Positions 1-64,000 of a stretch of 64,000 nucleotides of DNA are shown piece by piece. Within the stretch, counting starts at the first letter, position 1. Each line of letters starts with the position of its first letter. Below the pieces are notes generated by a model that worked only from the letters and a program-made list of their open reading frames with translations, did no database searches and had not been told where the DNA came from. The position numbers and the translations under genes are program-made. The stretch lies in contig NZ_JBEJGX010000003.1 of NCBI RefSeq assembly GCF_040253635.1, forward strand, positions 372,001-436,000. Direction: 5' to 3'. This DNA is from Streptomyces sp. Edi2 (lineage in GTDB: Bacteria > Actinomycetota > Actinomycetes > Streptomycetales > Streptomycetaceae).

Positions 1-337
1 GCGGCGGCCTATCACAGTCTTGATCCGCGACAGCGTCCACCGCTGATCCGGCCGGCCGTGCGCGACCGGCCCCTTCGCCAACCCCGCTTCCAGCTGGGCA
101 AACTGCGCCTCGCTCAGCCTGGGCGGCGAGGCCGAACCCACCGAGCGCACGGCCCGCGGCCCACTCTTGTCCCAGGCCCGCCGCCACCGCTGTACGGACC
201 GGGCGCTCACCCGCAACTCCTTGGCGATCGCCAAGCTGGGCTCGCCCCGGGCGAACCCCCTCTGCCGCGTTCATCCGGATCCCCTCGCGGAACTGCCGAC
301 GCTCGTCCGACAGACCGCTGCCCTGCGCATACCCCAT
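1..337 (-). pseudogene. IS630-type transposase N-terminal fragment (frameshifted, cut by window edge)
   Basis: Read on the minus strand from the ATG at 337, the protein begins MGYAQGSGLSDERRQ and continues into a helix-turn-helix region (LAIAKELRVSARSVQRWRRA). It then has an AHGRPDQRWTLSRI segment typical of the winged-helix N-terminus of IS630-family transposases. The two halves lie in different frames. The run of G near 256-260 has one base too many, so the frame breaks after MNAAEG. The catalytic DDE part would lie beyond the window start. The frameshift makes this copy inactive unless it is rescued by programmed slippage, which some IS630 elements use. Confidence 0.7.
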
Positions 338-397
338 GACAACGGCCTACCGCGAGAATCAAGCTCCGTCAGCGACTGCGACAACCCGAGTTCAAGC

Positions 398-586
398 TCA
401 GTAGTACTCCAACGCCGTTGCGTTTAGCGGCGGGAGCGGGGTGCAAGGCCGGTTTCCATGATGTGGATCCAGCACCGCGTCCACCAGCGCGAAATCCACG
501 ATCTGGGTCAGCTCGCCGAGGTGTCCCGGCGCGTGGACACCCGCGGCGGTCTCGCTGGTGCGGGCGATGGCAGACTTCTCTTGCAA
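398..586 (-). pseudogene. IS4-type transposase N-terminal remnant
   Basis: The short minus-strand reading frame contains TAAGVHAPGHLGELTQ followed by FALVDAVLD. This is the pattern of the N-terminal domain of Streptomyces IS4-family transposases (Insertion element 4 transposase N-terminal). It stops after about 45 homologous residues, and the catalytic domain is absent from the flanking DNA. It lies between the IS630 and IS1380 remnants, so it belongs to the same cluster of insertion debris. Confidence 0.55.
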
Positions 587-628
587 CGGGACCCCTGGTT
601 CCTGATCATCTTGCTCGACACAAGTGAT

Positions 629-1173
629 CTACCAGAGGTCCCGTTCTCCTTCATCAGCAGCTTGACGAACCACCGACCGGCCAAACGCAACGGCGTTGGC
701 GTCCAGGTCCAGGACGTACCAGCCGGTCAGCTCCCGGCCACACACCGAGATCCAGGGAAAGCCCCCGGGCCGCAGGGCGAGCAGTGTCCACACCACGCGC
801 CGTATCCCGGCGCGGACGCGCTCGTCCCGCGCCGCCACCGGGCCGTCGATCGCCTCCAGCATGCTCGCAGGGTGCTGTCTGAGACGGGTCGCGGGAACAA
901 CTTCCGCCAATGATGCCGGAGTTGCTCGACCACCAGCACGTTCGTCGCGCCAAGCGCGATCCGACAGGCCAGCCGCACCAGCGTAATGCCTCGGTCGCGC
1001 CACCCAGGCCCGGTGCCCTTGGGGAGCGCGGCCGTAAGGCCCGGGTCAGCCCGACCCGGTCGGCGATGCGGCGCAACAGCACGATGCCCGCCTGCCCAAC
1101 CCCAGAGCCACCAGTAGGGACGGCAATCCGTCCACGGTCGTCCGGAGGAAGGCCATGAGGCGTTGTCCGCCAC
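629..1173 (-). pseudogene. IS1380-like transposase remnant, multiply frameshifted
   Basis: Homology to the N-terminal part of actinobacterial IS1380-type transposases is spread over three minus-strand frames: QAGIVLLRRIADRVGLTRAL, then GITLVRLACRIALGATNVL, then MLEAIDGPVAARDERVRAG through FPWISVCGRELTGWYVLDLD. The order along the DNA is colinear, so this is one gene broken by at least two frameshifts and truncated near 629. No terminal inverted repeats were identified. It is non-functional. Confidence 0.6.
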
Positions 1174-1197
1174 GGCGTACCGCGCCGTGGCGCATGC

Positions 1198-2469
1198 TCA
1201 ACCCTGCTCTTCGTACTCGACGTGCAGCGTCCGGGCGAGGTGGGCGCGGTATGCCACGGCCGCGGCATCCGACTCGTGACGGGAGACCACGATGGCCGGG
1301 TATCCGGAAAAATCCGGGTAGGGGAGCAGCAGTTCGCCGGGGCTCACGGTCTGCACCACGTAGTCCACCTGCGGGTCGTTACGCACCGAGTCCAAGCCGT
1401 GTACCTGCTTCATCCGTCCTCCGCTGCCGACCGGCACCTCATAGACCGCGACGTGACCGACCAGTGCCGGCTCCTCACGCCAGCAGAGCGGTTCCCGGCC
1501 GAGGTGGATGCGCAGCGCCTCGGCGGCCAGGTCGATCCCGGTGCTGAAGTGGACGAGGTGGTGCGTAAAGCCCCCGCCGCCGAGGCGCGCAGCCATCTCC
1601 AGCAGAACCGGCCGCACCCCACCGACCAGCCGCAGTTCGGTATGCGTGGTGCCTTCCGTGATGCCGAAGGCGTGGTGGGCGCCGATCACCTCCGCCTCGA
1701 TCGCGGTGAGTATCTCGGTGGGCAGTTGGGCGGGGGCCCTGAACATGGTCTCCTCGAAGTAGGGCCCCGCCAGTTCCCCCTTCCAGCTGATGCCACAGAC
1801 CCGTACCTGCCCGTGGTGCACGAGGGATTCTGCGGCGACCTCCGGCCCGTCCAGGTACTCCTCGACCAACACACCGGTTTCTGGGGTCGGTCCGTCGGCG
1901 ACCCCCAGGTGGTGAGTTTCGATGAGCTTCCATGTGCGGGCCACGGCCTGCTCAAGGCAGTCCTTGTCATCCACACGGATCACACCGAGGCTGGAGTGGC
2001 CGTTCGCTGGTTTGACCACGACGGGGAACCGCAAGGCCAGCGCGTCGGTCCAGCCGTCCGGATCCTCGATGGCCACGAAGCCAGGCAAGCCCAGACCTGC
2101 CTCCAGCAGGCGATGGCGCATGCTGCGCTTGTCACGCACCACGGCCGCCGCCTCCTCGGTCAGGCCGGTGAGGCCCAGCTCATGCGCGGCGCGTGCCACG
2201 AACGGCACGACCCTCTCGTTGCCCGCCATGATTCCGTCGAAGGGCTCCCGCCGGTAGCGGTCGGCGAGCGCGGACAGCGCGCCTTCCGGGTCTTCGTCGA
2301 TGTCCAGTGGCAGCAGTTCGACCACCGCGTCGGCCCGCCCAGCGGACTCCGCCGAGTCGTCCCCCCTGGGGACGAGGATCAGGTCGATACCGGCGCGCTT
2401 GGCTGCTTCGAACACCCAGGGGAACACGGACAACTGACCGACGAGGACGAGTTTCGGGCGCTGTGGCAT
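1198..2469 (-). CDS. ATP-grasp carboxylate-amine ligase
   Basis: A 423-residue ATP-grasp enzyme. The family joins a carboxylate to an amine or thiol through an acyl-phosphate, using ATP. Visible elements are an N-terminal Rossmann-like half (KLVLVGQLSVFPWVFEAAKRAG), the ATP-binding lysine stretch VVVKPANGHSSLG, the hinge VLVEEYLDGPEVAAESLV, and the metal-binding glycine-rich end LLEMAARLGGGG. The ATG at 2469 has GGAG 7 bases upstream. It is on the same strand as the deazaguanine genes, just beyond the SARP. It may attach an amino acid or other acceptor to the pathway product, or it may be independent. The substrate cannot be read from the sequence. Confidence 0.8.
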   Translation of the reverse strand: MPQRPKLVLVGQLSVFPWVFEAAKRAGIDLILVPRGDDSAESAGRADAVVELLPLDIDEDPEGALSALADRYRREPFDGIMAGNERVVPFVARAAHELGLTGLTEEAAAVVRDKRSMRHRLLEAGLGLPGFVAIEDPDGWTDALALRFPVVVKPANGHSSLGVIRVDDKDCLEQAVARTWKLIETHHLGVADGPTPETGVLVEEYLDGPEVAAESLVHHGQVRVCGISWKGELAGPYFEETMFRAPAQLPTEILTAIEAEVIGAHHAFGITEGTTHTELRLVGGVRPVLLEMAARLGGGGFTHHLVHFSTGIDLAAEALRIHLGREPLCWREEPALVGHVAVYEVPVGSGGRMKQVHGLDSVRNDPQVDYVVQTVSPGELLLPYPDFSGYPAIVVSRHESDAAAVAYRAHLARTLHVEYEEQG

Positions 2470-2593
2470 GACGGTTCTCCAAGGTTAGGTTGCTTGGGCG
2501 GGTTCGGACAAAGCGTGTCGGCCGGTACGGTCCTGCGTGAGTTGGTCGCGGCGATCACGGAGCCGCGGAACACACCGGTGGCGTACGTCTCCA

Positions 2594-2711
2594 CGTTCCG
2601 TGTGAATTCCCCGAACTGCACCGGGGTGTGGCCCAGCGCGCTGATCAGCCCGCGGAAAGAGTCACGCTCCTCTTCCCAGCCTTTGCGGACGCTGCTGACA
2701 AAGATTCTCAC
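2594..2711 (-). pseudogene. DUF4062-type protein, N-terminal stub
   Basis: The frame starting with GTG at 2711 opens MRIFVSSVRKGWEEERDSF and continues ISALGHTPVQF. This is the conserved start of DUF4062-domain proteins, which are usually several hundred residues long. Similarity ends after about 38 residues. The frame then runs on with non-homologous residues into the ATP-grasp gene. It looks like a gene cut off at its 5' end by a rearrangement between the SARP gene and the ATP-grasp gene. Confidence 0.5.
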
Positions 2712-2843
2712 GCTACGGTGTCTCCACTACTGAAAGCTTCGTCTCTGAGCTTGGCATTCGACCTCGATGCGCTGAGGCGGCCGCCGCGCACCACGCGCCG
2801 GCGACGCGCGATACGACGCAAGGTGGTAAGGGAGCCGTGACCG

Positions 2844-4676
2844 TCAGGCGGAGCACATGACCGGCGCGCTGCTCGCCCGCGCCGCGAACGGGCGTACCCC
2901 AGGCTCCCATTCGTAGGAGAACCGGCCGTTCACGCACGGGTGCTGCGCGCGCAGCAGGTAGCTCTCCGCCAGCTCCTCCAGCAGGTCCTCGGCCCGCTGG
3001 TCGCTGATCCCCAGGGCCGCCGCGACAAGCGCCGGCGTGAGCCGGTCGGGGACGCCGGGAGACAACAGCGCGTACGCCAGGGGCCGCAACTCGGCGGGCA
3101 GCGTCGCGAGCGTCCGGTCGAATCCGGCCCGCACGCCCAGCGGATCGCTGTCGGCGCCCCCGGACGCGAGGACCCAGGCAGTGGCCTGCCGGGCCGTCCA
3201 GTGCGGGCGGCGGCGCAACTGCGAAGCGACCGCGAAGAGCACGCCCGGCAGCCCCCGGCACAACCGGGCCAGCCGTCGCAGCCCCTCCGGGTCCATGGTG
3301 ACCCGGTGGCTCGGCACGGAGGATGCCAGCAGGTGCAGACAGTCGTCGAAGGGCAGTCCGGCCAGTTCGACGTGGACCGCCGACGAGGAAACGAACAGCC
3401 GCCGACGGCTGCCGATCACCACGCCGCAGCCGGCGCCGGACGGCAGCAGCGGCGTCAAGTCCCGTACGCCGCACACGTCGTCGAGCACCACCAGGACGCG
3501 CAGGTCGGCGGTCCAGGTACGGAACAGCAGGCTCAGGTCGGTCGTGCCCAGCCGCAACTGCTCCTCCGTCGCGCCGAGTCCACGCAGGAACGAGCGGAGG
3601 ATGTCGGCGGGCGGCACCCGCCGGCCGGCACCGTCACGGAGACGCGCGTAGAGCCGTCCGTCCGGGTAGTGACCGCTCACCTGATGCGCGGCGTGCAGGC
3701 ACAGCTCGCTCTTCCCCGTGCCGGGGGCACCCCCCACGATCACGAGCGGCCGGTCCTCCCGAGCCCGGCCGGCCAGCACCGCGGTGAGGCGCGCCAGCTG
3801 GCCGGCGCGTCCGGTCAGAGGCTCGCGCGGGGCGGGCAGATGGCAGGGCGCCCGGGTGGCGGCGGTCACGGCCGTAAGCCGCCCGGCGGGACGCAGCAGC
3901 GCCTCGTCCGACGTGAGCACGGCCGTGTGCAGGGACTGGAGTTGGGGCGAAGGGTCGAGACCCAGCTCGGTGGCGATCCGCTCGCGTGCCCGACGGTAGA
4001 CCTGGAGCGCTTCCGCCCGCCGGTCCATGCGGTAGAGAGCTGTCATCAGATTGCCCTGGGCCCGCTCGTCCGTCGGTTCCCGCCCTGCCATCGAGGTGAG
4101 TTCGCCGAGCATCTCGTGGTGCCGGCCGAGGTGCAGGTCGGATTCGATCCGCAGGTGGTGTGCGCTGGTACGCAACTCCTTCAGGCGGACCGCCTCGGCC
4201 TTCAGCGTGGGCCCCTTGCGTACGTCCACCAGGGCGTCGTCCCGCCACAGCTGCAGCGCCGCGGCGGCCGTGTCGCGGGCCCGCGCGAAGTCCTCGTCAC
4301 GGAACTCCGCTCGGGCACGGGCGAGCAACGGCTCGCACCGGAAGGCGTCCACGTGGTCGGCGGGCAGCGACAGCTGGTAGCCGCCGTCTACCGTGCCCAG
4401 CAGCGGCCCGGCCGCCCGTACCGAGCCGCCGCTCCTCGGATTGCCGAGGGAGAACCGCTTCCTGAGCTGGTACACATACGTCTGCAGCGCGGTGTGCGCG
4501 CTGGCCGGCGGGTTGTCGTTCCACAGCTCGTCCATGAGTTGCTCGAAGGGCACCACCCGGCCCGCGTTCAGCACGAGCATCGCCAGTGTCTGACGTACTT
4601 TCTGGGCGGCCGGCGCCATGTCGACGCGGTGATCGTCCCCGTAGGCCTGGAGCGGCCCGAGAAGGTTGATTCTCAT
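2844..4676 (-). CDS. SARP/AfsR-family transcriptional activator with NB-ARC domain
   Basis: A 610-residue pathway-specific activator. Residues about 1-100 form an OmpR-like winged-helix domain (MRINLLGPLQAYGDD, LMDELWNDNPPASAHTALQTYVYQLRK). Residues about 105-255 form the bacterial transcriptional activation domain (ALYRMDRRAEALQVYRRAR, ELGLDPSPQLQSLH). The rest is an NB-ARC ATPase with Walker A GGAPGTGKS and Walker B-like VLVVLDDV. No C-terminal TPR array follows, so the protein is shorter than classical AfsR. SARPs bind direct heptamer repeats near the -35 of antibiotic genes. It lies 106 bases downstream of the dioxygenase gene on the same strand and probably activates the deazaguanine operon. 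Confidence 0.9.
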   Translation of the reverse strand: MRINLLGPLQAYGDDHRVDMAPAAQKVRQTLAMLVLNAGRVVPFEQLMDELWNDNPPASAHTALQTYVYQLRKRFSLGNPRSGGSVRAAGPLLGTVDGGYQLSLPADHVDAFRCEPLLARARAEFRDEDFARARDTAAAALQLWRDDALVDVRKGPTLKAEAVRLKELRTSAHHLRIESDLHLGRHHEMLGELTSMAGREPTDERAQGNLMTALYRMDRRAEALQVYRRARERIATELGLDPSPQLQSLHTAVLTSDEALLRPAGRLTAVTAATRAPCHLPAPREPLTGRAGQLARLTAVLAGRAREDRPLVIVGGAPGTGKSELCLHAAHQVSGHYPDGRLYARLRDGAGRRVPPADILRSFLRGLGATEEQLRLGTTDLSLLFRTWTADLRVLVVLDDVCGVRDLTPLLPSGAGCGVVIGSRRRLFVSSSAVHVELAGLPFDDCLHLLASSVPSHRVTMDPEGLRRLARLCRGLPGVLFAVASQLRRRPHWTARQATAWVLASGGADSDPLGVRAGFDRTLATLPAELRPLAYALLSPGVPDRLTPALVAAALGISDQRAEDLLEELAESYLLRAQHPCVNGRFSYEWEPGVRPFAARASSAPVMCSA

Positions 4677-4782
4677 GAAATTCGCCCTGTCTCATGTTCG
4701 TTCGGTCCCCGTCACACCGGCCGGCGACGCCACCGCCAGGCCACTCGGGCCGGGCGGTGAGGATGTGCTCGGCCGCCCGGTG

Positions 4783-5808
4783 TCAGGAACTCCTGGAGCC
4801 GGCTCCCGCGGCCAGGTTCGGGTGGTGTCGGGCAACGATGTCGGGGAAGGAACGGATCAGCCCCTTCATGACGTTGTCGCCGTAGAGGGCGAACAACGGG
4901 TTGCCGACGACGTCGATGACTCCGCCGGCGCCCTCGACATAGGGGCTGGGCAGCGGCTGCATCGTGGCGTCCAGCCGCGGGTTGTAGAAGAAGGGAATGG
5001 AGTAGCGGTTGACGCCCGGGGCGGGCCGGACCACCCGGTGGAGGGTGGCACGCACATAGCCCCTCGTCGCCACCTCCAGCAGCTCTCCCAGGTTGACCAC
5101 GAACGCCCCCGGGATCACCGGCACGTCGACGAACTGGCCGTCCTCGATCGCGACCTGGAGGCCGCCGTTGTCGTCCTGGACGAGCAGGGTGAGCAGCCCG
5201 AGGTCGTTGTGGATGCCGGTCCCCTGGCCAGAGCCGTCGTCCTCGCTCGTCTGCGTGCGACCGGGGTAGTGCAGGAGCTTGAGGTGGATCTGCGGATCCG
5301 GATCGACCACGCCGTCCAGGAACCCGGCGGGGGCGTCCAGCGACTCCAGCATCAGCCGTAGCAGTTGATGTGACAGATCGCTCAGCCGGGCGATCCATGA
5401 CTCGATGGCCGGACGCAGCTCGGGCATCGCCTTCGGCCACTCGTTCGGGCCGATCAGGCACCGGTAGGCGGGATCGCCGGGCTCGGGCGGCCTCGCGGGC
5501 TGCTCCGGCCCGATGTCCAGCTGCCGGCGCTGGTCGGGAATGCCCTTGGTGTGTTCGCGGCCGAGTTCGGAGTAGCCGCGGAACAGCGGCGAGTCGAGGA
5601 TGTTCAGCGCGAGCCGGTCGGCCTCGGGCAGGGCGAAGAACCGGCGGGTGAGCTCGAGCATGTCGTCGGCGTCCTCGATGCCGTGGCCGACGAGCTGGAA
5701 GAAGCCGATCTCGTGCACGGCCTTGCGCAGCCGGCGCAGGAACTCTGCCCGGGCTTCTTCCGAACCGGCGGCGTCACGGAGGTCGAGCACGGGAAAGGTG
5801 TCGGTCAC
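4783..5808 (-). CDS. Isopenicillin N synthase-type Fe(II)/2-oxoglutarate oxygenase
   Basis: About 341 residues from the GTG at 5808 (VTDTFPVLDLRDA). That GTG has GGAG just upstream and overlaps the queC stop as GTGA. The protein has the N-terminal DIOX_N region (GFFQLVGHGI) and the double-stranded beta-helix core. The iron triad is HND (IHNDLGLLTLLVQDD) plus a distal histidine in LHRV, and the 2-oxoglutarate- or substrate-binding RxS is RYSIPFF. Family members hydroxylate, desaturate or cyclise small molecules. Translational coupling to queC makes it very likely a tailoring enzyme of the preQ0-derived product. A longer ATG-started frame exists upstream but would lie inside queC and is not credible. 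Confidence 0.88.
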   Translation of the reverse strand: MTDTFPVLDLRDAAGSEEARAEFLRRLRKAVHEIGFFQLVGHGIEDADDMLELTRRFFALPEADRLALNILDSPLFRGYSELGREHTKGIPDQRRQLDIGPEQPARPPEPGDPAYRCLIGPNEWPKAMPELRPAIESWIARLSDLSHQLLRLMLESLDAPAGFLDGVVDPDPQIHLKLLHYPGRTQTSEDDGSGQGTGIHNDLGLLTLLVQDDNGGLQVAIEDGQFVDVPVIPGAFVVNLGELLEVATRGYVRATLHRVVRPAPGVNRYSIPFFYNPRLDATMQPLPSPYVEGAGGVIDVVGNPLFALYGDNVMKGLIRSFPDIVARHHPNLAAGAGSRSS

Positions 5809-6494
5809 GGCAGCTCCTTCGAATCGCTGGTCTGGTAGGTCGTCGGGTCGGCCACGCCGGCGTCCCGGAACGCTTCCTGGCGCTCCCTGCAGGCGGCGCA
5901 CCGTCCGCATTGCAGCGCGTCGCCGCGAAAGCAGCTCCAGGTCTCGGTCCAGGGGACGCCGAGTTCCTCACCGAGCGACACCACGTCGCTCTTGCGCAGC
6001 CTGACCAGCGGCGCGGTCAGGGTCAGGTCGGGGTGCGCGTATCCGCGGGTCGCGATCCGCTCCATGGCGAGGAAGGAATCGATGAACGCGGCATTGCTGT
6101 CGGGCGCGGCCTGCAGGTCGTCTACCACCCCGACGGCCACCGCTTCCGCCTTCTCGGCGACGGCGACCGCGAAGGCGACGGACAGCAGAAGGGCATTGCG
6201 GTTGGGTACGACGTTCGGGCTCCCGCCGGACGAACCGCTCTGGTGGTCCGGTACGTCGACGGTCGGGTCGGTGAGTGAGGAGCCGCTCAGGAGCTTGCCG
6301 ACGGGGCTGAGATCGACGACGTGGTGCGGCACCCCGAGCGATCGAGCCGCCTTTGCGGCGAACTCGTGCTCGACGAGATGACGCTGGCCGTAGTTCACGG
6401 ACAGCAGGTGGAGTGTGTGGCCTTGCGCCTGGAGGTGGTAGGCCATGGTGACCGAGTCCAGGCCGCCGGACACGATTGCGACAGTTTTCGGCAT
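5805..6494 (-). CDS. queC: 7-cyano-7-deazaguanine (preQ0) synthase QueC
   Basis: A 229-residue cytoplasmic enzyme. It converts 7-carboxy-7-deazaguanine to preQ0 with ATP and ammonia. The PP-loop SGGLDS follows the N-terminus, NVVPNRNALLLS lies in the middle, and the zinc cysteines are CFRGDALQCGRCAACR near residues 190-207. Length is normal for the family. It is translationally coupled (GTGA) to the downstream dioxygenase gene and follows the other preQ0 genes. No queF, tgt or dpd gene is present nearby, so the preQ0 made here is unlikely to be destined for tRNA queuosine or DNA modification encoded in this window. Confidence 0.97.
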   Translation of the reverse strand: MPKTVAIVSGGLDSVTMAYHLQAQGHTLHLLSVNYGQRHLVEHEFAAKAARSLGVPHHVVDLSPVGKLLSGSSLTDPTVDVPDHQSGSSGGSPNVVPNRNALLLSVAFAVAVAEKAEAVAVGVVDDLQAAPDSNAAFIDSFLAMERIATRGYAHPDLTLTAPLVRLRKSDVVSLGEELGVPWTETWSCFRGDALQCGRCAACRERQEAFRDAGVADPTTYQTSDSKELP

Positions 6495-6596
6495 GCGTCG
6501 CCTTCCGGCAGACGGAAAGGGATGGAGGATCAGTACGTAAGGATCAGGACAGCGGAGCGCTGTGCACCGCAGCAGCGGCGGACGTGCGGGCGTCCG

Positions 6597-7577
6597 TCAC
6601 GGCGCCGGCGTGGCCGGGACGAGCAGCCGGGTCGCTCGGTGGCCCTTGCGGTAGGTCAGTTCGACTTCGGGCCGCGGACCGTCCAGCCTCGTGGTGACGG
6701 TTCGCTCCTCGCTCCACCCGACCAAGCGGTACTCGTGGCCGCCGAGGGCCACCAGCGGGAAGAGGTGGTCCTGGGGAGATCGAATGGCAAGGTCCGTGCC
6801 GGTGTCAACCATGCTGAAGGTGGCCTGCGGCTGCGGGCCGGTGAGCGACCCGAACTCCTCTATCTCCAGCAGGTGCGCCGGCGCGTCGAACGAACACCGC
6901 GCAGCTTCCCGCTCTCGGTCGGTCGTGGCCACGACCGGACGGTTGTAGAGCACGTCGGGGCCGTTGAAGTAGTCGGCCCAGTCAGCCGGGAACAGCCGTG
7001 CGAGCTCCGGTGTGACGAGCACGTCCACAACGAGATGCACCCGATGCTCGGGACCGAGGTTCTGGATCTGGTGCTTGCGGCTGAAGTCGCCGAACCAGAA
7101 CTCACCGGGCTGCCAGCGATAAATTTTCCCGTCAAGATCCAGCGAGGCTTCCTCGTGGGTGATGACCGGGATGTGCAGTCGGGCCATACCCCAGTCCGGG
7201 GAGAACTTGCCATCGGAATGGCGGTATCCGACGACGCCGGGTCCGAGGTCCAGGAATCGGGCTGCGTAGAGGGGTCCTGGAATCGAGCTCAGGGTCTCCC
7301 GCACGTACGGCATGTGGTCCAGCCACTCGGTGTCTGCGAACTCCGCACTGCCAGGGCCCCCTGGGTCGGTACGTGTCTTGTCACCGTCGGGGCTGCGCAC
7401 CGGGAGGCAACGCCAGTCCTGTTCGGCCCACCTGGACACTCGCCCGTTCTCGTACGAGCTCTGCTCATCCCACAGGTGGTCGCGCGCAGTCATGAGGTCG
7501 GCCAGCAGCCGGTCGGCGTCCAGCACGGGGAGCAGCCGAGCCGCTTCCGCAGGCGCCGAAGAATCATTTACGTTCAT
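6597..7577 (-). CDS. Aspartyl/asparaginyl beta-hydroxylase-type dioxygenase
   Basis: About 326 residues from the ATG at 7577 (MNVNDSSAPAEAARLLP). This start is preferred over an upstream start because AAAGGA lies just before it. The core has the AspH/proline-hydroxylase signature: ARLHIPVITHEEASLDLDGK, then WQPGEFWFGDFSRKHQIQN, then EHRVHLVVDVLV. This provides the iron-binding His and Asp/Glu pair and the distal His of the cupin-like fold. Family members hydroxylate Asp/Asn, free proline or other amino acids using 2-oxoglutarate and Fe(II). Its place between folE and queC suggests a tailoring role, perhaps on an amino-acid-derived part of the product. The substrate is unknown. Confidence 0.85.
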   Translation of the reverse strand: MNVNDSSAPAEAARLLPVLDADRLLADLMTARDHLWDEQSSYENGRVSRWAEQDWRCLPVRSPDGDKTRTDPGGPGSAEFADTEWLDHMPYVRETLSSIPGPLYAARFLDLGPGVVGYRHSDGKFSPDWGMARLHIPVITHEEASLDLDGKIYRWQPGEFWFGDFSRKHQIQNLGPEHRVHLVVDVLVTPELARLFPADWADYFNGPDVLYNRPVVATTDREREAARCSFDAPAHLLEIEEFGSLTGPQPQATFSMVDTGTDLAIRSPQDHLFPLVALGGHEYRLVGWSEERTVTTRLDGPRPEVELTYRKGHRATRLLVPATPAP

Positions 7578-7671
7578 CGTTGTCCTTTCATGCCGACCGG
7601 CCCGGATTCGCATGTGTGTCGAAGAGAACGGCTTCTGTTCGCTGCTCTCCGACTCGGAGTCGGACGGCTCG

Positions 7672-8262
7672 TCACGCCCGGAGCAAGTCGAACAGCTCGC
7701 TCCGGAGCCCGGAGTCCGTGCTGAACTCCCCGCGATATGCGGTCGATGTCATCTGCGCGGCAGCCTTGATGCCGCGCATCGACATGCAAAGGTGCTCGCC
7801 CTTCGCTATGACCGCGACGTCCGGGGTGCCGCTCAGGGTGCTGATCTCGAGCGCGATCTGGTCCACGAGGCGCTCCTGGACCTGCAGCTTGTGCGCGTGC
7901 TGATGGGCGACCCTGGCAAACTTCGACAGGCCGAGCAGTTGCCCGGTCGGGCGGTAAGCGATCGTCACGGAGCAGTTGAACGGCAGGAGGTGGTGCTCGC
8001 ACAGCGACCAGACCTGAATGTCTGAGACGACTACGAGCTGGCTCGTGCCGATGGACTCGAAAAGAGTGCCCAGCGAACCCGGGTCGTAGTTGATGAACTC
8101 TCGCCACCAGCGGGCGAACCTGTCAGGTGTGTCGCGCAGTCCGTCGCGGTTCGGGTCCTCGCCGATCTCCACCAACAGTTGGCGGGCGATCTCGACCAGT
8201 GGGTCCTCGGTCGTCCTCGACGCTGACGGGTCACCATCGAGGTCCAATTTTGTCACCGCCAT
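7672..8262 (-). CDS. folE: GTP cyclohydrolase I FolE
   Basis: A 196-residue enzyme that opens GTP to 7,8-dihydroneopterin triphosphate, the first step of folate and of 7-deazaguanine biosynthesis. The signature is intact: the zinc site CEHHLLPF, VAIAKGEHLCMSMRGIK with the third cysteine, and RVAHQHAHKLQVQERL. The N-terminus is a normal short actinobacterial extension. It sits between queD and the AspH-type oxygenase, so it is most likely the dedicated precursor-supply copy of this cluster rather than the folate housekeeping copy. Confidence 0.97.
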   Translation of the reverse strand: MAVTKLDLDGDPSASRTTEDPLVEIARQLLVEIGEDPNRDGLRDTPDRFARWWREFINYDPGSLGTLFESIGTSQLVVVSDIQVWSLCEHHLLPFNCSVTIAYRPTGQLLGLSKFARVAHQHAHKLQVQERLVDQIALEISTLSGTPDVAVIAKGEHLCMSMRGIKAAAQMTSTAYRGEFSTDSGLRSELFDLLRA

Positions 8263-8290
8263 GCGGTCACCTTTCTTCTGGGCTTCGGAG

Positions 8291-8662
8291 TTACTGACCT
8301 GACGGCCGGTACTCGGCCCACGTCTTGGGAGTTTCTGAGATACGCACGCAGGTCAACTCGGGAAAGTCCATCGACCATGTCTTGTAGACCCAGGCTGCCA
8401 TATTCTCAGCCGTCGGATTTTCGTCCATCACATCGTTCAGATGCCGATGATCAAGATGCTTGTCGAGCCAGACCTTGAATGCGGACAGTTCTCCGTAGTC
8501 TCGAACGAAGCCCACGGGCAACAGATCCGTATCGTCGGCTCCGAGCTCCAACTCGATCACATAGTTGTGCCCGTGCATTCGGGCACACTGGTGTTCAGGA
8601 GCAAGGCCGGCGAGCTGATGACTGGCCGAGAATTCAAATTTCTTCGTGATTCGAAAAGCCAT
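8291..8662 (-). CDS. queD: 6-carboxy-5,6,7,8-tetrahydropterin synthase QueD
   Basis: A 123-residue PTPS-family enzyme converting dihydroneopterin triphosphate to 6-carboxytetrahydropterin. Zinc-binding histidines are at about 15 (FSASHQL) and 30/32. The catalytic cysteine motif is CARMHGHNY (C-x3-H-G-H). The acidic and histidine residues of the second active-site half appear in DHRHLND and NPTAENMA. It starts 36 bases after the queE stop and ends 28 bases before folE, within the compact operon. Confidence 0.95.
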   Translation of the reverse strand: MAFRITKKFEFSASHQLAGLAPEHQCARMHGHNYVIELELGADDTDLLPVGFVRDYGELSAFKVWLDKHLDHRHLNDVMDENPTAENMAAWVYKTWSMDFPELTCVRISETPKTWAEYRPSGQ

Positions 8663-8698
8663 CGATCCGAGTTCCCTCTCCTTTGCGCGTGCCGTTGC

Positions 8699-9412
8699 TC
8701 ACACGCCGCGTTTTTCGTCCCACAACAAGGTGTGCAGCCTGGTCGTCAGGTTCCAGCCGCGCTTTACCACCGCGTCGGCCAACTCGCCCATGTGCTTTGT
8801 GACATCGTCGGCGGTACGCCCGATCGGCATGATCCATACCGAGGGCAGGTCGAAAGTGGCAACCAGTTGGGCCACTTCGTCGAGATCGTGGGTGTTCTGG
8901 CAGACGAACTTGAACGTGCTTTCCGGCACTGCCGAAAGACTGGTGAGTGCGGCAGGGACGATCCTGCGCTGCAGGGTGTCTCCCGAGTGCGACAGCTTCG
9001 GCGAGACGTTGAACCGGACGCCGGCGGCGATGAGTTCGGGGTGCGCGGCGTGCGTCCCGTTGGTCTCGATCTCGATCTCTTTGCCGCGTCCGGTCAGTGC
9101 TGCCACCAACGGAATCAGGCGCTCCTGCTGCCCCAGGGGCTCACCGCCGGAGATCACTATCAGGTCGGTGTCGAATGCGAGCAACTCCGCGACGACATCG
9201 TCGACCGGGCGGCGGTGCAGTTCCTTGCGCGGATCGTGGGCGACCCCGCCCTCGGCGGCGCCGGTCCAGTCCCATGTGTAGGGCGTATCGCACCACGAGC
9301 ACGACAGATTGCACCCGCCGAGCCGCAGGAAAGCGCACCTGCGTCCCAGGGACCGGCCCTCGCCCTGGACGGTGGGGCCGAAGACTTCGTTGACTACGAG
9401 ATCCTGTTCCAT
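8699..9412 (-). CDS. queE: 7-carboxy-7-deazaguanine synthase QueE (radical SAM)
   Basis: About 237 residues from the ATG at 9412 (MEQDLVVNEVFGPTVQGEG), with AGGA about 10 bases upstream. A longer upstream frame would overlap the methyltransferase gene and has a non-protein-like composition. The radical-SAM cluster motif C-x3-C-x2-C is at residues 34-41 (GGCNLSCSWCDTPYTWDW), followed by VISGGEPLGQQ and IEIETNGT. QueE contracts 6-carboxytetrahydropterin to 7-carboxy-7-deazaguanine. It is 13 bases downstream of the methyltransferase stop. Confidence 0.96.
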   Translation of the reverse strand: MEQDLVVNEVFGPTVQGEGRSLGRRCAFLRLGGCNLSCSWCDTPYTWDWTGAAEGGVAHDPRKELHRRPVDDVVAELLAFDTDLIVISGGEPLGQQERLIPLVAALTGRGKEIEIETNGTHAAHPELIAAGVRFNVSPKLSHSGDTLQRRIVPAALTSLSAVPESTFKFVCQNTHDLDEVAQLVATFDLPSVWIMPIGRTADDVTKHMGELADAVVKRGWNLTTRLHTLLWDEKRGV

Positions 9413-9425
9413 GGCGGCCCGTTTC

Positions 9426-10208
9426 CTAGGAGGGGGACGGCTCGACGGCCGCCGGCTTCTGCGCCTGGACGATGAACCAGTGCCGGCTGAGCCGGACACC
9501 CTGCTCGACGGACACCGCGGCGACATAGCGATCGAACGCTTCCTTGTCCGCCGCCGAGTCGTAGTTGTCGACGATCGGCACTTGATGCAGAAAGGTGTCC
9601 AGGTCCGCCGGCGAGTGGTAGAACTCCTCGAACCGAAAAGCCTGGTTGCGTGTCACGACGAATCCCGCGTCGGACAGTTCTTGGGCGATCCGCTCCGACA
9701 GGGGCCTGCCGTTCCAGCTGTCGAAGTCCTGGCCGCGGCCGAACGTCTCCTTCAGCTCGCGGGCGTCCTGCTCCCCGATCCCCATGTACATCACGACCCC
9801 GCCGGGCCGCAGCACCCGCTCGATCTCACGGACGATCAGCGGACCGCGGCGGGAGGTGACGACATCGGCGTATCCGTCGGGCAGTCCCGTGTGGGCGGCG
9901 TCGCACAGCGCGAAGGTGACGTGCGACAGGCCCGCCTCCGCCCGGTACCGTTCGGCGCATTCCAGCATCGACGGCGACAGGTCCATCCCGGTCACGGCTC
10001 CGTACGCGGGAGAGACGCGCAGCAGACTGCGTCCGTCGGCGCAGCCAACATCCAGCAGCCGGGCGTGCGGCGTTCCCAGTGCGGTCGCCAGTTCGTCGAA
10101 GGCGGTGTCCGGGCGGCCGTCGGGGAACACGTCGGTGCTCCGCGCGTCGCTGAAGTAGCCGCCGAACCGCTCGGCCACCCGGGAGTAGAACTCCGCGTCC
10201 ATCGTCAT
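9426..10208 (-). CDS. Class I SAM-dependent methyltransferase
   Basis: A 260-residue Rossmann-fold methyltransferase. Motif I is LLDVGCADGRSLL, motif II is around GMDLSPSMLECAER, and the post-motif is LRPGGVVMYMGIGEQ. The substrate-binding C-terminal half (SWNGRPLSERIAQELSDAGF) is unassigned. The ATG at 10208 overlaps the stop of the small upstream ORF as ATGA. Being the first full-size gene of the preQ0 operon makes it a tailoring enzyme candidate, for O-, N- or C-methylation of the deazapurine or its side chain. Confidence 0.88.
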   Translation of the reverse strand: MTMDAEFYSRVAERFGGYFSDARSTDVFPDGRPDTAFDELATALGTPHARLLDVGCADGRSLLRVSPAYGAVTGMDLSPSMLECAERYRAEAGLSHVTFALCDAAHTGLPDGYADVVTSRRGPLIVREIERVLRPGGVVMYMGIGEQDARELKETFGRGQDFDSWNGRPLSERIAQELSDAGFVVTRNQAFRFEEFYHSPADLDTFLHQVPIVDNYDSAADKEAFDRYVAAVSVEQGVRLSRHWFIVQAQKPAAVEPSPS

Positions 10209-10402
10209 CGGCCGTGCACCTTCCGCTGAGCCACGGTCGAGGTACGGCCCCGGTGCGCACGCACCGGTTGCCCGCTTTCCCGTGGGAACTCCCTGACCAG
10301 GTCCGCCGCCACTGTCGCGGGGGACGCTGCGCTGCGCTGCGCTTCGGTTTCCGGGACGCCGGACGCGGCGGACTTCACCGCGTCCCGGGTCACTACGGTC
10401 AT
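10205..10402 (-). CDS. Small 65-residue ORF leading the preQ0 operon
   Basis: The frame has an excellent ribosome-binding site (AAGGAG 7 bases before the ATG at 10402). Its stop overlaps the methyltransferase start (ATGA at 10208-10205), which is the coupling used throughout this window. The product begins MTVVTRDAVKSAA and ends RTSTVAQRKVHGR. It is hydrophilic and Arg-rich at its end, with no membrane segment or recognised domain. I do not recognise the family. It could be a small structural or chaperone-like subunit, a precursor or leader peptide, or a translational leader that sets expression of the operon. A GC-rich hairpin (CCCC-TGAA-GGGG at 10425-10436) lies just upstream in the likely 5' leader. 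Confidence 0.55.
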   Translation of the reverse strand: MTVVTRDAVKSAASGVPETEAQRSAASPATVAADLVREFPRESGQPVRAHRGRTSTVAQRKVHGR

Positions 10403-10628
10403 TGGTCTACTCCTTGAGGGCCGTCCCCTGAAGGGGCGCCGAGGTCGGCAGGACCCACTCTCCGGCGCCGCCCTATCGGCCCGGCATCACGGCGCATCCA
10501 CGGCGGGGCCGGGCCGGGATAAGGCGGTGATGGCGCGAGCATGCGACTGCGATGGGCGGCGGGTCCACGCTGGTGACAGCAACGCCCGGACGGATCGCGA
10601 AACGGGTCGCGCGGCGAGGAGAACGGAG

Positions 10629-10772
10629 ATGGCCATGACGAAGTTGCCGGCTGCCACGGAGGCCGCTGTCGTACGGGTGCCGGGCGCACCAGGACGTGGG
10701 CACGGCGTGGCGCAGGGTCAGGTGGCCATGCCGGCCGGCGACACGCCCATCGGCAACACGCCGTGGACGTGA
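10629..10772 (+). CDS. Short 47-residue ORF, possibly truncated
   Basis: The ATG at 10629 has AGGAG 7 bases upstream, and a second in-frame ATG is two codons later. The peptide begins MAMTKLPAATEAAVV and ends GDTPIGNTPWT. The IGNTP near the end resembles the conserved IGNTPL of cysteine-synthase-type PLP enzymes, so the ORF may be the stub of a truncated gene. A genuine small peptide cannot be excluded. It is divergent from the preQ0 operon and convergent with the second SARP gene. Confidence 0.35.
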   Translation: MAMTKLPAATEAAVVRVPGAPGRGHGVAQGQVAMPAGDTPIGNTPWT

Positions 10773-10794
10773 CGGACCGGCACTCCTCTCGGCC

Positions 10795-13710
10795 TCAGCC
10801 GACCGACGTCATCGGCCTGCCCAGGATGGCAACGATGTCGGACCGTACGGCGGCGGCCCCGCTGTGATCGAGGATCCGCTCCCGGATCCTGGCCGATCGC
10901 GAGTAGTACCGGACGGCCTGGTCCCCGCGACGCAGATGGGCGTTGACCCGGCCGAGGTCGTGCAGCACATATCCCTCTCCGACGAGGTCGCCGCTCGCCC
11001 CCACCATGGCGAGGACTTCGAGGAGAGTCCGTTCCGCCGCCTCGTACCGCTCCTGGTACATCAGCATCTGGCCCAGCCGCCGCAGTGCGAGGGCCTGCCC
11101 CCGGTCGAAGCCGGCCGACCGGCAGATGCCGAGGGCCTCGTCGAGAGAGGAGCGGGTTCGCGTGAAGTCCGCCCGCCGCATGGTGATATGGGCCATCTCG
11201 CCGAGCACGTACGCCCGGCCGATCACGTCCTGCACCCGCACGAAGTGGCGCTCGGCGCTCTCGTAGAGGGCCAGTGCCCGGTCGTCGTCACCGTGGTGGC
11301 GCTCGATGCGGGCCAGGTCGCGCAGGCACAGCGCCTGGCCGCGCACCTCGCCGATGCGTTCGAAGATCTCCAGAGCGGCGCTGAGGTACGGGCCCGCCGC
11401 CTCGTGCTCGCCGCGGTACAGGTGCAGGGTCCCCAGCGAGCCGAGCACCGCCGCCTGGCCCCGTTCGTTGCCGGTCTGCTGCACTGCGGCCAGCGCCACC
11501 CGGTGGGTGCGCTCCCAGAGCTCCGGGTAGCCGCGGGCCTCGAAGAGCGTCACCAGGGCCGTGGCCAGCTCCCAGCACAACTCGTCCAGCCCGGACCGGG
11601 CCGCCATCTCGACCGCGTTCAGCAGGTTGGCCTGCTCGCTCTCCAGCCACCCGAGGGGGTCGCGGAGGCAGCTCCGGACGTGGTTCTCCGGCGGATACCA
11701 CCGCTCGCCCCGGCCGGCCACGAGGGTGTACGTACCGCCGTAGATCTCCTTGTGCGCCCGTTCCACGAGGGCCATCCAGCCACCGACCATGCGCCGCACC
11801 GCTCCGGCGCGTTCCGCCTCGGTGCTCTCCTCGGACAGCCGCTCGCGCGCGAACATCCGCACGATGTGCCACATTCCGCACCGGAACTCCCCATCCCGGT
11901 CCATCGCGGTGATGTCGAGGAGCCGCATGTCGATCAGTGGTTCCAGCAGGTCGGTGGGGTGCGGCGTGGAGTCGTCGAGCAGGGCGGCACCCAGCCAGCT
12001 CGGAATCTCCGTCCCCTCGGCGAGACTGAGCAGGCACAACAGCCGACGGTCGGCCGCCGCCAGGCCGTCGTAGCTGAGCGAGAGGCTCGCCCGGATCGAC
12101 AGCTCGCCGTGTGCCAGCTCGTCCAGCCTGCGCTGCTCGTTCTCCAGCCGGTGCCACATGGAGGTCAGCGACCAGTGCGGGCGCGCGACCAGGCGCGCGC
12201 CGATGATGCGCAGCGCGAGGGGCAGCCCGCCCACCAGGCGGATGAGGTCCCCCGCCGCCTCCAGCTCGCTCTCCACACGCTGCTCTCCGATGATCCGCCC
12301 CAGGAGCTGGACGGCCTGCACCTGGCTGAGCGGCTCCACGTCGAACCTGCGGGTGCCCGGGAGCGCCGTGAGCTGGCCACGGCTGGTGACCAGCACGCCG
12401 CTGGCGCCGGTTCCGGGCAGCAGCGGCATCACCTGGGACTCGCTGACCGCGTCGTCCAGCAGCACCAGGATGCGGCGGCCGGCGAGCAGACTGCGGTACA
12501 TCTCCGCGCGCTCGTCGAGCGCCTCGGGTATGGCCTGGCCCGGGACACCCAGCGCGCGCAGGAACCGCCCCAACACCTGTGCGGGCCCCACCAGTTGTCC
12601 GCTCGCCTCCCGCAGGTCGCAGTAGAGCTGTCCGTCCGGGAAGTGCTCGGTGGCGAGCCGGTGCGCCACATGCCTGGCCAGCGTGCTCTTGCCGACACCG
12701 GGTCCGCCGAGCACCAGGACCACGTTCAGCTGCCCCTTGTCCTGCCCCTCGGTGACGGCGTCGCCGACCGCCGAGACGAGTGTCTCGTCGGCCACGAGGT
12801 CGCCGATGTCGGCGGGGAGCTGCCTGGGGGTGACGACCAGGTCGCGGTCGGCACCGCGCTCCTGCGCGGCCTCGGAGCACGGCGCCTGTGCGACAGCCCG
12901 CGATTCGGCAGGTTCGGCCAGTGCCAGGTCGGGGTCGTCGGTCAGGATCGCCTGCGCCAGATCGCGCAGTTCCCTTCCTGGTTCCAGGCCCAGTTCCTCG
13001 GCGAGCATCGCGCGGCCCTGATGGTAGGCGTCCAGCGCCTCCGCCTGCCGGCCCGAACGGTACAGCGCCACCATGAGGTGGCCCCGCAGCCGCTCCCGCA
13101 GCGGTTGGCAGCCGACCAGCTGCATCAGCTCACCGACCAGGTGCTCGTGCCGGCCCAGCTCCAGCAGCAGCCGCATGCAGGTCTCCACCGCCTCCAGGCG
13201 GCGCTCGTCCCACTGCGCCGCCGTACCGGCCAGGGCCTCGCTGGGCAGCCCGGCCAGGCACCGGCCCCGCCACAGGCCCGTCGCCGAGCGCAGCCTCTCC
13301 ACCGCCGGCATCTTTCGGCCGTCACCGGCCAGGGCGTGCGCCTCTGCCACCAGGCGACGGAAGGTGCCGATGTCGGTCGCGTCCTCCGGCGCCCTCAGGA
13401 TGTACCCGCGCGCGCGGGTCTCGATGGTGGCGTCCACTCCCCCGTCCGAAAGTGCCTTGCGGAGGCGGGAGATGCAGATCTGCACCTGGGCGCGTGCGGT
13501 CTTCGGCGGGTCGTGAGCCCAGAGGGCGTCCACCAGACGGGTCGTCTCCACCACCCGGTTCAGTTCGAGCACCAGCGCCCCGAGGACGATCTCCTGACGC
13601 CCGGGCGCCACGGATACCGGCCCCCGCTCACCGCTCACTTCAAGGGGCCCGAGAACACGGATGGGAGCCGCTGCTGCGCCATTGCCGTCGTAATCTGATG
13701 AGACTGCCAT
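10795..13710 (-). CDS. AfsR-like SARP regulator with NB-ARC and TPR domains
   Basis: A 971-residue regulator with the complete AfsR architecture. An OmpR-like winged helix spans about residues 17-110 (IRVLGPLEVSGERGPV, LVDALWAHDPPKTARAQVQ) and a BTAD domain about 115-265. The NB-ARC ATPase has Walker A VLGGPGVGKSTLA, Walker B RILVLLDDAV and GGLPLALRIIGARL. C-terminal tetratricopeptide repeats run about 690-960 (for example EHEAAGPYLSAALEIFERIGE). AfsR-type proteins activate secondary metabolism, often after kinase or ligand input. It is on the same strand as the preQ0 operon but convergent with the short 47-residue ORF. It probably gives a second layer of cluster control. Confidence 0.93.
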   Translation of the reverse strand: MAVSSDYDGNGAAAAPIRVLGPLEVSGERGPVSVAPGRQEIVLGALVLELNRVVETTRLVDALWAHDPPKTARAQVQICISRLRKALSDGGVDATIETRARGYILRAPEDATDIGTFRRLVAEAHALAGDGRKMPAVERLRSATGLWRGRCLAGLPSEALAGTAAQWDERRLEAVETCMRLLLELGRHEHLVGELMQLVGCQPLRERLRGHLMVALYRSGRQAEALDAYHQGRAMLAEELGLEPGRELRDLAQAILTDDPDLALAEPAESRAVAQAPCSEAAQERGADRDLVVTPRQLPADIGDLVADETLVSAVGDAVTEGQDKGQLNVVLVLGGPGVGKSTLARHVAHRLATEHFPDGQLYCDLREASGQLVGPAQVLGRFLRALGVPGQAIPEALDERAEMYRSLLAGRRILVLLDDAVSESQVMPLLPGTGASGVLVTSRGQLTALPGTRRFDVEPLSQVQAVQLLGRIIGEQRVESELEAAGDLIRLVGGLPLALRIIGARLVARPHWSLTSMWHRLENEQRRLDELAHGELSIRASLSLSYDGLAAADRRLLCLLSLAEGTEIPSWLGAALLDDSTPHPTDLLEPLIDMRLLDITAMDRDGEFRCGMWHIVRMFARERLSEESTEAERAGAVRRMVGGWMALVERAHKEIYGGTYTLVAGRGERWYPPENHVRSCLRDPLGWLESEQANLLNAVEMAARSGLDELCWELATALVTLFEARGYPELWERTHRVALAAVQQTGNERGQAAVLGSLGTLHLYRGEHEAAGPYLSAALEIFERIGEVRGQALCLRDLARIERHHGDDDRALALYESAERHFVRVQDVIGRAYVLGEMAHITMRRADFTRTRSSLDEALGICRSAGFDRGQALALRRLGQMLMYQERYEAAERTLLEVLAMVGASGDLVGEGYVLHDLGRVNAHLRRGDQAVRYYSRSARIRERILDHSGAAAVRSDIVAILGRPMTSVG

Positions 13711-13788
13711 GCATGACCTGCTTCTGTGCTGTTAGCCAGGCGATGTGGTCCGGCTTGCCAAGGTGGGTGGAACGCATACCGACCTGCC

Positions 13789-14016
13789 TCATAAGTCGTA
13801 ACCGTCGGCCGCGTAGCCGAGCACCTTCAGAAGCCCGGCCGCCGCCGACCGCAGCGCGGTGACCTCCACCCGCCCACGCGACAGGCGGAGTCGTACCAGG
13901 GCGGCCGGGGCCGGGCCCGGCGCGGGCGCGGCCGACGTCGGCGCGCCTTCCCACGGCTGCCCACCCGCCGCTGTCTTCAGGGGCGGGGAGAACCCCACCG
14001 AGGTGGTGTCGTTCAT
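13789..14016 (-). CDS. Small 75-residue ORF with a terminal TTA codon, upstream of the SARP
   Basis: The frame starts at ATG 14016 with a GGAG about 10 bases upstream and begins MNDTTSVGFSPPLKT. It has a Pro/Ala-rich middle and a more protein-like end (LSRGRVEVTALRSAAAGLLKVLGYAADGYDL). The last sense codon is TTA (plus-strand 13792-13794), the rare leucine codon that in Streptomyces depends on the bldA tRNA. It stops 78 bases before the large SARP gene. I recognise no family. It could be a small cluster gene, or a bldA-sensitive leader influencing the SARP. Confidence 0.4.
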   Translation of the reverse strand: MNDTTSVGFSPPLKTAAGGQPWEGAPTSAAPAPGPAPAALVRLRLSRGRVEVTALRSAAAGLLKVLGYAADGYDL

Positions 14017-14303
14017 CGAGACTGCTCCGATCAGCGGTGTAGCGGAAGGGGAGATGGAAGGAAGGGTGCGGCGCGCCTGGAGGAGAGCGAGGCCGTGGTG
14101 TGCGGGTGCGCCGACCCGGCACGCGCGCTCCCTGCACTGTGCGTGCCGGGTGCGGCCGGCGCGACGCCGTCACACGGTCAGGTCGGCGTCCGGGGCGGCG
14201 GAGGGCCGACGGTGCTCCGCGTCTCGCGGTGCGCGGGGCGCCCGACGGGACGTGCGGGTGGTGCGCGGACTTCTCGCCGCGGTGGAGGGGTCCGGGCGCC
14301 CCT

Positions 14304-15272
14304 TCACCCTGCCCTGGAGAAGTGGTGACGGTACTGGCCCGGTGTGACGCCCAGGGTGCGCTTGAAGCAGCGGTGCAGGGTCTCGGCGTAGCCGAAGCCG
14401 CAGGACCGGGCGATCGCGTCGATGGTGGTGTCCGTCGTCTCCAGCAGGGCCCTGGCGGCCTCGACCCGGACGGTCTCCACGTAGGCGGCGGGGGTGAGTC
14501 CGGTCTCGGCGCGGAAGACCCGGGTGAAGTTGCGCTCGCTCATACCGGCCCGTTCGGCCAGCACCCGGACGGTCAGGTCCTCGGCGAGGTGGTCGGTGAC
14601 CCAGGCCTGCACGTCCCGCAGCGGTTGACGTGTGGGCCGCGGCGCGGCGAGCTGGGTGCTGAACTGCGCTTGCCCGCCCGGGCGTTGGACGAACATCACC
14701 AGCATCCGCGCGACGGCCCGGGAGACCTCGGGCCCGTGGTCCTCCTCGACCATGGCGAGCGCAAGGTCCATCCCCGCCGTGATGCCGGCGGAGGTCCACA
14801 CCGACCCGTCGTGCACGAAGATCTGGTCCGGGGTGACCGTGACGTCCGGGTGCTCCCGGGCCAGCCGCTCACAGGCCGCCCAGTGCGTCACCGCGCGCCG
14901 TCCGTCGAGCAGTCCGGCCCGTGCGAGCAGGAACGCGCCCGTACACACGGAGGCGACCCGCCGGGCCCGGCCGGCCGCCTCCGTGAGCCAGCTGACCAGC
15001 ACTTCGTCGTCCACCGCCTCCCGATCACCCGGTCCGCCGACGACCACCAGCGTGTCCAGTGGGCCCTGGCGCTGCTGGACGCCGCTGCCGGCCGTGATGT
15101 CGACCCCGTGACAGGCCCGCACCGCTCCGGCCCCGCCCGCGACGATCTCGACGGCGTAGCCCTCACCCTCGGGCACCCAGCGTTCGGTCTGCGCGAACAC
15201 CTCATGCGGTCCCGCCAGGTCCAGTACCTGGAACCGCGGATAGACGAGGAAGACGACGCGCCGTCGTGTCAC
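14304..15272 (-). CDS. GlxA-family transcriptional regulator (DJ-1/PfpI + AraC)
   Basis: About 322 residues from the GTG at 15272 (VTRRRVVFLVYPRFQVLDLAGP), the usual length for this family. Residues about 1-185 form a DJ-1/PfpI class I amidotransferase-like domain with the nucleophile-elbow cysteine in VASVCTGAFLLA. Residues about 215-320 hold the two AraC helix-turn-helix motifs (LAERAGMSERNFTRVFRAETG and IARSCGFGYAETLHRCFKRTLG). Members regulate catabolic or developmental genes. No obvious target is adjacent. The longer upstream frame has no supporting homology. Confidence 0.9.
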   Translation of the reverse strand: MTRRRVVFLVYPRFQVLDLAGPHEVFAQTERWVPEGEGYAVEIVAGGAGAVRACHGVDITAGSGVQQRQGPLDTLVVVGGPGDREAVDDEVLVSWLTEAAGRARRVASVCTGAFLLARAGLLDGRRAVTHWAACERLAREHPDVTVTPDQIFVHDGSVWTSAGITAGMDLALAMVEEDHGPEVSRAVARMLVMFVQRPGGQAQFSTQLAAPRPTRQPLRDVQAWVTDHLAEDLTVRVLAERAGMSERNFTRVFRAETGLTPAAYVETVRVEAARALLETTDTTIDAIARSCGFGYAETLHRCFKRTLGVTPGQYRHHFSRAG

Positions 15273-16063
15273 CCGGCCATCATGGCCCGCCGCACCATTT
15301 GGCAGCAAGGACACAAACATGACGATCTCCGCCAAGTGCCCGGCGCCGGGCCCCGTCTCGGGCGGGTGCGGCACCAGGCGGCGCGGCGGGCACGGCACTT
15401 GGGGACGGGCGGTGGTCCACCGCCCGGTGACGGGCCGGAAGGCGCCGCAGGGCGCCGTGACCGGTGAGTGCGGGGACCTTCGGCCCTCTTGACATCCGGC
15501 CAGGGGCGGGCGACCCAGGACACCGCCGCGGCAACGCAGTTCGGTGACGGTAAGAAGCGCTCCGGCGCCCGGACGGGCCAACGCCACGGAAACGAGACTG
15601 CGTTCGTCCTCGGGTCGCTTCTTGTCCGCTGTCACACGGCACGAGGGACGTAACGAGCAAACGGACTGACGCTGTTTCATCAACCGGGCGCGCACCGCCA
15701 TGGAAAACCGGACCGGCGGCGTGGCGGTGCCTGCTGCTGTACCGACGTGTGTCATCCGGGACGAGTTGAGCACCCTGCCTCCTTTCTGCGACCCCGCCAC
15801 GTCTGTGGTGCCAGAGGGGCGGAGGCTGTTCACCCTCATGTGACGCTCGTGACCAGCGCAATCGTGGAGCACCACGACACGGACCACGAGATCGGCCGGC
15901 CACAACCACGACACCGGGCACGTGAGGGCGGAAGCGACCTCCCGGTTCCGCCGCACAGGTGAGCGATCATGGTGGTTCTTCTCACGGTCCGGATCACGCA
16001 CCCATTTCCGGCGCGCTCCGTCCTCGTGAGTGAGGACGCTCACGTCCACACAAGGAGGCAGGG
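15273..16063. other. Intergenic region between divergent regulators
   Basis: This 791-base stretch separates the minus-strand GlxA-type gene from the plus-strand LuxR-type gene. Frames crossing it have no recognisable protein similarity. It must hold both promoters, and AAGGAGG sits just before the LuxR start at 16064. An inverted repeat (GGGCGGTGG/CCACCGCCC near 15404-15422) is visible but its role is unclear. Nothing else is supported. Confidence 0.6.
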
Positions 16064-18880
16064 ATGTCCGGACCGGCAGGTGCACCGCGGGATGCGGCAC
16101 GACTGCTGGCCACCGCGGCCGAGCGCGCTCGTGCGGGCACCGGTCGTCTGGTCCTGCTGCGCGGTGCCACCGGCACGGGCCGCACCACGGTCCTGGAGGC
16201 CGCCGCCGAGGAGGCCGCCGCCCACGGCATGCGGGTGCTGCGCGCCCGCTGCTCCGCCGGCGACTCCGCGGTCCCCTTCGCCGCACTCCTGCAACTCCAG
16301 GGCCCGGTACCCCTGTTCGCCGATCTGGTATCGGGCGGCGACGAGCAGGCGACCACCGCCGGACTGTGGCGGGTGCTGCGGTCGTACGCCGAGCAGCCGC
16401 CGCTGCTGATCACCGTGGACGATGTGCACCTGGCCGACGCGGCGTCCCGCCGCTGGCTGGCGGAGTCCGCCCGGCTCATGGACCGGCTGCCGATCGTCCT
16501 CGCGGTCACCGAGCGCAGCCAGTACGACGTCGACCCGCCCGCACAGGGCCTCGCCCACAGCCTCTCCCCCGCCCTGGTCACCACCCACACCCTGCCCCCG
16601 CTGTCCGCCGACGCGGCCGCGACGGCGGCCCGTTCGGTCTTCCCGGACGCTCACGACGCCTGGATCGAGGACTGCGTACGGGCCGGCGCGGGCAACCCCC
16701 TGCTGCTGCGCGCCCTGCTGGACGACCTCTCCGACGGCAGCCACCCGGTCGTGCCGCGCACCTCCGCGGCGCTGTACCCGGGAGCGTTCCCGGCGGCCGT
16801 GCAGTGGTGGCTGGACTGCGCCGGGCCGGCCACCGCGGAGGTGGCGCGGACCCTGGCGATCCTGGACGAGGGCTGGGACCACGAACCCTCCGCCGGCACG
16901 GGGTTCCCCGCCCTCCACATCCCCTCCCTCCTCGCCGAACTCTCCGGCGCCGACCCGGCCAGGGTCGCGGGCTGGATCACCGCGATGACCGGCCTCGGAC
17001 TGCTGCGCCCCGACCGCGTGGGCCGCGCCCGCTACGCCCACCCGCTGCTGCGGGACGCGGTGCTCACCGGCGTACCCGCGGACCGGCGGCGCGCCGCGCA
17101 CCGGACGACCGCCGAGGCGATGCTGCACCTCGGTGCCTCCAGCGAACTCGTCGCCCGTCAACTGCTGCTCACCGACGTGGTGGACGTGCCCTGGGCACCG
17201 CCGGTGCTTCAGGACGCCGCTTCGCTGGCGTTGCGTGAGGGGCACATCGAGGACGCGGTGACCTTCCTGCGCCGCGCTCTGGCCGAACCCCTCTCCGACG
17301 AGGGCAGACAACGCCGGCTGACCGAACTGGGCTCGCTGGAGTACGCGGTGCCCGGCTCCTCGGCCGCGATCCTGACGCTCACCGAGGCGATGCGGCTGCC
17401 GGGGCCGCCGCAGGAACGGGTGCGCGCCGCGGTCGCCCTGGGGACGGCGCTGACCGGCCGCGGCAGGACCCGCGCGGGGGTCGAGGTGGTGCGCTCGCTG
17501 TACGACGCGCTCGCCGACCGTCCCGACCTGGTGAGCGTCCTGCGGCAGGCGTTTTTGCAACTGTCGGAGACCGACCAGGTGGTGCGGCAGGAGGCGTACA
17601 AGCGGCTGGCCGTGGCGGCCGACCGCGCGCCGGAGTCGGTCAGCACGGCAGGTCACGCGTTCCTGGTGAAGTACGCGGTCACCGCGGGGCTGAGCTCGGC
17701 GAAGGAGGCAATGCTGCGCCTGCGCGCCCTGCTGGCGGAACCCGCCGACCTGCTGTCCGAGCCGTATCTGCTGGGGGTGGCCGCCGCGGTCGCCCAGTGG
17801 GCCGACGAACTCGACGAGGCCGAGGGGCTGGTGGAGCGCGGTCTGGCCGGGCAGCGCCCCGACGTCCTGCACCCCATGCAGGAAGCGCTGGTCAACACCC
17901 GTATGGACATCGTCGCGGCACGGGCCGACTACGCGCGGCTGCTGGCCGATCCGCCGCCCGTCGCCGCCAGCCCGACCAACGCCCACGCCCACGCGCTGTC
18001 GGCGCTCGTCCAGACGGGCCGCGTCGCCGAAGCCGAACGCCTCGCCGACGCCTTCGACTTGCGGACGGCGCCGCAGTCATGGGAGCTGATCCGGTTCCTG
18101 TACGCGCGCGGGGAGCTGCGTGCCGCGAACGGTGACCCGGCGGGAGCACTGCACAACTTCCTGGAGTGCGGGCGCCGCCAGTCGGCCCGGGAGGTGTTCA
18201 GTCCGGTCGTCACCCCGTGGCGCACGGCCGCCGCCGAGTGCCATCTGGCGCTGGGCGCCCCACGGGAGGCGGTCGCCCTGGTCGAGGAGGAACTGCGCCT
18301 GGCCCGGGTGTGGGACACCCCCCGCACGGTGGGCCGGGCTCTGCGTGTCCTCGGCACCGCGATCGGCGGGCGCCAGGGCCTGGACCTGGCGCAGAAGGCG
18401 GTGGGGCTGCTGCGGGGCGGCCCGGCAGGCCCGGAGCTCGTGGCGGCGCTGCTGGCCCTGGGCCGTCAGCTGACCGCGTCGGGCGAGTCGTCCCGCGCCC
18501 GCGACATCCTGCGGGAGGCGGCCGGGATCGCCGAACGGCTGGGCGCGATACGGCTGCGGGACCTGGCGGAGGAGGCGCTGCGGGCGAGCGGCGCGCGCCG
18601 TCCGGCGACGCGAACCGGTGCCGCCTCGCTCACCGACAGCGAACGCCGCATCGCCGAACTGGCCGCGGGGGGCCGTACCAACGCGGAGATCGCGGAGCTG
18701 CTGCATCTCGCCCGCCGCACCGTGGAGACCCATCTGACGCACAGCTACCGCAAGTTGGGCATCCGGCGGCGCAGCGCCCTGAGCCAGGCGCTGACCGGGG
18801 ACGACACGGCGGGCGGCTCGCTGACCGGCGTCCGGGACGCGCAGCGCACGTGTGACACAGACGGACGAGGAACCTCCTGA
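16064..18880 (+). CDS. Large LuxR-family (LAL-type) transcriptional regulator
   Basis: A 938-residue protein. The N-terminus carries an AAA-like ATPase with GATGTGRTTVLEAAAEE as the P-loop. The usual GK(S/T) lysine is arginine here (GRT), which may reduce nucleotide hydrolysis. The Walker B region is LLITVDDVHLADA. The long middle is helical and TPR-like. The C-terminus (about 860-925) is a LuxR/GerE helix-turn-helix (LTDSERRIAELAAGGRTNAEIAELL, RTVETHLTHSYRKLGI). A strong AAGGAGG precedes the ATG. LAL regulators often activate antibiotic or sugar-utilisation genes. No adjacent operon identifies its target. Confidence 0.92.
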   Translation: MSGPAGAPRDAARLLATAAERARAGTGRLVLLRGATGTGRTTVLEAAAEEAAAHGMRVLRARCSAGDSAVPFAALLQLQGPVPLFADLVSGGDEQATTAGLWRVLRSYAEQPPLLITVDDVHLADAASRRWLAESARLMDRLPIVLAVTERSQYDVDPPAQGLAHSLSPALVTTHTLPPLSADAAATAARSVFPDAHDAWIEDCVRAGAGNPLLLRALLDDLSDGSHPVVPRTSAALYPGAFPAAVQWWLDCAGPATAEVARTLAILDEGWDHEPSAGTGFPALHIPSLLAELSGADPARVAGWITAMTGLGLLRPDRVGRARYAHPLLRDAVLTGVPADRRRAAHRTTAEAMLHLGASSELVARQLLLTDVVDVPWAPPVLQDAASLALREGHIEDAVTFLRRALAEPLSDEGRQRRLTELGSLEYAVPGSSAAILTLTEAMRLPGPPQERVRAAVALGTALTGRGRTRAGVEVVRSLYDALADRPDLVSVLRQAFLQLSETDQVVRQEAYKRLAVAADRAPESVSTAGHAFLVKYAVTAGLSSAKEAMLRLRALLAEPADLLSEPYLLGVAAAVAQWADELDEAEGLVERGLAGQRPDVLHPMQEALVNTRMDIVAARADYARLLADPPPVAASPTNAHAHALSALVQTGRVAEAERLADAFDLRTAPQSWELIRFLYARGELRAANGDPAGALHNFLECGRRQSAREVFSPVVTPWRTAAAECHLALGAPREAVALVEEELRLARVWDTPRTVGRALRVLGTAIGGRQGLDLAQKAVGLLRGGPAGPELVAALLALGRQLTASGESSRARDILREAAGIAERLGAIRLRDLAEEALRASGARRPATRTGAASLTDSERRIAELAAGGRTNAEIAELLHLARRTVETHLTHSYRKLGIRRRSALSQALTGDDTAGGSLTGVRDAQRTCDTDGRGTS

Positions 18881-18884
18881 GTGA

Positions 18885-18931
18885 GGGCCGAGGCGTGCGC
18901 GCCACGTCCGGTGGCGCGCACACCTCGGCCC
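18885..18931. terminator. Bidirectional hairpin terminator
   Basis: An inverted repeat with 21-base arms (GGGCCGAGG...GCGCCAC paired with its near-perfect complement, one mismatch) and a 4-base loop lies right after the LuxR stop, between two convergent reading frames. Stability and position fit a transcription terminator, although no U-tract follows, as is common in Streptomyces. Confidence 0.75.
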
Positions 18932-18942
18932 GTCAAGGACGG

Positions 18943-19325
18943 TCAGAACAGATCGCGGTACTGAGCGATGCGCTCGCTGCGCGCAGCTCGTCAAGGGCCG
19001 CCAGGACGTAGCCGGCGAGTTCGTCCTTGCCGTCGCGGTCGCCCTCGGACCAGTGGGCGAACCCGCGCTTGAAGGCGAGGACGCCCAGCTCGCTCGCGAG
19101 GGCCGCGGTGGGGTCGGGCAGGCCGCGGGCGCCCAGGGCGGCCGTCATCGCGGCGGCGAGGCTGACGGTCTTGAGGGCGTCACGCTCCTGCAGCTCGGCG
19201 CAGGCCGCGATGGCCGCCTTCACGCGCGGGGCGAGCTCGCGGTTCATGGGGCCCATCGCGCTCGACGCGCGCTCAAGACCGGCGGCGACCGCCTCGAGCG
19301 GGGTGGCGCGGCCGGGGGCCTCGGC
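18943..19325 (-). pseudogene. TetR-family regulator, C-terminal fragment with 3' frameshift
   Basis: The minus-strand frame encodes a TetR/AcrR ligand-binding C-terminus (LEAVAAGLERASSAMGP, RVKAAIAACAELQERDALK, LASELGVLAFKRGFAHWSEGD) with no N-terminal helix-turn-helix. Near 18975-18985 the frame is broken by one missing base. The alternative frame finishes IAQYRDLF followed by a stop at 18943, a typical TetR ending, whereas the original frame reads ASLSTAICSDRP. The 5' end fuses directly to an NmrA-like fragment on the other strand, so the DNA-binding half has been deleted. Confidence 0.75.
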
Positions 19326-19338
19326 GATCCCCTCGGGC

Positions 19339-20130
19339 CTGCTGGCCGCCGGTGAGCAGGTCAGAGCAGTCAGCAGAACCCCAGCCGCGGGCTCGACGCC
19401 CAAGTGGGAAGCAGTCACCGCCGACCTGGAGCGCCCCGAGACGCTGCCCGCAGCACTCGACGGTGCCGACAAGGTGTTCCTCTACGGAATGCTCAACCCC
19501 CAGAGGCCCTACGACATCGACAAGGTCGCTGCGGCGGCCACGGCCGCGGGGATCCGGCAGGTGGTTCTGCTCTCGTCGGTGTCGGTCCTGATCCCCGACG
19601 CCGACCACCCGGTCCCTCGCCTGAACCGCACCATCGAGCAGGCCATCCAACGGTCCGGCATGGACTGGACGTTCCTCAGGCCGGGGACATTCGCGACCAA
19701 CACCCGCACCTGGTGGGCCGAATCGATCCGCACCGGCAACGTCGTGCGCCTTCCCTATCCACTCGCACAGTCGGCGCCGGTGCACGAGAAAGACATCGCG
19801 GCGCTTGCGGTGACCACCCTGACCGAACCGGGCCACTCGCACCAGGCGTACACCCTCTACGGAGCCGAGTCCCTGACCCTGCAACAGCAGATCGAGCACA
19901 TCGGCGAGGCCCTCGGCCGCCGCATCCGGATCGAACACGTCTCCGACGAGCAGGCTCGCGCGGAAGTGGGCAGAACAATGCATCCGGTCATGGCCGAGGC
20001 AATCGTGAGTCAGTGGGCCGCCGCCAACGGTGTCCCGGTCCCGACCTCCGCCATCACCGAAAAGATCACCGGCACGCCGGCGCACACCTACGCCCAGTGG
20101 GCCGTCGACCACTCCGACGACTTCCGCTGA
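19339..20130 (+). pseudogene. NmrA/SDR-type NAD(P)-binding protein lacking its N-terminus
   Basis: From about 19339 the plus strand encodes LLAAGEQVRAVSRTPA, VTADLERPETLPAALDGADKV, VVLLSSVSV, LRPGTFATNTRTWW and VHEKDIAALAVTTL. These are the expected order of motifs in NmrA-like NAD(P)H-binding (atypical short-chain dehydrogenase) proteins, ending at 20130. The first roughly 25 residues, including the GxxGxxG dinucleotide-binding loop, are missing. The ORF instead continues upstream through antisense TetR sequence. TetR/NmrA divergent pairs are common, so one deletion probably removed both 5' ends and the shared promoter. Probably non-functional. Confidence 0.75.
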
Positions 20131-20337
20131 GCTCGTCGCTGGCCTGCGGCATCGGGGGCGACCCCGGCCGGTCGTGAGGAACAGCCTTGCGCTGATCCTT
20201 CTCCTGAGGTCCAACCAAGGTGACTGTAAAGCCCGCCGTGGAATGTCCTCGTAGCCCGTCAGCGGCGCCACCGAACGGCCGGGTCGCGCCCGGCGAGGTG
20301 CTGGGCGACCCCGAGTCGCACTGAAGCGCGGTGGAAC

Positions 20338-20378
20338 GAGGGGCGGGTGAGCGGCCTCCGGCAGCTCACCCGCCCCTC
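20338..20378. terminator. Perfect 15-bp hairpin
   Basis: GAGGGGCGGGTGAGC at 20338-20352 and its exact reverse complement at 20364-20378 enclose an 11-base loop. It lies about 210 bases after the NmrA-like stop. It is a probable factor-independent terminator or mRNA-stabilising stem. Confidence 0.7.
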
Positions 20379-20429
20379 ACCTGTTCATGTCCGCAGCTCA
20401 ACACGCAGAACGTGACAGGGAACGCACCT

Positions 20430-20790
20430 GGCCCGACGGGACTCCCACGCCATCCACGAATCCCAGACCCTGCGCATCGAGCGTATCCACGGCGTCCCCG
20501 CCCACGAGAGCGCCTGGATCGTCGCCGCGTACGAGACGCCCGTCTCGGAGCACATGTGGCATCTCACCGTGACTGGTGCAACACCTGCCCCGTGCTGCAG
20601 GAGCTGCTGGACCACCTCGCCGGTGATGGACGGGACATAGCCGCCGGCAGTGCCTTGGACGAGAAGTCCGTCACCGCCGCAACCAGGCCACTCGTGGAAG
20701 CTGACTGGAAGCACGGCATCGACGATCGCTGGATGCGCTGGACGAACCTGTCCGAGGACGCGGGAGTTACCACCCTGTGTTCACAGCGCA
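20430..20790 (+). pseudogene. DUF317-like protein remnant, frameshifted
   Basis: One plus-strand frame reads SHAIHESQTLRIERIHGVPAHE, then WIVAAYETPVSEHMWHLT and ATPAP. At about 20590 a single missing base shifts the frame, and homology continues as VLQELLDHLAGDGRDI, ATRPLVEADWKHGIDDRWMRW and SEDAGVT. This layout resembles repeated DUF317-type proteins common on Streptomyces integrative elements and plasmids. There is no intact start, and the end is lost near 20790. It is probably debris of a mobile element. Confidence 0.45.
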
Positions 20791-20831
20791 CTTGACCCCG
20801 AACCGGCCGGGTGCCTCCATAACAACAGAGC

Positions 20832-22436
20832 CTATGGCGTGGCCAAGGCGCCACTCGTCCACGCGGCGCGCAGCGCCTTCTTGTCCACCTTGCCGACCTT
20901 GGTCGTCGGCAGCTGGTCAAGCAGCACCGTCTTCCGGGGCATGTACAGCTCTCCCAGCTCGGCGGTCACCGCCGCGCCGACCGCCTCCGGGTCGATCTCG
21001 ACACCCTCGGCCGTGGCAAGGAAGATCTGTACGGCCTCCCCGCACTCCTCGTCCGGCACACCCAGCGCCGCCGCATTGCGCACACCGGGCAGCGTGAGCA
21101 GGAAGTCCTCCAGGACTCTGGAGTAGACGTTGTCGCTGGTGCTGCCGGTGACGATGATGTCCTTGGCCCGGTCGACGAGATAGAGGTAGCCCTCGGCGTC
21201 GAGGTAGCCCAGGTCGCCGGTGCGCAGCCAGCCGTCCTGCAGCGCCGCCGCGGTGCGCTCCGGGTCCTCGTAGTAGCCGAGCATCACCGCGTTGCCCCGG
21301 ACACACACCTCGCCGACCTGCCGGACGGGCAACGCCGCAGTGCTGTCCTCGGCACGGATCTCGATCTCGGTGTCGGATATCGCGCGACCGCAGCTGCGCC
21401 AGAGCTCGGGGCGCAGGGCACACTCCGAAGCGAGCTCCTCCGCGCCGAACGCGGCGATGCCGAGCGCCTCCGACTGCCCGTAGCCCTGGCCGAGCACCGG
21501 CCCGAAGACCTCGACCGCCTGCTGCAGTCGACTGGGCGACGTGGCCGCGCCGCCCACGGCGATCTGCCGCAGCGCGGGCAGGACGCCCGGCTTGCACTCC
21601 GGATGGTCGAGCACCGCGTACATCATGGGCGGCACGAACATGGTGGCGGTGATCCGCTCCTCGCGCAGCACCGTCAGCGCCGCGCCCGCTTCGAACTCGG
21701 GCAGCACGACCAGGGCGGACCCCGTCACCAGGGCCTGGATCGAGGTGAGATGACCGCTGCCGTGCGTGAGCAGCGTGGCGGCGAGCACCCTGTCCGTGCT
21801 CGGGTCCATGGTCGGGAAGAACGCGGGGCCGGAGTCCTCCGCGGCGTCCGTCACCAGGTCGACCAGCATGTCGTAGAGCCGGTGGGTGTGCGCGGCAAGC
21901 TTGGGGCGGCCCAGGGTTCCGCCGGTGTAGAGGACGGTGACGGCCTCGTCCGCTCCCGGGGCGGGCACACCGTCGGGGCGCGCGTCCGGGCAGTCGGCCG
22001 CCAGGGCCAGCAGGTCCGCGCACCGCTGCTCACAAGGACCGAGGCTGAGCAGTGCGGGGGCGTGGACGCTGCGGCCGGCCGCATCGGCGGCCCGTTCCGC
22101 GAAGAGCGGGTCGGTGACCACGGCGCGCGCTCGGGACTGCTCGACGAGCGCGGCGAGCTCGCCGGGCCCCGGCTCGGGCGGCAAGAAGACGACGCGGCAG
22201 CCGATGAGATGGACGGCGAGCTGAACGAGGACCGAGTCGACACGGTTGGCCAGAAAAAGCCCCACCCCGTCGCCGGGCGCGAGCCCCTGCCCCCGCAGCG
22301 CATGCCCCAGCCTGAACAGCTGCCGCCGGGCTTCCCCTCTGGTCAGCCGCTGCCTCCCCTGGACGAGCGCCTCGGCGTCCTCGTCCTTGTTCCAGTGCTC
22401 CAGAATGCGGTCCACGTACGTCCGCGGCTCGGACAT
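20832..22436 (-). CDS. AMP-dependent acyl/aryl-CoA synthetase or acyl-AMP ligase
   Basis: About 534 residues from the ATG at 22436 (MSEPRTYVDRILEHW). A TTG further upstream is possible, and the spacing from the nearby AGGAA to the ATG is unusually short. The ANL-superfamily motifs are in order: phosphate loop VLYTGGTLGRPK near residue 170, GQGYGQSEALG, LRTGDLGYLD, and the C-terminal catalytic lysine region TTKVGKVDKK. The phosphate loop departs from the usual YTSGTTGxPK (Ser to Gly, Thr to Leu). Such enzymes adenylate carboxylic acids and load CoA or a carrier protein. No carrier or partner gene is adjacent, so the substrate is unknown. Confidence 0.88.
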   Translation of the reverse strand: MSEPRTYVDRILEHWNKDEDAEALVQGRQRLTRGEARRQLFRLGHALRGQGLAPGDGVGLFLANRVDSVLVQLAVHLIGCRVVFLPPEPGPGELAALVEQSRARAVVTDPLFAERAADAAGRSVHAPALLSLGPCEQRCADLLALAADCPDARPDGVPAPGADEAVTVLYTGGTLGRPKLAAHTHRLYDMLVDLVTDAAEDSGPAFFPTMDPSTDRVLAATLLTHGSGHLTSIQALVTGSALVVLPEFEAGAALTVLREERITATMFVPPMMYAVLDHPECKPGVLPALRQIAVGGAATSPSRLQQAVEVFGPVLGQGYGQSEALGIAAFGAEELASECALRPELWRSCGRAISDTEIEIRAEDSTAALPVRQVGEVCVRGNAVMLGYYEDPERTAAALQDGWLRTGDLGYLDAEGYLYLVDRAKDIIVTGSTSDNVYSRVLEDFLLTLPGVRNAAALGVPDEECGEAVQIFLATAEGVEIDPEAVGAAVTAELGELYMPRKTVLLDQLPTTKVGKVDKKALRAAWTSGALATP

Positions 22437-22808
22437 TTCCTGTGCGTTAACGATCACCAACACATGCAAACATGCCGCTCAGCGGCCTTGACCTCACGGG
22501 GGGCCACCTTCGGCCATCGCCCGGCGGAGTATCATCCCCGCGATGCAAATTGAGTATTCGCAGGTCAGTTGAGCGTCTGAGAGAGCGCACCGGACGCCCG
22601 TCATCATGGCGGGGTATCGCTCCCCGTGGTGTGGTCCCAGCAGGCCCTTGCACGGAGAGCCCCGGACCGACAGCAAGGTTGGCCCGACGCACCGCGTGAA
22701 CCACAGGCCCATACGGACCGGGGGCATTCCCTGTGCACCGGGCGCGACGTCCGGGTCCCTCAGCCCCTTTATCCCGTAGCTGAACCGCGCTGAACGCGCC
22801 ACCGTTCG
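22437..22808. other. Intergenic stretch between AMP ligase and cyclophilin genes
   Basis: These 372 bases lie between the start of the AMP-ligase gene and the stop of the cyclophilin gene, both on the minus strand. Overlapping short frames show no recognisable similarity. It presumably carries the AMP-ligase promoter. No clear -10/-35 pair or operator was found. Confidence 0.5.
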
Positions 22809-23531
22809 TCAGGGCAGGCAGGACGGCCGGACGCTGAGCAGTTCGGTCCGCAGCACGGGCGTGCCGTCGACCGGCGCCGGGTCCTGCGCAGTTGCTTCGA
22901 TACCGCCAGCAGCGATCTTGTCGAGAGTCTTCAGGCCGGCGGCACCGACCGTGCCGAACACCGTGTAGTTCGGTCGCAGCGCGGAGTCGCCGTAGACGAC
23001 GAAGAATTGCGAACCGTTCGTGTTCGGCCCGGCGTTGGCCATCGCCAGCAAGCCGCGCCCGTAAAGGCGACGGACGCCGGTCGGGTCGCTCGGTGCCGGC
23101 GGCAGGTCCACCGGCAGCTCGTCCTTGTACTTGTACCCCGGCCCGCCCTCGCCAGTACTGGTCGGGTCGCCACACTGCAGGACCTTCAGCGTCGGATACG
23201 CCGTCAGCCGATGGCACACCGTACGGTCGTAGAACCGGTGCCGCGCCAGGTATACGAAGCTCTGGACCGTGCACGGCGCCTTCGCCCGGTCCAGACGCAG
23301 CGGGAGCGGGCCCTGGCTGGTCCGGACAGCCATACCGACCGTGCCGTGACGGGGGGTGTGCCGCGGATCGGGCGGCAGGGGAACCCGCCGCGCCGCCGGC
23401 TCGTCCGGGGTCTGGGTATACCGGCAAGGACCGTGCGTGGTGCGCGGCGGGGCGCCGGAAGCAGAGGCAACACTGCCCCAGGACACGACCAGCGCCGCCG
23501 CAGCCAATGCGGTCATGAGAGTTCGCCTCAT
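22809..23531 (-). CDS. Secreted cyclophilin-type peptidyl-prolyl cis-trans isomerase
   Basis: About 240 residues from the ATG at 23531. The start MRRTLMTALAAAALVV with an ASASGAPP cleavage region is a Sec signal peptide, so the protein acts outside the membrane. The cyclophilin domain follows: VQSFVYLARHRFYDRTVCHRL, LQCGDPTSTGEGGPGY, GLLAMANAGPNTNGSQFFV and YTVFGTV. It catalyses proline isomerisation in exported proteins. The active-site FHR pattern reads CHR. A longer upstream frame exists but would hide the signal peptide. Confidence 0.9.
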   Translation of the reverse strand: MRRTLMTALAAAALVVSWGSVASASGAPPRTTHGPCRYTQTPDEPAARRVPLPPDPRHTPRHGTVGMAVRTSQGPLPLRLDRAKAPCTVQSFVYLARHRFYDRTVCHRLTAYPTLKVLQCGDPTSTGEGGPGYKYKDELPVDLPPAPSDPTGVRRLYGRGLLAMANAGPNTNGSQFFVVYGDSALRPNYTVFGTVGAAGLKTLDKIAAGGIEATAQDPAPVDGTPVLRTELLSVRPSCLP

Positions 23532-23577
23532 CCTGCACACTCTCCAAAAGATCGCCAGATTTCGGAGCGGTCGCAGT

Positions 23578-23922
23578 CTAAAGCGCGGCCCGGCGGGCGA
23601 GAAGCCGCCCGCCAGCCACATCAGTCTCCCAGCCGTCGGCCTGCGGCCGCAGGCCACTTCGGATGTGGCACAGCGCCGACTGGCATAAGGTCCGCCACGT
23701 GTGATCGCGCTGGGCAAGGGCCCAGAATGGTGACGACGGGTAGCTGGCGCCTCCGTCGAAGCACGGCTCGCAGTTGTCCTCGCACAGGTCCTGATAGACA
23801 CCCAGCTGGATTTCCTGGTGCACTAGGGCGCCCGGCGCCGTTAAGCCGTCCCCACCTGCCGGACAACGACGCCCCCTGTCCCGGCCCACGGTGGCCACTT
23901 CGAGGAACCAATCGTCGAGCAT
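23578..23922 (-). other. Possible decayed coding remnant, unrecognised
   Basis: A minus-strand frame from about 23922 (MLDDWFLEVATVGRDRG) keeps strong G/C third positions and a protein-like composition (VYQDLCEDNCEPCFDGGASYPSS, FWALAQRDHTWRTLCQ). I recognise no family and see no good ribosome-binding site. It lies in a zone of truncated genes and is most likely a fragment. Confidence 0.25.
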
Positions 23923-23974
23923 TACCGAGGCAAGCTGACCTGCGTTAACGTCCCAACCCCCGATACCGCTTTCC

Positions 23975-24118
23975 TCAGAACTTCGCAGGTGCGAGGTTGT
24001 GCGTCCCGTCCGCCGAAGTGGTCGACACCCAGGCGATCGGTCGCGGCACAACCACCGCGGTCAGGAGCTTGTAGAACTCGTTGCGGGACATGGCAGCGGG
24101 ATCAAAGTCGGTACGCAT
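23975..24118 (-). pseudogene. Flavin reductase-like protein, N-terminal stub
   Basis: The frame from ATG 24118 reads MRTDFDPAAMSRNEFYKLL, then VVVPRPIAWVSTTSADGTHNLAP. This is the conserved N-terminus of the FMN-binding split-barrel flavin reductase family. It stops after AKF at residue 47, whereas family members run to about 190-220 residues. The rest is absent, so the gene is truncated. Confidence 0.6.
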
Positions 24119-24322
24119 GGTGATCAGTATCCAGGAGGCGGCCGCGGCCCCTACAGCGGATCCACGGCACCACCGAACCCCTGAGTTCGGCGGAAAGTAC
24201 CCGGTATCGGAGCCGACGAGCACCAGGAGCCGACACCATGACGACAGCCGTGACTGTCTGGGAGGACTTCGACGTCCCCGCGCACACCCGTGGGGGCCAG
24301 GTCACCCTCAACCTCTACCATC

Positions 24323-24412
24323 GACTGGATGGTCCTGCGTCCCGAGTTCCGCCAGCTGCTCGCTGACCTCGCCCATGGCGTCATCGCCGGAGTCATCTTC
24401 CTGGAGCGGTGA
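24323..24412 (+). pseudogene. Serine recombinase (resolvase domain) remnant
   Basis: The plus-strand frame WMVLRPEFRQLLADLAHGVIAGVIFLER matches the RP-x-F-x-x-L-L-x-D-L-x-x-G-x-I-x-G-V segment just after the catalytic N-terminus of large serine integrases. It ends in a stop at 24410-24412. A shifted frame continues DDLPARAVDDP, as expected for the following helix, so it is frameshifted as well as truncated. A separate frame with a strong AGGAG site starts at 24238 (MTTAVTVWEDFDVPAHTRGG) but has no match I recognise. Together with the DUF317-like fragment it suggests remains of an integrative element. Confidence 0.45.
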
Positions 24413-24589
24413 CGACCTGCCGGCTCGCGCCGTTGATGATCCCGACGGCCGCGGTGACGAAGACGCCCGCCAGGGCGCAGGACAGGCTCGTCCACAGCGC
24501 CGTAGACACCGGGAGCCGAGGGCGGGCAGTGAGATCAGTGCGACTCTGTGCTCAGGTTCGACCTCGGTGCTGACCGGGTTGCGCTCCAT
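24393..24589 (-). other. Possible frameshifted small membrane-protein remnant
   Basis: The minus strand starts MERNPVSTEVEPEHRVALISL and, after a shift near 24512, gives a hydrophobic stretch TALWTSLSCALAG followed by VFVTAAVGIINGASRQVV, ending at 24393. It overlaps the serine recombinase remnant on the other strand. It may be a fragment of a small membrane protein, but support is weak. Confidence 0.2.
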
Positions 24590-24797
24590 CCGGCTCGGCA
24601 GGTCGGTGAGAAGACGCCGATGTCCCAGACCCGTCCTCCAGACGGGTGCCGACGATTTCGGCCACGTCAGACACGTCGGCCTGCTCGTCCGCCACCAGGG
24701 GCGCCGTCACGTTGTCCGCCCGCCGCCGGATGCCCCTGGCGATGCGGCGGCACCCGTTTGGCACCACGCCGCGCCTGCGGGCCGGGGCACCCCTAGC

Positions 24798-25334
24798 ATG
24801 CTGACTGTGCGACCCATTCTCCCGAAGATCGAGGGCGGCCGGGTACAGGGCCTCCTGCAACTCATCGAGGACGGCATCCACCTCGTCGTCGCAACGCTCC
24901 TCGTACTGCTCGCGGGGCTCCTGACCGTCGGGGTCGTCCACGACGTCATCAGGTCGATCCAGGGGCCGTACCGCGAGGATACGGTCGTTCTCTCCGCCCT
25001 GGACAACGGCCTTGTGCTGTTCATCGTGGCCGAGCTGCTCCACACCGTCCGCCTCACCATCAGGAACCAGACCCTCGACGCGGAGCCGTTCCTCGTCGTC
25101 GGCCTGATTGCCGGCATCCGCAAGGTGCTCATCGTGACGGCCGAGGCGGAGAAGACCTTCCGGTGGAACTTCGAGGGGATCGAACTGCTCATCCTGGCGG
25201 GGCTGATCCTCGTGATGGCGACAGCGGCGTACGTGTGGCGGCGCTCGACGCGGCCGGGAGACTACTTCCCGCTCCAGGAGGCGGGGCGCTCCCCGTCGCC
25301 GGCGCCGTCATCCACCCCGGTTCGCGGGTCCTGA
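24798..25334 (+). CDS. PsiE-like (phosphate-starvation-inducible E family) membrane protein
   Basis: 178 residues from the ATG at 24798 (MLTVRPILPKIEGGRVQGLL). Four hydrophobic segments are visible: LVVATLLVLLAGLLTVGVVHDV, TVVLSALDNGLVLFIVAELL, PFLVVGLIAGIRKVLI and LLILAGLILVMATAAYVW. The spacing and the ELLHTVR and AGIRKVL motifs match the PsiE family (PF06146) of small inner-membrane proteins of unknown function. The upstream part of the long frame is not protein-like and overlaps the recombinase remnant. A typical stand-alone gene. Confidence 0.8.
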   Translation: MLTVRPILPKIEGGRVQGLLQLIEDGIHLVVATLLVLLAGLLTVGVVHDVIRSIQGPYREDTVVLSALDNGLVLFIVAELLHTVRLTIRNQTLDAEPFLVVGLIAGIRKVLIVTAEAEKTFRWNFEGIELLILAGLILVMATAAYVWRRSTRPGDYFPLQEAGRSPSPAPSSTPVRGS

Positions 25335-25344
25335 TCCGTCACCT

Positions 25345-25977
25345 TCCGCCTCCATGGCCGCCCGCACCCGCTGCTCCTCGCGAGAGGTCCCGTTCCAGGC
25401 GTGTGCGGCTCACGGCCGTCGCGAGGTCCTCCAAGGCTTGCTTCTGCAGTTCCGCCCCGCGCCGCACCACCGGGCCCCGGCCCCCGGCGACGGCGTCCCC
25501 CACGCGTGGAGCGCCTCCTCCTCGCGCCCCCAGTCCGGAGTCCTGTGCTCGCGCACGTCGACGGCCGCCTGCGTGGTGTCCGCCTCCTGGGCCTCGGCGA
25601 ACCGCTCCGCCTCGGGGACGAAACGACTGTCGGCCCGCAGGACGTGGCTCCCCATGAGCAACGCCACCCGGCCGAACCCCTTGAGCGCCATCCCTACGCG
25701 GAACTCCGCCGGAAAGCTCTCCAGTGATGACTCGCGAACGCCCAGGGCACGCAGCCCGGAATAGCTCAGGGCCACGTTCAGCCAGGCCCGCTCCGGGGTC
25801 CCACCAGTTGGCCGCTGTGGCCACCTGGGGTGCCAGGCGCCGCAGCATGCGGCGGCCGTCCGCCAGGTCGTCGATGCGTAGCAGGAAGTAGGCGCCGGCG
25901 TAGGGAGAGGGCCGTTGCCGCAGCACCGTGCCGTGGATGTCCGCCAGGTCCGAACCGGTGCCTGGTGCGTCCGCCAC
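25345..25977 (-). pseudogene. Dyp-type peroxidase-like remnant, frameshifted
   Basis: From the GTG at 25977 the frame reads DLADIHGTVLRQRPSPYAG, LLRIDDLADGRRMLRRLAP and TAANWWD. Near 25798 it shifts and continues WLNVALSYSGLRALGVRE, LESFPAEFRVGMA, which is the N-terminal layout of Dyp-type heme peroxidases. After residue 130 the similarity is lost, and a different helical sequence (FVPEAERFAEAQEADTTQAAV) follows in the new frame. The catalytic GxxDG and heme histidine regions are missing. It is a chimeric fragment. Confidence 0.55.
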
Positions 25978-26138
25978 GTCGCACCCGTCCAGCGCGGTGG
26001 GCGTGCAGGTCCCCGGAGACTCTCCGAAGCTGGATCAGGCGGTTCCCTCTCACCGAAATGGAGACATCATGAGCATTGCCGTTGTACCCCGGCCCGGCAT
26101 GGGTTGGTGCACCCGCCAAATGAACGAGTGAGTTTCAC

Positions 26139-26905
26139 GTGACGCTCGGGCTTGCGCCCAAGAAATCTCACCCCAAGGTCCCACGGCGTCACGGCGAGGG
26201 CGGAAAGTCCCACCTGACCGTGATCCAGGGGCTGGCCGCCCTATCACTGGACGCCCTCAGCTCGGTCGCGTACGGCCCGGAGGCCATCGTCCTCGTGCTG
26301 GTGGCCGCCGGTTCGGGCGCGCTCACGGCGATGCTGCCGATCACCCTGGTCATCGCCGGGTTGCTGGCCGTCCTGGTCGTCTCCTACCGCCAGGTGATCG
26401 CCGTGCACCCGGACGGCGGTGGAGCCTACGCAGTGGCGAAGAAGGATTTGGGCAGACCGGTCAGTCTGATGGCCGCGGCCGGCCTCATCGTCGACTACGT
26501 CCTCACCGTCGCCGTCAGTCTCGCCGCCGGCGCCGCGAACCTCGCATCGGCGTTTCCCGTCCTTTCCGATCATCTTCTGGCCGTATGCCTGATCGCGCTG
26601 TTCGCCCTCACCGTCGTCAATCTGCGCGGCATCGCGGACAGCGCGCGGGTGCTGATGCTGCCCGCGGTGCTGTTCATCGTCAGCGTGATCGGTGTCATCG
26701 TCGTGGGGCTGTTTCGGGCCCATCCCGCAGCCACGGTCGGAACGTCCCAGTCCTTCCCCGCCGTCGAGGCACTGGGCGTGCTCCTGGTGCTCAAGGCGTT
26801 CTCCGCGGGATGCTCGGCGCTGACCGGGGTGGAGGCCATCGCCAACGCCGTTCCGATGTTCCGCCAACCACGCGTCAAGCGGGCGCAACGCACCGAGCTG
26901 ATGCT
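26139..26905 (+). pseudogene. APC-family amino acid permease, truncated
   Basis: The GTG at 26139 opens an amino acid/polyamine/organocation permease. HLTVIQGLAALSLDALSSVAYG carries the conserved start of TM1, HPDGGGAYAVAKKDLG follows, and about six hydrophobic segments run up to GVEAIANAVPMFRQPRVKRAQRTE. Homology stops there at about residue 255, where members reach 450-650 residues. The frame then runs into antisense sequence of a MATE-type remnant. Half the transmembrane bundle is missing, so it is probably inactive. Confidence 0.75.
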
Positions 26906-27065
26906 GGCCGCGCAGGAGGCCGACGCCGATGTTCTGGGCGCAGTCGAAGAACTGCAGGACCATCGTCACCAGCAGCAGGTGGGTGGCGCCACAGGCCTGC
27001 AGGTGGCGCGCAAGAGGTACGCCGGTCAGCTCGGACCTCTCATGGCCACCGGCCACCCACACCGA
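26906..27065 (-). pseudogene. MATE-type efflux protein fragment
   Basis: Read on the minus strand, the region encodes ATHLLLVTMVLQFFDCAQNI then GVGLLRG. This closely follows the LQ-x-F-D-G-x-Q-x-x-x-x-G-x-L-R-G segment of MATE-family transporters. There is no start and no second half. It abuts the cut end of the APC permease, marking a recombination junction at about 26905. Confidence 0.45.
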
Positions 27066-27117
27066 TGACGCAAGAGCCGCCAGGAGCGATGACGTCCGAG
27101 CGCGATCAGGCCCGTGA

Positions 27118-27834
27118 TCATGGCACGTCGCCACGGGTTCGCCGGGCAACACGAACGGGCAACCGGCCACCGGTGACGGCGACCAGTGCAGCCAGGTAGG
27201 CGGCAGCCAGCAGCCAGCCGGCGATGACATCGCTCGGCCAGTGAACGCCCAGGTAGATCCGTGTGAGGCCGACGCCGGCCGCCCACATCACGGCCAGTCC
27301 CCAGACGCACCAGCGCAGGGCGCGCCGTGCGCTGTGCGCGGCGGCCCAGCACACGAGCCCGGCGACAAGTGCGGAGGTGGTGCTGTGCCCGGATGGCATC
27401 GAGAAGCCCGACGCGTGCGTCGCCCAGTCGGCGTGCGGTGGTCGCGGCCGGGTGATGGCCAGCATCAACGCCTGTCGCAGCCCCTGGCCGAGCAGGAGTG
27501 CAGCGAGGGCGGCGACCGCGCCGACCATCCGTTCTCGTGTGCTGCGCCCGGCGAGGATTCCCGCGAGCGCGGCAAGGAGGTAGGGCCAGACGCCGGTGCC
27601 GGAGTCGGTCAACGCCCGGGCTGCCGCTGCGACTGCGTCCGGCCGGTGCGCCAACGCCCAGCCATGCAGCGCCCGATCGCCGGGCAGCGGCGTCTTCCCG
27701 TCCGCGGCGATCACGGTGATCACGAGCCCGGCGAAGAGTGCGCCACAGACCGTCGCCACCCACAGTTGGCCAGGCGAGGTTCGGCGGGCACGTCGTGCCC
27801 CACGCGGAGGGTCGGCTGTGTCCGGCGCACTCAT
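27118..27834 (-). CDS. PAP2-family membrane phosphatase (1)
   Basis: 238 residues from the ATG at 27834 (MSAPDTADPPRG), with GGAGG 7 bases upstream and an ATGA overlap with the preceding PAP2 gene. The three acid-phosphatase motifs are present: K-x6-RP-like ITRPRPPHADW, PSGHSTTSALVAG, and the SR-x5-H-x3-D-like TRIYLGVHWPSDVIAGW. Five or six membrane segments surround them. Members dephosphorylate lipid pyrophosphates such as undecaprenyl pyrophosphate, or phosphatidic acid. It is last in the dedA-PAP2-PAP2 operon, which lies behind BlaI-type operators. A role in lipid-carrier recycling under envelope stress is inferred. Confidence 0.9.
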   Translation of the reverse strand: MSAPDTADPPRGARRARRTSPGQLWVATVCGALFAGLVITVIAADGKTPLPGDRALHGWALAHRPDAVAAAARALTDSGTGVWPYLLAALAGILAGRSTRERMVGAVAALAALLLGQGLRQALMLAITRPRPPHADWATHASGFSMPSGHSTTSALVAGLVCWAAAHSARRALRWCVWGLAVMWAAGVGLTRIYLGVHWPSDVIAGWLLAAAYLAALVAVTGGRLPVRVARRTRGDVP

Positions 27835-28430
27835 CGCACCGGCCTCCGTTGGGGAGCACAGTCCACCGCGTAGCGGGCGGCGATCCGCTTGGCCGCGTGG
27901 GTCAGCAGGGCGCCCATGAGGGCACCGGCCAGGAGGCCGGCCAGGGCATCGTGGGGGTAATGTGCGCCGATCCAGACGCGGGAGGCGGCCATGAGGAGGG
28001 CGGCCGGGGCAGCTATCCACCCCAGCAGGCGGTCGACACTCCACAGGGCGGCGGCCGCCGCTGCGGCGATCACCGCGTGATTACTGGGGAACGACCAGTC
28101 ACCCAACGCCGGACAGGGGTCCAGCGGCGTGACGGGCAGAACCTGGCAGGGTCGCTGCTCGCTCACCCAGCTCTTGACGACGTCACTGGCCAGGAAGGCG
28201 AGCACGACCACAGCCGGCACCGACAGCACGGGCAGTTGCGGCGCTCCGGCCGCGCGAGCCCGCCACCACGCGATGATCATGAGGACGGCGAACAGCCCGA
28301 GGCCGTACTCGGACCACACGGAGATCCCCGAATCCACGGCGGCGGGTGCACGATGGGCAAGGCGTGTCACACCGATGTAGAGGCCGTCGTCATAAAAGCC
28401 CGGGCCGGCGGAGAGGAAGACGTGGTTCAT
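27831..28430 (-). CDS. PAP2-family membrane phosphatase (2)
   Basis: 199 residues from the ATG at 28430 (MNHVFLSAGPGFYDDG), overlapping the dedA stop as ATGA. Motifs are KSWVSEQRPCQV (K-x6-RP), WSFPSNHAVIAAA (PSxH, with Asn in place of Gly) and SRVWIGAHYPHDALAG (SR-x5-H-x3-D). Hydrophobic helices run throughout. It has the same general activity as the following PAP2 gene, from which it differs in sequence, so the pair is not a recent tandem duplication. It is the middle gene of the coupled operon. Confidence 0.9.
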   Translation of the reverse strand: MNHVFLSAGPGFYDDGLYIGVTRLAHRAPAAVDSGISVWSEYGLGLFAVLMIIAWWRARAAGAPQLPVLSVPAVVVLAFLASDVVKSWVSEQRPCQVLPVTPLDPCPALGDWSFPSNHAVIAAAAAAALWSVDRLLGWIAAPAALLMAASRVWIGAHYPHDALAGLLAGALMGALLTHAAKRIAARYAVDCAPQRRPVR

Positions 28431-29119
28431 CGCACCTCTCCTTCGGCAACACCCCGGCCGCGGTGGGCGTGACGGCTCCGCAGAACCTCTCGCGCAAGAG
28501 GAAGAAGGGAAAGGAGCACGATGAGGGCGACCAGCGGCAGCAGGTAACGGTCGACGTGGGGAAGGGAGGACCCCAGCGCGTACCCGGCGAGCACCAGGCC
28601 CGCGGTCCACACCAGACCGCCGATGGTCTGCCAGCGGAGGAAGACCGCCGCCGGGACATCGAGCGCGCCGGCCAAGGGATTGAGAACGGTGCGAACGACA
28701 GGGACGAAGCGTGCCAAGACGATGGCCTTGGCGTGCCCGTACCGCGCCAGCAACGCCTCGGCCCGTTCAGCTCCCTCGTGCAGATGCCGGGACCGGCTGC
28801 GGGCGAGAATCACCCGGCCGCCGCGGCGGCCGATCCAATAGCCCACCTGCGCTCCGGACAACGCTCCACCGACCGCGGCGAGGAGAACCTGCCAAAGCGA
28901 TAGGTGCACCCCTGTTCCGCCGGGCACACACAGCAGGCCCGCGGTGAAGAGCAGGGAGTCACCGGGCAGGAAGAAGCCCACCAGAAGGCCCGTCTCGGCG
29001 AAGAGGACGACGGCCACCCCCAGCGCACCGAATGCGGTCAGCAACGACCCGGCGTCCAAGGCGTTGACCGCAAGCTGGCCATGTGCGGCCAAGGCGCCGG
29101 ATTGTTGGTACAACGGCAC
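28427..29119 (-). CDS. DedA-family membrane protein
   Basis: 230 residues starting MPLYQQSGALAAHGQL at 29119. Family hallmarks are FAETGLLVGFFLPGDSLLFTAG, GALSGAQVGYWIGRRGG, and RFVPVVRTVLNPLAGAL followed by GGLVWTAGLVLAGYALGSS. DedA/SNARE-associated proteins are lipid transporters. Some flip undecaprenyl phosphate, and all depend on membrane potential. It is the first gene of a dedA-PAP2-PAP2 operon, divergent from blaI across two palindromic operators. A shortened relative occurs at 56285-56815. Confidence 0.93.
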   Translation of the reverse strand: MPLYQQSGALAAHGQLAVNALDAGSLLTAFGALGVAVVLFAETGLLVGFFLPGDSLLFTAGLLCVPGGTGVHLSLWQVLLAAVGGALSGAQVGYWIGRRGGRVILARSRSRHLHEGAERAEALLARYGHAKAIVLARFVPVVRTVLNPLAGALDVPAAVFLRWQTIGGLVWTAGLVLAGYALGSSLPHVDRYLLPLVALIVLLSLLPLAREVLRSRHAHRGRGVAEGEVR

Positions 29120-29161
29120 GCCAGGCTCCTTCCCGAGGGGTGCGGGCGGCGTTCCGCCCCG

Positions 29162-29200
29162 ACCGACTACAGCGATGTAGTCGGTCTACACACTGTAGAC
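29162..29200. promoter_or_regulatory. Two BlaI-type operator palindromes
   Basis: Site 1 (29162-29185) has perfect 10-base arms ACCGACTACA and TGTAGTCGGT around GCGA. Site 2 (29184-29200) is GTCTACA-CAC-TGTAGAC. Both contain CTACA, 3-4 bases, TGTAG, the general form bound by BlaI/MecI repressors. Their centres are about 18 bases apart, and they lie between dedA and the blaI-like gene, so they can control both directions. The closeness of site 2 to the blaI start (15 bases) fits autorepression. Confidence 0.75.
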
Positions 29201-29214
29201 GCTCTCGTGGGACA

Positions 29215-29604
29215 ATGAGTTCCATGACTGAGGAGCGCGGCGCCCGCCGGCCGGCCGGCGAACTGGAAGCGAGCGTGCTGGCCGCGCTGTGGGCCGCAAA
29301 CGGTGGCCTCACCGCCGGAGAGGTCCGTACGGCCCTGGGGTCTGGACTCGCCCGCACCACCGTGACAACGATCCTGACCAGGCTGCACGAGAAGGGCATG
29401 GTCACCCGCTCGCGGTCCGGACGTGGCTACGCCTACCTTCCAGCAGAGGATGCTCCAGGGCTGAGCGCTCGGCGCATGCGCGTCGAACTTGAACGCGGTG
29501 AGGACCGCGGCAGCATTCTGGCCCGGTTCGTCTCCGACCTGAGCGACGAGGACGAGAAGACCCTCAGGGCCCTGCTGAACGGCGACGAGGAGACCAGCCC
29601 ATGA
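29215..29604 (+). CDS. BlaI/MecI-family transcriptional repressor
   Basis: About 129 residues. The ATG at 29215 (MSSMTEERG) is chosen, and an in-frame ATG at 29224 is an alternative. Winged-helix core: LEASVLAALWAANGGLTAGEVRTAL, then TTVTTILTRLHEKGMVTRSRSGRGYAY. The C-terminal dimerisation helices include ILARFVSDLSDEDEKTLRALL. Such repressors bind TACA/TGTA palindromes and are inactivated by cleavage by a BlaR1/M56 partner, which here follows with an ATGA overlap. It probably controls the divergent dedA operon as well as itself. Confidence 0.93.
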   Translation: MSSMTEERGARRPAGELEASVLAALWAANGGLTAGEVRTALGSGLARTTVTTILTRLHEKGMVTRSRSGRGYAYLPAEDAPGLSARRMRVELERGEDRGSILARFVSDLSDEDEKTLRALLNGDEETSP

Positions 29605-30548
29605 AGTTCGCGGTCTGGCTCCCGCTTCTGATCCCGCTGCTCGCGGTCCCCGTCGCCCGCCGCGTCACCGTGCGGCTCCCCCCGCGCGCCGCCGCGTGGA
29701 CGCTGGGAGTGTGCTCGGTCCTGTTGGGCGTGTGCAGCACCGGGGCCCTGGGCGTCCTGGCCGTGGGAGGCGCCCTCCAGATCACCCCGATCGCCGCACT
29801 GGAAGACATCTCGCCACGCTTGCTGGACGACCGCACGCAGCTGACGCTGCCCGCCGGGATCCTCGCTGCCGGACTACTCGCCGGCGCAGCGGTGTCGGCC
29901 GGTGTCGTCGCCGTACGCCACTGGCGGGAAGTGCGAGCAGCCGGACAGGCCGCCGAGGACGCGAGCGGTGAGCTGGCCGTACACGTCGACGAACGCCCTT
30001 ACGCCTACGCCCTGCCCGGCCCCTTCGGCCGCCGGGGCCGCATCGTGGTCAGCACCGCGATGCTGCGGTCTTTGAACGCCGAAGAGCGCGAGGTCCTCTT
30101 CGCCCACGAGCGCGCTCACCTCGCCGGAAAACACCACCTGTTCCTGAGCTGTGCGCACCTGACGGCAACGCTTCACCCGATGCTGCGCGGCCTGCGCGAA
30201 CCGCTTACCTACGCCCTTGAGCGGTGGGCGGACGAGGTTGCGGCCGAAGCCGTAGGCGACCGGCAGCTCGCGGCCCGCGCGATCGGCAAGGCCGCCCTCG
30301 CAGCCGTGGTACCCGCCAGCCGCCCGAGACTCGTCCCCGGCGCCACCTGCGGCCCCGTACCTCGACGGGTCGCGGCCCTCATGGGCACCGGCACCACCGG
30401 CCCGGCGGGAAGGTGCGGCTCGCGCCGTCGGCTGGTCGCGGCCTTGCTGATCAGCTGCCTCGCCCTCTCGGCCGCCTCCACGCTCCACGCGGCGAGCGAA
30501 CTGCACAGCAGCGTCGAGATCGCCGAAAGCAGCTCCGGCGTCCGGTAG
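29601..30548 (+). CDS. M56-family membrane metalloprotease (BlaR1-like, no sensor domain)
   Basis: 315 residues, coupled to blaI by ATGA. N-terminal membrane segments (FAVWLPLLIPLLAVPVA, LGVCSVLLGVCSTGALGVLAV, LAAGLLAGAAVSAGVVAV) precede a zinc-protease domain with VLFAHERAHLAGKHH (HExxH-type HERAH, near residue 170) and the downstream acidic ligand region LERWADEVAAEAV. A final membrane segment lies near 285. Unlike BlaR1 it has no extracytoplasmic penicillin-binding sensor, so the signal must be sensed by the membrane part or by a partner. It is predicted to cleave or regulate BlaI. Confidence 0.9.
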   Translation: MKFAVWLPLLIPLLAVPVARRVTVRLPPRAAAWTLGVCSVLLGVCSTGALGVLAVGGALQITPIAALEDISPRLLDDRTQLTLPAGILAAGLLAGAAVSAGVVAVRHWREVRAAGQAAEDASGELAVHVDERPYAYALPGPFGRRGRIVVSTAMLRSLNAEEREVLFAHERAHLAGKHHLFLSCAHLTATLHPMLRGLREPLTYALERWADEVAAEAVGDRQLAARAIGKAALAAVVPASRPRLVPGATCGPVPRRVAALMGTGTTGPAGRCGSRRRLVAALLISCLALSAASTLHAASELHSSVEIAESSSGVR

Positions 30549-30642
30549 GTGCCCCACGTCCTCCGGGCCGGGCACTGTTACGCACACGACCGCACCCGGT
30601 GCAGCACTATGTCCTCGCTCACAAACCACCCTCACCCTTTTC

Positions 30643-30679
30643 GTCTACAGTGACGTAGACCGTCTACCCGCTTGTAGTC
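30643..30679. promoter_or_regulatory. Imperfect BlaI-type operators upstream of a two-component system
   Basis: GTCTAC-AGTGAC-GTAGAC (30643-30660) is an exact 6-base-arm palindrome. A second site, GTCTAC-CCGCT-TGTAGTC (30662-30679), is imperfect. They resemble the operators at 29162-29200 and lie 42-78 bases upstream of the response-regulator start. This suggests that the two-component system is in the BlaI regulon. Confidence 0.55.
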
Positions 30680-30720
30680 GTTTGGGGGGTGCGGGCGTCC
30701 GAGCGAGTGAGGTGAATCTG

Positions 30721-31383
30721 GTGCGTCTGACCATCCTGGTCGTCGAGGACGACCACGCCCTGCGGGACGTGCTGGTGCGCGGACTGCGCGACGAGGGCTT
30801 CGAAACGCTGGCCGCCCCGGACGGCGCCACCGCTGTGCGGCTGACCGGTGACGGCGTGGACGCGGTGGTGCTGGACGTCGGGCTGCCGGACGCGGACGGA
30901 CGGGACGTGTGCCAGGCGATGCGGGCGCAGGGCTTCGTCGGCCCGGTCGTCTTCCTGACCGCGCACGATCAACTCCAGGACCGCCTCAGCGGGTTCTCCG
31001 CCGGAGGTGACGACTACCTTCCCAAGCCGTTCCACCTCGCCGAGCTCGCGGCCAGACTGCGTGCCGCCCTCAAGCGTTCCGGGCCCGCCGCCCCCACGAC
31101 CGCCGGGGACCTGGTCCTGAACCCCGTGCACCACAGCGTGTGCGTACGGGACGTCGACATGGCGCTGACGCCCACCGAGTTCCGTCTGCTGGCCACGCTG
31201 ATGGCCGGCCTGGGGGCAGTGGTGGCCAGAAGGGAGTTGGTCCGGGCCGGCTGGCCGGAGGGCGCACACGTCAGCGACAACACCCTCGACCAGTATCTGA
31301 GCCGTCTGCGGCGCAAGATCCGGGAGGCGGGCAGCGGCCTGACGATCAGCACCGTCCGCGGCATCGGGCACCGGCTGTCATGA
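30721..31383 (+). CDS. OmpR-family response regulator (system 1)
   Basis: 220 residues from the GTG at 30721 (VRLTILVVEDDHALRD), preceded by an AGGTG site. The receiver domain has the acidic pair EDD, the phospho-acceptor in VVLDVGLPDADG, and the conserved lysine in DDYLPKPF. The C-terminal winged helix reads LTPTEFRLLATLMAGLG, then DNTLDQYLSRLRRKIRE. The stop overlaps the histidine kinase start (ATGA). BlaI-type operators upstream suggest transcriptional control by the neighbouring repressor. Likely targets include the nearby DUF347 genes. Confidence 0.93.
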   Translation: MRLTILVVEDDHALRDVLVRGLRDEGFETLAAPDGATAVRLTGDGVDAVVLDVGLPDADGRDVCQAMRAQGFVGPVVFLTAHDQLQDRLSGFSAGGDDYLPKPFHLAELAARLRAALKRSGPAAPTTAGDLVLNPVHHSVCVRDVDMALTPTEFRLLATLMAGLGAVVARRELVRAGWPEGAHVSDNTLDQYLSRLRRKIREAGSGLTISTVRGIGHRLS

Positions 31384-32768
31384 CCGCCCGGACCCGCCTC
31401 GCCACGCTCGCCGCCGGCTGCCGTCCGCGCACGCTGCGGGGCCGACTGTCCCTGGTGGCGCTCACCACCGCCGCGCTGGTGATGGTGGTCCTCACCGTGG
31501 TGTTCAACACGATCGTCCGCCAGCACCTCCAGCAGCAGGCGGACGACGAACTGCGCACCCGGGCCGCCGCGGTGGCCGCGACCGTCGACACCCGCCACCA
31601 ACCGGTACGCGTCCTGGAGACCCCGGATGACGCCGTCCTCGACACCAACGTATGGATCTACGCGGGCACCCGACTGCTGGAGCACCCCGCCTCCGCCCCG
31701 GCCGGCGATGCCCTCGCCCGCACCGCGGCCGATCTCGCCGCGCGCGGCGACAAACGCTGCGCCGAGGTGACGGCAGGTAACCCGATACGTCTGTGTGCCG
31801 AGCCCGTGGGCGACGTCCGGCCGGGCGCCGGACCCGCCGCCGTCGTCGTCACCGCCATGGATCTTGCGCCCTACCGTTCCTCCGCCGACACCCTGCTCGT
31901 AGCTTCCCTGGCCCTGGACGCCACCGTCCTGGCCTGTACCTACGTCCTGACCCGGCTGGCGGTGGGGCGCGCCCTACGGCCCGTACGGGCGATGACGGAG
32001 CAGGCCACCCGGTGGAGCGTGGTCGCCTCCGAGCAGCGTTTCGGCGCCGGGGACCGCCCCGTCGAGCTGACGCGGCTCGGGGCCTCGCTGGACGAGCTGC
32101 TGGACCGTATCCGTGCCGTGCTGCGCCACGAACAGCAGCTCACCCGGGAGCTCTCCCACGAGCTGCGCAACCCGCTGGCGCGGATCACCGCAGAACTCGA
32201 CTGGTGGCGGGCCCGGCCCCGCTCCACCGTCGAAACCCGGGCGACGCATGCGTCCATCGCGGATGCCGCCGACTCGATGCGCACCATCTGCGAGACCGTC
32301 CTCGACGATGCCCGGGCCGGCGCGCACACCGTTCCCGGCACGGCGGACGTCATGGCCGTACTGGGCCGCCTCACCGTACGGCTCGGCGCTCCCGGGAAGG
32401 CCGCGATCACCGTCACCGGGCCGGACGGGCTGGTGACCGGGGTGCCCGCCGCGCTGCTGGAACGCATCGTCACCCCACTTGCCGACAACGCACTGCGCCA
32501 CGCCCGTACGCGGGTGGACATCCGGGCTTGGCCGGAGCCCGACGGCATCCGCGTGGCGGTCATCGACGACGGTCCCGGGGTCCCGGCCTCGTTCACACCG
32601 GACCTCTTCCAGCCGGGCCGACGCGCCGACCCCGCGGACGGACACGGCGGGGCGGGCCTCGGGCTGCCGCTCGCGCGGCGCCTGGCTCGCTCCGCCGGCG
32701 GTGAGGTGGCCCATGAGGCCGGGCACACTCCGGGCGCATGCTTCGTGGTCAGGCTGCCCGCCGGATGA
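31380..32768 (+). CDS. Sensor histidine kinase (system 1)
   Basis: 462 residues. There are two membrane segments (about 25-46 and 165-187) flanking a roughly 115-residue extracytoplasmic region with a CAEVTAG...CAEP cysteine pair that might form a disulfide. A HAMP linker follows (RALRPVRAMTEQA). The H-box is SHELRNPLARI near residue 260, the N-box is PLADNALRHA, and the G-boxes are VIDDGPGVP and GGAGLGLPLARRLA. All catalytic motifs are intact. It phosphorylates the coupled response regulator. The ligand is unknown. Confidence 0.92.
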   Translation: MTARTRLATLAAGCRPRTLRGRLSLVALTTAALVMVVLTVVFNTIVRQHLQQQADDELRTRAAAVAATVDTRHQPVRVLETPDDAVLDTNVWIYAGTRLLEHPASAPAGDALARTAADLAARGDKRCAEVTAGNPIRLCAEPVGDVRPGAGPAAVVVTAMDLAPYRSSADTLLVASLALDATVLACTYVLTRLAVGRALRPVRAMTEQATRWSVVASEQRFGAGDRPVELTRLGASLDELLDRIRAVLRHEQQLTRELSHELRNPLARITAELDWWRARPRSTVETRATHASIADAADSMRTICETVLDDARAGAHTVPGTADVMAVLGRLTVRLGAPGKAAITVTGPDGLVTGVPAALLERIVTPLADNALRHARTRVDIRAWPEPDGIRVAVIDDGPGVPASFTPDLFQPGRRADPADGHGGAGLGLPLARRLARSAGGEVAHEAGHTPGACFVVRLPAG

Positions 32769-32841
32769 CCCGTCCGCGCTCGGCGAGGCCCCTACGCGGC
32801 AGCTTCCGGGCCGGGGCGCCGCCGGGCCCTCTTGTCGCCGC

Positions 32842-33720
32842 TCAGGAGGTGCCCGTCAGGGTCTTGTCCTGCGGGGCGGCGGTCCGGCGCTCCTGAACGT
32901 GGGCGTAGCCCATGAGGCCGACCAGGACCGCGAGAAGTACGGCGGACGAGCCCGCTGTGCCGAGGTCGAGGCCGCCCTTGGCAAGCGGCTTGGTGAGGAA
33001 GTCGCCGGCGGTGGCCCCGAGGGGGCGGGTGAGCACGAAGGCGATCCAGAACAGCACCACGTTCGGCACGGCGGGTACCCGCATCAGGGCGACGAGTACG
33101 GCGAGCACGCCCGTGACGAGCAGGGCGCCACCCGCGTAACCGAGTCCGGAGCTGTCGGAGAGGAAGTCGCCCATCGAGGTGCCGAGCGTGTTCGACACGA
33201 GGATCGCCGCCCAGAAGAGGGCCTCCGCGCGGAAGGTCACGATGTCGCGGATGGCGAACGTCAGCCCCGTGCACTTCCAGATGACGAAGATGACGAGCAA
33301 CAGCGAGATCAGAATCGCGGCGCCTGTGGGGTAGCCCAGTCCCAGCCCCTGCGGTCCCCAGCCGAGCGACTTCGCGCCGTCGGTGAGGAACTTGGCGCTG
33401 GCGTCCCGGTTCATGAAGTCGGACATCGTGGTGCCCGCCATGCTGGTGGACAGGATGACGGTCCAGTAGAAGAAGGGGTTGTAGCGCCGGGACCGGAGCT
33501 GGACGACCAGGGTGACCACGAAGATCAGGAACAGCGCGATGGTGGTCAGGAAGTAGCCGAGCTTGAGGGTCTGAGCGAAGAGATCACCGGCCGTCTCGCC
33601 GAGGGTCGTCGCAGCGATCTTCATGACCCAGAAGGCAAGCGTGACCTCCGGCAGCTTGCGCAGCACGTACCTGTCGGTGCCGGCGACGTCGATGTCGGTC
33701 AGGACTTCGGGCTCAGGCAA
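32842..33720 (-). CDS. DUF347 four-repeat membrane protein (1)
   Basis: 292 residues. Four internal repeats, each with two membrane helices and a conserved FW or YW near the start and a G-x-x-x-x-D-F/L near the end, are visible: LPEVTLAFWVMKIAATTLG, YNPFFYWTVILSTSMAGTTM, AEALFWAAILVSNTLGTSMG and NVVLFWIAFVLTRPLGATAG. This matches COG4705/DUF347 (PF03988), an uncharacterised membrane family. It is convergent with the system 1 kinase. About 140 bases upstream of its start there is an 11-bp tandem repeat. Confidence 0.88.
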   Translation of the reverse strand: MPEPEVLTDIDVAGTDRYVLRKLPEVTLAFWVMKIAATTLGETAGDLFAQTLKLGYFLTTIALFLIFVVTLVVQLRSRRYNPFFYWTVILSTSMAGTTMSDFMNRDASAKFLTDGAKSLGWGPQGLGLGYPTGAAILISLLLVIFVIWKCTGLTFAIRDIVTFRAEALFWAAILVSNTLGTSMGDFLSDSSGLGYAGGALLVTGVLAVLVALMRVPAVPNVVLFWIAFVLTRPLGATAGDFLTKPLAKGGLDLGTAGSSAVLLAVLVGLMGYAHVQERRTAAPQDKTLTGTS

Positions 33721-33860
33721 TGTCGATCCCTCCTGGGTGGCGTCGTCGCGGCCTCATGTCGTGCCATGGGGCCGCAACGTGCGCACGGATGGCATAGGGC
33801 GGGTGCGAGACGCACCGCAGGCAGCGATGACCTCGCACACCGCCCGACGCTCCCAGCCAC

Positions 33861-33882
33861 ATCCTGAACGCATCCTGAACGC
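33861..33882. promoter_or_regulatory. Perfect 11-bp tandem repeat, likely response-regulator box
   Basis: ATCCTGAACGC is repeated head-to-tail twice without a gap (complement GCGTTCAGGAT). An 11-base period places both copies on the same DNA face, as in OmpR-family binding sites. It lies about 141 bases before the first DUF347 gene. A diverged copy lies before the second DUF347 gene. Confidence 0.6.
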
Positions 33883-33969
33883 CGCCGAGTGTGCCCACGA
33901 AACAGCCCGGACGGGTGAAGCCGGCCTCCGGATCCCGGGGGCCGGCCTCAGCCGTGGGCGAAGCCGCGC

Positions 33970-34812
33970 TCAGCTCCTCTGCGGGGTGAGCCGCTCCGGC
34001 TCGGAGACGTCCCTGCGGGTGACCGTCAAGAACACCACCAGCCCGAGGATGACCGCGAGGAACAGCACACTGGTGATCACCGTGCCCAGGCCGAGCCCGC
34101 CGCCGGAGGTCGGCTGCGACAGGTAGTCGCCGATCGAGGCGCCCAGCGGCCGGGTCAGGATGTAGGCGATCCAGAAGCTCCACACCGCGTCCAGGCCAAG
34201 GGCGAAGTGCGCCACGGCGACCGCGGCGATCGCCAGGGCGAACAGGCCGGCGGAGAGCCAGTACCCGAGGTCCATGCGTTCGGCGACCAGATCGCCGGCG
34301 GCGGTGCCCAGGGCGAAGGTGAACAGCACGGCAAGCCAGTAGAACGACTCGCGGCGGACGGTGTCGACGTGGTGGATGGACAGGGTCCGCTCGCTGCGGT
34401 ACCAGGCAACGAACACCACGACGAGGGCCACCGCGAACGCGATGGTGCTGGTCTCCAGCGGCACGCCCAGGTTGTCGGTGAGGTTGTCACTGATCAGCGT
34501 GCCCACGACGCTGATCAGCGCCACCGCGAGCCAGTAGACACCAGGGCGGTAGGCACGGGTGCGGAACTGGGCCACGAGTACCGCGACGAGCAGCGCGCTC
34601 ATCAGGAGCGACACACCGGTCAGCCCCATGCCCAGCTTCTCGTTCAGCAGGTCGGCCGCGGTCTCTCCGACCGTGGTGCACAGGATTTTGATGACCCAGA
34701 AGTACGCCGTGACTTCGGGGACCTTGTTCCATCGGAGACGCCGGCCGGTGGGGGCGGATGCGGGGCAGGACGTGTCGTGCGCCTCAACGGCCCCAGGGAT
34801 ATCAGCTGTCAT
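33970..34812 (-). CDS. DUF347 four-repeat membrane protein (2)
   Basis: 280 residues from the ATG at 34812 (MTADIPGAVEAHD). It is a paralogue of the preceding DUF347 protein with the same four-repeat plan: VPEVTAYFWVIKILCTTVGET, YRPGVYWLAVALISVVGTLI, RESFYWLAVLFTFALGTAAG and AVWSFWIAYILTRPLGASIG. It diverges from response regulator 2. The 143-base shared promoter contains an 11-bp repeat pair. Long frames upstream are shadows of the regulator gene. Confidence 0.88.
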   Translation of the reverse strand: MTADIPGAVEAHDTSCPASAPTGRRLRWNKVPEVTAYFWVIKILCTTVGETAADLLNEKLGMGLTGVSLLMSALLVAVLVAQFRTRAYRPGVYWLAVALISVVGTLISDNLTDNLGVPLETSTIAFAVALVVVFVAWYRSERTLSIHHVDTVRRESFYWLAVLFTFALGTAAGDLVAERMDLGYWLSAGLFALAIAAVAVAHFALGLDAVWSFWIAYILTRPLGASIGDYLSQPTSGGGLGLGTVITSVLFLAVILGLVVFLTVTRRDVSEPERLTPQRS

Positions 34813-34834
34813 GGTGCCCGACCGTGCCATCCGC

Positions 34835-34856
34835 AACCTGAACGCATCCTGAGCAC
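34835..34856. promoter_or_regulatory. Degenerate 11-bp tandem repeat before DUF347 gene 2
   Basis: AACCTGAACGC followed directly by ATCCTGAGCAC keeps the unit and 11-base period seen at 33861-33882, with a few changes. It sits 23-44 bases upstream of the DUF347 gene 2 start, on the side where it could act as an activator box, and about 100 bases before the divergent response regulator. Confidence 0.5.
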
Positions 34857-34956
34857 GTGTGCCCTCACTTCGGCTCCGCCCCTCATGCCTGCCCCTGGCT
34901 GCCCCGCACACCGCCACCCGGTCGTACGAGGCCGTGTCCACGGCTAGCGTGAAGAC

Positions 34957-35640
34957 GTGGCACGGATTGTGATCGTCGAGGACGACGACGCCATCGGAGG
35001 AAGGCTCGCGGCGATGCTGCGGGCACAGGGCCATGACTGTGAGTGGTGCCCTGATGGCGCGGCAGCGCTGGCGCGTGCCGGGCGAGGCCCCGCCGGATTG
35101 GTGTTGCTGGACCTCGGGCTGCCGGATGCGGACGGATTCGAGCTGTGCCGGAGCCTGCGCGAGCGTCTGCCGGGTGCCGTGATCGTCGCCCTGACGGCCC
35201 GCACCGGGGAGATGGATGTGATCCAGGCGCTGGAGTCGGGTGCGGACGACTATCTGACCAAGCCGTTCCGCCTCGCTGAACTGCAGGCCCGGATCGCCGC
35301 CCATCTGCGACGTGCCGAACCGGGAAGGACAGGCGGCGCCGGCCAGATCCGTCACGGCGCCTTGCTGATCGACCGCACGGCCCGCCGCTGCCTCACCCCG
35401 GCGGGCGAGGTGGAGCTGCGGCCCAAGGAGTTCGACCTGCTGGTCCGGCTGGCCACTGCCGTCGGCCGCGCGGTGAGCCGGGAGGATCTCATGAGCGACG
35501 TGTGGGACGAGAACTGGTTCGGATCCACCAAGACGCTCGATGTCCATGTGGCAGTGCTGCGCCGCAAACTGGGTGACCACGTACGGATCACGACCCTGCG
35601 GCACTTCGGCTATCGGCTCGAACCGCCCAGGGAGGGCTGA
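34957..35640 (+). CDS. OmpR-family response regulator (system 2)
   Basis: 227 residues from the GTG at 34957. Receiver: VEDDDAIGG, LVLLDLGLPDADGFE and DDYLTKPFRL. Winged helix: LRPKEFDLLVRLATAVG, then TKTLDVHVAVLRRKLGD and LRHFGYRLE. It is followed after 2 bases by its kinase and diverges from DUF347 gene 2, the probable target through the 11-bp repeats. Confidence 0.93.
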   Translation: MARIVIVEDDDAIGGRLAAMLRAQGHDCEWCPDGAAALARAGRGPAGLVLLDLGLPDADGFELCRSLRERLPGAVIVALTARTGEMDVIQALESGADDYLTKPFRLAELQARIAAHLRRAEPGRTGGAGQIRHGALLIDRTARRCLTPAGEVELRPKEFDLLVRLATAVGRAVSREDLMSDVWDENWFGSTKTLDVHVAVLRRKLGDHVRITTLRHFGYRLEPPREG

Positions 35641-35642
35641 CC

Positions 35643-36986
35643 GTGCGCCGCCGCATCCTCCGGGCCGTCGTCATCGCGGTGGTGTGCGCGGTGGTGCTGT
35701 TCTCGGTACCGCTGGCCGTGGCAACGCTGCGGCTGTACCGACAGAACGAGATGAGCGACCTGGAGCGGCTGGCCGACCGGGTGGCGGTGACCGTCCCTGC
35801 TGACGTGCACCATCCCCGTGACCCGATGGAACTGCCACGCGTCGAGTCCGGTACCTGGGTCGGGGTGTACGACGAACGTGCGCGGCGGGTGACCGGAGCA
35901 GGCCCGGCGCACGGGGACGGACCGGTCCGCCTCGCCCTGGCGGGCCAGGCGTCATCGCAGCGGCTGGGTGACCGACTGGTAGTGGTGGTACCGGTGGGGT
36001 CGGGCGAGCGGGTACGGGCGGTGGTACAGGCCAGTTCACCGGCCGACGGGCCGTTGCGCCGGGCTGCGCTCACCTGGGCGGCCATGCTCGCGTTGGCTGC
36101 AGTGGCGGTCGGAGTGGGCGCCACCCTGGGGCTACGGTCCAGCAGGCGACTCGCACGCCCCTTGGAATCGCTGGCGGAGACGGCCGGACAACTGGAGACC
36201 GGCGACTTGTCGGCCCGGGCCGACAAGTCCGGACTCCCCGAGGCCGACGAGGTCGCGAGCGCGCTCAACCGCGCCGCCGAACGCATCGAGGAACTCCTGC
36301 GGCGCGAGCGGGCCTTCAGCGCGGACGCCTCCCACCAACTGCGCACGGCACTGACCAGGGTGCGGCTGGAACTGGAAGGCGCGCCGGCCGAAGAGGCCAG
36401 GGCTGCGGGTGCACAGGCCCCGGGCCCGTCCGGCGCGAGCGTGGCCAGGAACCCGCGGGCCGCCATACGCGCCGCCCTCGCATCGCTCGATGCCATGGAG
36501 ACGATGGTGGCCGACCTTCTCGCGCTGGCCCGGGACATACCGGAGCGGGCACCGCTCGACGTGGAGGTGCTGCTAGCCGATGCCGAGCGACGCTGGCACG
36601 GCGAGCTGGCGGCCGTGGGACGGCCGCTGAGGATCGCCGTCGAGGAGGACTTGCCGAACGCGGTCGGCTCTGCGCGCGCCGGACGGCAGGTCCTGGACGT
36701 TCTTCTCGCCAACGCGCTCGCCCACGGCAGCGGCACCGTGACCGTCACGGCCCGGGACGCGGCCGGGGTACTGGCGGTGGATGTGGAGGACGAGGGGCCC
36801 GGCCTGCCCGAGGGAGAGGACATCTTCGCCCGGCGACGGGCCGGCGACAGCGGCCACGGCATCGGGCTGGCACTCGCCCGTTCCCTGGTGGACACCGAGG
36901 GCGGGCGCCTCATGGTCTCCAGGAGAGCACCGCACCCCCGCTTCACCTGGCTCGTCGCCGGGATCCGCGAAGCCCCGGAACCGTGA
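35643..36986 (+). CDS. Sensor histidine kinase (system 2)
   Basis: 447 residues from a GTG 2 bases after the regulator stop. TM1 is near 8-30 and TM2 near 140-160, with a small sensor region between. HAMP follows (RRLARPLESLAETAGQLE). The H-box reads DASHQLRTALTRVRLE. The His is present, but the nearly invariant proline after LRT is alanine. N-box LLANALAHG and G-boxes VEDEGPGLP and GHGIGLALARSL are intact. An Ala/Gly/Pro-rich insertion (EEARAAGAQAPGPSGASV) interrupts the dimerisation region, which is unusual. Confidence 0.9.
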   Translation: MRRRILRAVVIAVVCAVVLFSVPLAVATLRLYRQNEMSDLERLADRVAVTVPADVHHPRDPMELPRVESGTWVGVYDERARRVTGAGPAHGDGPVRLALAGQASSQRLGDRLVVVVPVGSGERVRAVVQASSPADGPLRRAALTWAAMLALAAVAVGVGATLGLRSSRRLARPLESLAETAGQLETGDLSARADKSGLPEADEVASALNRAAERIEELLRRERAFSADASHQLRTALTRVRLELEGAPAEEARAAGAQAPGPSGASVARNPRAAIRAALASLDAMETMVADLLALARDIPERAPLDVEVLLADAERRWHGELAAVGRPLRIAVEEDLPNAVGSARAGRQVLDVLLANALAHGSGTVTVTARDAAGVLAVDVEDEGPGLPEGEDIFARRRAGDSGHGIGLALARSLVDTEGGRLMVSRRAPHPRFTWLVAGIREAPEP

Positions 36987-37127
36987 TGGGCTCTGTTCAC
37001 GAGTTCCGGTTCTGACTCGCTTTCCGTGACGCGGCCACGTTGCGTGACGGCAGATACTCGGAACGACCTCCGGGAAGTTGCCTGAAAAGATCAGTGTCGA
37101 TCTCGGTATCGCCGACAGTCCGGCGCC

Positions 37128-37594
37128 GTGGAAGAGACGTTGCCCCGGCTGGAAGAGCTGTAGTTCCCGTCCATCACGGACGTGGTGGTGCTGTCGCTGG
37201 ACGTGAGCAACGAGGCGATACCTATCGAGGCCGCAGTACGGCGGCGGGGGCGGCATGCCCGGATCGCGGGATCGAGTCGAGCCGGATGCCCAGCTCTTAC
37301 CTGCGGTTTCCTGCGGATGTGCCCGGTGAGGGACGGCGGGTGGTCCTCCGTCTGCAGGTCCGTCGGTTCTTCTGTCCGGCGGCTTCGTGCGAACGGCGGA
37401 CGTTTGCCGAGCAGATGCCGGGGCTGACCCGGAGGCACAGCAGGTGGACCGAGCGGTTGCGTTCGACTCTCGCCGCGGTCGGTCTCGCCCTCGCCGGCCG
37501 GGCCGGAGCCCGGATGGCCCAGGTCTGTGGACCGTTGCGCCCAGGGCCCGGTTGTCGTTGCCGCTGGAGCCACTTGCCGAGGTCGTCATGGTAG
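37128..37594 (+). pseudogene. ISL3-family transposase N-terminal remnant
   Basis: Reading from the GTG at 37128 (VEETLPRLEEL), an in-frame stop interrupts at about 37161. The frame continues ITDVVVLSLDVSNEAIPIEAA, then shifts to YLRFPADVPGEGRRVVLRLQ and VRRFFCPAASCERRTFAEQM, then ALAGRAGARMAQ. This is the zinc-finger and linker part of ISL3 transposases. The catalytic domain is missing after 37594. It is a decayed insertion between the kinase and the MerR gene. Confidence 0.7.
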
Positions 37595-37670
37595 AGGAGT
37601 GGCGTGCCAGGTCTGTCGAGGGCGGGACGGAGGCCGGGAACCCGGATGTGACCTTCCGACTGGCTTCGGG

Positions 37671-38324
37671 TCAGATCGTCTTGCGTGCCGGTGGCCCCTC
37701 CTCGCCGTACAAATGTGCCGAGGCGTCCACATGGGCCAGCCTGCGCAGCGCGCCGAGCACCGCTTCACCCAGTACGGTTCCGATCACCACCCTCTCCACC
37801 ATGTCCTCGACCCCCACCCGCCGGTCGGCGTACGCGAGGTCGGCGCGCGCGACCTGCTCGGCGGCGTCGGCGTAGTCGTCGAGGACCTCGGTGAACGCCC
37901 CGTGCCCCAGCCGGGCCATGGCGGCGAGTGCCTTGGCCAGGTCGGCTGCGGCGGGGTTCGACTCGTGCGTGCGCCAGCCACGCCGGGAGATGAGGTCGGC
38001 GACGACGGCATGCGCGGCCGCCGACTCGGTGTCTTCGTGCTTGATGTTCGCGTTGCCGAGGCGGTCCGCGGCGGCACCGAGCACTTTGTGCAGCGGACGT
38101 TCCGGGTCGTCGATGGCGGTCAGTACTTTCGCGATTTCGGCCACCTTCATGCCGCCCACATCGAGCAGGGCGCGGATGAGGTGCAGCCGACGCTCGTGCG
38201 CCTCGCCGTAGGTTGCTTGATTCCGGCTGGTCAGCTCGCCCGGAGGCAGTAGCCCTTCACGGACGTAGTACTTGATCGTCGGCACGGGTACTCCGGTTGT
38301 TCGGCTCAACTCTGCGATGCGCAA
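37671..38324 (-). CDS. MerR-family transcriptional regulator
   Basis: 217 residues from a TTG at 38324 (MRIAELSRTTGVPVPTIKYY), with AAGGAG 10 bases upstream. No ATG fits the conserved N-terminus. The winged helix-turn-helix is followed by GLLPPGELTSRNQATYGEAHERRL and a coiled-coil LLDVGGMKVAEIAKVL. The C-terminal 130 residues form a helical effector domain without metal cysteines, so a small-molecule signal is likelier than a metal. It diverges from a two-gene membrane operon, with strong dyads between them. Confidence 0.92.
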   Translation of the reverse strand: MRIAELSRTTGVPVPTIKYYVREGLLPPGELTSRNQATYGEAHERRLHLIRALLDVGGMKVAEIAKVLTAIDDPERPLHKVLGAAADRLGNANIKHEDTESAAAHAVVADLISRRGWRTHESNPAAADLAKALAAMARLGHGAFTEVLDDYADAAEQVARADLAYADRRVGVEDMVERVVIGTVLGEAVLGALRRLAHVDASAHLYGEEGPPARKTI

Positions 38325-38393
38325 CGCCGGTTCACTCCTTGGCCTTCGCCCTGATCCCCTTCGCCGGCGCTTGCCAGCTTCTCCTCCATCATA

Positions 38394-38431
38394 GATAGTT
38401 GGGCTATCAGATAGCGGATAGTGCCGCTATC
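38394..38431. promoter_or_regulatory. Dyad operators in the MerR/membrane operon promoter
   Basis: GATAG-TTGGG-CTATC (38394-38408) is followed directly by GATAGCGG-ATAGTG-CCGCTATC (38410-38431), an exact 8-base-arm dyad. They end 17 bases before the membrane-protein start and about 70 bases from the MerR start. The shared GATAG...CTATC arms suggest tandem binding by the MerR dimer. Confidence 0.7.
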
Positions 38432-38448
38432 CATCAAGGGGGTCATTC

Positions 38449-39462
38449 ATGTCTTCATTACTTCCGTCTTCGTGGTCTGTCCGGTCGCGGTGGTCTTCGG
38501 CCCCATGGCGGTCGTGGCACCGGCCGCTGGTACTGCTATCGGTGGCAATGGTGGTGATGTCGGCCGCATCAGCCGTGGGGCTCGTCGTCGACGACCGCGT
38601 GCTGGCGGGCGCGCCCCTCTGGTTCAAGCCGTTCAAGTTCTCGGTCTCCTTCGTGGCGTACTGCCTCTCCCTGGCCTGGATGCTGTCGCTTCTCCCCCGA
38701 GGCCGACGCGTGGGCTGGTGGGCAGGGACGGTCATTGCGCTGGCCAGCCTCGTCGAGATGGCGATCATCGCTGCGCAGGCGATGCGCGGGAAGCGCAGCC
38801 ACTTCAACCACGAAACACCCTTCGACGAGGCGCTGTTCAACGCGATGGCCGTCACGGTCGTCATCCTGTGGCTCGGCACTCTCGCCGTCGCCGTGCTGTT
38901 GCTCTGCGCCCGAATCGCCGACCGTGCGTCCGCATGGGCGATGCGCTCGGGCATCATCCTGGCGCTGGCCGGGGCTGCCGTCGGATTCCTGATGACACAG
39001 CCCGCGCCGGGACAGCGACGCGGCATCTCCAAGGTGGTCGGCGCGCACAGCGTGGGCGTGCCGGACGGTGGTCCCTCCATGCCGCTGACCGGCTGGTCGA
39101 CGACCGGCGGAGATCTGCGGATCCCGCACTTCGTCGGCATGCACGCGCTGCAGCTCCTGCCGCTGCTCGTCATGGCGCTGACCGCCCTCGCACCGCGCTC
39201 GCCCCGCCTTACCTGCGACCGGGTCCGGTTGCGCCTGGTACTGCTCGCCTCGGGCGTGTACGCCGCCGCCTTCGCTCTGGTCCTCTGGCAGGCCCTGCGG
39301 GGTCAGCCGCTGGTCCAGCCGGACAGCCTGACACTGGCAGTGGCCGGCCTGATCCTGGTGGCCGCCACTCTCGGGACGTACGCAACACTGCGGGTCCCGA
39401 CTCCCCCCGCGGACACCGCACATGTTGAAGGCGTCAATGCCTCGGAGGAACTCGCGTCATGA
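38449..39462 (+). CDS. Uncharacterised multi-spanning membrane protein
   Basis: 337 residues, ATG at 38449 with AGGGGG upstream. About seven to eight hydrophobic segments are visible, among them PLVLLSVAMVVMSAASAVGLVV, FSVSFVAYCLSLAWMLSLL, AVTVVILWLGTLAVAVLLL and LQLLPLLVMALTALAP. An intervening polar region contains GWSTTGGDLRIPHFVGMHALQ, which recalls conserved motifs of a family of hypothetical Actinobacteria proteins, but I cannot name it. It is coupled by ATGA to the next gene and likely repressed or activated by the divergent MerR protein. Confidence 0.8.
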   Translation: MSSLLPSSWSVRSRWSSAPWRSWHRPLVLLSVAMVVMSAASAVGLVVDDRVLAGAPLWFKPFKFSVSFVAYCLSLAWMLSLLPRGRRVGWWAGTVIALASLVEMAIIAAQAMRGKRSHFNHETPFDEALFNAMAVTVVILWLGTLAVAVLLLCARIADRASAWAMRSGIILALAGAAVGFLMTQPAPGQRRGISKVVGAHSVGVPDGGPSMPLTGWSTTGGDLRIPHFVGMHALQLLPLLVMALTALAPRSPRLTCDRVRLRLVLLASGVYAAAFALVLWQALRGQPLVQPDSLTLAVAGLILVAATLGTYATLRVPTPPADTAHVEGVNASEELAS

Positions 39463-39923
39463 CCGGATTCCTCTTCGAGCTCTCCTTCTGGCTGGCCGCA
39501 CCCGTCTGGCTGCTCATGATCTTCGCCCCCGCGTGGGGTCCAACCGCCCGCATCGCCGGGTCACCGATGACCGTGGTGCCCGTACTGCTCGTCTATCTCG
39601 CGCTCGCCGTCCCGGCGTTCCCCGAACTCTGGACCGCGGTCAGGAGCCCGGACCTCGGCACCTTCCGCGAACTGACCGCACGCGCGGACGGCGCGGGAGC
39701 CATCTGGTCGCAGGTCATCGCCTGGGATCTCCTCATCGGGCAGTGGATGTACCAGGAGGCCAGACGGCTCAGGATCCCCGCCCTGCTGATGGGTCCCCTG
39801 CTGGCCTTCACGATCCTTCTGTCGCCCTTCGGGCTGCTGGTGTTCCTGGGGCTGCGAACGGCAAGGACACGGCGTTCGACCCGCGACGGCCCCGCGACTG
39901 CGACGTCCCGCAAAGCCACGTAA
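39459..39923 (+). CDS. ABA4-like membrane protein
   Basis: 154 residues. The ATG overlaps the preceding stop as ATGA. The pattern FELSFWLAAPVWLLMIFAP, VVPVLLVYLALAVPAFPE, then AWDLLIGQWMYQEARRL and FTILLSPFGLLVFLGLR matches the ABA4-like family (DUF4281), small four-helix membrane proteins. The plant member acts in neoxanthin synthesis; the bacterial function is unknown. With the preceding gene it forms the MerR-linked operon. Confidence 0.8.
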   Translation: MTGFLFELSFWLAAPVWLLMIFAPAWGPTARIAGSPMTVVPVLLVYLALAVPAFPELWTAVRSPDLGTFRELTARADGAGAIWSQVIAWDLLIGQWMYQEARRLRIPALLMGPLLAFTILLSPFGLLVFLGLRTARTRRSTRDGPATATSRKAT

Positions 39924-40442
39924 ACCGAGCACTGCCCGCCTCGCCCGCCACAGACGCCTGATCAAGCTTCGGCGTGAGCCCTGTGAGCGGGCGTGCCGGC
40001 CACTGGTGCTCTTGAACACGGCGATGTAGCCGTCGCTGGACGGGTCACGCTGTCTCCTACGGTCGGGGCGGGCCTCGCTGCGGCGAGCGGTTGGAGAAAG
40101 CTCACCGTTCCGCAGGTGGCGCAGGGCCCCGTCAGAGGAGTCGTGCTCTCACGGCCGACGCGCGGCAGTAGGGCATCGGGTTGGGGGCCAACGGTACAGT
40201 CGTTGGCGCTGAGAACGATCATGGTCCGGTGATGGCCCCGATCCGGCACGTCACCCGTTCTCGGGGTACACCCCGTTCACGCTGATACGGCCTCGAAGCT
40301 GAACCGGCCGTCGTGACAATGCCGTTGGTCACACCATCAGGTGGAATCCGCCACTTGCCGGCGATCACTGCCCCATTCGGCGTATCCGCCGGACTAGTGT
40401 CCATTGGCCAACCGATCCCATCGAGACTGCCCGCGAGGCCTC
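39924..40442. other. Intergenic region without supported gene
   Basis: 519 bases between the ABA4-like gene and the DUF574 methyltransferase gene. Frames here have no recognisable similarity or ribosome-binding site. It must carry the methyltransferase promoter and the end of the upstream operon. I see no clear operator. Confidence 0.5.
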
Positions 40443-41258
40443 ATGTCCAGTGCAACGACCAATATCGATACGACGAAGCCCAGTATCGCCAGGGTGTACG
40501 ACGCCTTCCTCAACGGCACCGACAACTACGAGGTGGACCGTGAGGTGGTCCGGCGTGTGCAGAAGGCCGCTCCGGAGGCCGCGGACCTGGCGGTCGAGAA
40601 CCGTGCCTTCCTGATCCGCGCCTGCCGGTTCCTGGCCGGCCAGACCGGCATCACCCAATACCTGGACTGCGGCTCGGGCCTGCCGACCGCGGAGAACATC
40701 CACCAGGTGGTGCAGCGCATCAACCCGGACGCCCGGGTCGTCTACGTGGACAACGACCCACTGGTGCAGGCCCACAGCCGCGCGCTCCTGGAGGGCAACG
40801 AGACCACCGTCATCGTCTCCGAGGACATCTTCGAACCGGAGAAGCTGCTGCGCAACGCACTCGTCCGGTCCCACCTGGACTGGAACAAGCCGATCGCGCT
40901 GCTGCACCTGGGTACGCTGCACCACTACAACGGCGAGGACGCACGCACGCGCAAGGACATCATGCGCTCCTACCTCGACGCCCTTCCGCCCGGCTCCTAC
41001 GTGGCGATCAGTCACTTCCTGGACCCTGAGGACGAGTACAGCGCCACCGCCCGGAAGATGGAGGACATGTTCCTGCACAGCATGATGGGCAGTGGCACCT
41101 TCTCCACCAGCGCCGAACTGGAGGACCTGTTCAACGGCCTGGAGATGGTCGACCCAGGCCTGGTGCGGTGCGCCGACTGGTGGCCGGACGGCCCGCAACT
41201 CAAGCCACTGAGCGCAGCCCAGCGGTGTATCGCCGGTGGCGTCGCCCACAAGCCGTAA
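40443..41258 (+). CDS. DUF574-family SAM-dependent methyltransferase
   Basis: 271 residues from the ATG at 40443 (MSSATTNIDTTKPSIARVYD). This family (PF04672) is abundant in Streptomyces, and members fold as class I methyltransferases. Motifs include ARVYDAFLNGTDNYEVDRE, the SAM-binding YLDCGSGLPTAENIHQ, VVYVDNDPLV, ALLHLGTLHHYN, and the C-terminal GLEMVDPGLVRCADWWPDG. Substrates are unknown, and several members are controlled by bld or whi regulators. It stands alone and is convergent with the ABC permease gene. Confidence 0.92.
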   Translation: MSSATTNIDTTKPSIARVYDAFLNGTDNYEVDREVVRRVQKAAPEAADLAVENRAFLIRACRFLAGQTGITQYLDCGSGLPTAENIHQVVQRINPDARVVYVDNDPLVQAHSRALLEGNETTVIVSEDIFEPEKLLRNALVRSHLDWNKPIALLHLGTLHHYNGEDARTRKDIMRSYLDALPPGSYVAISHFLDPEDEYSATARKMEDMFLHSMMGSGTFSTSAELEDLFNGLEMVDPGLVRCADWWPDGPQLKPLSAAQRCIAGGVAHKP

Positions 41259-41340
41259 GCCGTGCACCACGTCACGCAGCTCGCCGCACCCGGCGGCAGT
41301 CCCTGGCGTCTTACGCGCAGTCCGCCGACGGCCTTGCGGC

Positions 41341-43986
41341 TCACAGCTCCCGCAGCTCCGTGAGCGGTGGCCGCCGGGCGTGCCGCACGGCTGTCCACGC
41401 CGCCAGTGCCAGGGCCGCCACTACGGCCGCGGCGAGTGCGCCGAGGTAGCCCCATGGCACGGCGAGGGCTGCCGGTGGCGGGTCGAAGACCCCGGAGAGG
41501 ACCTTGACCAGCACTTCGGACAGCGACCAGCCGAGGAGGACGCCGCCTGCCGCGCCCGCCACCGCCACGATTCCGGCCTCGCTCCATACGAATCCGGACA
41601 GCTGACGTCCTCGGGCGCCCAGCACGGAGGCCAGCGCGAGGGTGCGCCGGCGCTCGGTGAGGCCCAGGGCGAGCACGAGGCCGCCCGCCGCCGCCCCGAT
41701 GACCAGGGCGAATCCCAACTCCACCCGGGTGAGTCCGCCCAGGTCCACGGCGGTGAGACTGGACCCGGTGACGGTGCGGGCGGACGGCAGGTCGGTGACC
41801 TGCGCGGTGGGACCCAGCACGGACCGCACGTGCCGGGCCACCGCGCGCTGGCCGGTGCCGCCGGTGTCGACCAGCAGCGTGCCCACCGCACCACTGCCGG
41901 TCGACCGGGCTACGTAGGAGGCGTTGGCCACCAGGAAGCTGTCCTTGGGGGCGGTCGGGAACTCCTTGACGACGCCGATGAAGCGGAAGGCCACGGGGTG
42001 CAGTTGGTGGGTGCGGTTGTCCTGCAGGCGCAGCCGGACCTGGTCGCCCGGGTGGAGCTGGAAGTCGTTGGCGGTTTCGGCGCTGACGAGGAGCCCGTCG
42101 GGCTGCCGCTGGAGGCGGTCCACCAGCGCTCGCGCGGTCCCGCCCGAGAAGTACGCGTCCTGGAGCCGGCCCGCTCCGACGACGGTGTTCGGCCGTACTC
42201 CGTACAGGTCCTGGAGGTCGGGGCCGACATAGGCGAAGCGGTGCTGCAGCGGTTCCACACTGCGCACACCGGGCACACCCGCCACCCGCGCCGCGTCGGC
42301 CGAACCGGTGGTGGAGCCGGGAGACACCGCGACGGTGACGTCGGCGCCGTTGGTCAGTACCGCGTCGACTCCGGCCTGCTGTTGGTAGGTGGAGTTGAAC
42401 ACGGCGGTCGACGCGGCGAAGGCGATGGCCAGCGCCAGCAGCACCACGGCCCGCAGCACAGTGCCCCGCTGCCGGGACAAGCCGGCCGCGACCGTGCCGG
42501 AGAGAGGCCCCGTCGCTGGTCTCAGCAGCCGGGCCAGCACCGGCCGACCGCGCCGCAGCGCGAGATCCATCAGCAGCCAGGCCAGCAGTGCCCCACCGGT
42601 CCACAGCAGGGCCGGGCCGGCGAACGCCCAGTAGTCCACCGACAGTGTCGGCGTGCCCTCGGGAGCGAGGACCAGGGCGTAGTTGGTGCGACTGGTGATC
42701 CTGAAGACCACGAGCGCCCCCGCCAGCAGGCCGGCGGCCAGCACCCACCACGCGGCGCGCGGCACCCGGCGTCGCTCCACCGCTGCCCGTCCGGCCACGA
42801 CGGTGGCGGCCTTGATGCCACGGCGCGCGGGCACCAGCACGGTCCCGCCGGCGATCAACGCGCCGGCGGCGAGCGCGCCCAGCGCCCACCCGGCGGTGAA
42901 CGTTCCGGCCGAGCCGAAGGCCGTGCGACCCAGCAGTGCCGCAACTCCCAGCCCCACCGCCCCGCCGACAACGGCCACCAGGCCGGCCTCCACGGCCGCG
43001 AGGGACAACAGTTGCCCGGCGGAGGCACCACGCGTGCGCAGCAAGGACTGTTCCCTGCGCCGCCGCTCTGCGCCCGTTCCGGCGACCGCCGCGGTCAGCC
43101 CCCCGGCCAGCACCGCGCCGGGCACACCGAGGAACAGGAACAGCATCTGCGCGTACAGGGCGTCCGACCGGGCCGCGTCCAGCACCGCGCCCAGGTTGTC
43201 GCCGACCACACCGGTACCGGCCAGCCGCAGGTCCGTGTGGTGGGCACTGCCGGTCGCCGCGTTGTAGGCGACGGCTGGGTCGGGCGGCAGGGCGTGGCTG
43301 CGCCGTGCGTGGATCTGGTCGTGGACGAGGCCGGGGTGAGTTTTGGCCAGCGGGTCGAAGGCCGCGTGCCAGCGTGCCGGTGGCAGCAGCACGACATTGT
43401 CCGGGGGCGCCGTCGGCTGCGACTGCGGGGGCGCGCCGACCTTCTGGAACAGTGAGTCGGCATGCGGGAGGTCCACCACACCGTCCACCCGCACCTTCAA
43501 CGGCGGCAGCCCCGCGCGCCCCACGGTCACCGTGTTGCCGGGGGCCACATGCAGATTCGCGGCGGTCTGCTGGGCCAGCAGCACTCCCTCGCCGCGTCCG
43601 GCCAGTACCCGGATCTCACCGGGGAACGTCGCACGGTATCCGCTCGGCACCCCCAATACGGCGCCGGGCCCGGTGGTCTGGGAGGTCCCGCCGGCAGTGG
43701 CACTCAGACCGCTGGTCGCCGCGTACCCGACCGGGAGCGCGGCGCGCGTGCCCGGAGTGTGCTGCACGGTGGTCAGCACCTGCCGGGCATCGGCGCCGCT
43801 CGCCGCCTGCACCTGCCAGTCCACGGCGACCGCGCGCACGGACTGCGCCGTCATCGTCGCGTGGGTGGCACCGAGGAAGCCACCGAGCGCGGCCAGCAGG
43901 GCCACCGCCGTGGCCACCCCTGCCGCCACCCCGAGCAGTCGTCCGCCACGCCGCCGCAACAGGCCCGCCAGCCAGATCCTGATCAT
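41341..43986 (-). CDS. MacB/FtsX-like ABC transporter permease, double FtsX
   Basis: 881 residues from the ATG at 43986, coupled to the ATPase gene by ATGA. N-terminal TM1 is LGVAAGVATAVALLAALGGFLG. A periplasmic MacB-like region follows, then a cluster of three helices around 300-420 (VPGAVLAGGLTAAVAGTG, LSLAAVEAGLVAVVGGAVGLG, WALGALAAGALIAGGTVLV). A second half repeats this plan, ending ALVIGAAAGGLVLALGLTER and ALAAAVVAALALAAW. Such permeases export lipids, peptides or antibiotics, or release lipoproteins. The full operon is lipoprotein, ATPase, ATPase, permease. Much longer frames upstream are antisense or out-of-frame artefacts. Confidence 0.9.
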   Translation of the reverse strand: MIRIWLAGLLRRRGGRLLGVAAGVATAVALLAALGGFLGATHATMTAQSVRAVAVDWQVQAASGADARQVLTTVQHTPGTRAALPVGYAATSGLSATAGGTSQTTGPGAVLGVPSGYRATFPGEIRVLAGRGEGVLLAQQTAANLHVAPGNTVTVGRAGLPPLKVRVDGVVDLPHADSLFQKVGAPPQSQPTAPPDNVVLLPPARWHAAFDPLAKTHPGLVHDQIHARRSHALPPDPAVAYNAATGSAHHTDLRLAGTGVVGDNLGAVLDAARSDALYAQMLFLFLGVPGAVLAGGLTAAVAGTGAERRRREQSLLRTRGASAGQLLSLAAVEAGLVAVVGGAVGLGVAALLGRTAFGSAGTFTAGWALGALAAGALIAGGTVLVPARRGIKAATVVAGRAAVERRRVPRAAWWVLAAGLLAGALVVFRITSRTNYALVLAPEGTPTLSVDYWAFAGPALLWTGGALLAWLLMDLALRRGRPVLARLLRPATGPLSGTVAAGLSRQRGTVLRAVVLLALAIAFAASTAVFNSTYQQQAGVDAVLTNGADVTVAVSPGSTTGSADAARVAGVPGVRSVEPLQHRFAYVGPDLQDLYGVRPNTVVGAGRLQDAYFSGGTARALVDRLQRQPDGLLVSAETANDFQLHPGDQVRLRLQDNRTHQLHPVAFRFIGVVKEFPTAPKDSFLVANASYVARSTGSGAVGTLLVDTGGTGQRAVARHVRSVLGPTAQVTDLPSARTVTGSSLTAVDLGGLTRVELGFALVIGAAAGGLVLALGLTERRRTLALASVLGARGRQLSGFVWSEAGIVAVAGAAGGVLLGWSLSEVLVKVLSGVFDPPPAALAVPWGYLGALAAAVVAALALAAWTAVRHARRPPLTELREL

Positions 43987-44723
43987 GACCGTACTTCCCT
44001 TCGCCCCGTTCCCGGGTCCGCCGGCTGGGTCAGGCGCCCGTCGGCCATGTACCAGCGGAGGTCCAACTCGCGAGCGATCCGCGGATCGTGGGTGGTCACC
44101 AGCACCGTCGCACTCAGCTCTTCGGCGGTGCCCAGCAGCACCGACAGCACCTGACGGCCGGTCTCGCGGTCCAACTGCCCGGTTGGTTCGTCGGCCAGGA
44201 CGAGCCTGGGCCGGCGCGCCAGCACCCTGGCCACGGCGACCCGTTGGGCCTGCCCCGCCGACAGCTCGTCCGGCAGCCGCCGCGCGAGCGCTTCCAGGCC
44301 GAGGCTCGCCAGCGCCGCCCGCGCCCGGGAGTCCGCCTCGCCGTCCGCCACGCCGTCGATGCGCAGCGGTAGCGCGACGTTCTCTTCGGCGGTGAGCGCG
44401 GGCAGCAGACTCGGGCCCTGGAAGACGACGCCGATGTGCCGGGCGAGCCCGCCGGCGTCCTCGTCGCCGATGCCGGGATGGCTCACCCGGCCCGCCGTGG
44501 GCCTGTCCAGTCCCGCCATCAGGTGCAGCAGCGTGGACTTGCCCGATCCGGACGGCCCCACCACCGCGATCCGCGCTCCGGGCGGGACCTCGCAGCTCAG
44601 GCCGTGCACGGCGACGACGGCGTGCGGACCGCTGCCATAGGTCCGGGCCGCGTTCTCGCAGCGGACCAGCGGCGTTCCGGTCTCCCCCACGTCCGCGGCG
44701 CCCACGGTGTCCGGCGCGCGCAT
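43983..44723 (-). CDS. ABC transporter ATP-binding protein (LolD/MacB type) (1)
   Basis: 246 residues. The ATG at 44723 is preferred to the GTG at 44732 because GGGAGG lies 8 bases before it. Motifs are Walker A VVGPSGSGKSTLLHLM, Q-loop VVFQGPSLLPALTAEENVALP, signature LSAGQAQRVAVARVLA and Walker B LVLADEPTGQLDRETG, with the H-loop in VTTHDPRIA. It overlaps its neighbours on both sides. Two different ATPases in the operon suggest a heterodimeric motor for the large permease. Confidence 0.93.
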   Translation of the reverse strand: MRAPDTVGAADVGETGTPLVRCENAARTYGSGPHAVVAVHGLSCEVPPGARIAVVGPSGSGKSTLLHLMAGLDRPTAGRVSHPGIGDEDAGGLARHIGVVFQGPSLLPALTAEENVALPLRIDGVADGEADSRARAALASLGLEALARRLPDELSAGQAQRVAVARVLARRPRLVLADEPTGQLDRETGRQVLSVLLGTAEELSATVLVTTHDPRIARELDLRWYMADGRLTQPADPGTGRREVRS

Positions 44724-45385
44724 CACGCCCACCTCCCGTCCCGCAGCCGCAGTACCCGGTCGGCGGCCGCCGCCACGGCACGGCTGTGGGTGACCACGAC
44801 GACGGCGGTTCCGTCGGCGGCACGCTCACGCAGCAGGTCCAGCAGCCGTCGTTCGGTGCCCGCGTCCACCTCGCCGGTCGGCTCGTCGGCGAGCAGCACG
44901 TCCGGTGTGTTCGCCAGGGCGACGGCCAGGCCCGCGCGGGCCCCCTCCCCTCCGGACAGCTCACCTGGCAGAGCTCCGGCGCGCTGACCGATACCGAGTT
45001 GGTCCAGGATTTCCTGCACCGGCGTCCGGCTCCGGGCAGGCGCCAGTCGCTGCACCAGAGCGACGTTGTCCCGCACGCTGAGGTGGTCCAGCAGATTGCC
45101 CGACTGGAACAGAACGCCTACGTGCCGTGCCCGGATGTCTACCCGCTCGCGTTCGGGACGGTGGCTGAGGCGTACGCCGGCGACCCGCACCGTGCCGCCG
45201 TCCGGCTCGTCAAGCCCCGCCAGGCAGTTGAGCAGGGTGGTCTTCCCGGACCCGGAAGGCCCGGTCACCGCCACCGTCTCGCCGCGCCCCACCTCCAGCC
45301 CCACGCCCTGCAGCGCGAACGTCTCCTCCTCGCCGGCCCGGAAGAACCGGTAGAGGGAACGGGCGCTGAGGGCGGGCCCGGCCAT
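44723..45385 (-). CDS. ABC transporter ATP-binding protein (LolD/MacB type) (2)
   Basis: 220 residues from the ATG at 45385 (MAGPALSARSLYRFF). Motifs are Walker A VTGPSGSGKTTLLNCLAGLDE, Q-loop VLFQSGNLLDHLSVRDNVAL, Walker B VLLADEPTGEVDAGT and H-loop VVTHSRAVA. The signature reads LSGGEGARAGLAVAL, slightly divergent (GEGAR for GQQQR). The start overlaps the lipoprotein stop (TGATG). It is the first of the two ATPases of the lipoprotein-linked exporter. Confidence 0.92.
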   Translation of the reverse strand: MAGPALSARSLYRFFRAGEEETFALQGVGLEVGRGETVAVTGPSGSGKTTLLNCLAGLDEPDGGTVRVAGVRLSHRPERERVDIRARHVGVLFQSGNLLDHLSVRDNVALVQRLAPARSRTPVQEILDQLGIGQRAGALPGELSGGEGARAGLAVALANTPDVLLADEPTGEVDAGTERRLLDLLRERAADGTAVVVVTHSRAVAAAADRVLRLRDGRWA

Positions 45386-46011
45386 CAGGACCACCGGAAC
45401 GAGTCCGTAACGGTCCGCCAGGGATCGACGTTGTCGGCCCCCACCGCACCGGACAGCGTCAGCACGGCCCCGCCCGTGCCCGGCCTGTAGAACACATACC
45501 GCTGGACATCGAGGCGCACCCTCTTGCCCGTCACCTGGTTCGGAGCGGAGTCGATCCGGTACTCGGCCAGCACCGCCTTGCCCTCCTTGCTCTGCACGCC
45601 GACCACCTTGACCAGCGAGAAGTGCGTGCTCGCAGCCCGGATCGCCGGAATGTCCCTGGCACGTACGGAGTTGACCGTCGGGGCCGTCGAGGCGTGAGTG
45701 CGCTCCACCCTCACGCTGTTGAACTTGTCGGTGAACACGGTCCCCTGCCCGTGAGTGGTCCGGGCCCACCCCTCCGGCACCTTGACCGTGAACCCTCCAC
45801 CAGGCGGCGACCACGGTACGAACACCTGGGTGTCGGGGATGTCTCCGGGCGGGTTCGAATCGGCCGGCGCCGGCGTCGTGGCAGACGGCGCCGAAACGCC
45901 GGGCGCATGCCGTTGCGGCGCGGACGCCGAGGACGACGAACAGGCTGCCGCTCCGGCGACTCCGGTGGCGAGCACCAGGCCGACAGCGGCAGCGGCGAAG
46001 GGTCGACGCAT
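45385..46011 (-). CDS. Secreted lipoprotein linked to the ABC exporter
   Basis: 208 residues from the ATG at 46011 (MRRPFAAAAVGLVLATGVAG), with GGGAGG 8 bases upstream. A lipobox, VAGAAC-like (GVAGAAACSS), follows the signal peptide, so the mature protein is lipid-anchored outside the membrane. A Ser/Pro/Ala-rich linker leads to a beta-rich domain (GFTVKVPEGWARTTHGQGTVF, VRVERTHAST, TVTDSFRWS) that resembles the LpqN/PsbP-like fold. It is coupled to the ATPase genes. It may be the substrate, a ligand-binding partner or the sensor of the exporter. Confidence 0.82.
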   Translation of the reverse strand: MRRPFAAAAVGLVLATGVAGAAACSSSSASAPQRHAPGVSAPSATTPAPADSNPPGDIPDTQVFVPWSPPGGGFTVKVPEGWARTTHGQGTVFTDKFNSVRVERTHASTAPTVNSVRARDIPAIRAASTHFSLVKVVGVQSKEGKAVLAEYRIDSAPNQVTGKRVRLDVQRYVFYRPGTGGAVLTLSGAVGADNVDPWRTVTDSFRWS

Positions 46012-46115
46012 GGTCACACCTCCCAGCGAGGGCGGCAGCATCCCTGCCACTGCCGCGGCTTTCTGCCTCTCCACCCGACGCTAGGACCCAAGCGGCCAGG
46101 GCCCGCCCTGCGCAG

Positions 46116-46131
46116 GGTTAGCGCGCGGTTA
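46116..46131. promoter_or_regulatory. GGTTA direct repeat with 11-bp spacing
   Basis: GGTTA at 46116-46120 and again at 46127-46131 are exactly 11 bases apart (complement TTAACC...CTAACC). They lie about 105 bases upstream of the lipoprotein operon, a position and period typical for an OmpR-family regulator. The nearest such regulator is encoded at 48061-48783. Confidence 0.4.
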
Positions 46132-46654
46132 ACGATGGATTCCGGCGCAGTCAGCCGTCTCGCAGGCCCCACTCACCCATTGGCTCGCCCCGGCCGTCGT
46201 GCTCTTGACTTGCCTCGGCCGGCGGCGACCTGGTCACCGTGGTGGAGAAACCACCAACGCCGACACTCGCAACGGCGTGGTAGCTGATGCACTCAGCGGC
46301 TTGTGCACGAGGCGGGCGACAGAACATTTCCCACTTCACCATGGGGTCCAGGACCGTCAGCCACCGACGGACATGGGTGTGGCTCCGCGGACGGGGGATG
46401 CCGCGGAGCCACACGCTCACCATACTGTTCGTCTGCGCCTTCACAGGTCCTTGCGCCTTCTGGGCGGTGTCCGGCGGATCATGTCTCGGCCTCGGCGGTC
46501 TGGCACGCCGACCTGCGGCGTTGTCGTCGGTCAGCAATGCTCCGTGTTGCCTCCCTCCTCCGCCTCGCCTCTCAACGCACCGAAGTCGAAGCCCGAAGGA
46601 CGTCCGGCGCAGGCCACTTAGCCTTCGTGCCGGGGCGGATCTGCACTGGTGGTG
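46132..46654. other. Intergenic region between lipoprotein operon and histidine kinase gene
   Basis: About 520 bases with only short overlapping frames on both strands, none with protein similarity that I recognise. The histidine kinase ends at 46655 on the minus strand, so a terminator and the lipoprotein promoter are expected here. None is clear beyond the GGTTA repeats. Confidence 0.45.
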
Positions 46655-48064
46655 TTACCGGTTGCGGTGTGACGGTGGGGCGGGACGCAGGTGGATCACT
46701 GCGTCGAGGCCGCCGGCGGGGTGGGCGTGGAGTTCGATGGCGCCCCCGCCGGCCTGGGCCAGTTGGCGGGCGATGGTCAGGCCGAGTCCAGTGCCGCCCG
46801 GGGAGGTGTTGGGTGCGCACCAGAAGCGGTCGAAGGCGCGTCCGCGCTCGGTGGCGGTCATGCCGGGGCCTTGATCGATGATGTGGAGCTCCACGGGTGA
46901 GGTTGTCCGGTGGCGCGGGGCGCGGGCCGGGGTGCGGTGGAGGGTGACAGTACTCCCGGGGGGTGTGGCGCGCAGCGCGTTGGCCAGGAGATTGTCGAGG
47001 ATTTGTTCCAGTGCTCCGGGAATGGCCTGGACGTGGCCGGCGGGTTCGCCGGTGAGGTGGAGGGTGACGTCGTGGTCGGTGGCGAAGGCGGACCAGGTCT
47101 CGGCCCGGTCGTTCAGGATGGCGTCGGCGTCTACGGGGGTGGGGGCGGTGTGGTCATCTTCGAGGCGGGCGAGGGCGAGGAGCCCGTGGACCATGCGGAC
47201 GAGGCGGTCGGTTTCGGCGATGGCGTGGTCGAGGTGGTGCCGGGCGTCGGCGTGGATGTCGGGTTCGAGGTTCTCCAAGCGGAGGCGGAGCGCGGTCAAG
47301 GGGGTTTTGAGCTGGTGGGAGGCGTCGGCGGCGAATCGATGCTGAGCGCGGAGGAGGTGCTGCAGGCGGGTGGCGGTGTGGTTGAAGGTGGCGGCGAGCC
47401 GCCGGAGTTCGAGCGGTCCGATGTCGGCTGCCGGTGGTTCGGTCAGCGTGCCGTCGGCGAGCTGGGCGGTGGCGTGTTCGAGTTCGCGTACGGGCCGGGT
47501 GGTCCAGCGGGCGAGGGTGAGTCCTATCACGGTCATGGCGGCGAGAACGGCGAGCCCGGCGCCGGCCAGCAGGGCACAGGCGGCGTGGATGCGTGCCGTG
47601 GTACCGCGGGTGGAGGCGCTGATCCGGACGGCTCCGCGGACGGTGGGTCCGGAGGTGGCAGGGACGGTGATGTAGCGGGCGCCATCGCCGGAAGGACGGT
47701 GTGTGGTGCCGCTGGTGCGGTGGTTGTGCAGTGCGGCGACGATGTCCGGTGCGCCGGCGAGGTTCCGTGATGTTGCGGACGTGTCCGTCGGTGTGGTGGC
47801 GAGGACGGTGCCGTGACGGTCGACGACGACGGCCTGGATGTCGTTGCGTCGGGTGTAGCCGTTCAGCAGGTGGGGCAGCGCGCGGGTGTCTGCGTTCTCT
47901 ATGTCCTCCTCGGCGAGTTCGGCCAGGACGACGGCATCGCGTTCGAGGGTGGTGGTGAGTGCGGAGTTCTGGCTGCGGGCGTAGAGGATCCCTAAAGGAA
48001 TCTCCAGGGTCAGCAGGACGAGCAGGGTGAGCGTGAGATAGCTGAGCAGGACACGGCGGATCAC
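46655..48064 (-). CDS. Sensor histidine kinase (system 3)
   Basis: 469 residues from the GTG at 48064, overlapping the regulator stop as GTGA. TM1 is YLTLTLLVLLTLEIPLGILYA, TM2 is LLAGAGLAVLAAMTVIGLTLA, and a roughly 120-residue extracytoplasmic sensor region lies between. HAMP is TRPVRELEHATAQLADG, the H-box is DASHQLKTPLTALRLRLE, the N-box is LLANALRAT, and the G-boxes are IIDQGPGM and GGTGLGLTIARQLAQ. A normal full-length kinase. Its gene ends the transcriptional run that begins at the siderophore synthetases. Confidence 0.92.
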   Translation of the reverse strand: MIRRVLLSYLTLTLLVLLTLEIPLGILYARSQNSALTTTLERDAVVLAELAEEDIENADTRALPHLLNGYTRRNDIQAVVVDRHGTVLATTPTDTSATSRNLAGAPDIVAALHNHRTSGTTHRPSGDGARYITVPATSGPTVRGAVRISASTRGTTARIHAACALLAGAGLAVLAAMTVIGLTLARWTTRPVRELEHATAQLADGTLTEPPAADIGPLELRRLAATFNHTATRLQHLLRAQHRFAADASHQLKTPLTALRLRLENLEPDIHADARHHLDHAIAETDRLVRMVHGLLALARLEDDHTAPTPVDADAILNDRAETWSAFATDHDVTLHLTGEPAGHVQAIPGALEQILDNLLANALRATPPGSTVTLHRTPARAPRHRTTSPVELHIIDQGPGMTATERGRAFDRFWCAPNTSPGGTGLGLTIARQLAQAGGGAIELHAHPAGGLDAVIHLRPAPPSHRNR

Positions 48065-48783
48065 TGGGCGTCTTCGCCTCCGCCGGCGGAAACGGTCAGC
48101 CGGAAGCCGACTCCGCGGGCGGTCTCGATCCAGGTGGGGTTGCCCAGTTTGCGGCGCAGGGCGGCAATGTGGACATCGAGGGTCTTGCTCGGGCCGAAGT
48201 AGTTGGGGTCCCAGACGGTGTCGAGGATGTGCTGGCGCGAGCAGACGGCGCCGGGGTCCTCGGCAAGGAGAGCGAGGAGGTCGAACTCCTTGGGCGCAAG
48301 CGCGACTTGTGCCCCTGCGACGTGGACTTTTCTGGTCCGCCGGTCGATGAGGAGGTCTCCGACGCACTGTGGTGTGGTGCCGAGGGGCCCTGTCTCGCCG
48401 CCGGAGGGCATGCCGGGGGAGATCGTGTCGGTCAGCCGGGAGCGGCGGGTGACGGCGCGCATGCGGGCGACGAGCTCCCTGAGCCCGAAGGGTTTGGAGA
48501 GGTAGTCGTCGGCGCCGAGTTCGAGCCCGACGACGCGGTCGGTCTCGTCTCCCCGGGCGGTGATCATGATGATGGGTACGCGGGAGCGACTGCGCAAGGT
48601 ACGGCAGACGTCGATGCCGTCCATGTCGGGCAGCCCGAGGTCGAGCAGGACCATGTCGGGCAGCGGTGCGGCGAGGGCGGCCGCGCCGGTGCCGACACGG
48701 TCGATCGCGAAGCCGTAGCGGCCCAGGCCCTCGGCCAGGGGCTCGGCGATGGCATCGTCATCCTCGATGAGCAGCACCCGCAT
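48061..48783 (-). CDS. OmpR-family response regulator (system 3)
   Basis: 240 residues from the ATG at 48783 (MRVLLIEDDDAIAEPLAEGL). The receiver has MVLLDLGLPDMDG and DDYLSKPFGLREL. The winged helix has LAPKEFDLLALLAEDPG, TVWDPNYFGPSKTLDVHI and ARGVGFRL. It begins only 10 bases after the MFS exporter stop, so it is very likely cotranscribed with the siderophore operon. Candidate targets are that operon and the lipoprotein exporter downstream. Confidence 0.93.
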   Translation of the reverse strand: MRVLLIEDDDAIAEPLAEGLGRYGFAIDRVGTGAAALAAPLPDMVLLDLGLPDMDGIDVCRTLRSRSRVPIIMITARGDETDRVVGLELGADDYLSKPFGLRELVARMRAVTRRSRLTDTISPGMPSGGETGPLGTTPQCVGDLLIDRRTRKVHVAGAQVALAPKEFDLLALLAEDPGAVCSRQHILDTVWDPNYFGPSKTLDVHIAALRRKLGNPTWIETARGVGFRLTVSAGGGEDAQ

Positions 48784-48793
48784 GGCCGCAGAT

Positions 48794-50095
48794 TCACACA
48801 TCCCGGAGACCGGTGGTGGCCGGATCACGGAAGGCTTCCCCATTCGGGTGAGCGGACGCCAAGGACACCGCGGCGATGGTCCCGGCGGCCAGCAGGCCGG
48901 CCATGCCGCCCAGAACGAGGCCGTACCGGGCGCCGAAGGTCTGGGCGATCCAGCCGACCAGGGGGGCACCGACGGGGGTACCCCCGAGGAGGACGAGGAA
49001 GTAGACGGACAGGACGCGCCCGCGCATGTCCGGGTCGGTGGTGAGCTGGACGAGCGTGTTCGCCATGGTGGTCACCAGGACGGCGGCGGCACCGGTCGGA
49101 ATCAGCACGACGGCACACCCGACGGGAGTGGGCATGACGCCGGCCGCGGTCTCGAGCAGACCGAACGTCGCGGCCCACCCCACAAGCAACCGCAGTGAAG
49201 GCGGTCGGCGACGGCCCGCGCCCCGCAGCGCCCCGAACAGACTGCCCACGGCATAGGCGGAGGACAACGCGCCGAAGGCCGCCGCGCCGGTGTGGAATTC
49301 GGTGGCGGCCATGAGGGAGACCGTTACCTGGAAGTTCAGGCTGAACGTGCCGATGACGGCGGTCAGGAGGATCGTGCGGCGCAGCGCGGGAGTCGCGCGG
49401 ATGTACCACAGTGCGTCGGTCAGCCGTACCTCCTTCGCCGCGCGGCGGAGAGGGGAGGTAAGGGCACTGGGCCGCATCGTCGCCAGACCGGCGAGGACCG
49501 CAGCGTACGACACAGCATTCAGCAGGAAGACCCAGCCGCTGCCGATGGCGGCGATGGTGACCCCGGCAGCGGCCGGGCCGAGGAAACGGGCGGCGTTGAA
49601 CTGTGCTGCGTTCACGCTGACAGCGCTGGACAGCCGTTGGCGGCCGACCAACTCGCCGATGAAGGCGTTGCGCGCCGGTCCGTCCAGCGCGGTGGCCACT
49701 CCAAGGGCCAAGGCCAGGGCGTGGACGTGCCAGACGCGCACGGTGTCGCCGAGCGTCAGCATGCCCAGGAGCAGGGCCTGGCCGGCCATGAGGCTCTGAG
49801 TGATCAGCAGCAGAGTGCGCTTGGGGTACCGGTCGGCGATGACGCCTCCCCACAGGCCGAGCAGGCTCTGGGGGAGGAACTGCAGTGCGGTCACGATGCC
49901 GACGGCGGTTCCGCTGTGCCCGGTGAGCTGGAGGACCAGCCAGTCCTGCGCCGCCCGCTGCATCCACGTGCCGATGTTCGACACCAGCTGTCCGATCACG
50001 TACCGGCGGAAGGCCGGGACGCGCAGGGCATGCGGCGCAGGTCGACCGGGGGGCGGCGCCTCCGTTTCCGGGGCGTCAGCCGCGGCGCCGGACAA
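48794..50095 (-). CDS. MFS exporter of the siderophore operon
   Basis: About 433 residues. The TTG at 50095 (LSGAAADAPETEAPPPG) has GGGGAGGG 4-5 bases upstream and is preferred. A longer start at 50149 would lie deeper in the decarboxylase gene. About eleven or twelve membrane segments carry MFS hallmarks: GIVTALQFLPQSLLGLWGGVIADRYPKRTLL (GxxxDRxxxR-like loop 2-3), LALGVATALDGPARNAFIGELV and VLVTTMANTLVQLTTDPDMRGRV. It is similar in plan to enterobactin-exporter-type MFS proteins. It probably exports the siderophore made by the adjacent enzymes. Confidence 0.88.
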   Translation of the reverse strand: MSGAAADAPETEAPPPGRPAPHALRVPAFRRYVIGQLVSNIGTWMQRAAQDWLVLQLTGHSGTAVGIVTALQFLPQSLLGLWGGVIADRYPKRTLLLITQSLMAGQALLLGMLTLGDTVRVWHVHALALALGVATALDGPARNAFIGELVGRQRLSSAVSVNAAQFNAARFLGPAAAGVTIAAIGSGWVFLLNAVSYAAVLAGLATMRPSALTSPLRRAAKEVRLTDALWYIRATPALRRTILLTAVIGTFSLNFQVTVSLMAATEFHTGAAAFGALSSAYAVGSLFGALRGAGRRRPPSLRLLVGWAATFGLLETAAGVMPTPVGCAVVLIPTGAAAVLVTTMANTLVQLTTDPDMRGRVLSVYFLVLLGGTPVGAPLVGWIAQTFGARYGLVLGGMAGLLAAGTIAAVSLASAHPNGEAFRDPATTGLRDV

Positions 50096-51350
50096 TGTGC
50101 CCTCCCCTGGACGGCCGGGCGTGCACGGCGGCCGGGAGCACCTCGGCACCTGGACATGGGGAATCCAGGCAATCCGGGTCCACGACGTCCAGGTAGTGGA
50201 AACCGGGTGCCGGGTGCATGAGGAAGTCGTGGTGGGAGATGTTCCACGCGTACGCGCCGGCCATCGCGAATGCCACGCGGTCGCCCGCCCGCAGCGACCC
50301 GACGGGCACCCGCCGGGCCAGGACGTCCTTGGGCGTGCACAACTGCCCCGCCAGCGTCACCGACTCCCCGTCGACGGCCGGCCGCGCCCACGGCCACGGC
50401 CAGTCATCGGTGGCCACGACCTCGAAGGGCTGGTTGTGACCCTTGGCGGCCGGAGTACGCAGATGGTGGGTGCCTCCGGCCAGCACGGCGAAAGCCTCGC
50501 CCTGGCTGTGCTTGACGTCGAGTACCTGTGTCACATACCAGCCGCAGTACGCGCTCACCGACCGGCCCGGTTCGATGCGCACCGTCAGCCCGGGGTGGTC
50601 GTCCAGGATGCGGAGCAGCCCGCCGCCGAGAGCCTGCCAGTCGAAGAGGCGGTGCGGATCGGCGTAGTCCACGCCCATTCCTCCCCCGACGTTGACTTCG
50701 CTCAGCGGGATGCCCCGTCCCTGGGCCCACTGTGCGGCCCAGGTGATGACGTGCTCGGTGACCCGCAGTTGTTCCGTCGCGTCCAGTCCTGAGGCCAGGT
50801 GGGCGTGCACGCCCCGCAGCCGGATGCCGGGGTGGGCGGCGAGGAGCCGCAGACAGGCGTCCAGGCGGGTGGGATCGATACCGAAGGGGCTGGCTCTTCC
50901 TCCCATCGCCAGCGGCACGTCACCCAGGCCGATGGGCAGATTGACCCGCAGGAGCACCTCTACGGGCCGGTCGGCGGCGAGCGCGCAGAGCATCCGCAGT
51001 TCGTGCTCGCTCTCCACGTGCAGCCTTTCCACCCCGAGTTCCAGGGCCTGCGCCAGTTCGGCTGCCGTCTTGCCCGGTCCACCGAAGGCGAGGCGGGCCA
51101 CGGGCAGCACCTTTCGGGTATGCCGGAGCTCGCCGCCCGAGGCGACCTCGAAGCCGTCGACGACGTCCCGCAGGACCTGCAGCAACCGGGGATCGGGATT
51201 CGCCTTGGCCGCGTAGAACAGCTCTACCCGCTCGGGCAGCGCGTCCCGGATTGCCTGAGCGTGCCGACGCAGGCCCGACACGTCGTAGACGTACGCGGGT
51301 AGTTCGTCGGCGGGCAGGTGACGCAGGTGATCCTCCAGGTGCGGCCTCAT
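50076..51350 (-). CDS. PLP-dependent ornithine/DAP-type decarboxylase (siderophore)
   Basis: 424 residues. The ATG overlaps the preceding synthetase stop as ATGA. It is a fold-III (alanine racemase/LysA-like) decarboxylase: FYAAKANPDPRLLQVLRD has the PLP lysine near residue 47, and GVHAHLASGLDATEQL, VNVGGGMGVDYA and IEPGRSVSAYCGWYVTQVLD are present, followed by MAGAYAWNISHHDFL. In NIS siderophore loci such enzymes (SbnH-like) decarboxylate an amino acid or an intermediate to make a diamine building block. The substrate is not readable from the sequence. Confidence 0.9.
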   Translation of the reverse strand: MRPHLEDHLRHLPADELPAYVYDVSGLRRHAQAIRDALPERVELFYAAKANPDPRLLQVLRDVVDGFEVASGGELRHTRKVLPVARLAFGGPGKTAAELAQALELGVERLHVESEHELRMLCALAADRPVEVLLRVNLPIGLGDVPLAMGGRASPFGIDPTRLDACLRLLAAHPGIRLRGVHAHLASGLDATEQLRVTEHVITWAAQWAQGRGIPLSEVNVGGGMGVDYADPHRLFDWQALGGGLLRILDDHPGLTVRIEPGRSVSAYCGWYVTQVLDVKHSQGEAFAVLAGGTHHLRTPAAKGHNQPFEVVATDDWPWPWARPAVDGESVTLAGQLCTPKDVLARRVPVGSLRAGDRVAFAMAGAYAWNISHHDFLMHPAPGFHYLDVVDPDCLDSPCPGAEVLPAAVHARPSRGGHIVRRRG

Positions 51351-53056
51351 GCCGTCACCCGCCGAGGGAAGTCACCGGACAGGGGGCTGGGCAGCGGTAC
51401 ATAGGTGGCATGCCGGTCGGCCTGGCGGGCCCAGCGCAGCAGGAGGTTGGCCTTGGCGGGCAGAGGTACCCCGGACAACAGGGCCCTGAGCCGGGGCGGG
51501 TTGCCCGCGCCGGCCGCGTAGGCCGCGATGTGGTCGTGGACCAGCCCCCACAGGGCCGCCTCCAGCGCGGGTGCGGTGTCGACCAGCGCGCCGACCATTT
51601 CGGCGACGTGGTTGACCAGCAGGCAGTACGCGACACGGTCCCAGCCGCGGGCGGCGCTGTAGGTCAGCGGACCACGGACCTCCTCGTCCAGCGCGGACAG
51701 CGTCCGGCGGTGGCGTTCGGGGACGAGCTTGGTGCCTTCCAGGTCGCGGAAGAGGGCGTGTGTGGGCATGCCGTCCGCGCGCACGCCGACGAGCACGTTC
51801 TGCAGATGCGGCTCCAGGACGACGCCGTGCTCGAAGTACGCGGCCAGGACCGGCGGCAGCAGCAGCCCGAGGTAGGCATCCCACCAGACGAGCGGGTCGG
51901 TGCCCCGGCGGGCCAGGAGGCGGGAGATGTGTGCCGGGCTGTTGGGGTACTCGTCGGCAACGGCGGCAGCCAGCAGCGGTGTGACGCCGGGCGGCAGGTG
52001 CCGGCCGAAGCCCTCGCGCACGATCAACCCGAACCCCTCGTGGAGGTCGCGGCTGCCGTCGAGGCCGAGACTGCGGTAGCCCGGCTCGCCGAGGAGGGCG
52101 CACCCCGGGTACCGCTCGCGCAGTGCCGCGAACACCGGCTGGACGACCCCGTTCAGGACGACGGCACCGGACAGTTCGTAAGTGGAGTTCTTCCGCACGC
52201 AGTTGGTCAGACGCACGTTCAGACTGAACTTCAGAAACACGTCCGCGCCCGGCTCGTACACGGTGCGCACCGATGCCGTCGGCGCGACCAGAGGACCGCC
52301 GGCACCGAGGTCGTGCACATCGCCGCGGGCGAGCGCCGCACGCAGGGCGCTGTGGCCGGACAGCATCCGGTACTGCCATGGGTGGACGGGCAGGACGATG
52401 CGGTCCGGCCGGTCCGGCCCCAGGCCGTCCAGGGCAGTGCAGTCGCCTTCCGATCGCAGCAGTTCAGGGCGTACGGCGAGGAAGCGCAGCGGGAACCGCG
52501 CGCCGGTCTCCGGACCATGCTCCAGCCACCCACGCGGGTCTCCGGTACGGGACTTGGGGGTGGGGTGGAAGCGGTGCCCGTAGACGAGGGACTGCTCTGA
52601 GGCGAGATAGGCGTCGGGTGTTGGCTGGTTACTGCGCCGGGCATGCAGCACGGTGCGAATGGTGGCACGGCTGGCGGCGACCTGGGCGGTGAACTCCTCG
52701 TTGTCCGTGCCGGTGCGCAGGTGGAGTTCTTCACGGATCAGTTCGGCCAGTGCGGCCGCGCCGAGTGGGGACCAGGCGGAGTCTTCGTGGCGCTCGGGCA
52801 GTCCGCTGAAGCGGTGTGCGCCGATCAGCGAGACACGGCGCAGCGCCACCCGCAGCAGCACTCCGCGCCGGGGCAGGCGCGCCAGGAGGTATCCGCCGGC
52901 GACGGTTGCCTGGTGTTCGGGGCCGGAGACCTCGCGGATGAGGCAGTTCAGCAGGGTGTGGGCGGTGACCGTGTCCGCAGTGAGGCCATCGATGTCGGTA
53001 GCGGTATCGGTATCGGTGGGGACGGCGGCCGGCGTGCCGAGCGTCGGAGGGCTCAT
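51347..53056 (-). CDS. IucA/IucC-type NIS siderophore synthetase (2)
   Basis: 569 residues from the ATG at 53056 (MSPPTLGTPAAVPTD), coupled by ATGA on both sides. Motifs: HPTPKSRTGDPRGWLEHGPET, VLPVHPWQYRMLSGHSA, FLKFSLNVRLTNCVRKNSTY (with the Asn/Thr/Arg nucleotide-binding residues), EHGVVLEPHLQNVLVGV and FRDLEGTKLVPERH. These are the conserved elements of the IucA/IucC fold, which uses ATP to form amides or esters of citrate or related polycarboxylates. The C-terminal ferric-reductase-like extension (WARQADRHATYVPL) is present. Confidence 0.92.
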   Translation of the reverse strand: MSPPTLGTPAAVPTDTDTATDIDGLTADTVTAHTLLNCLIREVSGPEHQATVAGGYLLARLPRRGVLLRVALRRVSLIGAHRFSGLPERHEDSAWSPLGAAALAELIREELHLRTGTDNEEFTAQVAASRATIRTVLHARRSNQPTPDAYLASEQSLVYGHRFHPTPKSRTGDPRGWLEHGPETGARFPLRFLAVRPELLRSEGDCTALDGLGPDRPDRIVLPVHPWQYRMLSGHSALRAALARGDVHDLGAGGPLVAPTASVRTVYEPGADVFLKFSLNVRLTNCVRKNSTYELSGAVVLNGVVQPVFAALRERYPGCALLGEPGYRSLGLDGSRDLHEGFGLIVREGFGRHLPPGVTPLLAAAVADEYPNSPAHISRLLARRGTDPLVWWDAYLGLLLPPVLAAYFEHGVVLEPHLQNVLVGVRADGMPTHALFRDLEGTKLVPERHRRTLSALDEEVRGPLTYSAARGWDRVAYCLLVNHVAEMVGALVDTAPALEAALWGLVHDHIAAYAAGAGNPPRLRALLSGVPLPAKANLLLRWARQADRHATYVPLPSPLSGDFPRRVTA

Positions 53057-54705
53057 CGCCGGACCTCCACCCGTGTGCTGCCGCGGTGGGCGGCCACCGG
53101 GTTCGGCACGGCCACCCACTGGGCCTTGCCGGGAATGTCGGCGAGCCGCATCGCGGTGGTGGCCTTCAGTGGCCAGGTACCGGCGAAGAAGGCTTCCTCG
53201 TCGCCATCGTCGGCCCGCAGCGCGCCGAATACCCCCCGGGCGACGTCGGCGACCACGGCCCACAGGGCGTCCGGGTCGGCTCCGTGTCCCCGGGCCAGTA
53301 CCGCCACCAGCTCACCGAACACACCGCTCAACAGCGCGCCGAACAGCTTGGCCCGCAGCGCGAAGACGTCCTCCCCGGCACGGTTCCCGGCCAGTTGCGG
53401 CAGTTCAAAACCGCACGCGGCCAGCCGCCGTCGGCTCACCCGCACGCCGTCCAGGTCCCGGTACAGCACGCGTACCGGGCGGCCCTGCCGCAGCACCACC
53501 AGCGTGTTCTGGCCGTGCGCCTCCAGCGCGACGCCCATGGACAGCAGCGTCAGCGCGGGCGGCAGCATCAGTTCCGCGAACTCCCCGAGCCAGTCCACCG
53601 GGTCACCGGTGATCAGGGCGGCGTCGGTGGCATATACGGCGGTCAGGGGAACGGCGATCTCGCCCGGGCCCGTGTACCGGTCGGCCGACTGCCGCACCAT
53701 CGCGGCCAGGCTCGGACAAGGCTGCCCGTCCACGCGCACGGCTCCACCCCCTAGTTCCCGCAGCACGCTCAACCGGTCCGCGTGGCCGGAATTGTCGACG
53801 ACCGCCGCTACCAGGTCGGACAGTACGGGGCCGTCGGCGACCTCTGCCGGAGCGATGGTGCGCCGGTAGTTCGTCACCTGCACGTCCAGCGACGTCTTGA
53901 TGTGGCAGTCCGGGAGTGCGCCCAGAGGGGCGAGGGTGCGCAGGGACATCAGCGGACGCGCCCTGACCGACCTTCCGGACAAGGACAGGCCCTCGAACCG
54001 CGGGCGGACATGCTCGCTCTGCCAGGGATGCAGCGGCACCAGCACCGTGTCGCCGTCACGCAGTTCCTCGGGCCACGCACCGGCTTCCTGCCACCGGCAG
54101 GCGGGTACGGCCAGCAAGGGCACATCGAGCACGGGCCGGTGCTCGGGCGCGTAGGCCAGGACCTCGGCAACCGACATGCCGGTACGGGTCCGGCAGCACG
54201 GGTGCTGCGGGTGACCGTCGACCACGGACTGCTCGGCATCCACACTGTCGCGCACCACAAGCGGGCGGTCATCGGCAGCTGCTCGGGCCAGGGCCAGGTT
54301 GGCCACGCTGTTGGCCAACTCCACACCCAGTGTGCGGCCCGCCGGGGTGCACAGGCCCAGCGTGGCAAGGAGCCGTACCGGGTCCGATACCGGTCCCTCG
54401 GGCGTTTCCACGGCGAAGCCGGGCGGTGTCTCGGCGAACCGCTCCGCGTAGGCCGCCTCACCCACCAGACGCCCACCGTCCTCCAGAAAGACGGTCAAGG
54501 TATCCCCCGCGCGGCGTCGGCGGGTGATTCCCGGCAGTGGCTCCCGGGCGAGCGCCCCCCACAGGCGGCCCAGCACTGTGGCCTGCGCCCCAGGCAGGGA
54601 GTGTAAGAACGGCCCCGCCAACTCGGAGCGGGATGCTCGTACTTCATCGACCGCCAGTTGGAGCGGATCGTCGTGCCGCACGGACGGGCGGAGATCTCGC
54701 ATCAT
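53053..54705 (-). CDS. IucA/IucC-type NIS siderophore synthetase (1)
   Basis: About 550 residues from the ATG at 54705 (MMRDLRPSVRHDDPLQ), with GAAGGG upstream. It is the first gene of the operon. Motifs: HPQHPCCRTRTGMSVAEVLAY, VLVPLHPWQSEHVRPRFEGL, CHIKTSLDVQVTNYRRTIAP, SMGVALEAHGQNTLVV and YRDLDGVRVSRRRL. It is clearly distinct from the second synthetase, so two successive condensations on one polycarboxylate are likely, as in staphyloferrin- or rhizoferrin-like pathways. No iron-box-like palindrome was found just upstream. Confidence 0.92.
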   Translation of the reverse strand: MMRDLRPSVRHDDPLQLAVDEVRASRSELAGPFLHSLPGAQATVLGRLWGALAREPLPGITRRRRAGDTLTVFLEDGGRLVGEAAYAERFAETPPGFAVETPEGPVSDPVRLLATLGLCTPAGRTLGVELANSVANLALARAAADDRPLVVRDSVDAEQSVVDGHPQHPCCRTRTGMSVAEVLAYAPEHRPVLDVPLLAVPACRWQEAGAWPEELRDGDTVLVPLHPWQSEHVRPRFEGLSLSGRSVRARPLMSLRTLAPLGALPDCHIKTSLDVQVTNYRRTIAPAEVADGPVLSDLVAAVVDNSGHADRLSVLRELGGGAVRVDGQPCPSLAAMVRQSADRYTGPGEIAVPLTAVYATDAALITGDPVDWLGEFAELMLPPALTLLSMGVALEAHGQNTLVVLRQGRPVRVLYRDLDGVRVSRRRLAACGFELPQLAGNRAGEDVFALRAKLFGALLSGVFGELVAVLARGHGADPDALWAVVADVARGVFGALRADDGDEEAFFAGTWPLKATTAMRLADIPGKAQWVAVPNPVAAHRGSTRVEVRR

Positions 54706-55070
54706 GTGTCCCTTCGCGTCGGGCGACCTCGGGCAGTGCGCCCTCCGCGCCAAGAGCCGCTGCGGACCCCCATGGCCTCAGCTCTTCACGCCTCGACCAC
54801 GCTACGCAGCGACAGGTGAACACAGCGCCAGCAAAGGGAGAGGGGACGGACAGCGCCGAACCAAGAAACCGAAGCCCGTCCGCAGGCACCGGGACAGCTC
54901 GGGGTGAGCCCGGGCCAGTAGTGCTGCTGCTGGCGGCCGGATCGCGCGGGGACCGGCGAACGTCACCCCGGCCGGACCATGCGCCGCGCGGCATCCCCCG
55001 GCAGGCGGGTTTGACGGGCGACATGCATCAGGCGGTGCGGTGGAACCGCGACGTGAGGTGAGCGTGGGTA
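54706..55070. other. Intergenic region upstream of siderophore operon
   Basis: 365 bases between the first synthetase start and the stop of the glycosyltransferase gene, both on the minus strand. It should hold the siderophore promoter. I could not find the TTAGGTTAGGCTNACCTAA-type iron box or any convincing palindrome. Short overlapping frames have no protein similarity. Confidence 0.5.
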
Positions 55071-56288
55071 TTACCGGCAGAGTCTGCGCACGGCCCGGCG
55101 CGCCCGGTCGCGCCACAGCGCGCGATGACGCTGCCAGGCGCGGGACCGGCACGTGCCGGTGAGTTCGGCGAACAAGTCGTCGTAGACGCGGGCGATGTGG
55201 GCGGGGTCGTAGCGGCGGGCTGCGGCGTACGCGGACTCGCCCATGCGGCGGCGGCCGGGTTCGTCGGCGATGAGATCGAGCAGTGCGGCGGCCAGCGCCT
55301 GCCTGTCACCCATGGGTACGAGGCGGCCGTCGATGCTGTCGCTGATGATCTCTGCGGGGCCGAGGGGGCAGTCGGTGGCGACCACCGGCACACCGCATCG
55401 CATGGCCTCGACCAGTGTCATGCCGAAGGACTCGGCGTCGGAGGCGCATGCGACGATCGACGCCTGGGCGAACTCCCCCTCGACCGGCGAGACCGCACCC
55501 ATCAGACGCGCCGTTTCTTCCAGGCCCCGCTCATCGATCAGCTGCTGCAGGCGGTCCTTGTCGGTGCCTGCGCCGTATATGCGGAGCGACCAGTCCGGGT
55601 GTGCGGCGGCGACCTCGGTGAACGCCTCGATGAGGAGGTCGAACCGCTTGGCGCGGACCAGGCGCCCGGCTGCGGCGATGGCCTTGTCGGGGTGGCCGGC
55701 GGGCGGCAGCCCGGGGTCGGGCACGCTGTTGGGCACTGCCAGGATCCGTACCCCCGGCAGGCGCATCTTCGCTCGGTAGGCTGCAGCGTCCGCCTCGGTG
55801 GTGGTCACCACCGCGTCCAGCGTGCGGTAGTGGCGGGCGAGTTGGGCGCGCAGCTTCTTGCTGTGGGTGTCGTGGGTGAGGTGTTCCTGCGCGATGCGCA
55901 GGGCACGCGGCGGGCCGAAGCGGGCGAGGTAGACGTTGATGCCCGGCCGGGTCCCGATGATCACGTCCGCGTCACAGGCGCGCAGGTACTGTTCGGCCCG
56001 CTGGTCGGTGAGTCGGCTGTATTGCCTGTACCGCTTCTCGGCGGCGGGGAAAACCTCGGCGGCCTGGTGCAGCAGCGCATCGGCCGCATCCGTGGATCCC
56101 TCGCGGAGGTCGACCAAGGGCTCCAGCGTCACCCGCGGGTCGACGGCGAAGCGGGGCCGGGCACGGTGGCGCAGCATCGAGACGATCGTGACCTCGTGAT
56201 CGTCGGCGAGGGCGGCGGCGAGATTGAGGGTGGTGCGGATGGTGCCGCCGATGCCATAAACGTTGTGGATCAGGAAGGTGATCTTCAT
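55071..56288 (-). CDS. GT4-family glycosyltransferase
   Basis: 405 residues from the ATG at 56288 (MKITFLIHNVYGIGGTIRTTL), overlapping the short dedA stop as ATGA. The GT-B fold is visible: an N-terminal acceptor domain ending near 190, and a C-terminal donor domain AAGRLVRAKRFDLLIEAF, LRIYGAGTDKDRLQQLI, VACASDAESFGMTLVEAM and GVPVVATDCPLGPAEII. The E-x7-E is seen in ESFGMTLVE. It transfers a sugar to a lipid, glycan or small molecule. Coupling to dedA suggests a membrane-lipid or wall glycan role. Confidence 0.9.
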   Translation of the reverse strand: MKITFLIHNVYGIGGTIRTTLNLAAALADDHEVTIVSMLRHRARPRFAVDPRVTLEPLVDLREGSTDAADALLHQAAEVFPAAEKRYRQYSRLTDQRAEQYLRACDADVIIGTRPGINVYLARFGPPRALRIAQEHLTHDTHSKKLRAQLARHYRTLDAVVTTTEADAAAYRAKMRLPGVRILAVPNSVPDPGLPPAGHPDKAIAAAGRLVRAKRFDLLIEAFTEVAAAHPDWSLRIYGAGTDKDRLQQLIDERGLEETARLMGAVSPVEGEFAQASIVACASDAESFGMTLVEAMRCGVPVVATDCPLGPAEIISDSIDGRLVPMGDRQALAAALLDLIADEPGRRRMGESAYAAARRYDPAHIARVYDDLFAELTGTCRSRAWQRHRALWRDRARRAVRRLCR

Positions 56289-56815
56289 GTGGCGGCCTCC
56301 CGGGGCGGCTCGGTGACGGTGTGCATGCGTCGGCGGGCACGCAGCGCTTCCAGAGCAAGCGGCAGGAGGGACATGGTGACGATCAAACCGACCAGGGGCA
56401 GTAGGTAGCGGTCGACGTCGGGGACGCTGGAGCCCAGGGCGTATCCGCCGAGCACCAGACCGGCCGTCCACACCAGGCCGCCGGTGACCTGCCACACGGC
56501 GAAGGTGCGTGCCGGCACCCGTACGACCCCGACGAGCGGGTTGAGCAGCGTACGCACCACCGGGATGAAGCGGGCCGGCACAATGGCTTTGCTGCGGCCG
56601 TACCGGGCAAGAAGTTCCTCGGCCCGGTGCGCCCCGTCCAGCAGATGCCGACTGCGGGTGGTGCACAGCAGCCCGGCGGTGAACAGCAGCGAGTCGCCGG
56701 GCAGGAAGAATCCGTTCAGAAGTCCGGTCTCGGCGAACAGCACCAGGAACACCCCGGCGGCGCCAAGGGCCGTCAGGAGCGAGGTGGCATCCAGCGGATT
56801 GAGGGCCTGGGACAC
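56285..56815 (-). CDS. DedA-family protein with an internal deletion
   Basis: 176 residues from the GTG at 56815 (VSQALNPLDATSLLTA). It is close to the DedA protein at 28427-29119 over both ends (FAETGLLNGFFLPGDSLLFTAGLLC; RFIPVVRTLLNPLVGVV; GGLVWTAGLVLGGYALGSS). It lacks about 45 residues between LLC and SRHLL, the part that carries GALSGAQVGYWIGRRGG in the other copy. The reading frame is kept. A membrane segment and a conserved loop are therefore missing. It may be non-functional or altered in activity. It is divergent from an M56 gene across BlaI-type operators. Confidence 0.85.
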   Translation of the reverse strand: MSQALNPLDATSLLTALGAAGVFLVLFAETGLLNGFFLPGDSLLFTAGLLCTTRSRHLLDGAHRAEELLARYGRSKAIVPARFIPVVRTLLNPLVGVVRVPARTFAVWQVTGGLVWTAGLVLGGYALGSSVPDVDRYLLPLVGLIVTMSLLPLALEALRARRRMHTVTEPPREAAT

Positions 56816-56881
56816 TCACGGGCCTTCCTGCCCTGCGCTGTCCTGGGGCACGGGCGCATGGCACACTCGGAACACGGTAAG

Positions 56882-56916
56882 TTTTACATCTTGTAGAAGT
56901 TCTACGCACTGTAGAA
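56882..56916. promoter_or_regulatory. Two BlaI-type operator palindromes
   Basis: TTTTACA-TCT-TGTAGAA (56882-56898) and TTCTACG-CAC-TGTAGAA (56900-56916) each have 7-base arms with a single mismatch and a 3-base spacer. Their centres are 18 bases apart, the same arrangement as at 29162-29200. They lie between the short dedA (minus) and the M56 locus (plus). Confidence 0.7.
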
Positions 56917-56940
56917 GATGAGCGAGGGAACGCCAAACCC

Positions 56941-57096
56941 ATGGGTGCCGATACGCAAGGAAGGGACCGCAAGCGGGGCGACGGTGGTCGGGAGGCCGAG
57001 ACCTCTGCGGTGCTGCAGTGGGCGCAGGGCACGCCGACCATGGATGCGGACCTGCCGCGCCGGATGCTCGGCTCCGAGCAGGATTCCCTCCGGTAG
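56941..57096 (+). pseudogene. BlaI-like stub, degenerate and truncated
   Basis: The ATG at 56941 opens a 51-residue frame (MGADTQGRDRKRGDGGREAE). The stretch AETSAVLQWAQGTPTMDADL roughly mirrors LENGVLAVLWAADGPLTAAQV of the BlaI protein at 60499. It ends at TAG 57094 without the recognition helix or dimerisation domain. Its place between operators and the M56 gene is exactly where blaI sits in the 29-kb locus. It is therefore probably a decayed blaI, with the function passed to the copy at 60.5 kb. Confidence 0.5.
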
Positions 57097-57107
57097 GGGC
57101 CGCCGGG

Positions 57108-58049
57108 ATGCGTATCGCCGTCTACCTCCCGCTGCTGTTGTCTGTGCTCGCCCCACTCGGCGTGCGGCCACTGCGCGAACGCTGCGAACCCCGCCTGGCC
57201 ACGTGGCTTCTGACCGGCTCGGTGGTGGTCCTGGCCGCGGCAAGCAGCATCTCCCTGGGCCTGCTGGCCGCGACCGCGCTGATCCGCTTCCCATTGATCG
57301 CCACCCTGGGCGACTGGTCGGCGCATGCCGCACAACGCGACGACCCCGCCGAACTGTCCGTCGCCCTGGTCGCCGGACTGCTTCTCGGCTGTGCCGTCAT
57401 CGCGGCAGCCCGCATGCTGTGGCACCGCGCCCGCGCGCTGGCCGCCGCGGCCCTGGAGGCCGCCTGTATGCCGACGCGCGATGGCCTCGTCATCGTCGAC
57501 GACGAGGCTCCCGACGCCTTCGCCCTGCCCGGACTGCCCGGCCGCGTGGTCGTCTCGACCGGCATGCTCCACACCCTGGACGAGAACGAGCACGACATCC
57601 TGCTCGCCCATGAGCGTGCCCATCTGACGGCCCACCACTACGCTTTCGTCGCTCTGGCCCAGTTCGGCGCCGCCGCCAACCCCCTCCTGCGTCCGCTGGC
57701 CACCGCCGTCACGTACACGATCGAACGCTGGGCCGACGAACGTGCCGCCGCAGCCACGGGTGACCGGGCCCGGGTCGCCCGCACCGTCGGCAAGGCGGCT
57801 CTGGCCGCCCGACGCAGCCCCGCCCGCATCCGTATCCCGGGCGGTGCCCTCGGCATCCTCGGCCGCCGCAACCCGCTGGTCACCGCGGGCCCGGTCCCGC
57901 GCCGCGTTGCCGCGCTTCTCGCCCCGCCGCTCGGCCGCCACCCCGCGCTCATGACCGCCACCGCGGCAGTCCTGATCGTCGCGACCTGGTCCACGGCCGA
58001 AGCCACCCACGACCTCCATCTCCTTCTGGAAGCCGTCGGCGCTTCGTAG
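57108..58049 (+). CDS. M56-family membrane metalloprotease (2)
   Basis: 313 residues from the ATG at 57108 (MRIAVYLPLLLSVLAPLGV). It has the same layout as the M56 protein at 29601: N-terminal membrane segments, DILLAHERAHLTAHHYAFV (HERAH, near residue 168), TIERWADERAAAATGD, a proline-rich linker, and a C-terminal membrane segment (LMTATAAVLIVATW). No periplasmic sensor is present. Its adjacent BlaI partner is degenerate, and the nearest intact BlaI is at 60499. Confidence 0.9.
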   Translation: MRIAVYLPLLLSVLAPLGVRPLRERCEPRLATWLLTGSVVVLAAASSISLGLLAATALIRFPLIATLGDWSAHAAQRDDPAELSVALVAGLLLGCAVIAAARMLWHRARALAAAALEAACMPTRDGLVIVDDEAPDAFALPGLPGRVVVSTGMLHTLDENEHDILLAHERAHLTAHHYAFVALAQFGAAANPLLRPLATAVTYTIERWADERAAAATGDRARVARTVGKAALAARRSPARIRIPGGALGILGRRNPLVTAGPVPRRVAALLAPPLGRHPALMTATAAVLIVATWSTAEATHDLHLLLEAVGAS

Positions 58050-58117
58050 CCCCGTGGCAGGCTGCCGGATCTCGGTCCGTACCCACGCCGGCCGGCCGCA
58101 ACGCGGCCCTGGGCCGC

Positions 58118-58132
58118 ACCCCTCCTAGGGGT
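58118..58132. terminator. Short hairpin between convergent genes
   Basis: ACCCCT-CCT-AGGGGT is a perfect 6-base-arm stem immediately between the M56 gene (plus) and the deacetylase gene (minus). It is followed by TACTACTG on the plus side. It is a candidate bidirectional terminator, but the stem is short. Confidence 0.45.
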
Positions 58133-58133
58133 A

Positions 58134-58895
58134 CTACTGCCCTGTGAGATCGGGGACGCGGTTGGCGGGTGATATGCCGTGGTCACGCAGCGGGCCGATC
58201 TGCCAGCCGTTGTCCTGGCAGGTGTCCAGGATTCGGGGCAGCGCGCCGAGGGTGTTGCGCCAGGAACAGGGGGCGGAGGTGGCGTCGGAGTCGTGGAGCA
58301 GGATCGTGCCGCCACCGCGCAGGTCGGCAGTGACGGTGCGGTACACGGTCCCGGGCGTGGCCCGAGCCCGCCAGTCCTCACCCCAGCAGGTCCACAGCAC
58401 GGGGGTGAGGCCGAGGCGGCGGGCGGCCAAGTGGGCGGCGGTGGTCATCACCCCGTACGGGGGCCGGAAGAGCCGCGGCGGCTGTCCCGTGATGTCCGCG
58501 ACGGTGCCACTGGCGCGGGCGAGATCGTCATAAGTGGAGCGCGGCCCACGCAGCAGCAGCGGCCGGTGCGCCCAGCCGTGGAGGGCGATCTCGTGTCCGG
58601 CGGCGCCCATCTCCCGTACCAGGCCCCGGTCACGTACGGCGGCGGAGCCCAGGAGGAAGAAGGTCGCGCGGATACCGCGCTCGCCCAGGAGGCGGAGGAA
58701 GAACGGCGTGGACAGCGGGTCCGGACCGTCGTCGAAGGTCAGGGCGACGTGGCTGGTGCGGCCGCGTCCCGCGAGGCGGGGCATGAGGCGGTTGCGCAGC
58801 GGCCCGAGGGTGGAGACGACCGGGGCGGCGTGCGCGAGGGCGAGGGCGGGCAGCGCGGCGCGGACGAGGCCGCGGGCCAGACGGGCGGTGGTCAT
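58134..58895 (-). CDS. Polysaccharide deacetylase (NodB-fold, CE4)
   Basis: 253 residues. The ATG overlaps the upstream glycosyltransferase stop (ATGA). An N-terminal hydrophobic segment (LVRAALPALALAHAAPVV) can act as signal or anchor. The NodB domain has motif 1 LTFDDGPDP, motif 2 HGWAHRP (zinc histidines), motif 3 RLFRPPYGV, motif 4 LWTCWGEDW, and the final LLHDSD. All catalytic and metal residues are present. It removes N- or O-acetyl groups from a wall or lipid-linked glycan and is paired with the glycosyltransferase. Confidence 0.92.
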   Translation of the reverse strand: MTTARLARGLVRAALPALALAHAAPVVSTLGPLRNRLMPRLAGRGRTSHVALTFDDGPDPLSTPFFLRLLGERGIRATFFLLGSAAVRDRGLVREMGAAGHEIALHGWAHRPLLLRGPRSTYDDLARASGTVADITGQPPRLFRPPYGVMTTAAHLAARRLGLTPVLWTCWGEDWRARATPGTVYRTVTADLRGGGTILLHDSDATSAPCSWRNTLGALPRILDTCQDNGWQIGPLRDHGISPANRVPDLTGQ

Positions 58896-60274
58896 CTGCG
58901 GTCTCCGTCCACCGGGAAGCCGGGGTCGTCGTGGTCGGGGTCATGGTCGATGGCCTGCAGCACGCTGCTGCCGCTGTGCGTGGCGGCGATGCCGGTCCCC
59001 ACGGCGCCGGCCCACAGCGCAGTCGCCAGGACGGCCGTGACGACCGGCCTGTGCGGGGCCGGGCGGCCGCGTCGGCGGAGCGGGCGCACGGACGTCGGAG
59101 CAGTCCCCGCGCCGCACGCCCGGAGGATGGCCGCCACCGGTCCGGTGTCCGGGTCGGCGGCGAACAGGGCCAGGCCGGCGGCGCTTTGCCGCTCACCGAG
59201 CCGGCCGTCCAGCAGCTCGGTCAGGACCGGTTCGAGGCCGGCGGGTTCGCGGATCCAGGTGGCCAGTCCGGCCTCGTGCAGGGCAGCGGCGTTGGTCCGG
59301 CCGTGGCCGGGGATGCAGCCGTAGCTGGCCACCGGCAGACCGGAGGCGAACGCCTCCAGCGAGGTGAGCCCGCCGGCGTTCTGGACGAGGACGTCCGCCG
59401 CGTGCATCAGGCCGGGCATGTCCTGCACCCAGCCAAACGCGTGCTCGATGCCGGCCGCCCGCAGCCGATCGGCCAGGGCCTGGTTGCGGCCGCAGACCAC
59501 GACCGGCACCGCGGCGCTCCTCTCCTGGATCTCACAGGCCACCTGCTGGATGGGGCCGACACCCCAGGACCCGGCGACCAGTAGCGCCAACGGCGCCATC
59601 AGAGGCAGCCCGAAGCGGGCGCGGGCCTGCTGCCGCTCCCGGTGGTCGGTAACCGGCTTGAAGCGCGGGTCCACGACCGGCCCGCTCGCCAGGACGCGGG
59701 CGGCGCCGCTGTCCCGGGCCTGCGCGGCGGGTATGTCGTGGGCGGCCAGGTGGAGGTCGATGCCCGCGGCGACCCACAGCGGGTGCACGGAGAAGTCGGT
59801 GAGATAGGTGACCGCCGGGACGGCGAGTCGGCCGCTGCTCCGCAGCACTCCGAGAACCTGGCTGGCCCCGGGGTACGTGGAGACCACCGCGCGGGTGTCA
59901 GGTGGGATCGCCCGAAGGGTCCGCTCCTCCGCGCTGCGCAGCAGGGCCCGCACCCCCGGGCCACTGCCTCCGGCGCGCTCGGTGGCGGCGTAGATCCGCT
60001 GGTAGCACCCTGGTGCATGGGTCAGCATCCGGTGGTAGCCGCCGCTGATCGCCCTGCCGAGGCGGGCCGGGAGCAGGTCGAGGAAGTCGAGCCGGTCCAC
60101 CGCGAAGCCGGATGCGACAAGGCGGCGGGTGAGCTCGGCAGCAGCGCCGTCGTGTCCTGCGCCGATGCTCGCCGAGACGATCACGATCCGCCCGCCGCCG
60201 GAGCCTGCCCGGCGAGGCACCGCGCGGGCGGAACCGGCCGCCACCGGAACCACCGGACTGCCGTGACACAACAC
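58892..60274 (-). CDS. MGDG synthase/MurG-like GT-B glycosyltransferase with C-terminal membrane tail
   Basis: 460 residues from a GTG at 60274, with GGGAGG about 11 bases upstream. The N-terminal half has IVIVSASIGAGHDGAAAELTRRL and LPARLGRAISGGYHRML, characteristic of MGDG-synthase-type diacylglycerol glycosyltransferases. The donor half has LLVAGSWGVGPIQQVACEI, VLVQNAGGLTSLEAFASGLPV and IPGHGRTNAAALHEAG. After about residue 390 a hydrophobic segment (PVVTAVLATALWAGAVGTGIA) and an Asp-rich tail (DHDPDHDDPGF) follow, which is unusual. It probably glycosylates a membrane lipid. Confidence 0.9.
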   Translation of the reverse strand: MLCHGSPVVPVAAGSARAVPRRAGSGGGRIVIVSASIGAGHDGAAAELTRRLVASGFAVDRLDFLDLLPARLGRAISGGYHRMLTHAPGCYQRIYAATERAGGSGPGVRALLRSAEERTLRAIPPDTRAVVSTYPGASQVLGVLRSSGRLAVPAVTYLTDFSVHPLWVAAGIDLHLAAHDIPAAQARDSGAARVLASGPVVDPRFKPVTDHRERQQARARFGLPLMAPLALLVAGSWGVGPIQQVACEIQERSAAVPVVVCGRNQALADRLRAAGIEHAFGWVQDMPGLMHAADVLVQNAGGLTSLEAFASGLPVASYGCIPGHGRTNAAALHEAGLATWIREPAGLEPVLTELLDGRLGERQSAAGLALFAADPDTGPVAAILRACGAGTAPTSVRPLRRRGRPAPHRPVVTAVLATALWAGAVGTGIAATHSGSSVLQAIDHDPDHDDPGFPVDGDRR

Positions 60275-60359
60275 GAGGGATCAGCCTCCCATGACGTCGG
60301 ACGTCGACGAGCGCACCACGTGCGCTCGAACAGTTCAGAGCGGGGCGAGGAGCGAGACT

Positions 60360-60372
60360 CTACAGCATGTAG
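60360..60372. promoter_or_regulatory. Single BlaI-type operator
   Basis: CTACA-GCA-TGTAG is a perfect palindrome with 5-base arms, matching the core of the operators at 29 and 57 kb. It lies 86 bases before the glycosyltransferase start (minus) and 127 bases before the blaI start (plus), so it may serve either or both. Confidence 0.6.
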
Positions 60373-60498
60373 TAGTTCGCTTGATGGCCGGAACGGTACT
60401 TTTTCCACGCGGGGCAGTAGGTTGGGTGGCCGCCGCGCGGCCACGGAGTGCGCCGTCGGTGGCGCATCAGGGCGCGGACCAGAAAGGCATGTGACGGG

Positions 60499-60888
60499 AT
60501 GGGCGGCGAAGACCGAAGTGGAGCCGACGGCCGCAGGCGGGCGCCCGGAGAGCTGGAGAACGGTGTGCTGGCGGTGCTGTGGGCGGCCGACGGCCCGCTG
60601 ACGGCAGCCCAGGTCAACGAGCGGCTTCCCGGCGAGCTGGCCTACACCACGGTGCTGACGATCCTCTCCCGGCTGCTGGAAAAGGGACTGGTCACCCGGC
60701 GCAAGGCGGGGCGCGGCTACACCTTCGCACCAGCGCGGGACGAGGCCACCCACACCGCCGGGCAGATGCGCTCACTGCTGGAGCACGGCTCCGACCGCGA
60801 GGCAGTACTGTCCCGCTTCGTCAACGAACTGTCAGCGGATGACGAGCGCCTGCTGCAGCGACTGCTGGGCGATCATCAGGAACCGTGA
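60499..60888 (+). CDS. BlaI/MecI-family transcriptional repressor (2)
   Basis: 129 residues from the ATG at 60499 (MGGEDRSGADGRRRAPGELE). The helix-turn-helix region is LENGVLAVLWAADGPLTAAQV, the wing is TTVLTILSRLLEKGLVTRRKAGRG, and the C-terminal dimerisation domain is LLEHGSDREAVLSRFVNELS. It resembles the repressor at 29215 in length and motifs. Unlike it, no M56 gene follows; a universal stress remnant does. It is divergent from the glycosyltransferase-deacetylase operon. Confidence 0.92.
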   Translation: MGGEDRSGADGRRRAPGELENGVLAVLWAADGPLTAAQVNERLPGELAYTTVLTILSRLLEKGLVTRRKAGRGYTFAPARDEATHTAGQMRSLLEHGSDREAVLSRFVNELSADDERLLQRLLGDHQEP

Positions 60889-60890
60889 CC

Positions 60891-61312
60891 GATGCGCGTC
60901 GGCGTCTAACGACGCGTGCGCGCTAAGCGAAGACGCGGGCTTCGCCTTCGAGGCCGCAGCACTGCGCGCCGCCCCCCTCCTGGTCGTGCACGGCCGGAAT
61001 CCACCGCCGTACTACGCTTACGGCCTCGGCGCTGCCCTTGCCTGGGGCGCCGACATCTCCGCGAAGGAACGGGAAACCCTGCGTCAGGCCCTGCTCCCGT
61101 GGAGCGAGAAGCATCCGGGGGTGGACCTCGTGCAAGAGCCGGTCATCGGCGAGCCTGCACACCACTTGCTGGACTCTGCCGCCCATGCCCAGCTCGTCGT
61201 CATCGGCCGGCGAAGGCCCCCAACTCGGGCCTCCTGGCCTCGCATCGGACACGTCGCCCACGCCGTCCTGCACCACTGCCCGGCCCCGGTCGCCGTCGTA
61301 CCGCACGGCTGA
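60891..61312 (+). pseudogene. Universal stress protein remnant
   Basis: The plus-strand frame after the blaI stop encodes ALSEDAGFAFEAAALRAAPLLVV, ERETLRQALLPWSEKHPGV, HHLLDSAAHAQLVVIGRR and VLHHCPAPVAVVPHG. This is a UspA-type C-terminal domain with the G-x2-G-x9-G loop degraded (VVIGRRRPP). The ATP-binding first domain and an independent start are missing. The frame begins inside blaI. It is probably a broken two-domain Usp gene. Confidence 0.55.
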
Positions 61313-61419
61313 CGGCACCCCTGCACCACCCACGCGTCCTGTGAGGGTTGGGAACGCCAGCTACTCCAAGGCTCATCACCGGGCGCAGCAGCCCGAGCAG
61401 AGCGGGACACCGTCAGAAG

Positions 61420-62055
61420 TCACGTTGCGCGTCCTGGGGAAAAGACCGCCGCCGCTGCCGTGCGGCGCAGCGTCTCCAGCGTGTCGATCTGGTCCCGTGC
61501 CCGATCCAGCAGAAGATGCAGCCGGGATGCATCCAGGCGGGGCTCCCCCGCAGCCACGACGAGCAGCGTGCGCCAGATCAGGGACTTCCCCTCGACTCCC
61601 AGCCGCAGGGACTCAAGCTCGATCAACGTACTCAGCCCGGAGCGCCGGAACACTACCCCGTTGGGCTTCAGGCGCCCCAGCCTCTCGGCCGCCCAGCCTC
61701 CGTAGACCTTGTAGCGGCGTGCCGGCGCCCCGAGCACGTCCATGACGTCGAGCAGGCTCTGCCGGTCCTGCGCGATCCAAACCGCGAGGCAACGGAGCCG
61801 ACGCGGCGAAATGCCGAGAACGGACCCGAACGGCTCATGCGCCCGGCCGGCACCTGTCCCGAGTGTGTCAACAGCCACGGCCGACGCACTGTTGGGACTG
61901 CCCTTGAGCCCCCCGTCGTCATCCACCACCGGCAAGCGCTTGACGGACTCGCGGGCCATCGTCCGAGCGGCCCGCGGAAGGGCGGCGCCAACCCGCACGG
62001 TCTGCCCGGTCAGGGAGGCACCGAGGCTTCCCGACAGGAGCCCTCCGGTCCCCAC
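61420..62055 (-). pseudogene. Composite ORF with a CBS-domain remnant
   Basis: A 211-residue minus-strand frame. Residues about 30-55 (ARTMARESVKRLPVVDDDGGLKG) are the end of a CBS domain, with no preceding half. The later part (LAVWIAQDRQSLLDVMDVLG, WAAERLGRLKPNGVV, LRLGVEGKSLIWRTLLVVAA) is an unrelated helical sequence with good codon bias that I cannot name. The join between LKG and the later part looks like a recombination scar. It is likely two gene ends fused in frame. Whether it is expressed is unknown. Confidence 0.4.
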
Positions 62056-62100
62056 CTGCTCCTGTCCGGCGGGGCCTTCACCACTCGGAGTCTCCTGAGG

Positions 62101-63528
62101 TCAGGCCGAGGGGAAGGTCACCGTGAACACCGTACGTCCGGGACGGCTCGTCATGGCGACCGAGCCGCCGTGCGCCGTGACCACCGCGTGCACGATGGCC
62201 AGCCCCAGCCCGGTGCCACCGGCCGCGCGCGAGCGACTGTGGTCGGCGCGGACGAAGCGGCCGAAGATCTCGGGTTGGAGTGCGTCCGCGACTCCCGGGC
62301 CGTCGTCCGCGACAGTTAGCCGTGTGCTGTGCCCGTCGATCGCCAGCCGCACCATGACCGAGGTCCCCGCAGGCGTGTGGGTACGGGCATTGGCCAGCAG
62401 ATTCGCGATCACCTGGTGCAGCCGGTGTTCGTCGCCGATGACGGTCACCACCGTCGCGGGCAGATCGAGCTGCCATCGGTGCTCGGGACCGGCTGCCCGG
62501 GCGTCCTCCGTCGCATCGAGGATCAGGCGGGTCATATCCACCGGCCGCCGCGCCAGGGCGCGCCCCGCATCGAGCCGGGCGAGCAGCAGCAGATCGTCGA
62601 CGAGGTGGCTCATCCGCTCCGACTCGGACTGGATGCGGTCCAGAGCCCGGCGGACATCGCCGGGAACAGGGCCTTTGTGCCGGAGGGCGAGTTCCGCGTG
62701 TCCGCGGATGTTGGCCACCGGGGTGCGCAGCTCGTGGCTGGCGTCGGCGGCGAAGTGCCGCAGTCGTTCCTCGCTGGCCTGGCGGCGCTCCAGGGCGTTG
62801 CCGACGTGGCCGAGCATGCGGTTGAGGGCGGTGCCCACCTGTCCGACCTCGGTCCGCGGGTCGGCGACCGGGACCGGCGCCGGCATGGCCACCTCGCCGC
62901 TGGCCAGTGGCAGCTCGGCCACACTCGCCGCCGTGGTGGTCACCCGCCGCAGGGGGCGCAGGGACAGCCGCACCCACATCGCCCCGACGACCCCGGTGAC
63001 CAGCAGGGCCCCTCCGAAGACTGCCGTCTCCACCGCCTCCAGCCGGTGCACGGTCTCCTCGACCGGGTGCAGCGGCAGGCCCGTGACCAGCACATCGCCG
63101 TCGTCCCCCGGTACGGCGTTGACGCGGTAGCTCCCCAGCGCGGACAACCGGACGTCGTGCCCGGTGCCGTCATCGGGAAGAGCGGCGAGCGCCCTTCGGT
63201 CGGTGCCGGTGAGCGGGATCCTGGCATCCGTCGCCGCCCGTACGACGGCCGCCTGCGTCGTGGTGCCGTGCAGCAAGCGGGCTCCGAACGTGCCCTCCGC
63301 CTGGCCGCGGGTATCGGGGCGGTTGTCGGCGTCCGGCCGCGCCTCGTGTTCCAGGCTCGCCGCGAAGCGGCCCCCGGACGCGGCGAGCTGCTGGTCCACG
63401 CGGCGCACGAGGAAACCTTCGAGCGCGAGAACCGTGGTGACTCCCACAGCCAGGCAGGCGAGGGCGAGGAGCACGACCAGGCCCGCGGTGAGCTGGCTGC
63501 GCAGCGTACGCGGCAGCATCCGCTTCAT
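62101..63528 (-). CDS. Sensor histidine kinase (system 4)
   Basis: 475 residues. The ATG overlaps the response regulator stop (ATGA). TM1 is LTAGLVVLLALACLAVGVTTV, TM2 is AVFGGALLVTGVVGAMWV, with a roughly 130-residue sensor between. A long HAMP region carries a Pro/Val-rich insertion (GEVAMPAPVPVADPR). The H-box is DASHELRTPVANIRGHAEL, the N-box is LLANARTHTP, and the G-boxes are VADDGPGV and AGGTGLGLAIVHAVV. The arrangement resembles TcrY/TrcS-type kinases. All motifs are intact. Confidence 0.92.
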   Translation of the reverse strand: MKRMLPRTLRSQLTAGLVVLLALACLAVGVTTVLALEGFLVRRVDQQLAASGGRFAASLEHEARPDADNRPDTRGQAEGTFGARLLHGTTTQAAVVRAATDARIPLTGTDRRALAALPDDGTGHDVRLSALGSYRVNAVPGDDGDVLVTGLPLHPVEETVHRLEAVETAVFGGALLVTGVVGAMWVRLSLRPLRRVTTTAASVAELPLASGEVAMPAPVPVADPRTEVGQVGTALNRMLGHVGNALERRQASEERLRHFAADASHELRTPVANIRGHAELALRHKGPVPGDVRRALDRIQSESERMSHLVDDLLLLARLDAGRALARRPVDMTRLILDATEDARAAGPEHRWQLDLPATVVTVIGDEHRLHQVIANLLANARTHTPAGTSVMVRLAIDGHSTRLTVADDGPGVADALQPEIFGRFVRADHSRSRAAGGTGLGLAIVHAVVTAHGGSVAMTSRPGRTVFTVTFPSA

Positions 63529-64000
63529 GCCGACTCCGGCTTGAGGACATAGCCGACGCCCCGGACCGTGTGAATCATCGGTGCCCGGCCGGCGTCGATC
63601 TTCTTGCGCAGGTAGCTGATGTAGAGCTCGACGACGTGCGCCCGGCCACCGAAGTCATAGGACCAGACCCGGTCGAGAATCTGTCTCTTGGACAGCACCC
63701 GCCGCGGATTGCGCATAAGAAATCGAAGCAGCTCGAATTCGGTACGGGACAGTTCCACGAGTTCGCCGCCCCGGACGACCTCTCTGGCCTCCTCGTCCAT
63801 GATCAGGTCACCGACCATGAGACGGTTGCCCTCATCGGGCTGACGCGCCATGCCGGCCCGGCGCAGCAGGCCACGCAGCCGCGCAAGCACCTCTTCGAGG
63901 CTGAAAGGCTTGGTGACATAGTCGTCACCGCCCGCGGTGATCCCCGCGATGCGGTCCTCGACGGAATCGCGTGCGGTCAGGAAGAGGACACATACGGTCT
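63525..64000 (-). CDS. OmpR-family response regulator (system 4), cut by window end
   Basis: The visible 158 residues begin within the receiver domain (CVLFLTARDSVEDRIAGIT, then GGDDYVTKPFSLEEVLARL with the conserved lysine) and run through the whole winged-helix domain (LSRTEFELLRFLMRNPRRVLSK, YISYLRKKIDAG, IHTVRGVGYVLKPESA). The phospho-acceptor aspartate lies beyond the window. It is coupled to the downstream kinase gene by ATGA. Confidence 0.92.
   Translation of the reverse strand, partial: TVCVLFLTARDSVEDRIAGITAGGDDYVTKPFSLEEVLARLRGLLRRAGMARQPDEGNRLMVGDLIMDEEAREVVRGGELVELSRTEFELLRFLMRNPRRVLSKRQILDRVWSYDFGGRAHVVELYISYLRKKIDAGRAPMIHTVRGVGYVLKPESA

What the first reader, a model, noticed from the sequence alone, without database searches (positions are those of the whole stretch)
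1198..14016. Candidate undescribed preQ0-derived natural-product cluster with two different oxygenases and an ATP-grasp ligase
Seen: folE, queD, queE and queC in one minus-strand operon with a SAM methyltransferase, an AspH-type oxygenase and an IPNS-type oxygenase translationally coupled to queC. Two SARP regulators flank them, and an ATP-grasp ligase lies beyond. Known: these four enzymes make preQ0, the precursor of queuosine and of pyrrolopyrimidine antibiotics such as toyocamycin, sangivamycin, tubercidin and huimycin. Inference: no queF, transglycosylase, phosphoribosyl- or glycosyltransferase or dpd gene is nearby, so the product may be a free deazapurine base, oxidised and methylated and possibly joined to an amino acid by the ATP-grasp enzyme. 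I know of no described cluster with this enzyme set.
Basis: partly seen in the sequence, partly recalled or inferred. Interest (0 to 1): 0.85.

Follow-up and report, generated by a model that had tools for sequence, protein, structure and literature searches.

The report
Peptide-linked deazaguanine antibiotic-type gene cluster
This soil bacterium carries a conserved set of genes that appears to build a modified guanine base and fasten it to a small peptide, using a repurposed enzyme that databases still label as the maker of a different compound.

Summary
SARP, methyltransferase, queE, queD, folE, AspH-type oxygenase, queC, 2OG oxygenase, SARP and ATP-grasp recur in order in 10 other actinomycete genomes (74-98% identity; ATP-grasp in 10 of 11, first SARP called in 10 of 11). 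The window cuts the cluster. Left of it lie SbnA/SbnB (diaminopropionate synthesis), thioesterase, MbtH, NRPS, MFS, circularly permuted ATP-grasp and FemAB-like genes; NRPS and SbnB occur in 11 of 11 genomes, linkage shown in 9. This "QueC" belongs to one clade without the base-stacking Tyr of YPDC (E. coli Y131A makes no queuosine) but with the Asp that reads the guanine edge. Within 10.5 kb an ATP-grasp was found at 21 of 22 such loci and 0 of 24 canonical QueC loci. The genome shows no TGT or QueF. Best reading: a peptidyl-7-deazaguanine cluster in which the QueC-like enzyme joins carboxy-deazaguanine to an amine instead of making preQ0. Peptidyl deazapurines and "deazapurine amide-bond synthetases" were reported in 2025 (title and one citing sentence seen), so I file it as a variant of a known kind.

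The parts
10795..13710 (-). SARP/AfsR-type regulator with NB-ARC and TPR (971 aa)
   Evidence: Pfam BTAD 146 bits; 80-96% identical orthologue called at the same place in 9 of the 10 relatives, not in Kutzneria L060
9426..10208 (-). SAM methyltransferase (260 aa)
   Evidence: Pfam Methyltransf_11; in 11 of 11 orthologous clusters; homologue near 9 of 10 sister-clade (GPSDTS/GPRDTS-type) QueC loci
8699..9412 (-). [quoted passage not shown]
   Evidence: Radical_SAM; TIGR03365 99.8 bits, under its cut-off of 206; CxxxCxxC present
8291..8662 (-). QueD, carboxytetrahydropterin synthase (123 aa)
   Evidence: PTPS 101.8 bits; TIGR03367 80.8 bits against cut-off 89.25
7672..8262 (-). FolE, GTP cyclohydrolase I (196 aa)
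   Evidence: PF01227 176.7 bits; NF006826 174.8 bits over its cut-off 162; TIGR00063 158 bits under its cut-off 182
6597..7613 (-). AspH-type Fe/2OG oxygenase (338 aa, or 326 aa from the ATG at 7577)
   Evidence: PF05118 44 bits; orthologues of 81-93% in 10 of 10 relatives; best solved relative L-proline cis-4-hydroxylase, weak, 9e-5
5805..6494 (-). QueC-like enzyme, predicted deazaguanine amide synthetase (229 aa)
   Evidence: PF06508 178 bits, TIGR00364 151.7 against 150.3; APDS in place of YPDC and F189 in place of Y; one clade with other Tyr-less QueC; model pLDDT 90.6, nearest 2pg3, 3bl5, then Cap9 9nto_B
4783..5808 (-). Fe/2OG-dependent oxygenase of the DIOX_N family ('IPNS-type' in the finding), GTG start overlapping queC (341 aa)
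   Evidence: PF14226 and PF03171; EFE-like 9ovh 3e-53; homologue within 10.5 kb of 22 of 22 Tyr-less QueC loci (one of them 9.3 kb away) and 0 of 24 canonical
2844..4676 (-). second SARP regulator with NB-ARC (610 aa)
   Evidence: BTAD 144 bits; in 11 of 11
1198..2469 (-). ATP-grasp L-amino acid ligase (423 aa)
   Evidence: ATP-grasp_4 and LAL_C2; BL00235 L-amino acid ligase 3vot 8.6e-71; 10 of 11 orthologous clusters

Best explanation
The operon is the truncated part of a roughly 40-kb cluster for a peptidyl-7-deazaguanine. FolE, QueD and QueE make 7-carboxy-7-deazaguanine (CDG) from GTP. The QueC-like enzyme adenylates the carboxylate of CDG, or of a methylated or oxidised CDG, and joins it to an amine as an amide instead of making preQ0. 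The likely amine is an amino acid: diaminopropionate made by SbnA/SbnB, or the first residue handled by the NRPS. The NRPS (A-T-C-A-T), the L-amino-acid ligase ATP-grasp, the circularly permuted ATP-grasp and the FemAB-like protein build the peptide part. The methyltransferase, the AspH-type oxygenase and the 2OG oxygenase decorate it. SARPs regulate and an MFS exports. Shown: gene content, conservation, active-site changes, one clade of QueC-like enzymes, neighbour association. Inferred: every chemical step after CDG, and the roles of regulators and exporter.
For: Core operon in 11 of 11 genomes, bar the first SARP (10) and ATP-grasp (10). NRPS (89-95% identity) and SbnB (90-97%) in 11 of 11; circularly permuted ATP-grasp in 11 of 11. 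SbnA 366 and SbnB 405 bits, both over cut-off. QueC-like: of 181 aligned rows (some duplicates) 53 have Tyr and 1 Phe at the YPDC Tyr; 127 have Pro, Ala, Val, Thr or Gly. In those 127 the guanine-edge Asp, Tyr35 and Arg99 are kept in 127 of 127, the Zn cysteines in 126 of 126 with letters. E. coli Y131A and Y189A are dead (PMC13329287). In Cap9 the Tyr stacks on the base and the Asp reads N1/N2 (PMC13279940), and Cap9 joins CDG to a protein N-terminal Gly amine. The Tyr-less rows are one clade, 100/99, also with the discriminating columns removed (SH-aLRT 98). Within 10.5 kb: ATP-grasp at 21 of 22 Tyr-less and 0 of 24 canonical loci; methyltransferase 20 of 22 and 0 of 24; EctB-type aminotransferase at 8 of 10 sister loci and 0 of 24. 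No TGT, no QueF in the genome; no preQ1 riboswitch at threshold in the window or L003.
Against: No biochemistry. TIGR00364 (preQ0 synthase) is still passed, by 1.4 bits. Cap9, the one QueC homologue shown to make a CDG amide, keeps the Tyr, so losing it is not itself the mark of amide formation and may mean an altered base. A Phe at position 189 was not among the mutants in the passages I read. Foldseek ranks canonical QueC above Cap9. The amine partner is not known; 2 of 10 sister loci have no EctB in reach, and the AspH-type enzyme is found at 11 of the 22 Tyr-less loci only, those of this cluster. The ATP-grasp is absent next to the operon in G315. Linkage of the NRPS half to the queC half is not shown in 2 of 11 genomes (contig ends). 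The FemAB-like protein of the own genome is below Pfam's cut-off.
Confidence: 0.68

Rival explanations
1. One reading: QueC still makes preQ0, and the methyltransferase and two oxygenases then modify the free base, with the ATP-grasp perhaps adding an amino acid elsewhere.
For: Catalytic ATP, Zn and Asp residues are intact; passes TIGR00364; FolE, QueD and QueE present.
Against: Loss of the Tyr residues essential for queuosine formation in E. coli, shared by a whole clade; NRPS and diamino-acid genes conserved in the cluster.
Confidence: 0.14
2. The amide to the deazaguanine carboxylate is made by one of the other ligases (ATP-grasp, circularly permuted ATP-grasp, FemAB-like), and the QueC-like enzyme only makes the primary amide (7-amido-7-deazaguanine) or acts on a modified base.
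For: Other ligases and an NRPS in the cluster; loss of the stacking Tyr suggests a changed base substrate; QueC/ToyM is described as an amide as well as a nitrile synthetase (PMC6112128 passage).
Against: The ATP-grasp is missing next to the operon in G315; its nearest solved relative is a ligase of free amino acids (specificity recalled); the QueC-like enzyme keeps the residue that reads the guanine edge.
Confidence: 0.2
3. The queC-oxygenase operon and the NRPS/diaminopropionate genes are two separate clusters that happen to be neighbours.
For: In the own genome the exporter-NRPS part and the FemAB/permuted ATP-grasp pair are split by transposase-like (by eye) and other genes; in G635 and G639 the parts lie on different contigs.
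Against: All 11 genomes, from Streptomyces and Kutzneria, hold both sets, on one contig in 9 and contiguous in G315 and Kutzneria; named Amycolatopsis and Actinoplanes strains (two each) also have close AspH, QueC and permuted ATP-grasp homologues.
Confidence: 0.07

Closest known systems
Peptidyl deazapurine natural products and deazapurine amide-bond synthetases (Ji et al., JACS 2025, doi 10.1021/jacs.5c13285; seen only as a title in the reference list of PMC13144596 and one citing sentence there)
   Same: By title: deazapurines joined to peptides by a dedicated amide-forming enzyme family; the citing sentence says two such products came from refactored clusters in S. albidoflavus J1074.
   Different: Not known: the paper is not held, so neither its enzyme family nor its gene clusters could be compared.
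Cap9 of type IV CBASS (PDB 9nto; passages of PMC13279940, parts of PMC13329287, listing of PMC11996544)
   Same: QueC-fold enzyme that activates CDG and uses an amine other than ammonia; Asp for the guanine edge; Foldseek match 3e-12.
   Different: Cap9 keeps the stacking Tyr, works on a protein N-terminus and sits beside a CD-NTase; none of these was found here.
Canonical QueC / ToyM (preQ0 synthase)
   Same: SGGxDS, YxQxHxxE, VPxRN, the conserved Lys, Zn Cys4; operon with FolE, QueD, QueE.
   Different: YPDC reads APDS and Tyr189 reads Phe.
Toyocamycin, sangivamycin, tubercidin and huimycin clusters
   Same: Shared FolE/QueD/QueE-type steps (PMC6112128 and PMC7439116 passages).
   Different: No phosphoribosyl- or glycosyltransferase among the 22 own-genome proteins scanned; NRPS, diaminopropionate genes and ATP-grasp instead.
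Echiguanine A (Streptomyces sp. MI698-50F1)
   Same: Recalled as a 7-deazaguanine-7-carboxamide; named among the deazapurine antibiotics in PMC6112128.
   Different: No gene cluster for it turned up in the searches.

Membership tests
[quoted passage not shown]
   SGGLDS, YGQRHLVE, VPNRN, K168 in the window protein
[quoted passage not shown]
   APDS in the window; of 181 aligned rows 53 have Tyr, 1 Phe and 127 neither. The two groups are defined by these columns; the trees separate them as well
[quoted passage not shown]
   Phe189 in the window; Tyr in 6 of the 126 Tyr131-less rows with a letter there
[quoted passage not shown]
   C(x)7CxxCxxC here, but an actinobacterial QueC with YPDC, P0240, also has x7, so the spacing does not discriminate
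Cap9 deazaguanylase | H(x)4YxDCxxxF and a CD-NTase neighbour | tested here: not met
   No Tyr at the site; no CD-NTase among the own-genome proteins scanned with Pfam
Queuosine pathway | QueF and TGT in the genome | tested here: not met
   0 matches each in the own genome; controls ring in 14 of 14 (TGT) and 8 of 14 (QueF)
dpd DNA-modification island | DpdA, a TGT-family enzyme | tested here: not met
   No PF01702 match in the genome
Pyrrolopyrimidine nucleoside antibiotic cluster (toyocamycin type) | ribosyl or sugar transfer to the base | tested here: not met
   No such family in the 22 own-genome proteins scanned; genes further away not scanned
Diaminopropionate-making NRPS cluster | SbnA and SbnB beside an NRPS | tested here: met
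   TIGR03945 366 bits (cut-off 350) and TIGR03944 405 bits (cut-off 327); NRPS A-T-C-A-T
Peptidyl deazapurine cluster (Ji et al. 2025) | presence of the published amide-bond synthetase | not testable with these tools
   Paper not held; only its title and one citing sentence were seen
Peptidyl deazapurine cluster (Ji et al. 2025) | product is a deazapurine amide of a peptide | not testable with these tools
   needs chemistry

The most novel reading that the evidence does not exclude
A clade of actinobacterial QueC, at present annotated as preQ0 synthase, has been rebuilt once into nucleobase-peptide ligases. In this cluster the enzyme acylates the amine of the NRPS-bound first residue (A1 code read by hand as DILQLGLVWK, close to a Gly code that I recall) with CDG on the assembly line, so that 7-deazaguanine serves as the N-cap of a nonribosomal peptide. 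This would be the small-molecule counterpart of Cap9 capping a protein N-terminal glycine.
Probability: 0.22. Interest if true: 0.82.

Novelty: new variant of a known kind. Interest (0 to 1): 0.6.

Why it matters
It turns a set of genes that automatic annotation calls 'preQ0 synthesis' into a predicted nucleobase-peptide pathway, and gives a two-residue sequence test (no Tyr at YPDC, usually Phe at 189) for picking out such enzymes: 15 of the 39 QueC loci looked at in one family-wide sample (of 43 found) have it. It also makes a direct experiment out of how QueC-fold enzymes change their nucleophile from ammonia to amino acids or proteins, a question raised by the 2025-2026 work on Cap9 and QatC.

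Tried and rejected
Paper searches listed no paper that I recognised as describing this gene set; the one directly relevant title is not held. The GATOR-GC paper (12 of 13 passages) treats preQ0 and dpd clusters and shows nothing on this one in those passages. Five QueC genes were flagged with an in-frame TGA: three were read, and the TGA is only the terminal stop. The 461-aa orphan without a Pfam hit belongs to a circularly permuted ATP-grasp family by its homologues' precomputed domains and names. The 4-hydroxyphenylglycine-like genes (window coordinates -19541 to -15789) were set aside because none was matched in the relatives' stretches. Eighteen other AspH homologues (33-48% identity) have no QueC match in the stretches of up to 20 kb taken, so AspH is not diagnostic for the wider class. 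Zn-motif spacing was rejected as a discriminator. A diversity-generating-retroelement reading of canonical QueC neighbourhoods was not supported by a repeat scan of two loci.

Limits: gene calls are from a simple home-made caller that misses small genes; it missed QueD in 4 of 11 clusters, the window included, where the ORF is plain. In the neighbour test the profiles were seeded from this cluster and its kin and grown on the same gene set, so remote ATP-grasps near canonical QueC could be missed; the Tyr-less QueC form one clade, so the 22 and 24 loci are not independent. L156 (Tyr-less, ATP-grasps nearby) was left out of the 22 because its QueC was not called whole; 4 of the 43 QueC places were not fetched (G283, G047, G287, G363). 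The 181 aligned QueC rows hold duplicates (loci and database proteins of the same strain), and the 30 phylum-wide loci are the best-scoring ones of a longer list. The tree dropped rows at least 85% identical to another and under 190 aa: 105 of 181 remained; its bootstrap had not fully settled.
Full report
What was checked. Spacing is operon-like: methyltransferase, queE, queD, folE, aspH and queC follow each other at 13, 36, 28, 58 and 102 bases, and queC overlaps the oxygenase by 4 bases with a GTG start. Key motifs of QueE, FolE, QueC and both oxygenases are present. The 'IPNS-type' protein is an Fe/2OG oxygenase whose best solved relative is an ethylene-forming-enzyme-like protein (9ovh, 184.6 bits); isopenicillin N synthase scores 41 bits at best. 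The ATP-grasp is closest to L-amino acid ligase BL00235 (3vot, 8.6e-71).

The cluster is larger than the window. The window begins at base 372001 of contig C3. To the left, on the same strand, lie SbnA (window coordinates -1324 to -371 as called) and SbnB (-2358 to -1339), both over their NCBIfam cut-offs for 2,3-diaminopropionate synthesis, an MbtH-thioesterase reading frame (-3306 to -2362), a 1644-aa NRPS (-8255 to -3321; A-T-C-A-T by Pfam) and an MFS exporter (-11354 to -10014). Further left, beyond transposase-like (by eye) and other genes, are a circularly permuted ATP-grasp (-24656 to -23271) and a FemAB-like protein (-26121 to -24973; 21.7 bits, below Pfam's cut-off of 27).

Conservation. 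A family-wide sample (394 genomes, 32 with an AspH match) gave two genomes with close AspH orthologues, G365 and G315, both with the operon in order. A scan of one genome per species gave eight more: S. rhizoryzae, S. kronopolitis, Streptomyces sp. NRRL S-337, S. iranensis, Streptomyces sp. NBC_00568, S. filipinensis, Kutzneria buriramensis, S. olivochromogenes. Counting the window, the methyltransferase, QueE, FolE, AspH, QueC, oxygenase and second SARP are in 11 of 11; the first SARP was called in 10 of 11; the ATP-grasp follows in 10 of 11, G315 having a FemAB-like gene and the NRPS there instead. Identities to the window run from 74% to 98%. The NRPS (89-95%) and SbnB (90-97%) are in 11 of 11, the circularly permuted ATP-grasp in 11 of 11, SbnA in 9 of 11; in the other two, G635 and G639, the contig ends beside SbnB. 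In these two the NRPS lies on another contig than the queC operon, so linkage is not shown there; in the other 9 it is. The orthologous AspH group is clear-cut: 20 nearly full-length homologues at 79-93%, then full-length ones at 55% and below (the best 120 of 242 are listed).

The QueC-like enzyme. Libby et al. 2026 (PMC13329287; parts 1 and 2 of 5 read) define canonical QueC by SGGxDS, YxQxHxxE, VPxRN, YPDC, Lys165, Tyr189 and a zinc Cys4. Y35A, R99A, Y131A and Y189A abolish queuosine formation, and Y131F keeps part of it. The window protein keeps these except the YPDC Tyr and Cys and Tyr189: YPDC reads APDS and Tyr189 reads Phe. In an alignment of 181 QueC rows (the window, 60 loci and the 120 listed hits; duplicates included) the YPDC Tyr is Tyr in 53, Phe in 1 and neither in 127 (Pro 63, Ala 43, Val 19, Thr 1, Gly 1). 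At position 189 the 54 all have Tyr and the 127 have Phe 96, Leu 12, Met 10, Tyr 6, Val 2, one gap. The groups are thus defined by these columns. The Asp two residues on (D132 here) is kept in 127 of 127 and 54 of 54. In the Cap9 structure the Tyr stacks on the deazaguanine and that Asp reads its N1/N2 edge (PMC13279940, passage). The 30 best-scoring QueC loci of a phylum-wide sample all have Tyr189, and 29 have the YPDC Tyr, 1 Phe. The 56 Tyr-less rows of a 105-row tree form one clade nested among canonical actinobacterial QueC (100/99; bootstrap not fully settled), also when nine discriminating columns are removed (SH-aLRT 98, quick method).

Neighbour test. Among 46 loci with QueC called, 22 are Tyr-less (11 of this cluster, 10 of the GPSDTS/GPRDTS type, 1 of the ETGDC type) and 24 canonical. 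Within 10.5 kb: ATP-grasp 21 of 22 against 0 of 24; 2OG oxygenase of this family 22 of 22 (one at 9.3 kb) against 0 of 24; methyltransferase 20 of 22 against 0 of 24; AspH 11 of 22 (this cluster only) against 0 of 24; EctB-type aminotransferase 8 of the 10 sister loci against 0 of 24 canonical. EctB identity was confirmed for three of these proteins (585.9, 595 and 610.9 bits against cut-off 552.2). EctB makes diaminobutyrate and SbnA/SbnB diaminopropionate (family knowledge), so a diamino acid recurs beside Tyr-less QueC. The own genome has no TGT and no QueF match, so CDG has no queuosine or dpd-type outlet there, and no preQ1 riboswitch reached threshold in the window or L003.

Mechanism. 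FolE, QueD and QueE give CDG. QueC-fold enzymes activate the CDG carboxylate with ATP; in Cap9 the attacking amine is a protein N-terminus (PMC13279940 passages). The most economical reading is that the Tyr-less clade uses small-molecule or carrier-bound amines, with NRPS, ATP-grasp ligases and FemAB-like proteins building the peptide and the methyltransferase and oxygenases decorating it. Against this: Cap9 itself keeps the Tyr, so its loss may report a modified base rather than a new nucleophile; both could hold, since the methyltransferase is nearly as constant as the ATP-grasp. The A-domain codes, read by hand, are DILQLGLVWK (close to a recalled Gly code) and DNWNVTEVTK (unassigned).

Known or new. 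[quoted passage not shown] The paper is not held. Its title matches the class deduced here from sequence, which both supports the reading and removes the claim of a wholly undescribed kind. No held paper joins deazaguanine, diaminopropionate and gene cluster, and only the citing one contains 'peptidyl deazapurine' or 'deazapurine amide'. I therefore file the finding as a new variant of a known kind. The QueC signature of this clade, its grouping and the neighbour association I did not meet in the listings or in what I read of PMC13329287 (parts 1 and 2, and a term search of its whole main text for natural products and Streptomyces, with no occurrence).

Noticed in passing
L158:9628-17072, L162:9637-17123 (also L159-L161 by eye): Canonical queC-queD-queE operons of Streptomycetaceae are followed by a reverse transcriptase (RVT_1) and an FGE-sulfatase-domain protein (both loci), and in L158 by a DpdC-like DUF6884 protein (below cut-off), a radical SAM protein, a phosphoribosyltransferase and a glycosyltransferase that also matches 'GT4-conflict'. 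It may be a conflict or retroelement system that uses deazaguanine; no direct repeat of 40 bases or more was found in two loci.
   Followed up: partly
own genome, window coordinates -19541 to -15789 (L080:15459-19211): Aminotransferase, HPPD-like dioxygenase and FMN-dependent dehydrogenase in a row, a pattern recalled from hydroxyphenylglycine synthesis, inside the stretch that splits the cluster in this genome; not matched in the relatives' stretches.
   Followed up: no
own genome, window coordinates -12435 to -11512 (L003:2565-3488): Ornithine-carbamoyltransferase-like gene next to the MFS exporter, below the NCBIfam cut-offs; possibly carbamoylates the diamino acid, but not matched in the relatives' stretches.
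   Followed up: no
L003:2453-2528: Group II intron structure (RF00029, 55.7 bits) within the left part of the cluster.
   Followed up: no
L055:16799-17635 and L058:16323-17159: In two relatives the place after the ATP-grasp, which holds a PF10014 2OG oxygenase in six others, is taken by a WelO5-like protein (28.2 bits against 27 for the L055 protein; L058 by its N-terminus): a possible halogenase variant of the product.
   Followed up: no
L041, L052: AspH-type and 2OG oxygenase homologues with an ATP-grasp but no QueC match in the 20-kb stretch: a related oxygenase-ligase pair without deazaguanine genes.
   Followed up: no
window 13789-14016: A 75-aa reading frame upstream of the first SARP, 91% identical in L055, called in no other relative.
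   Followed up: no
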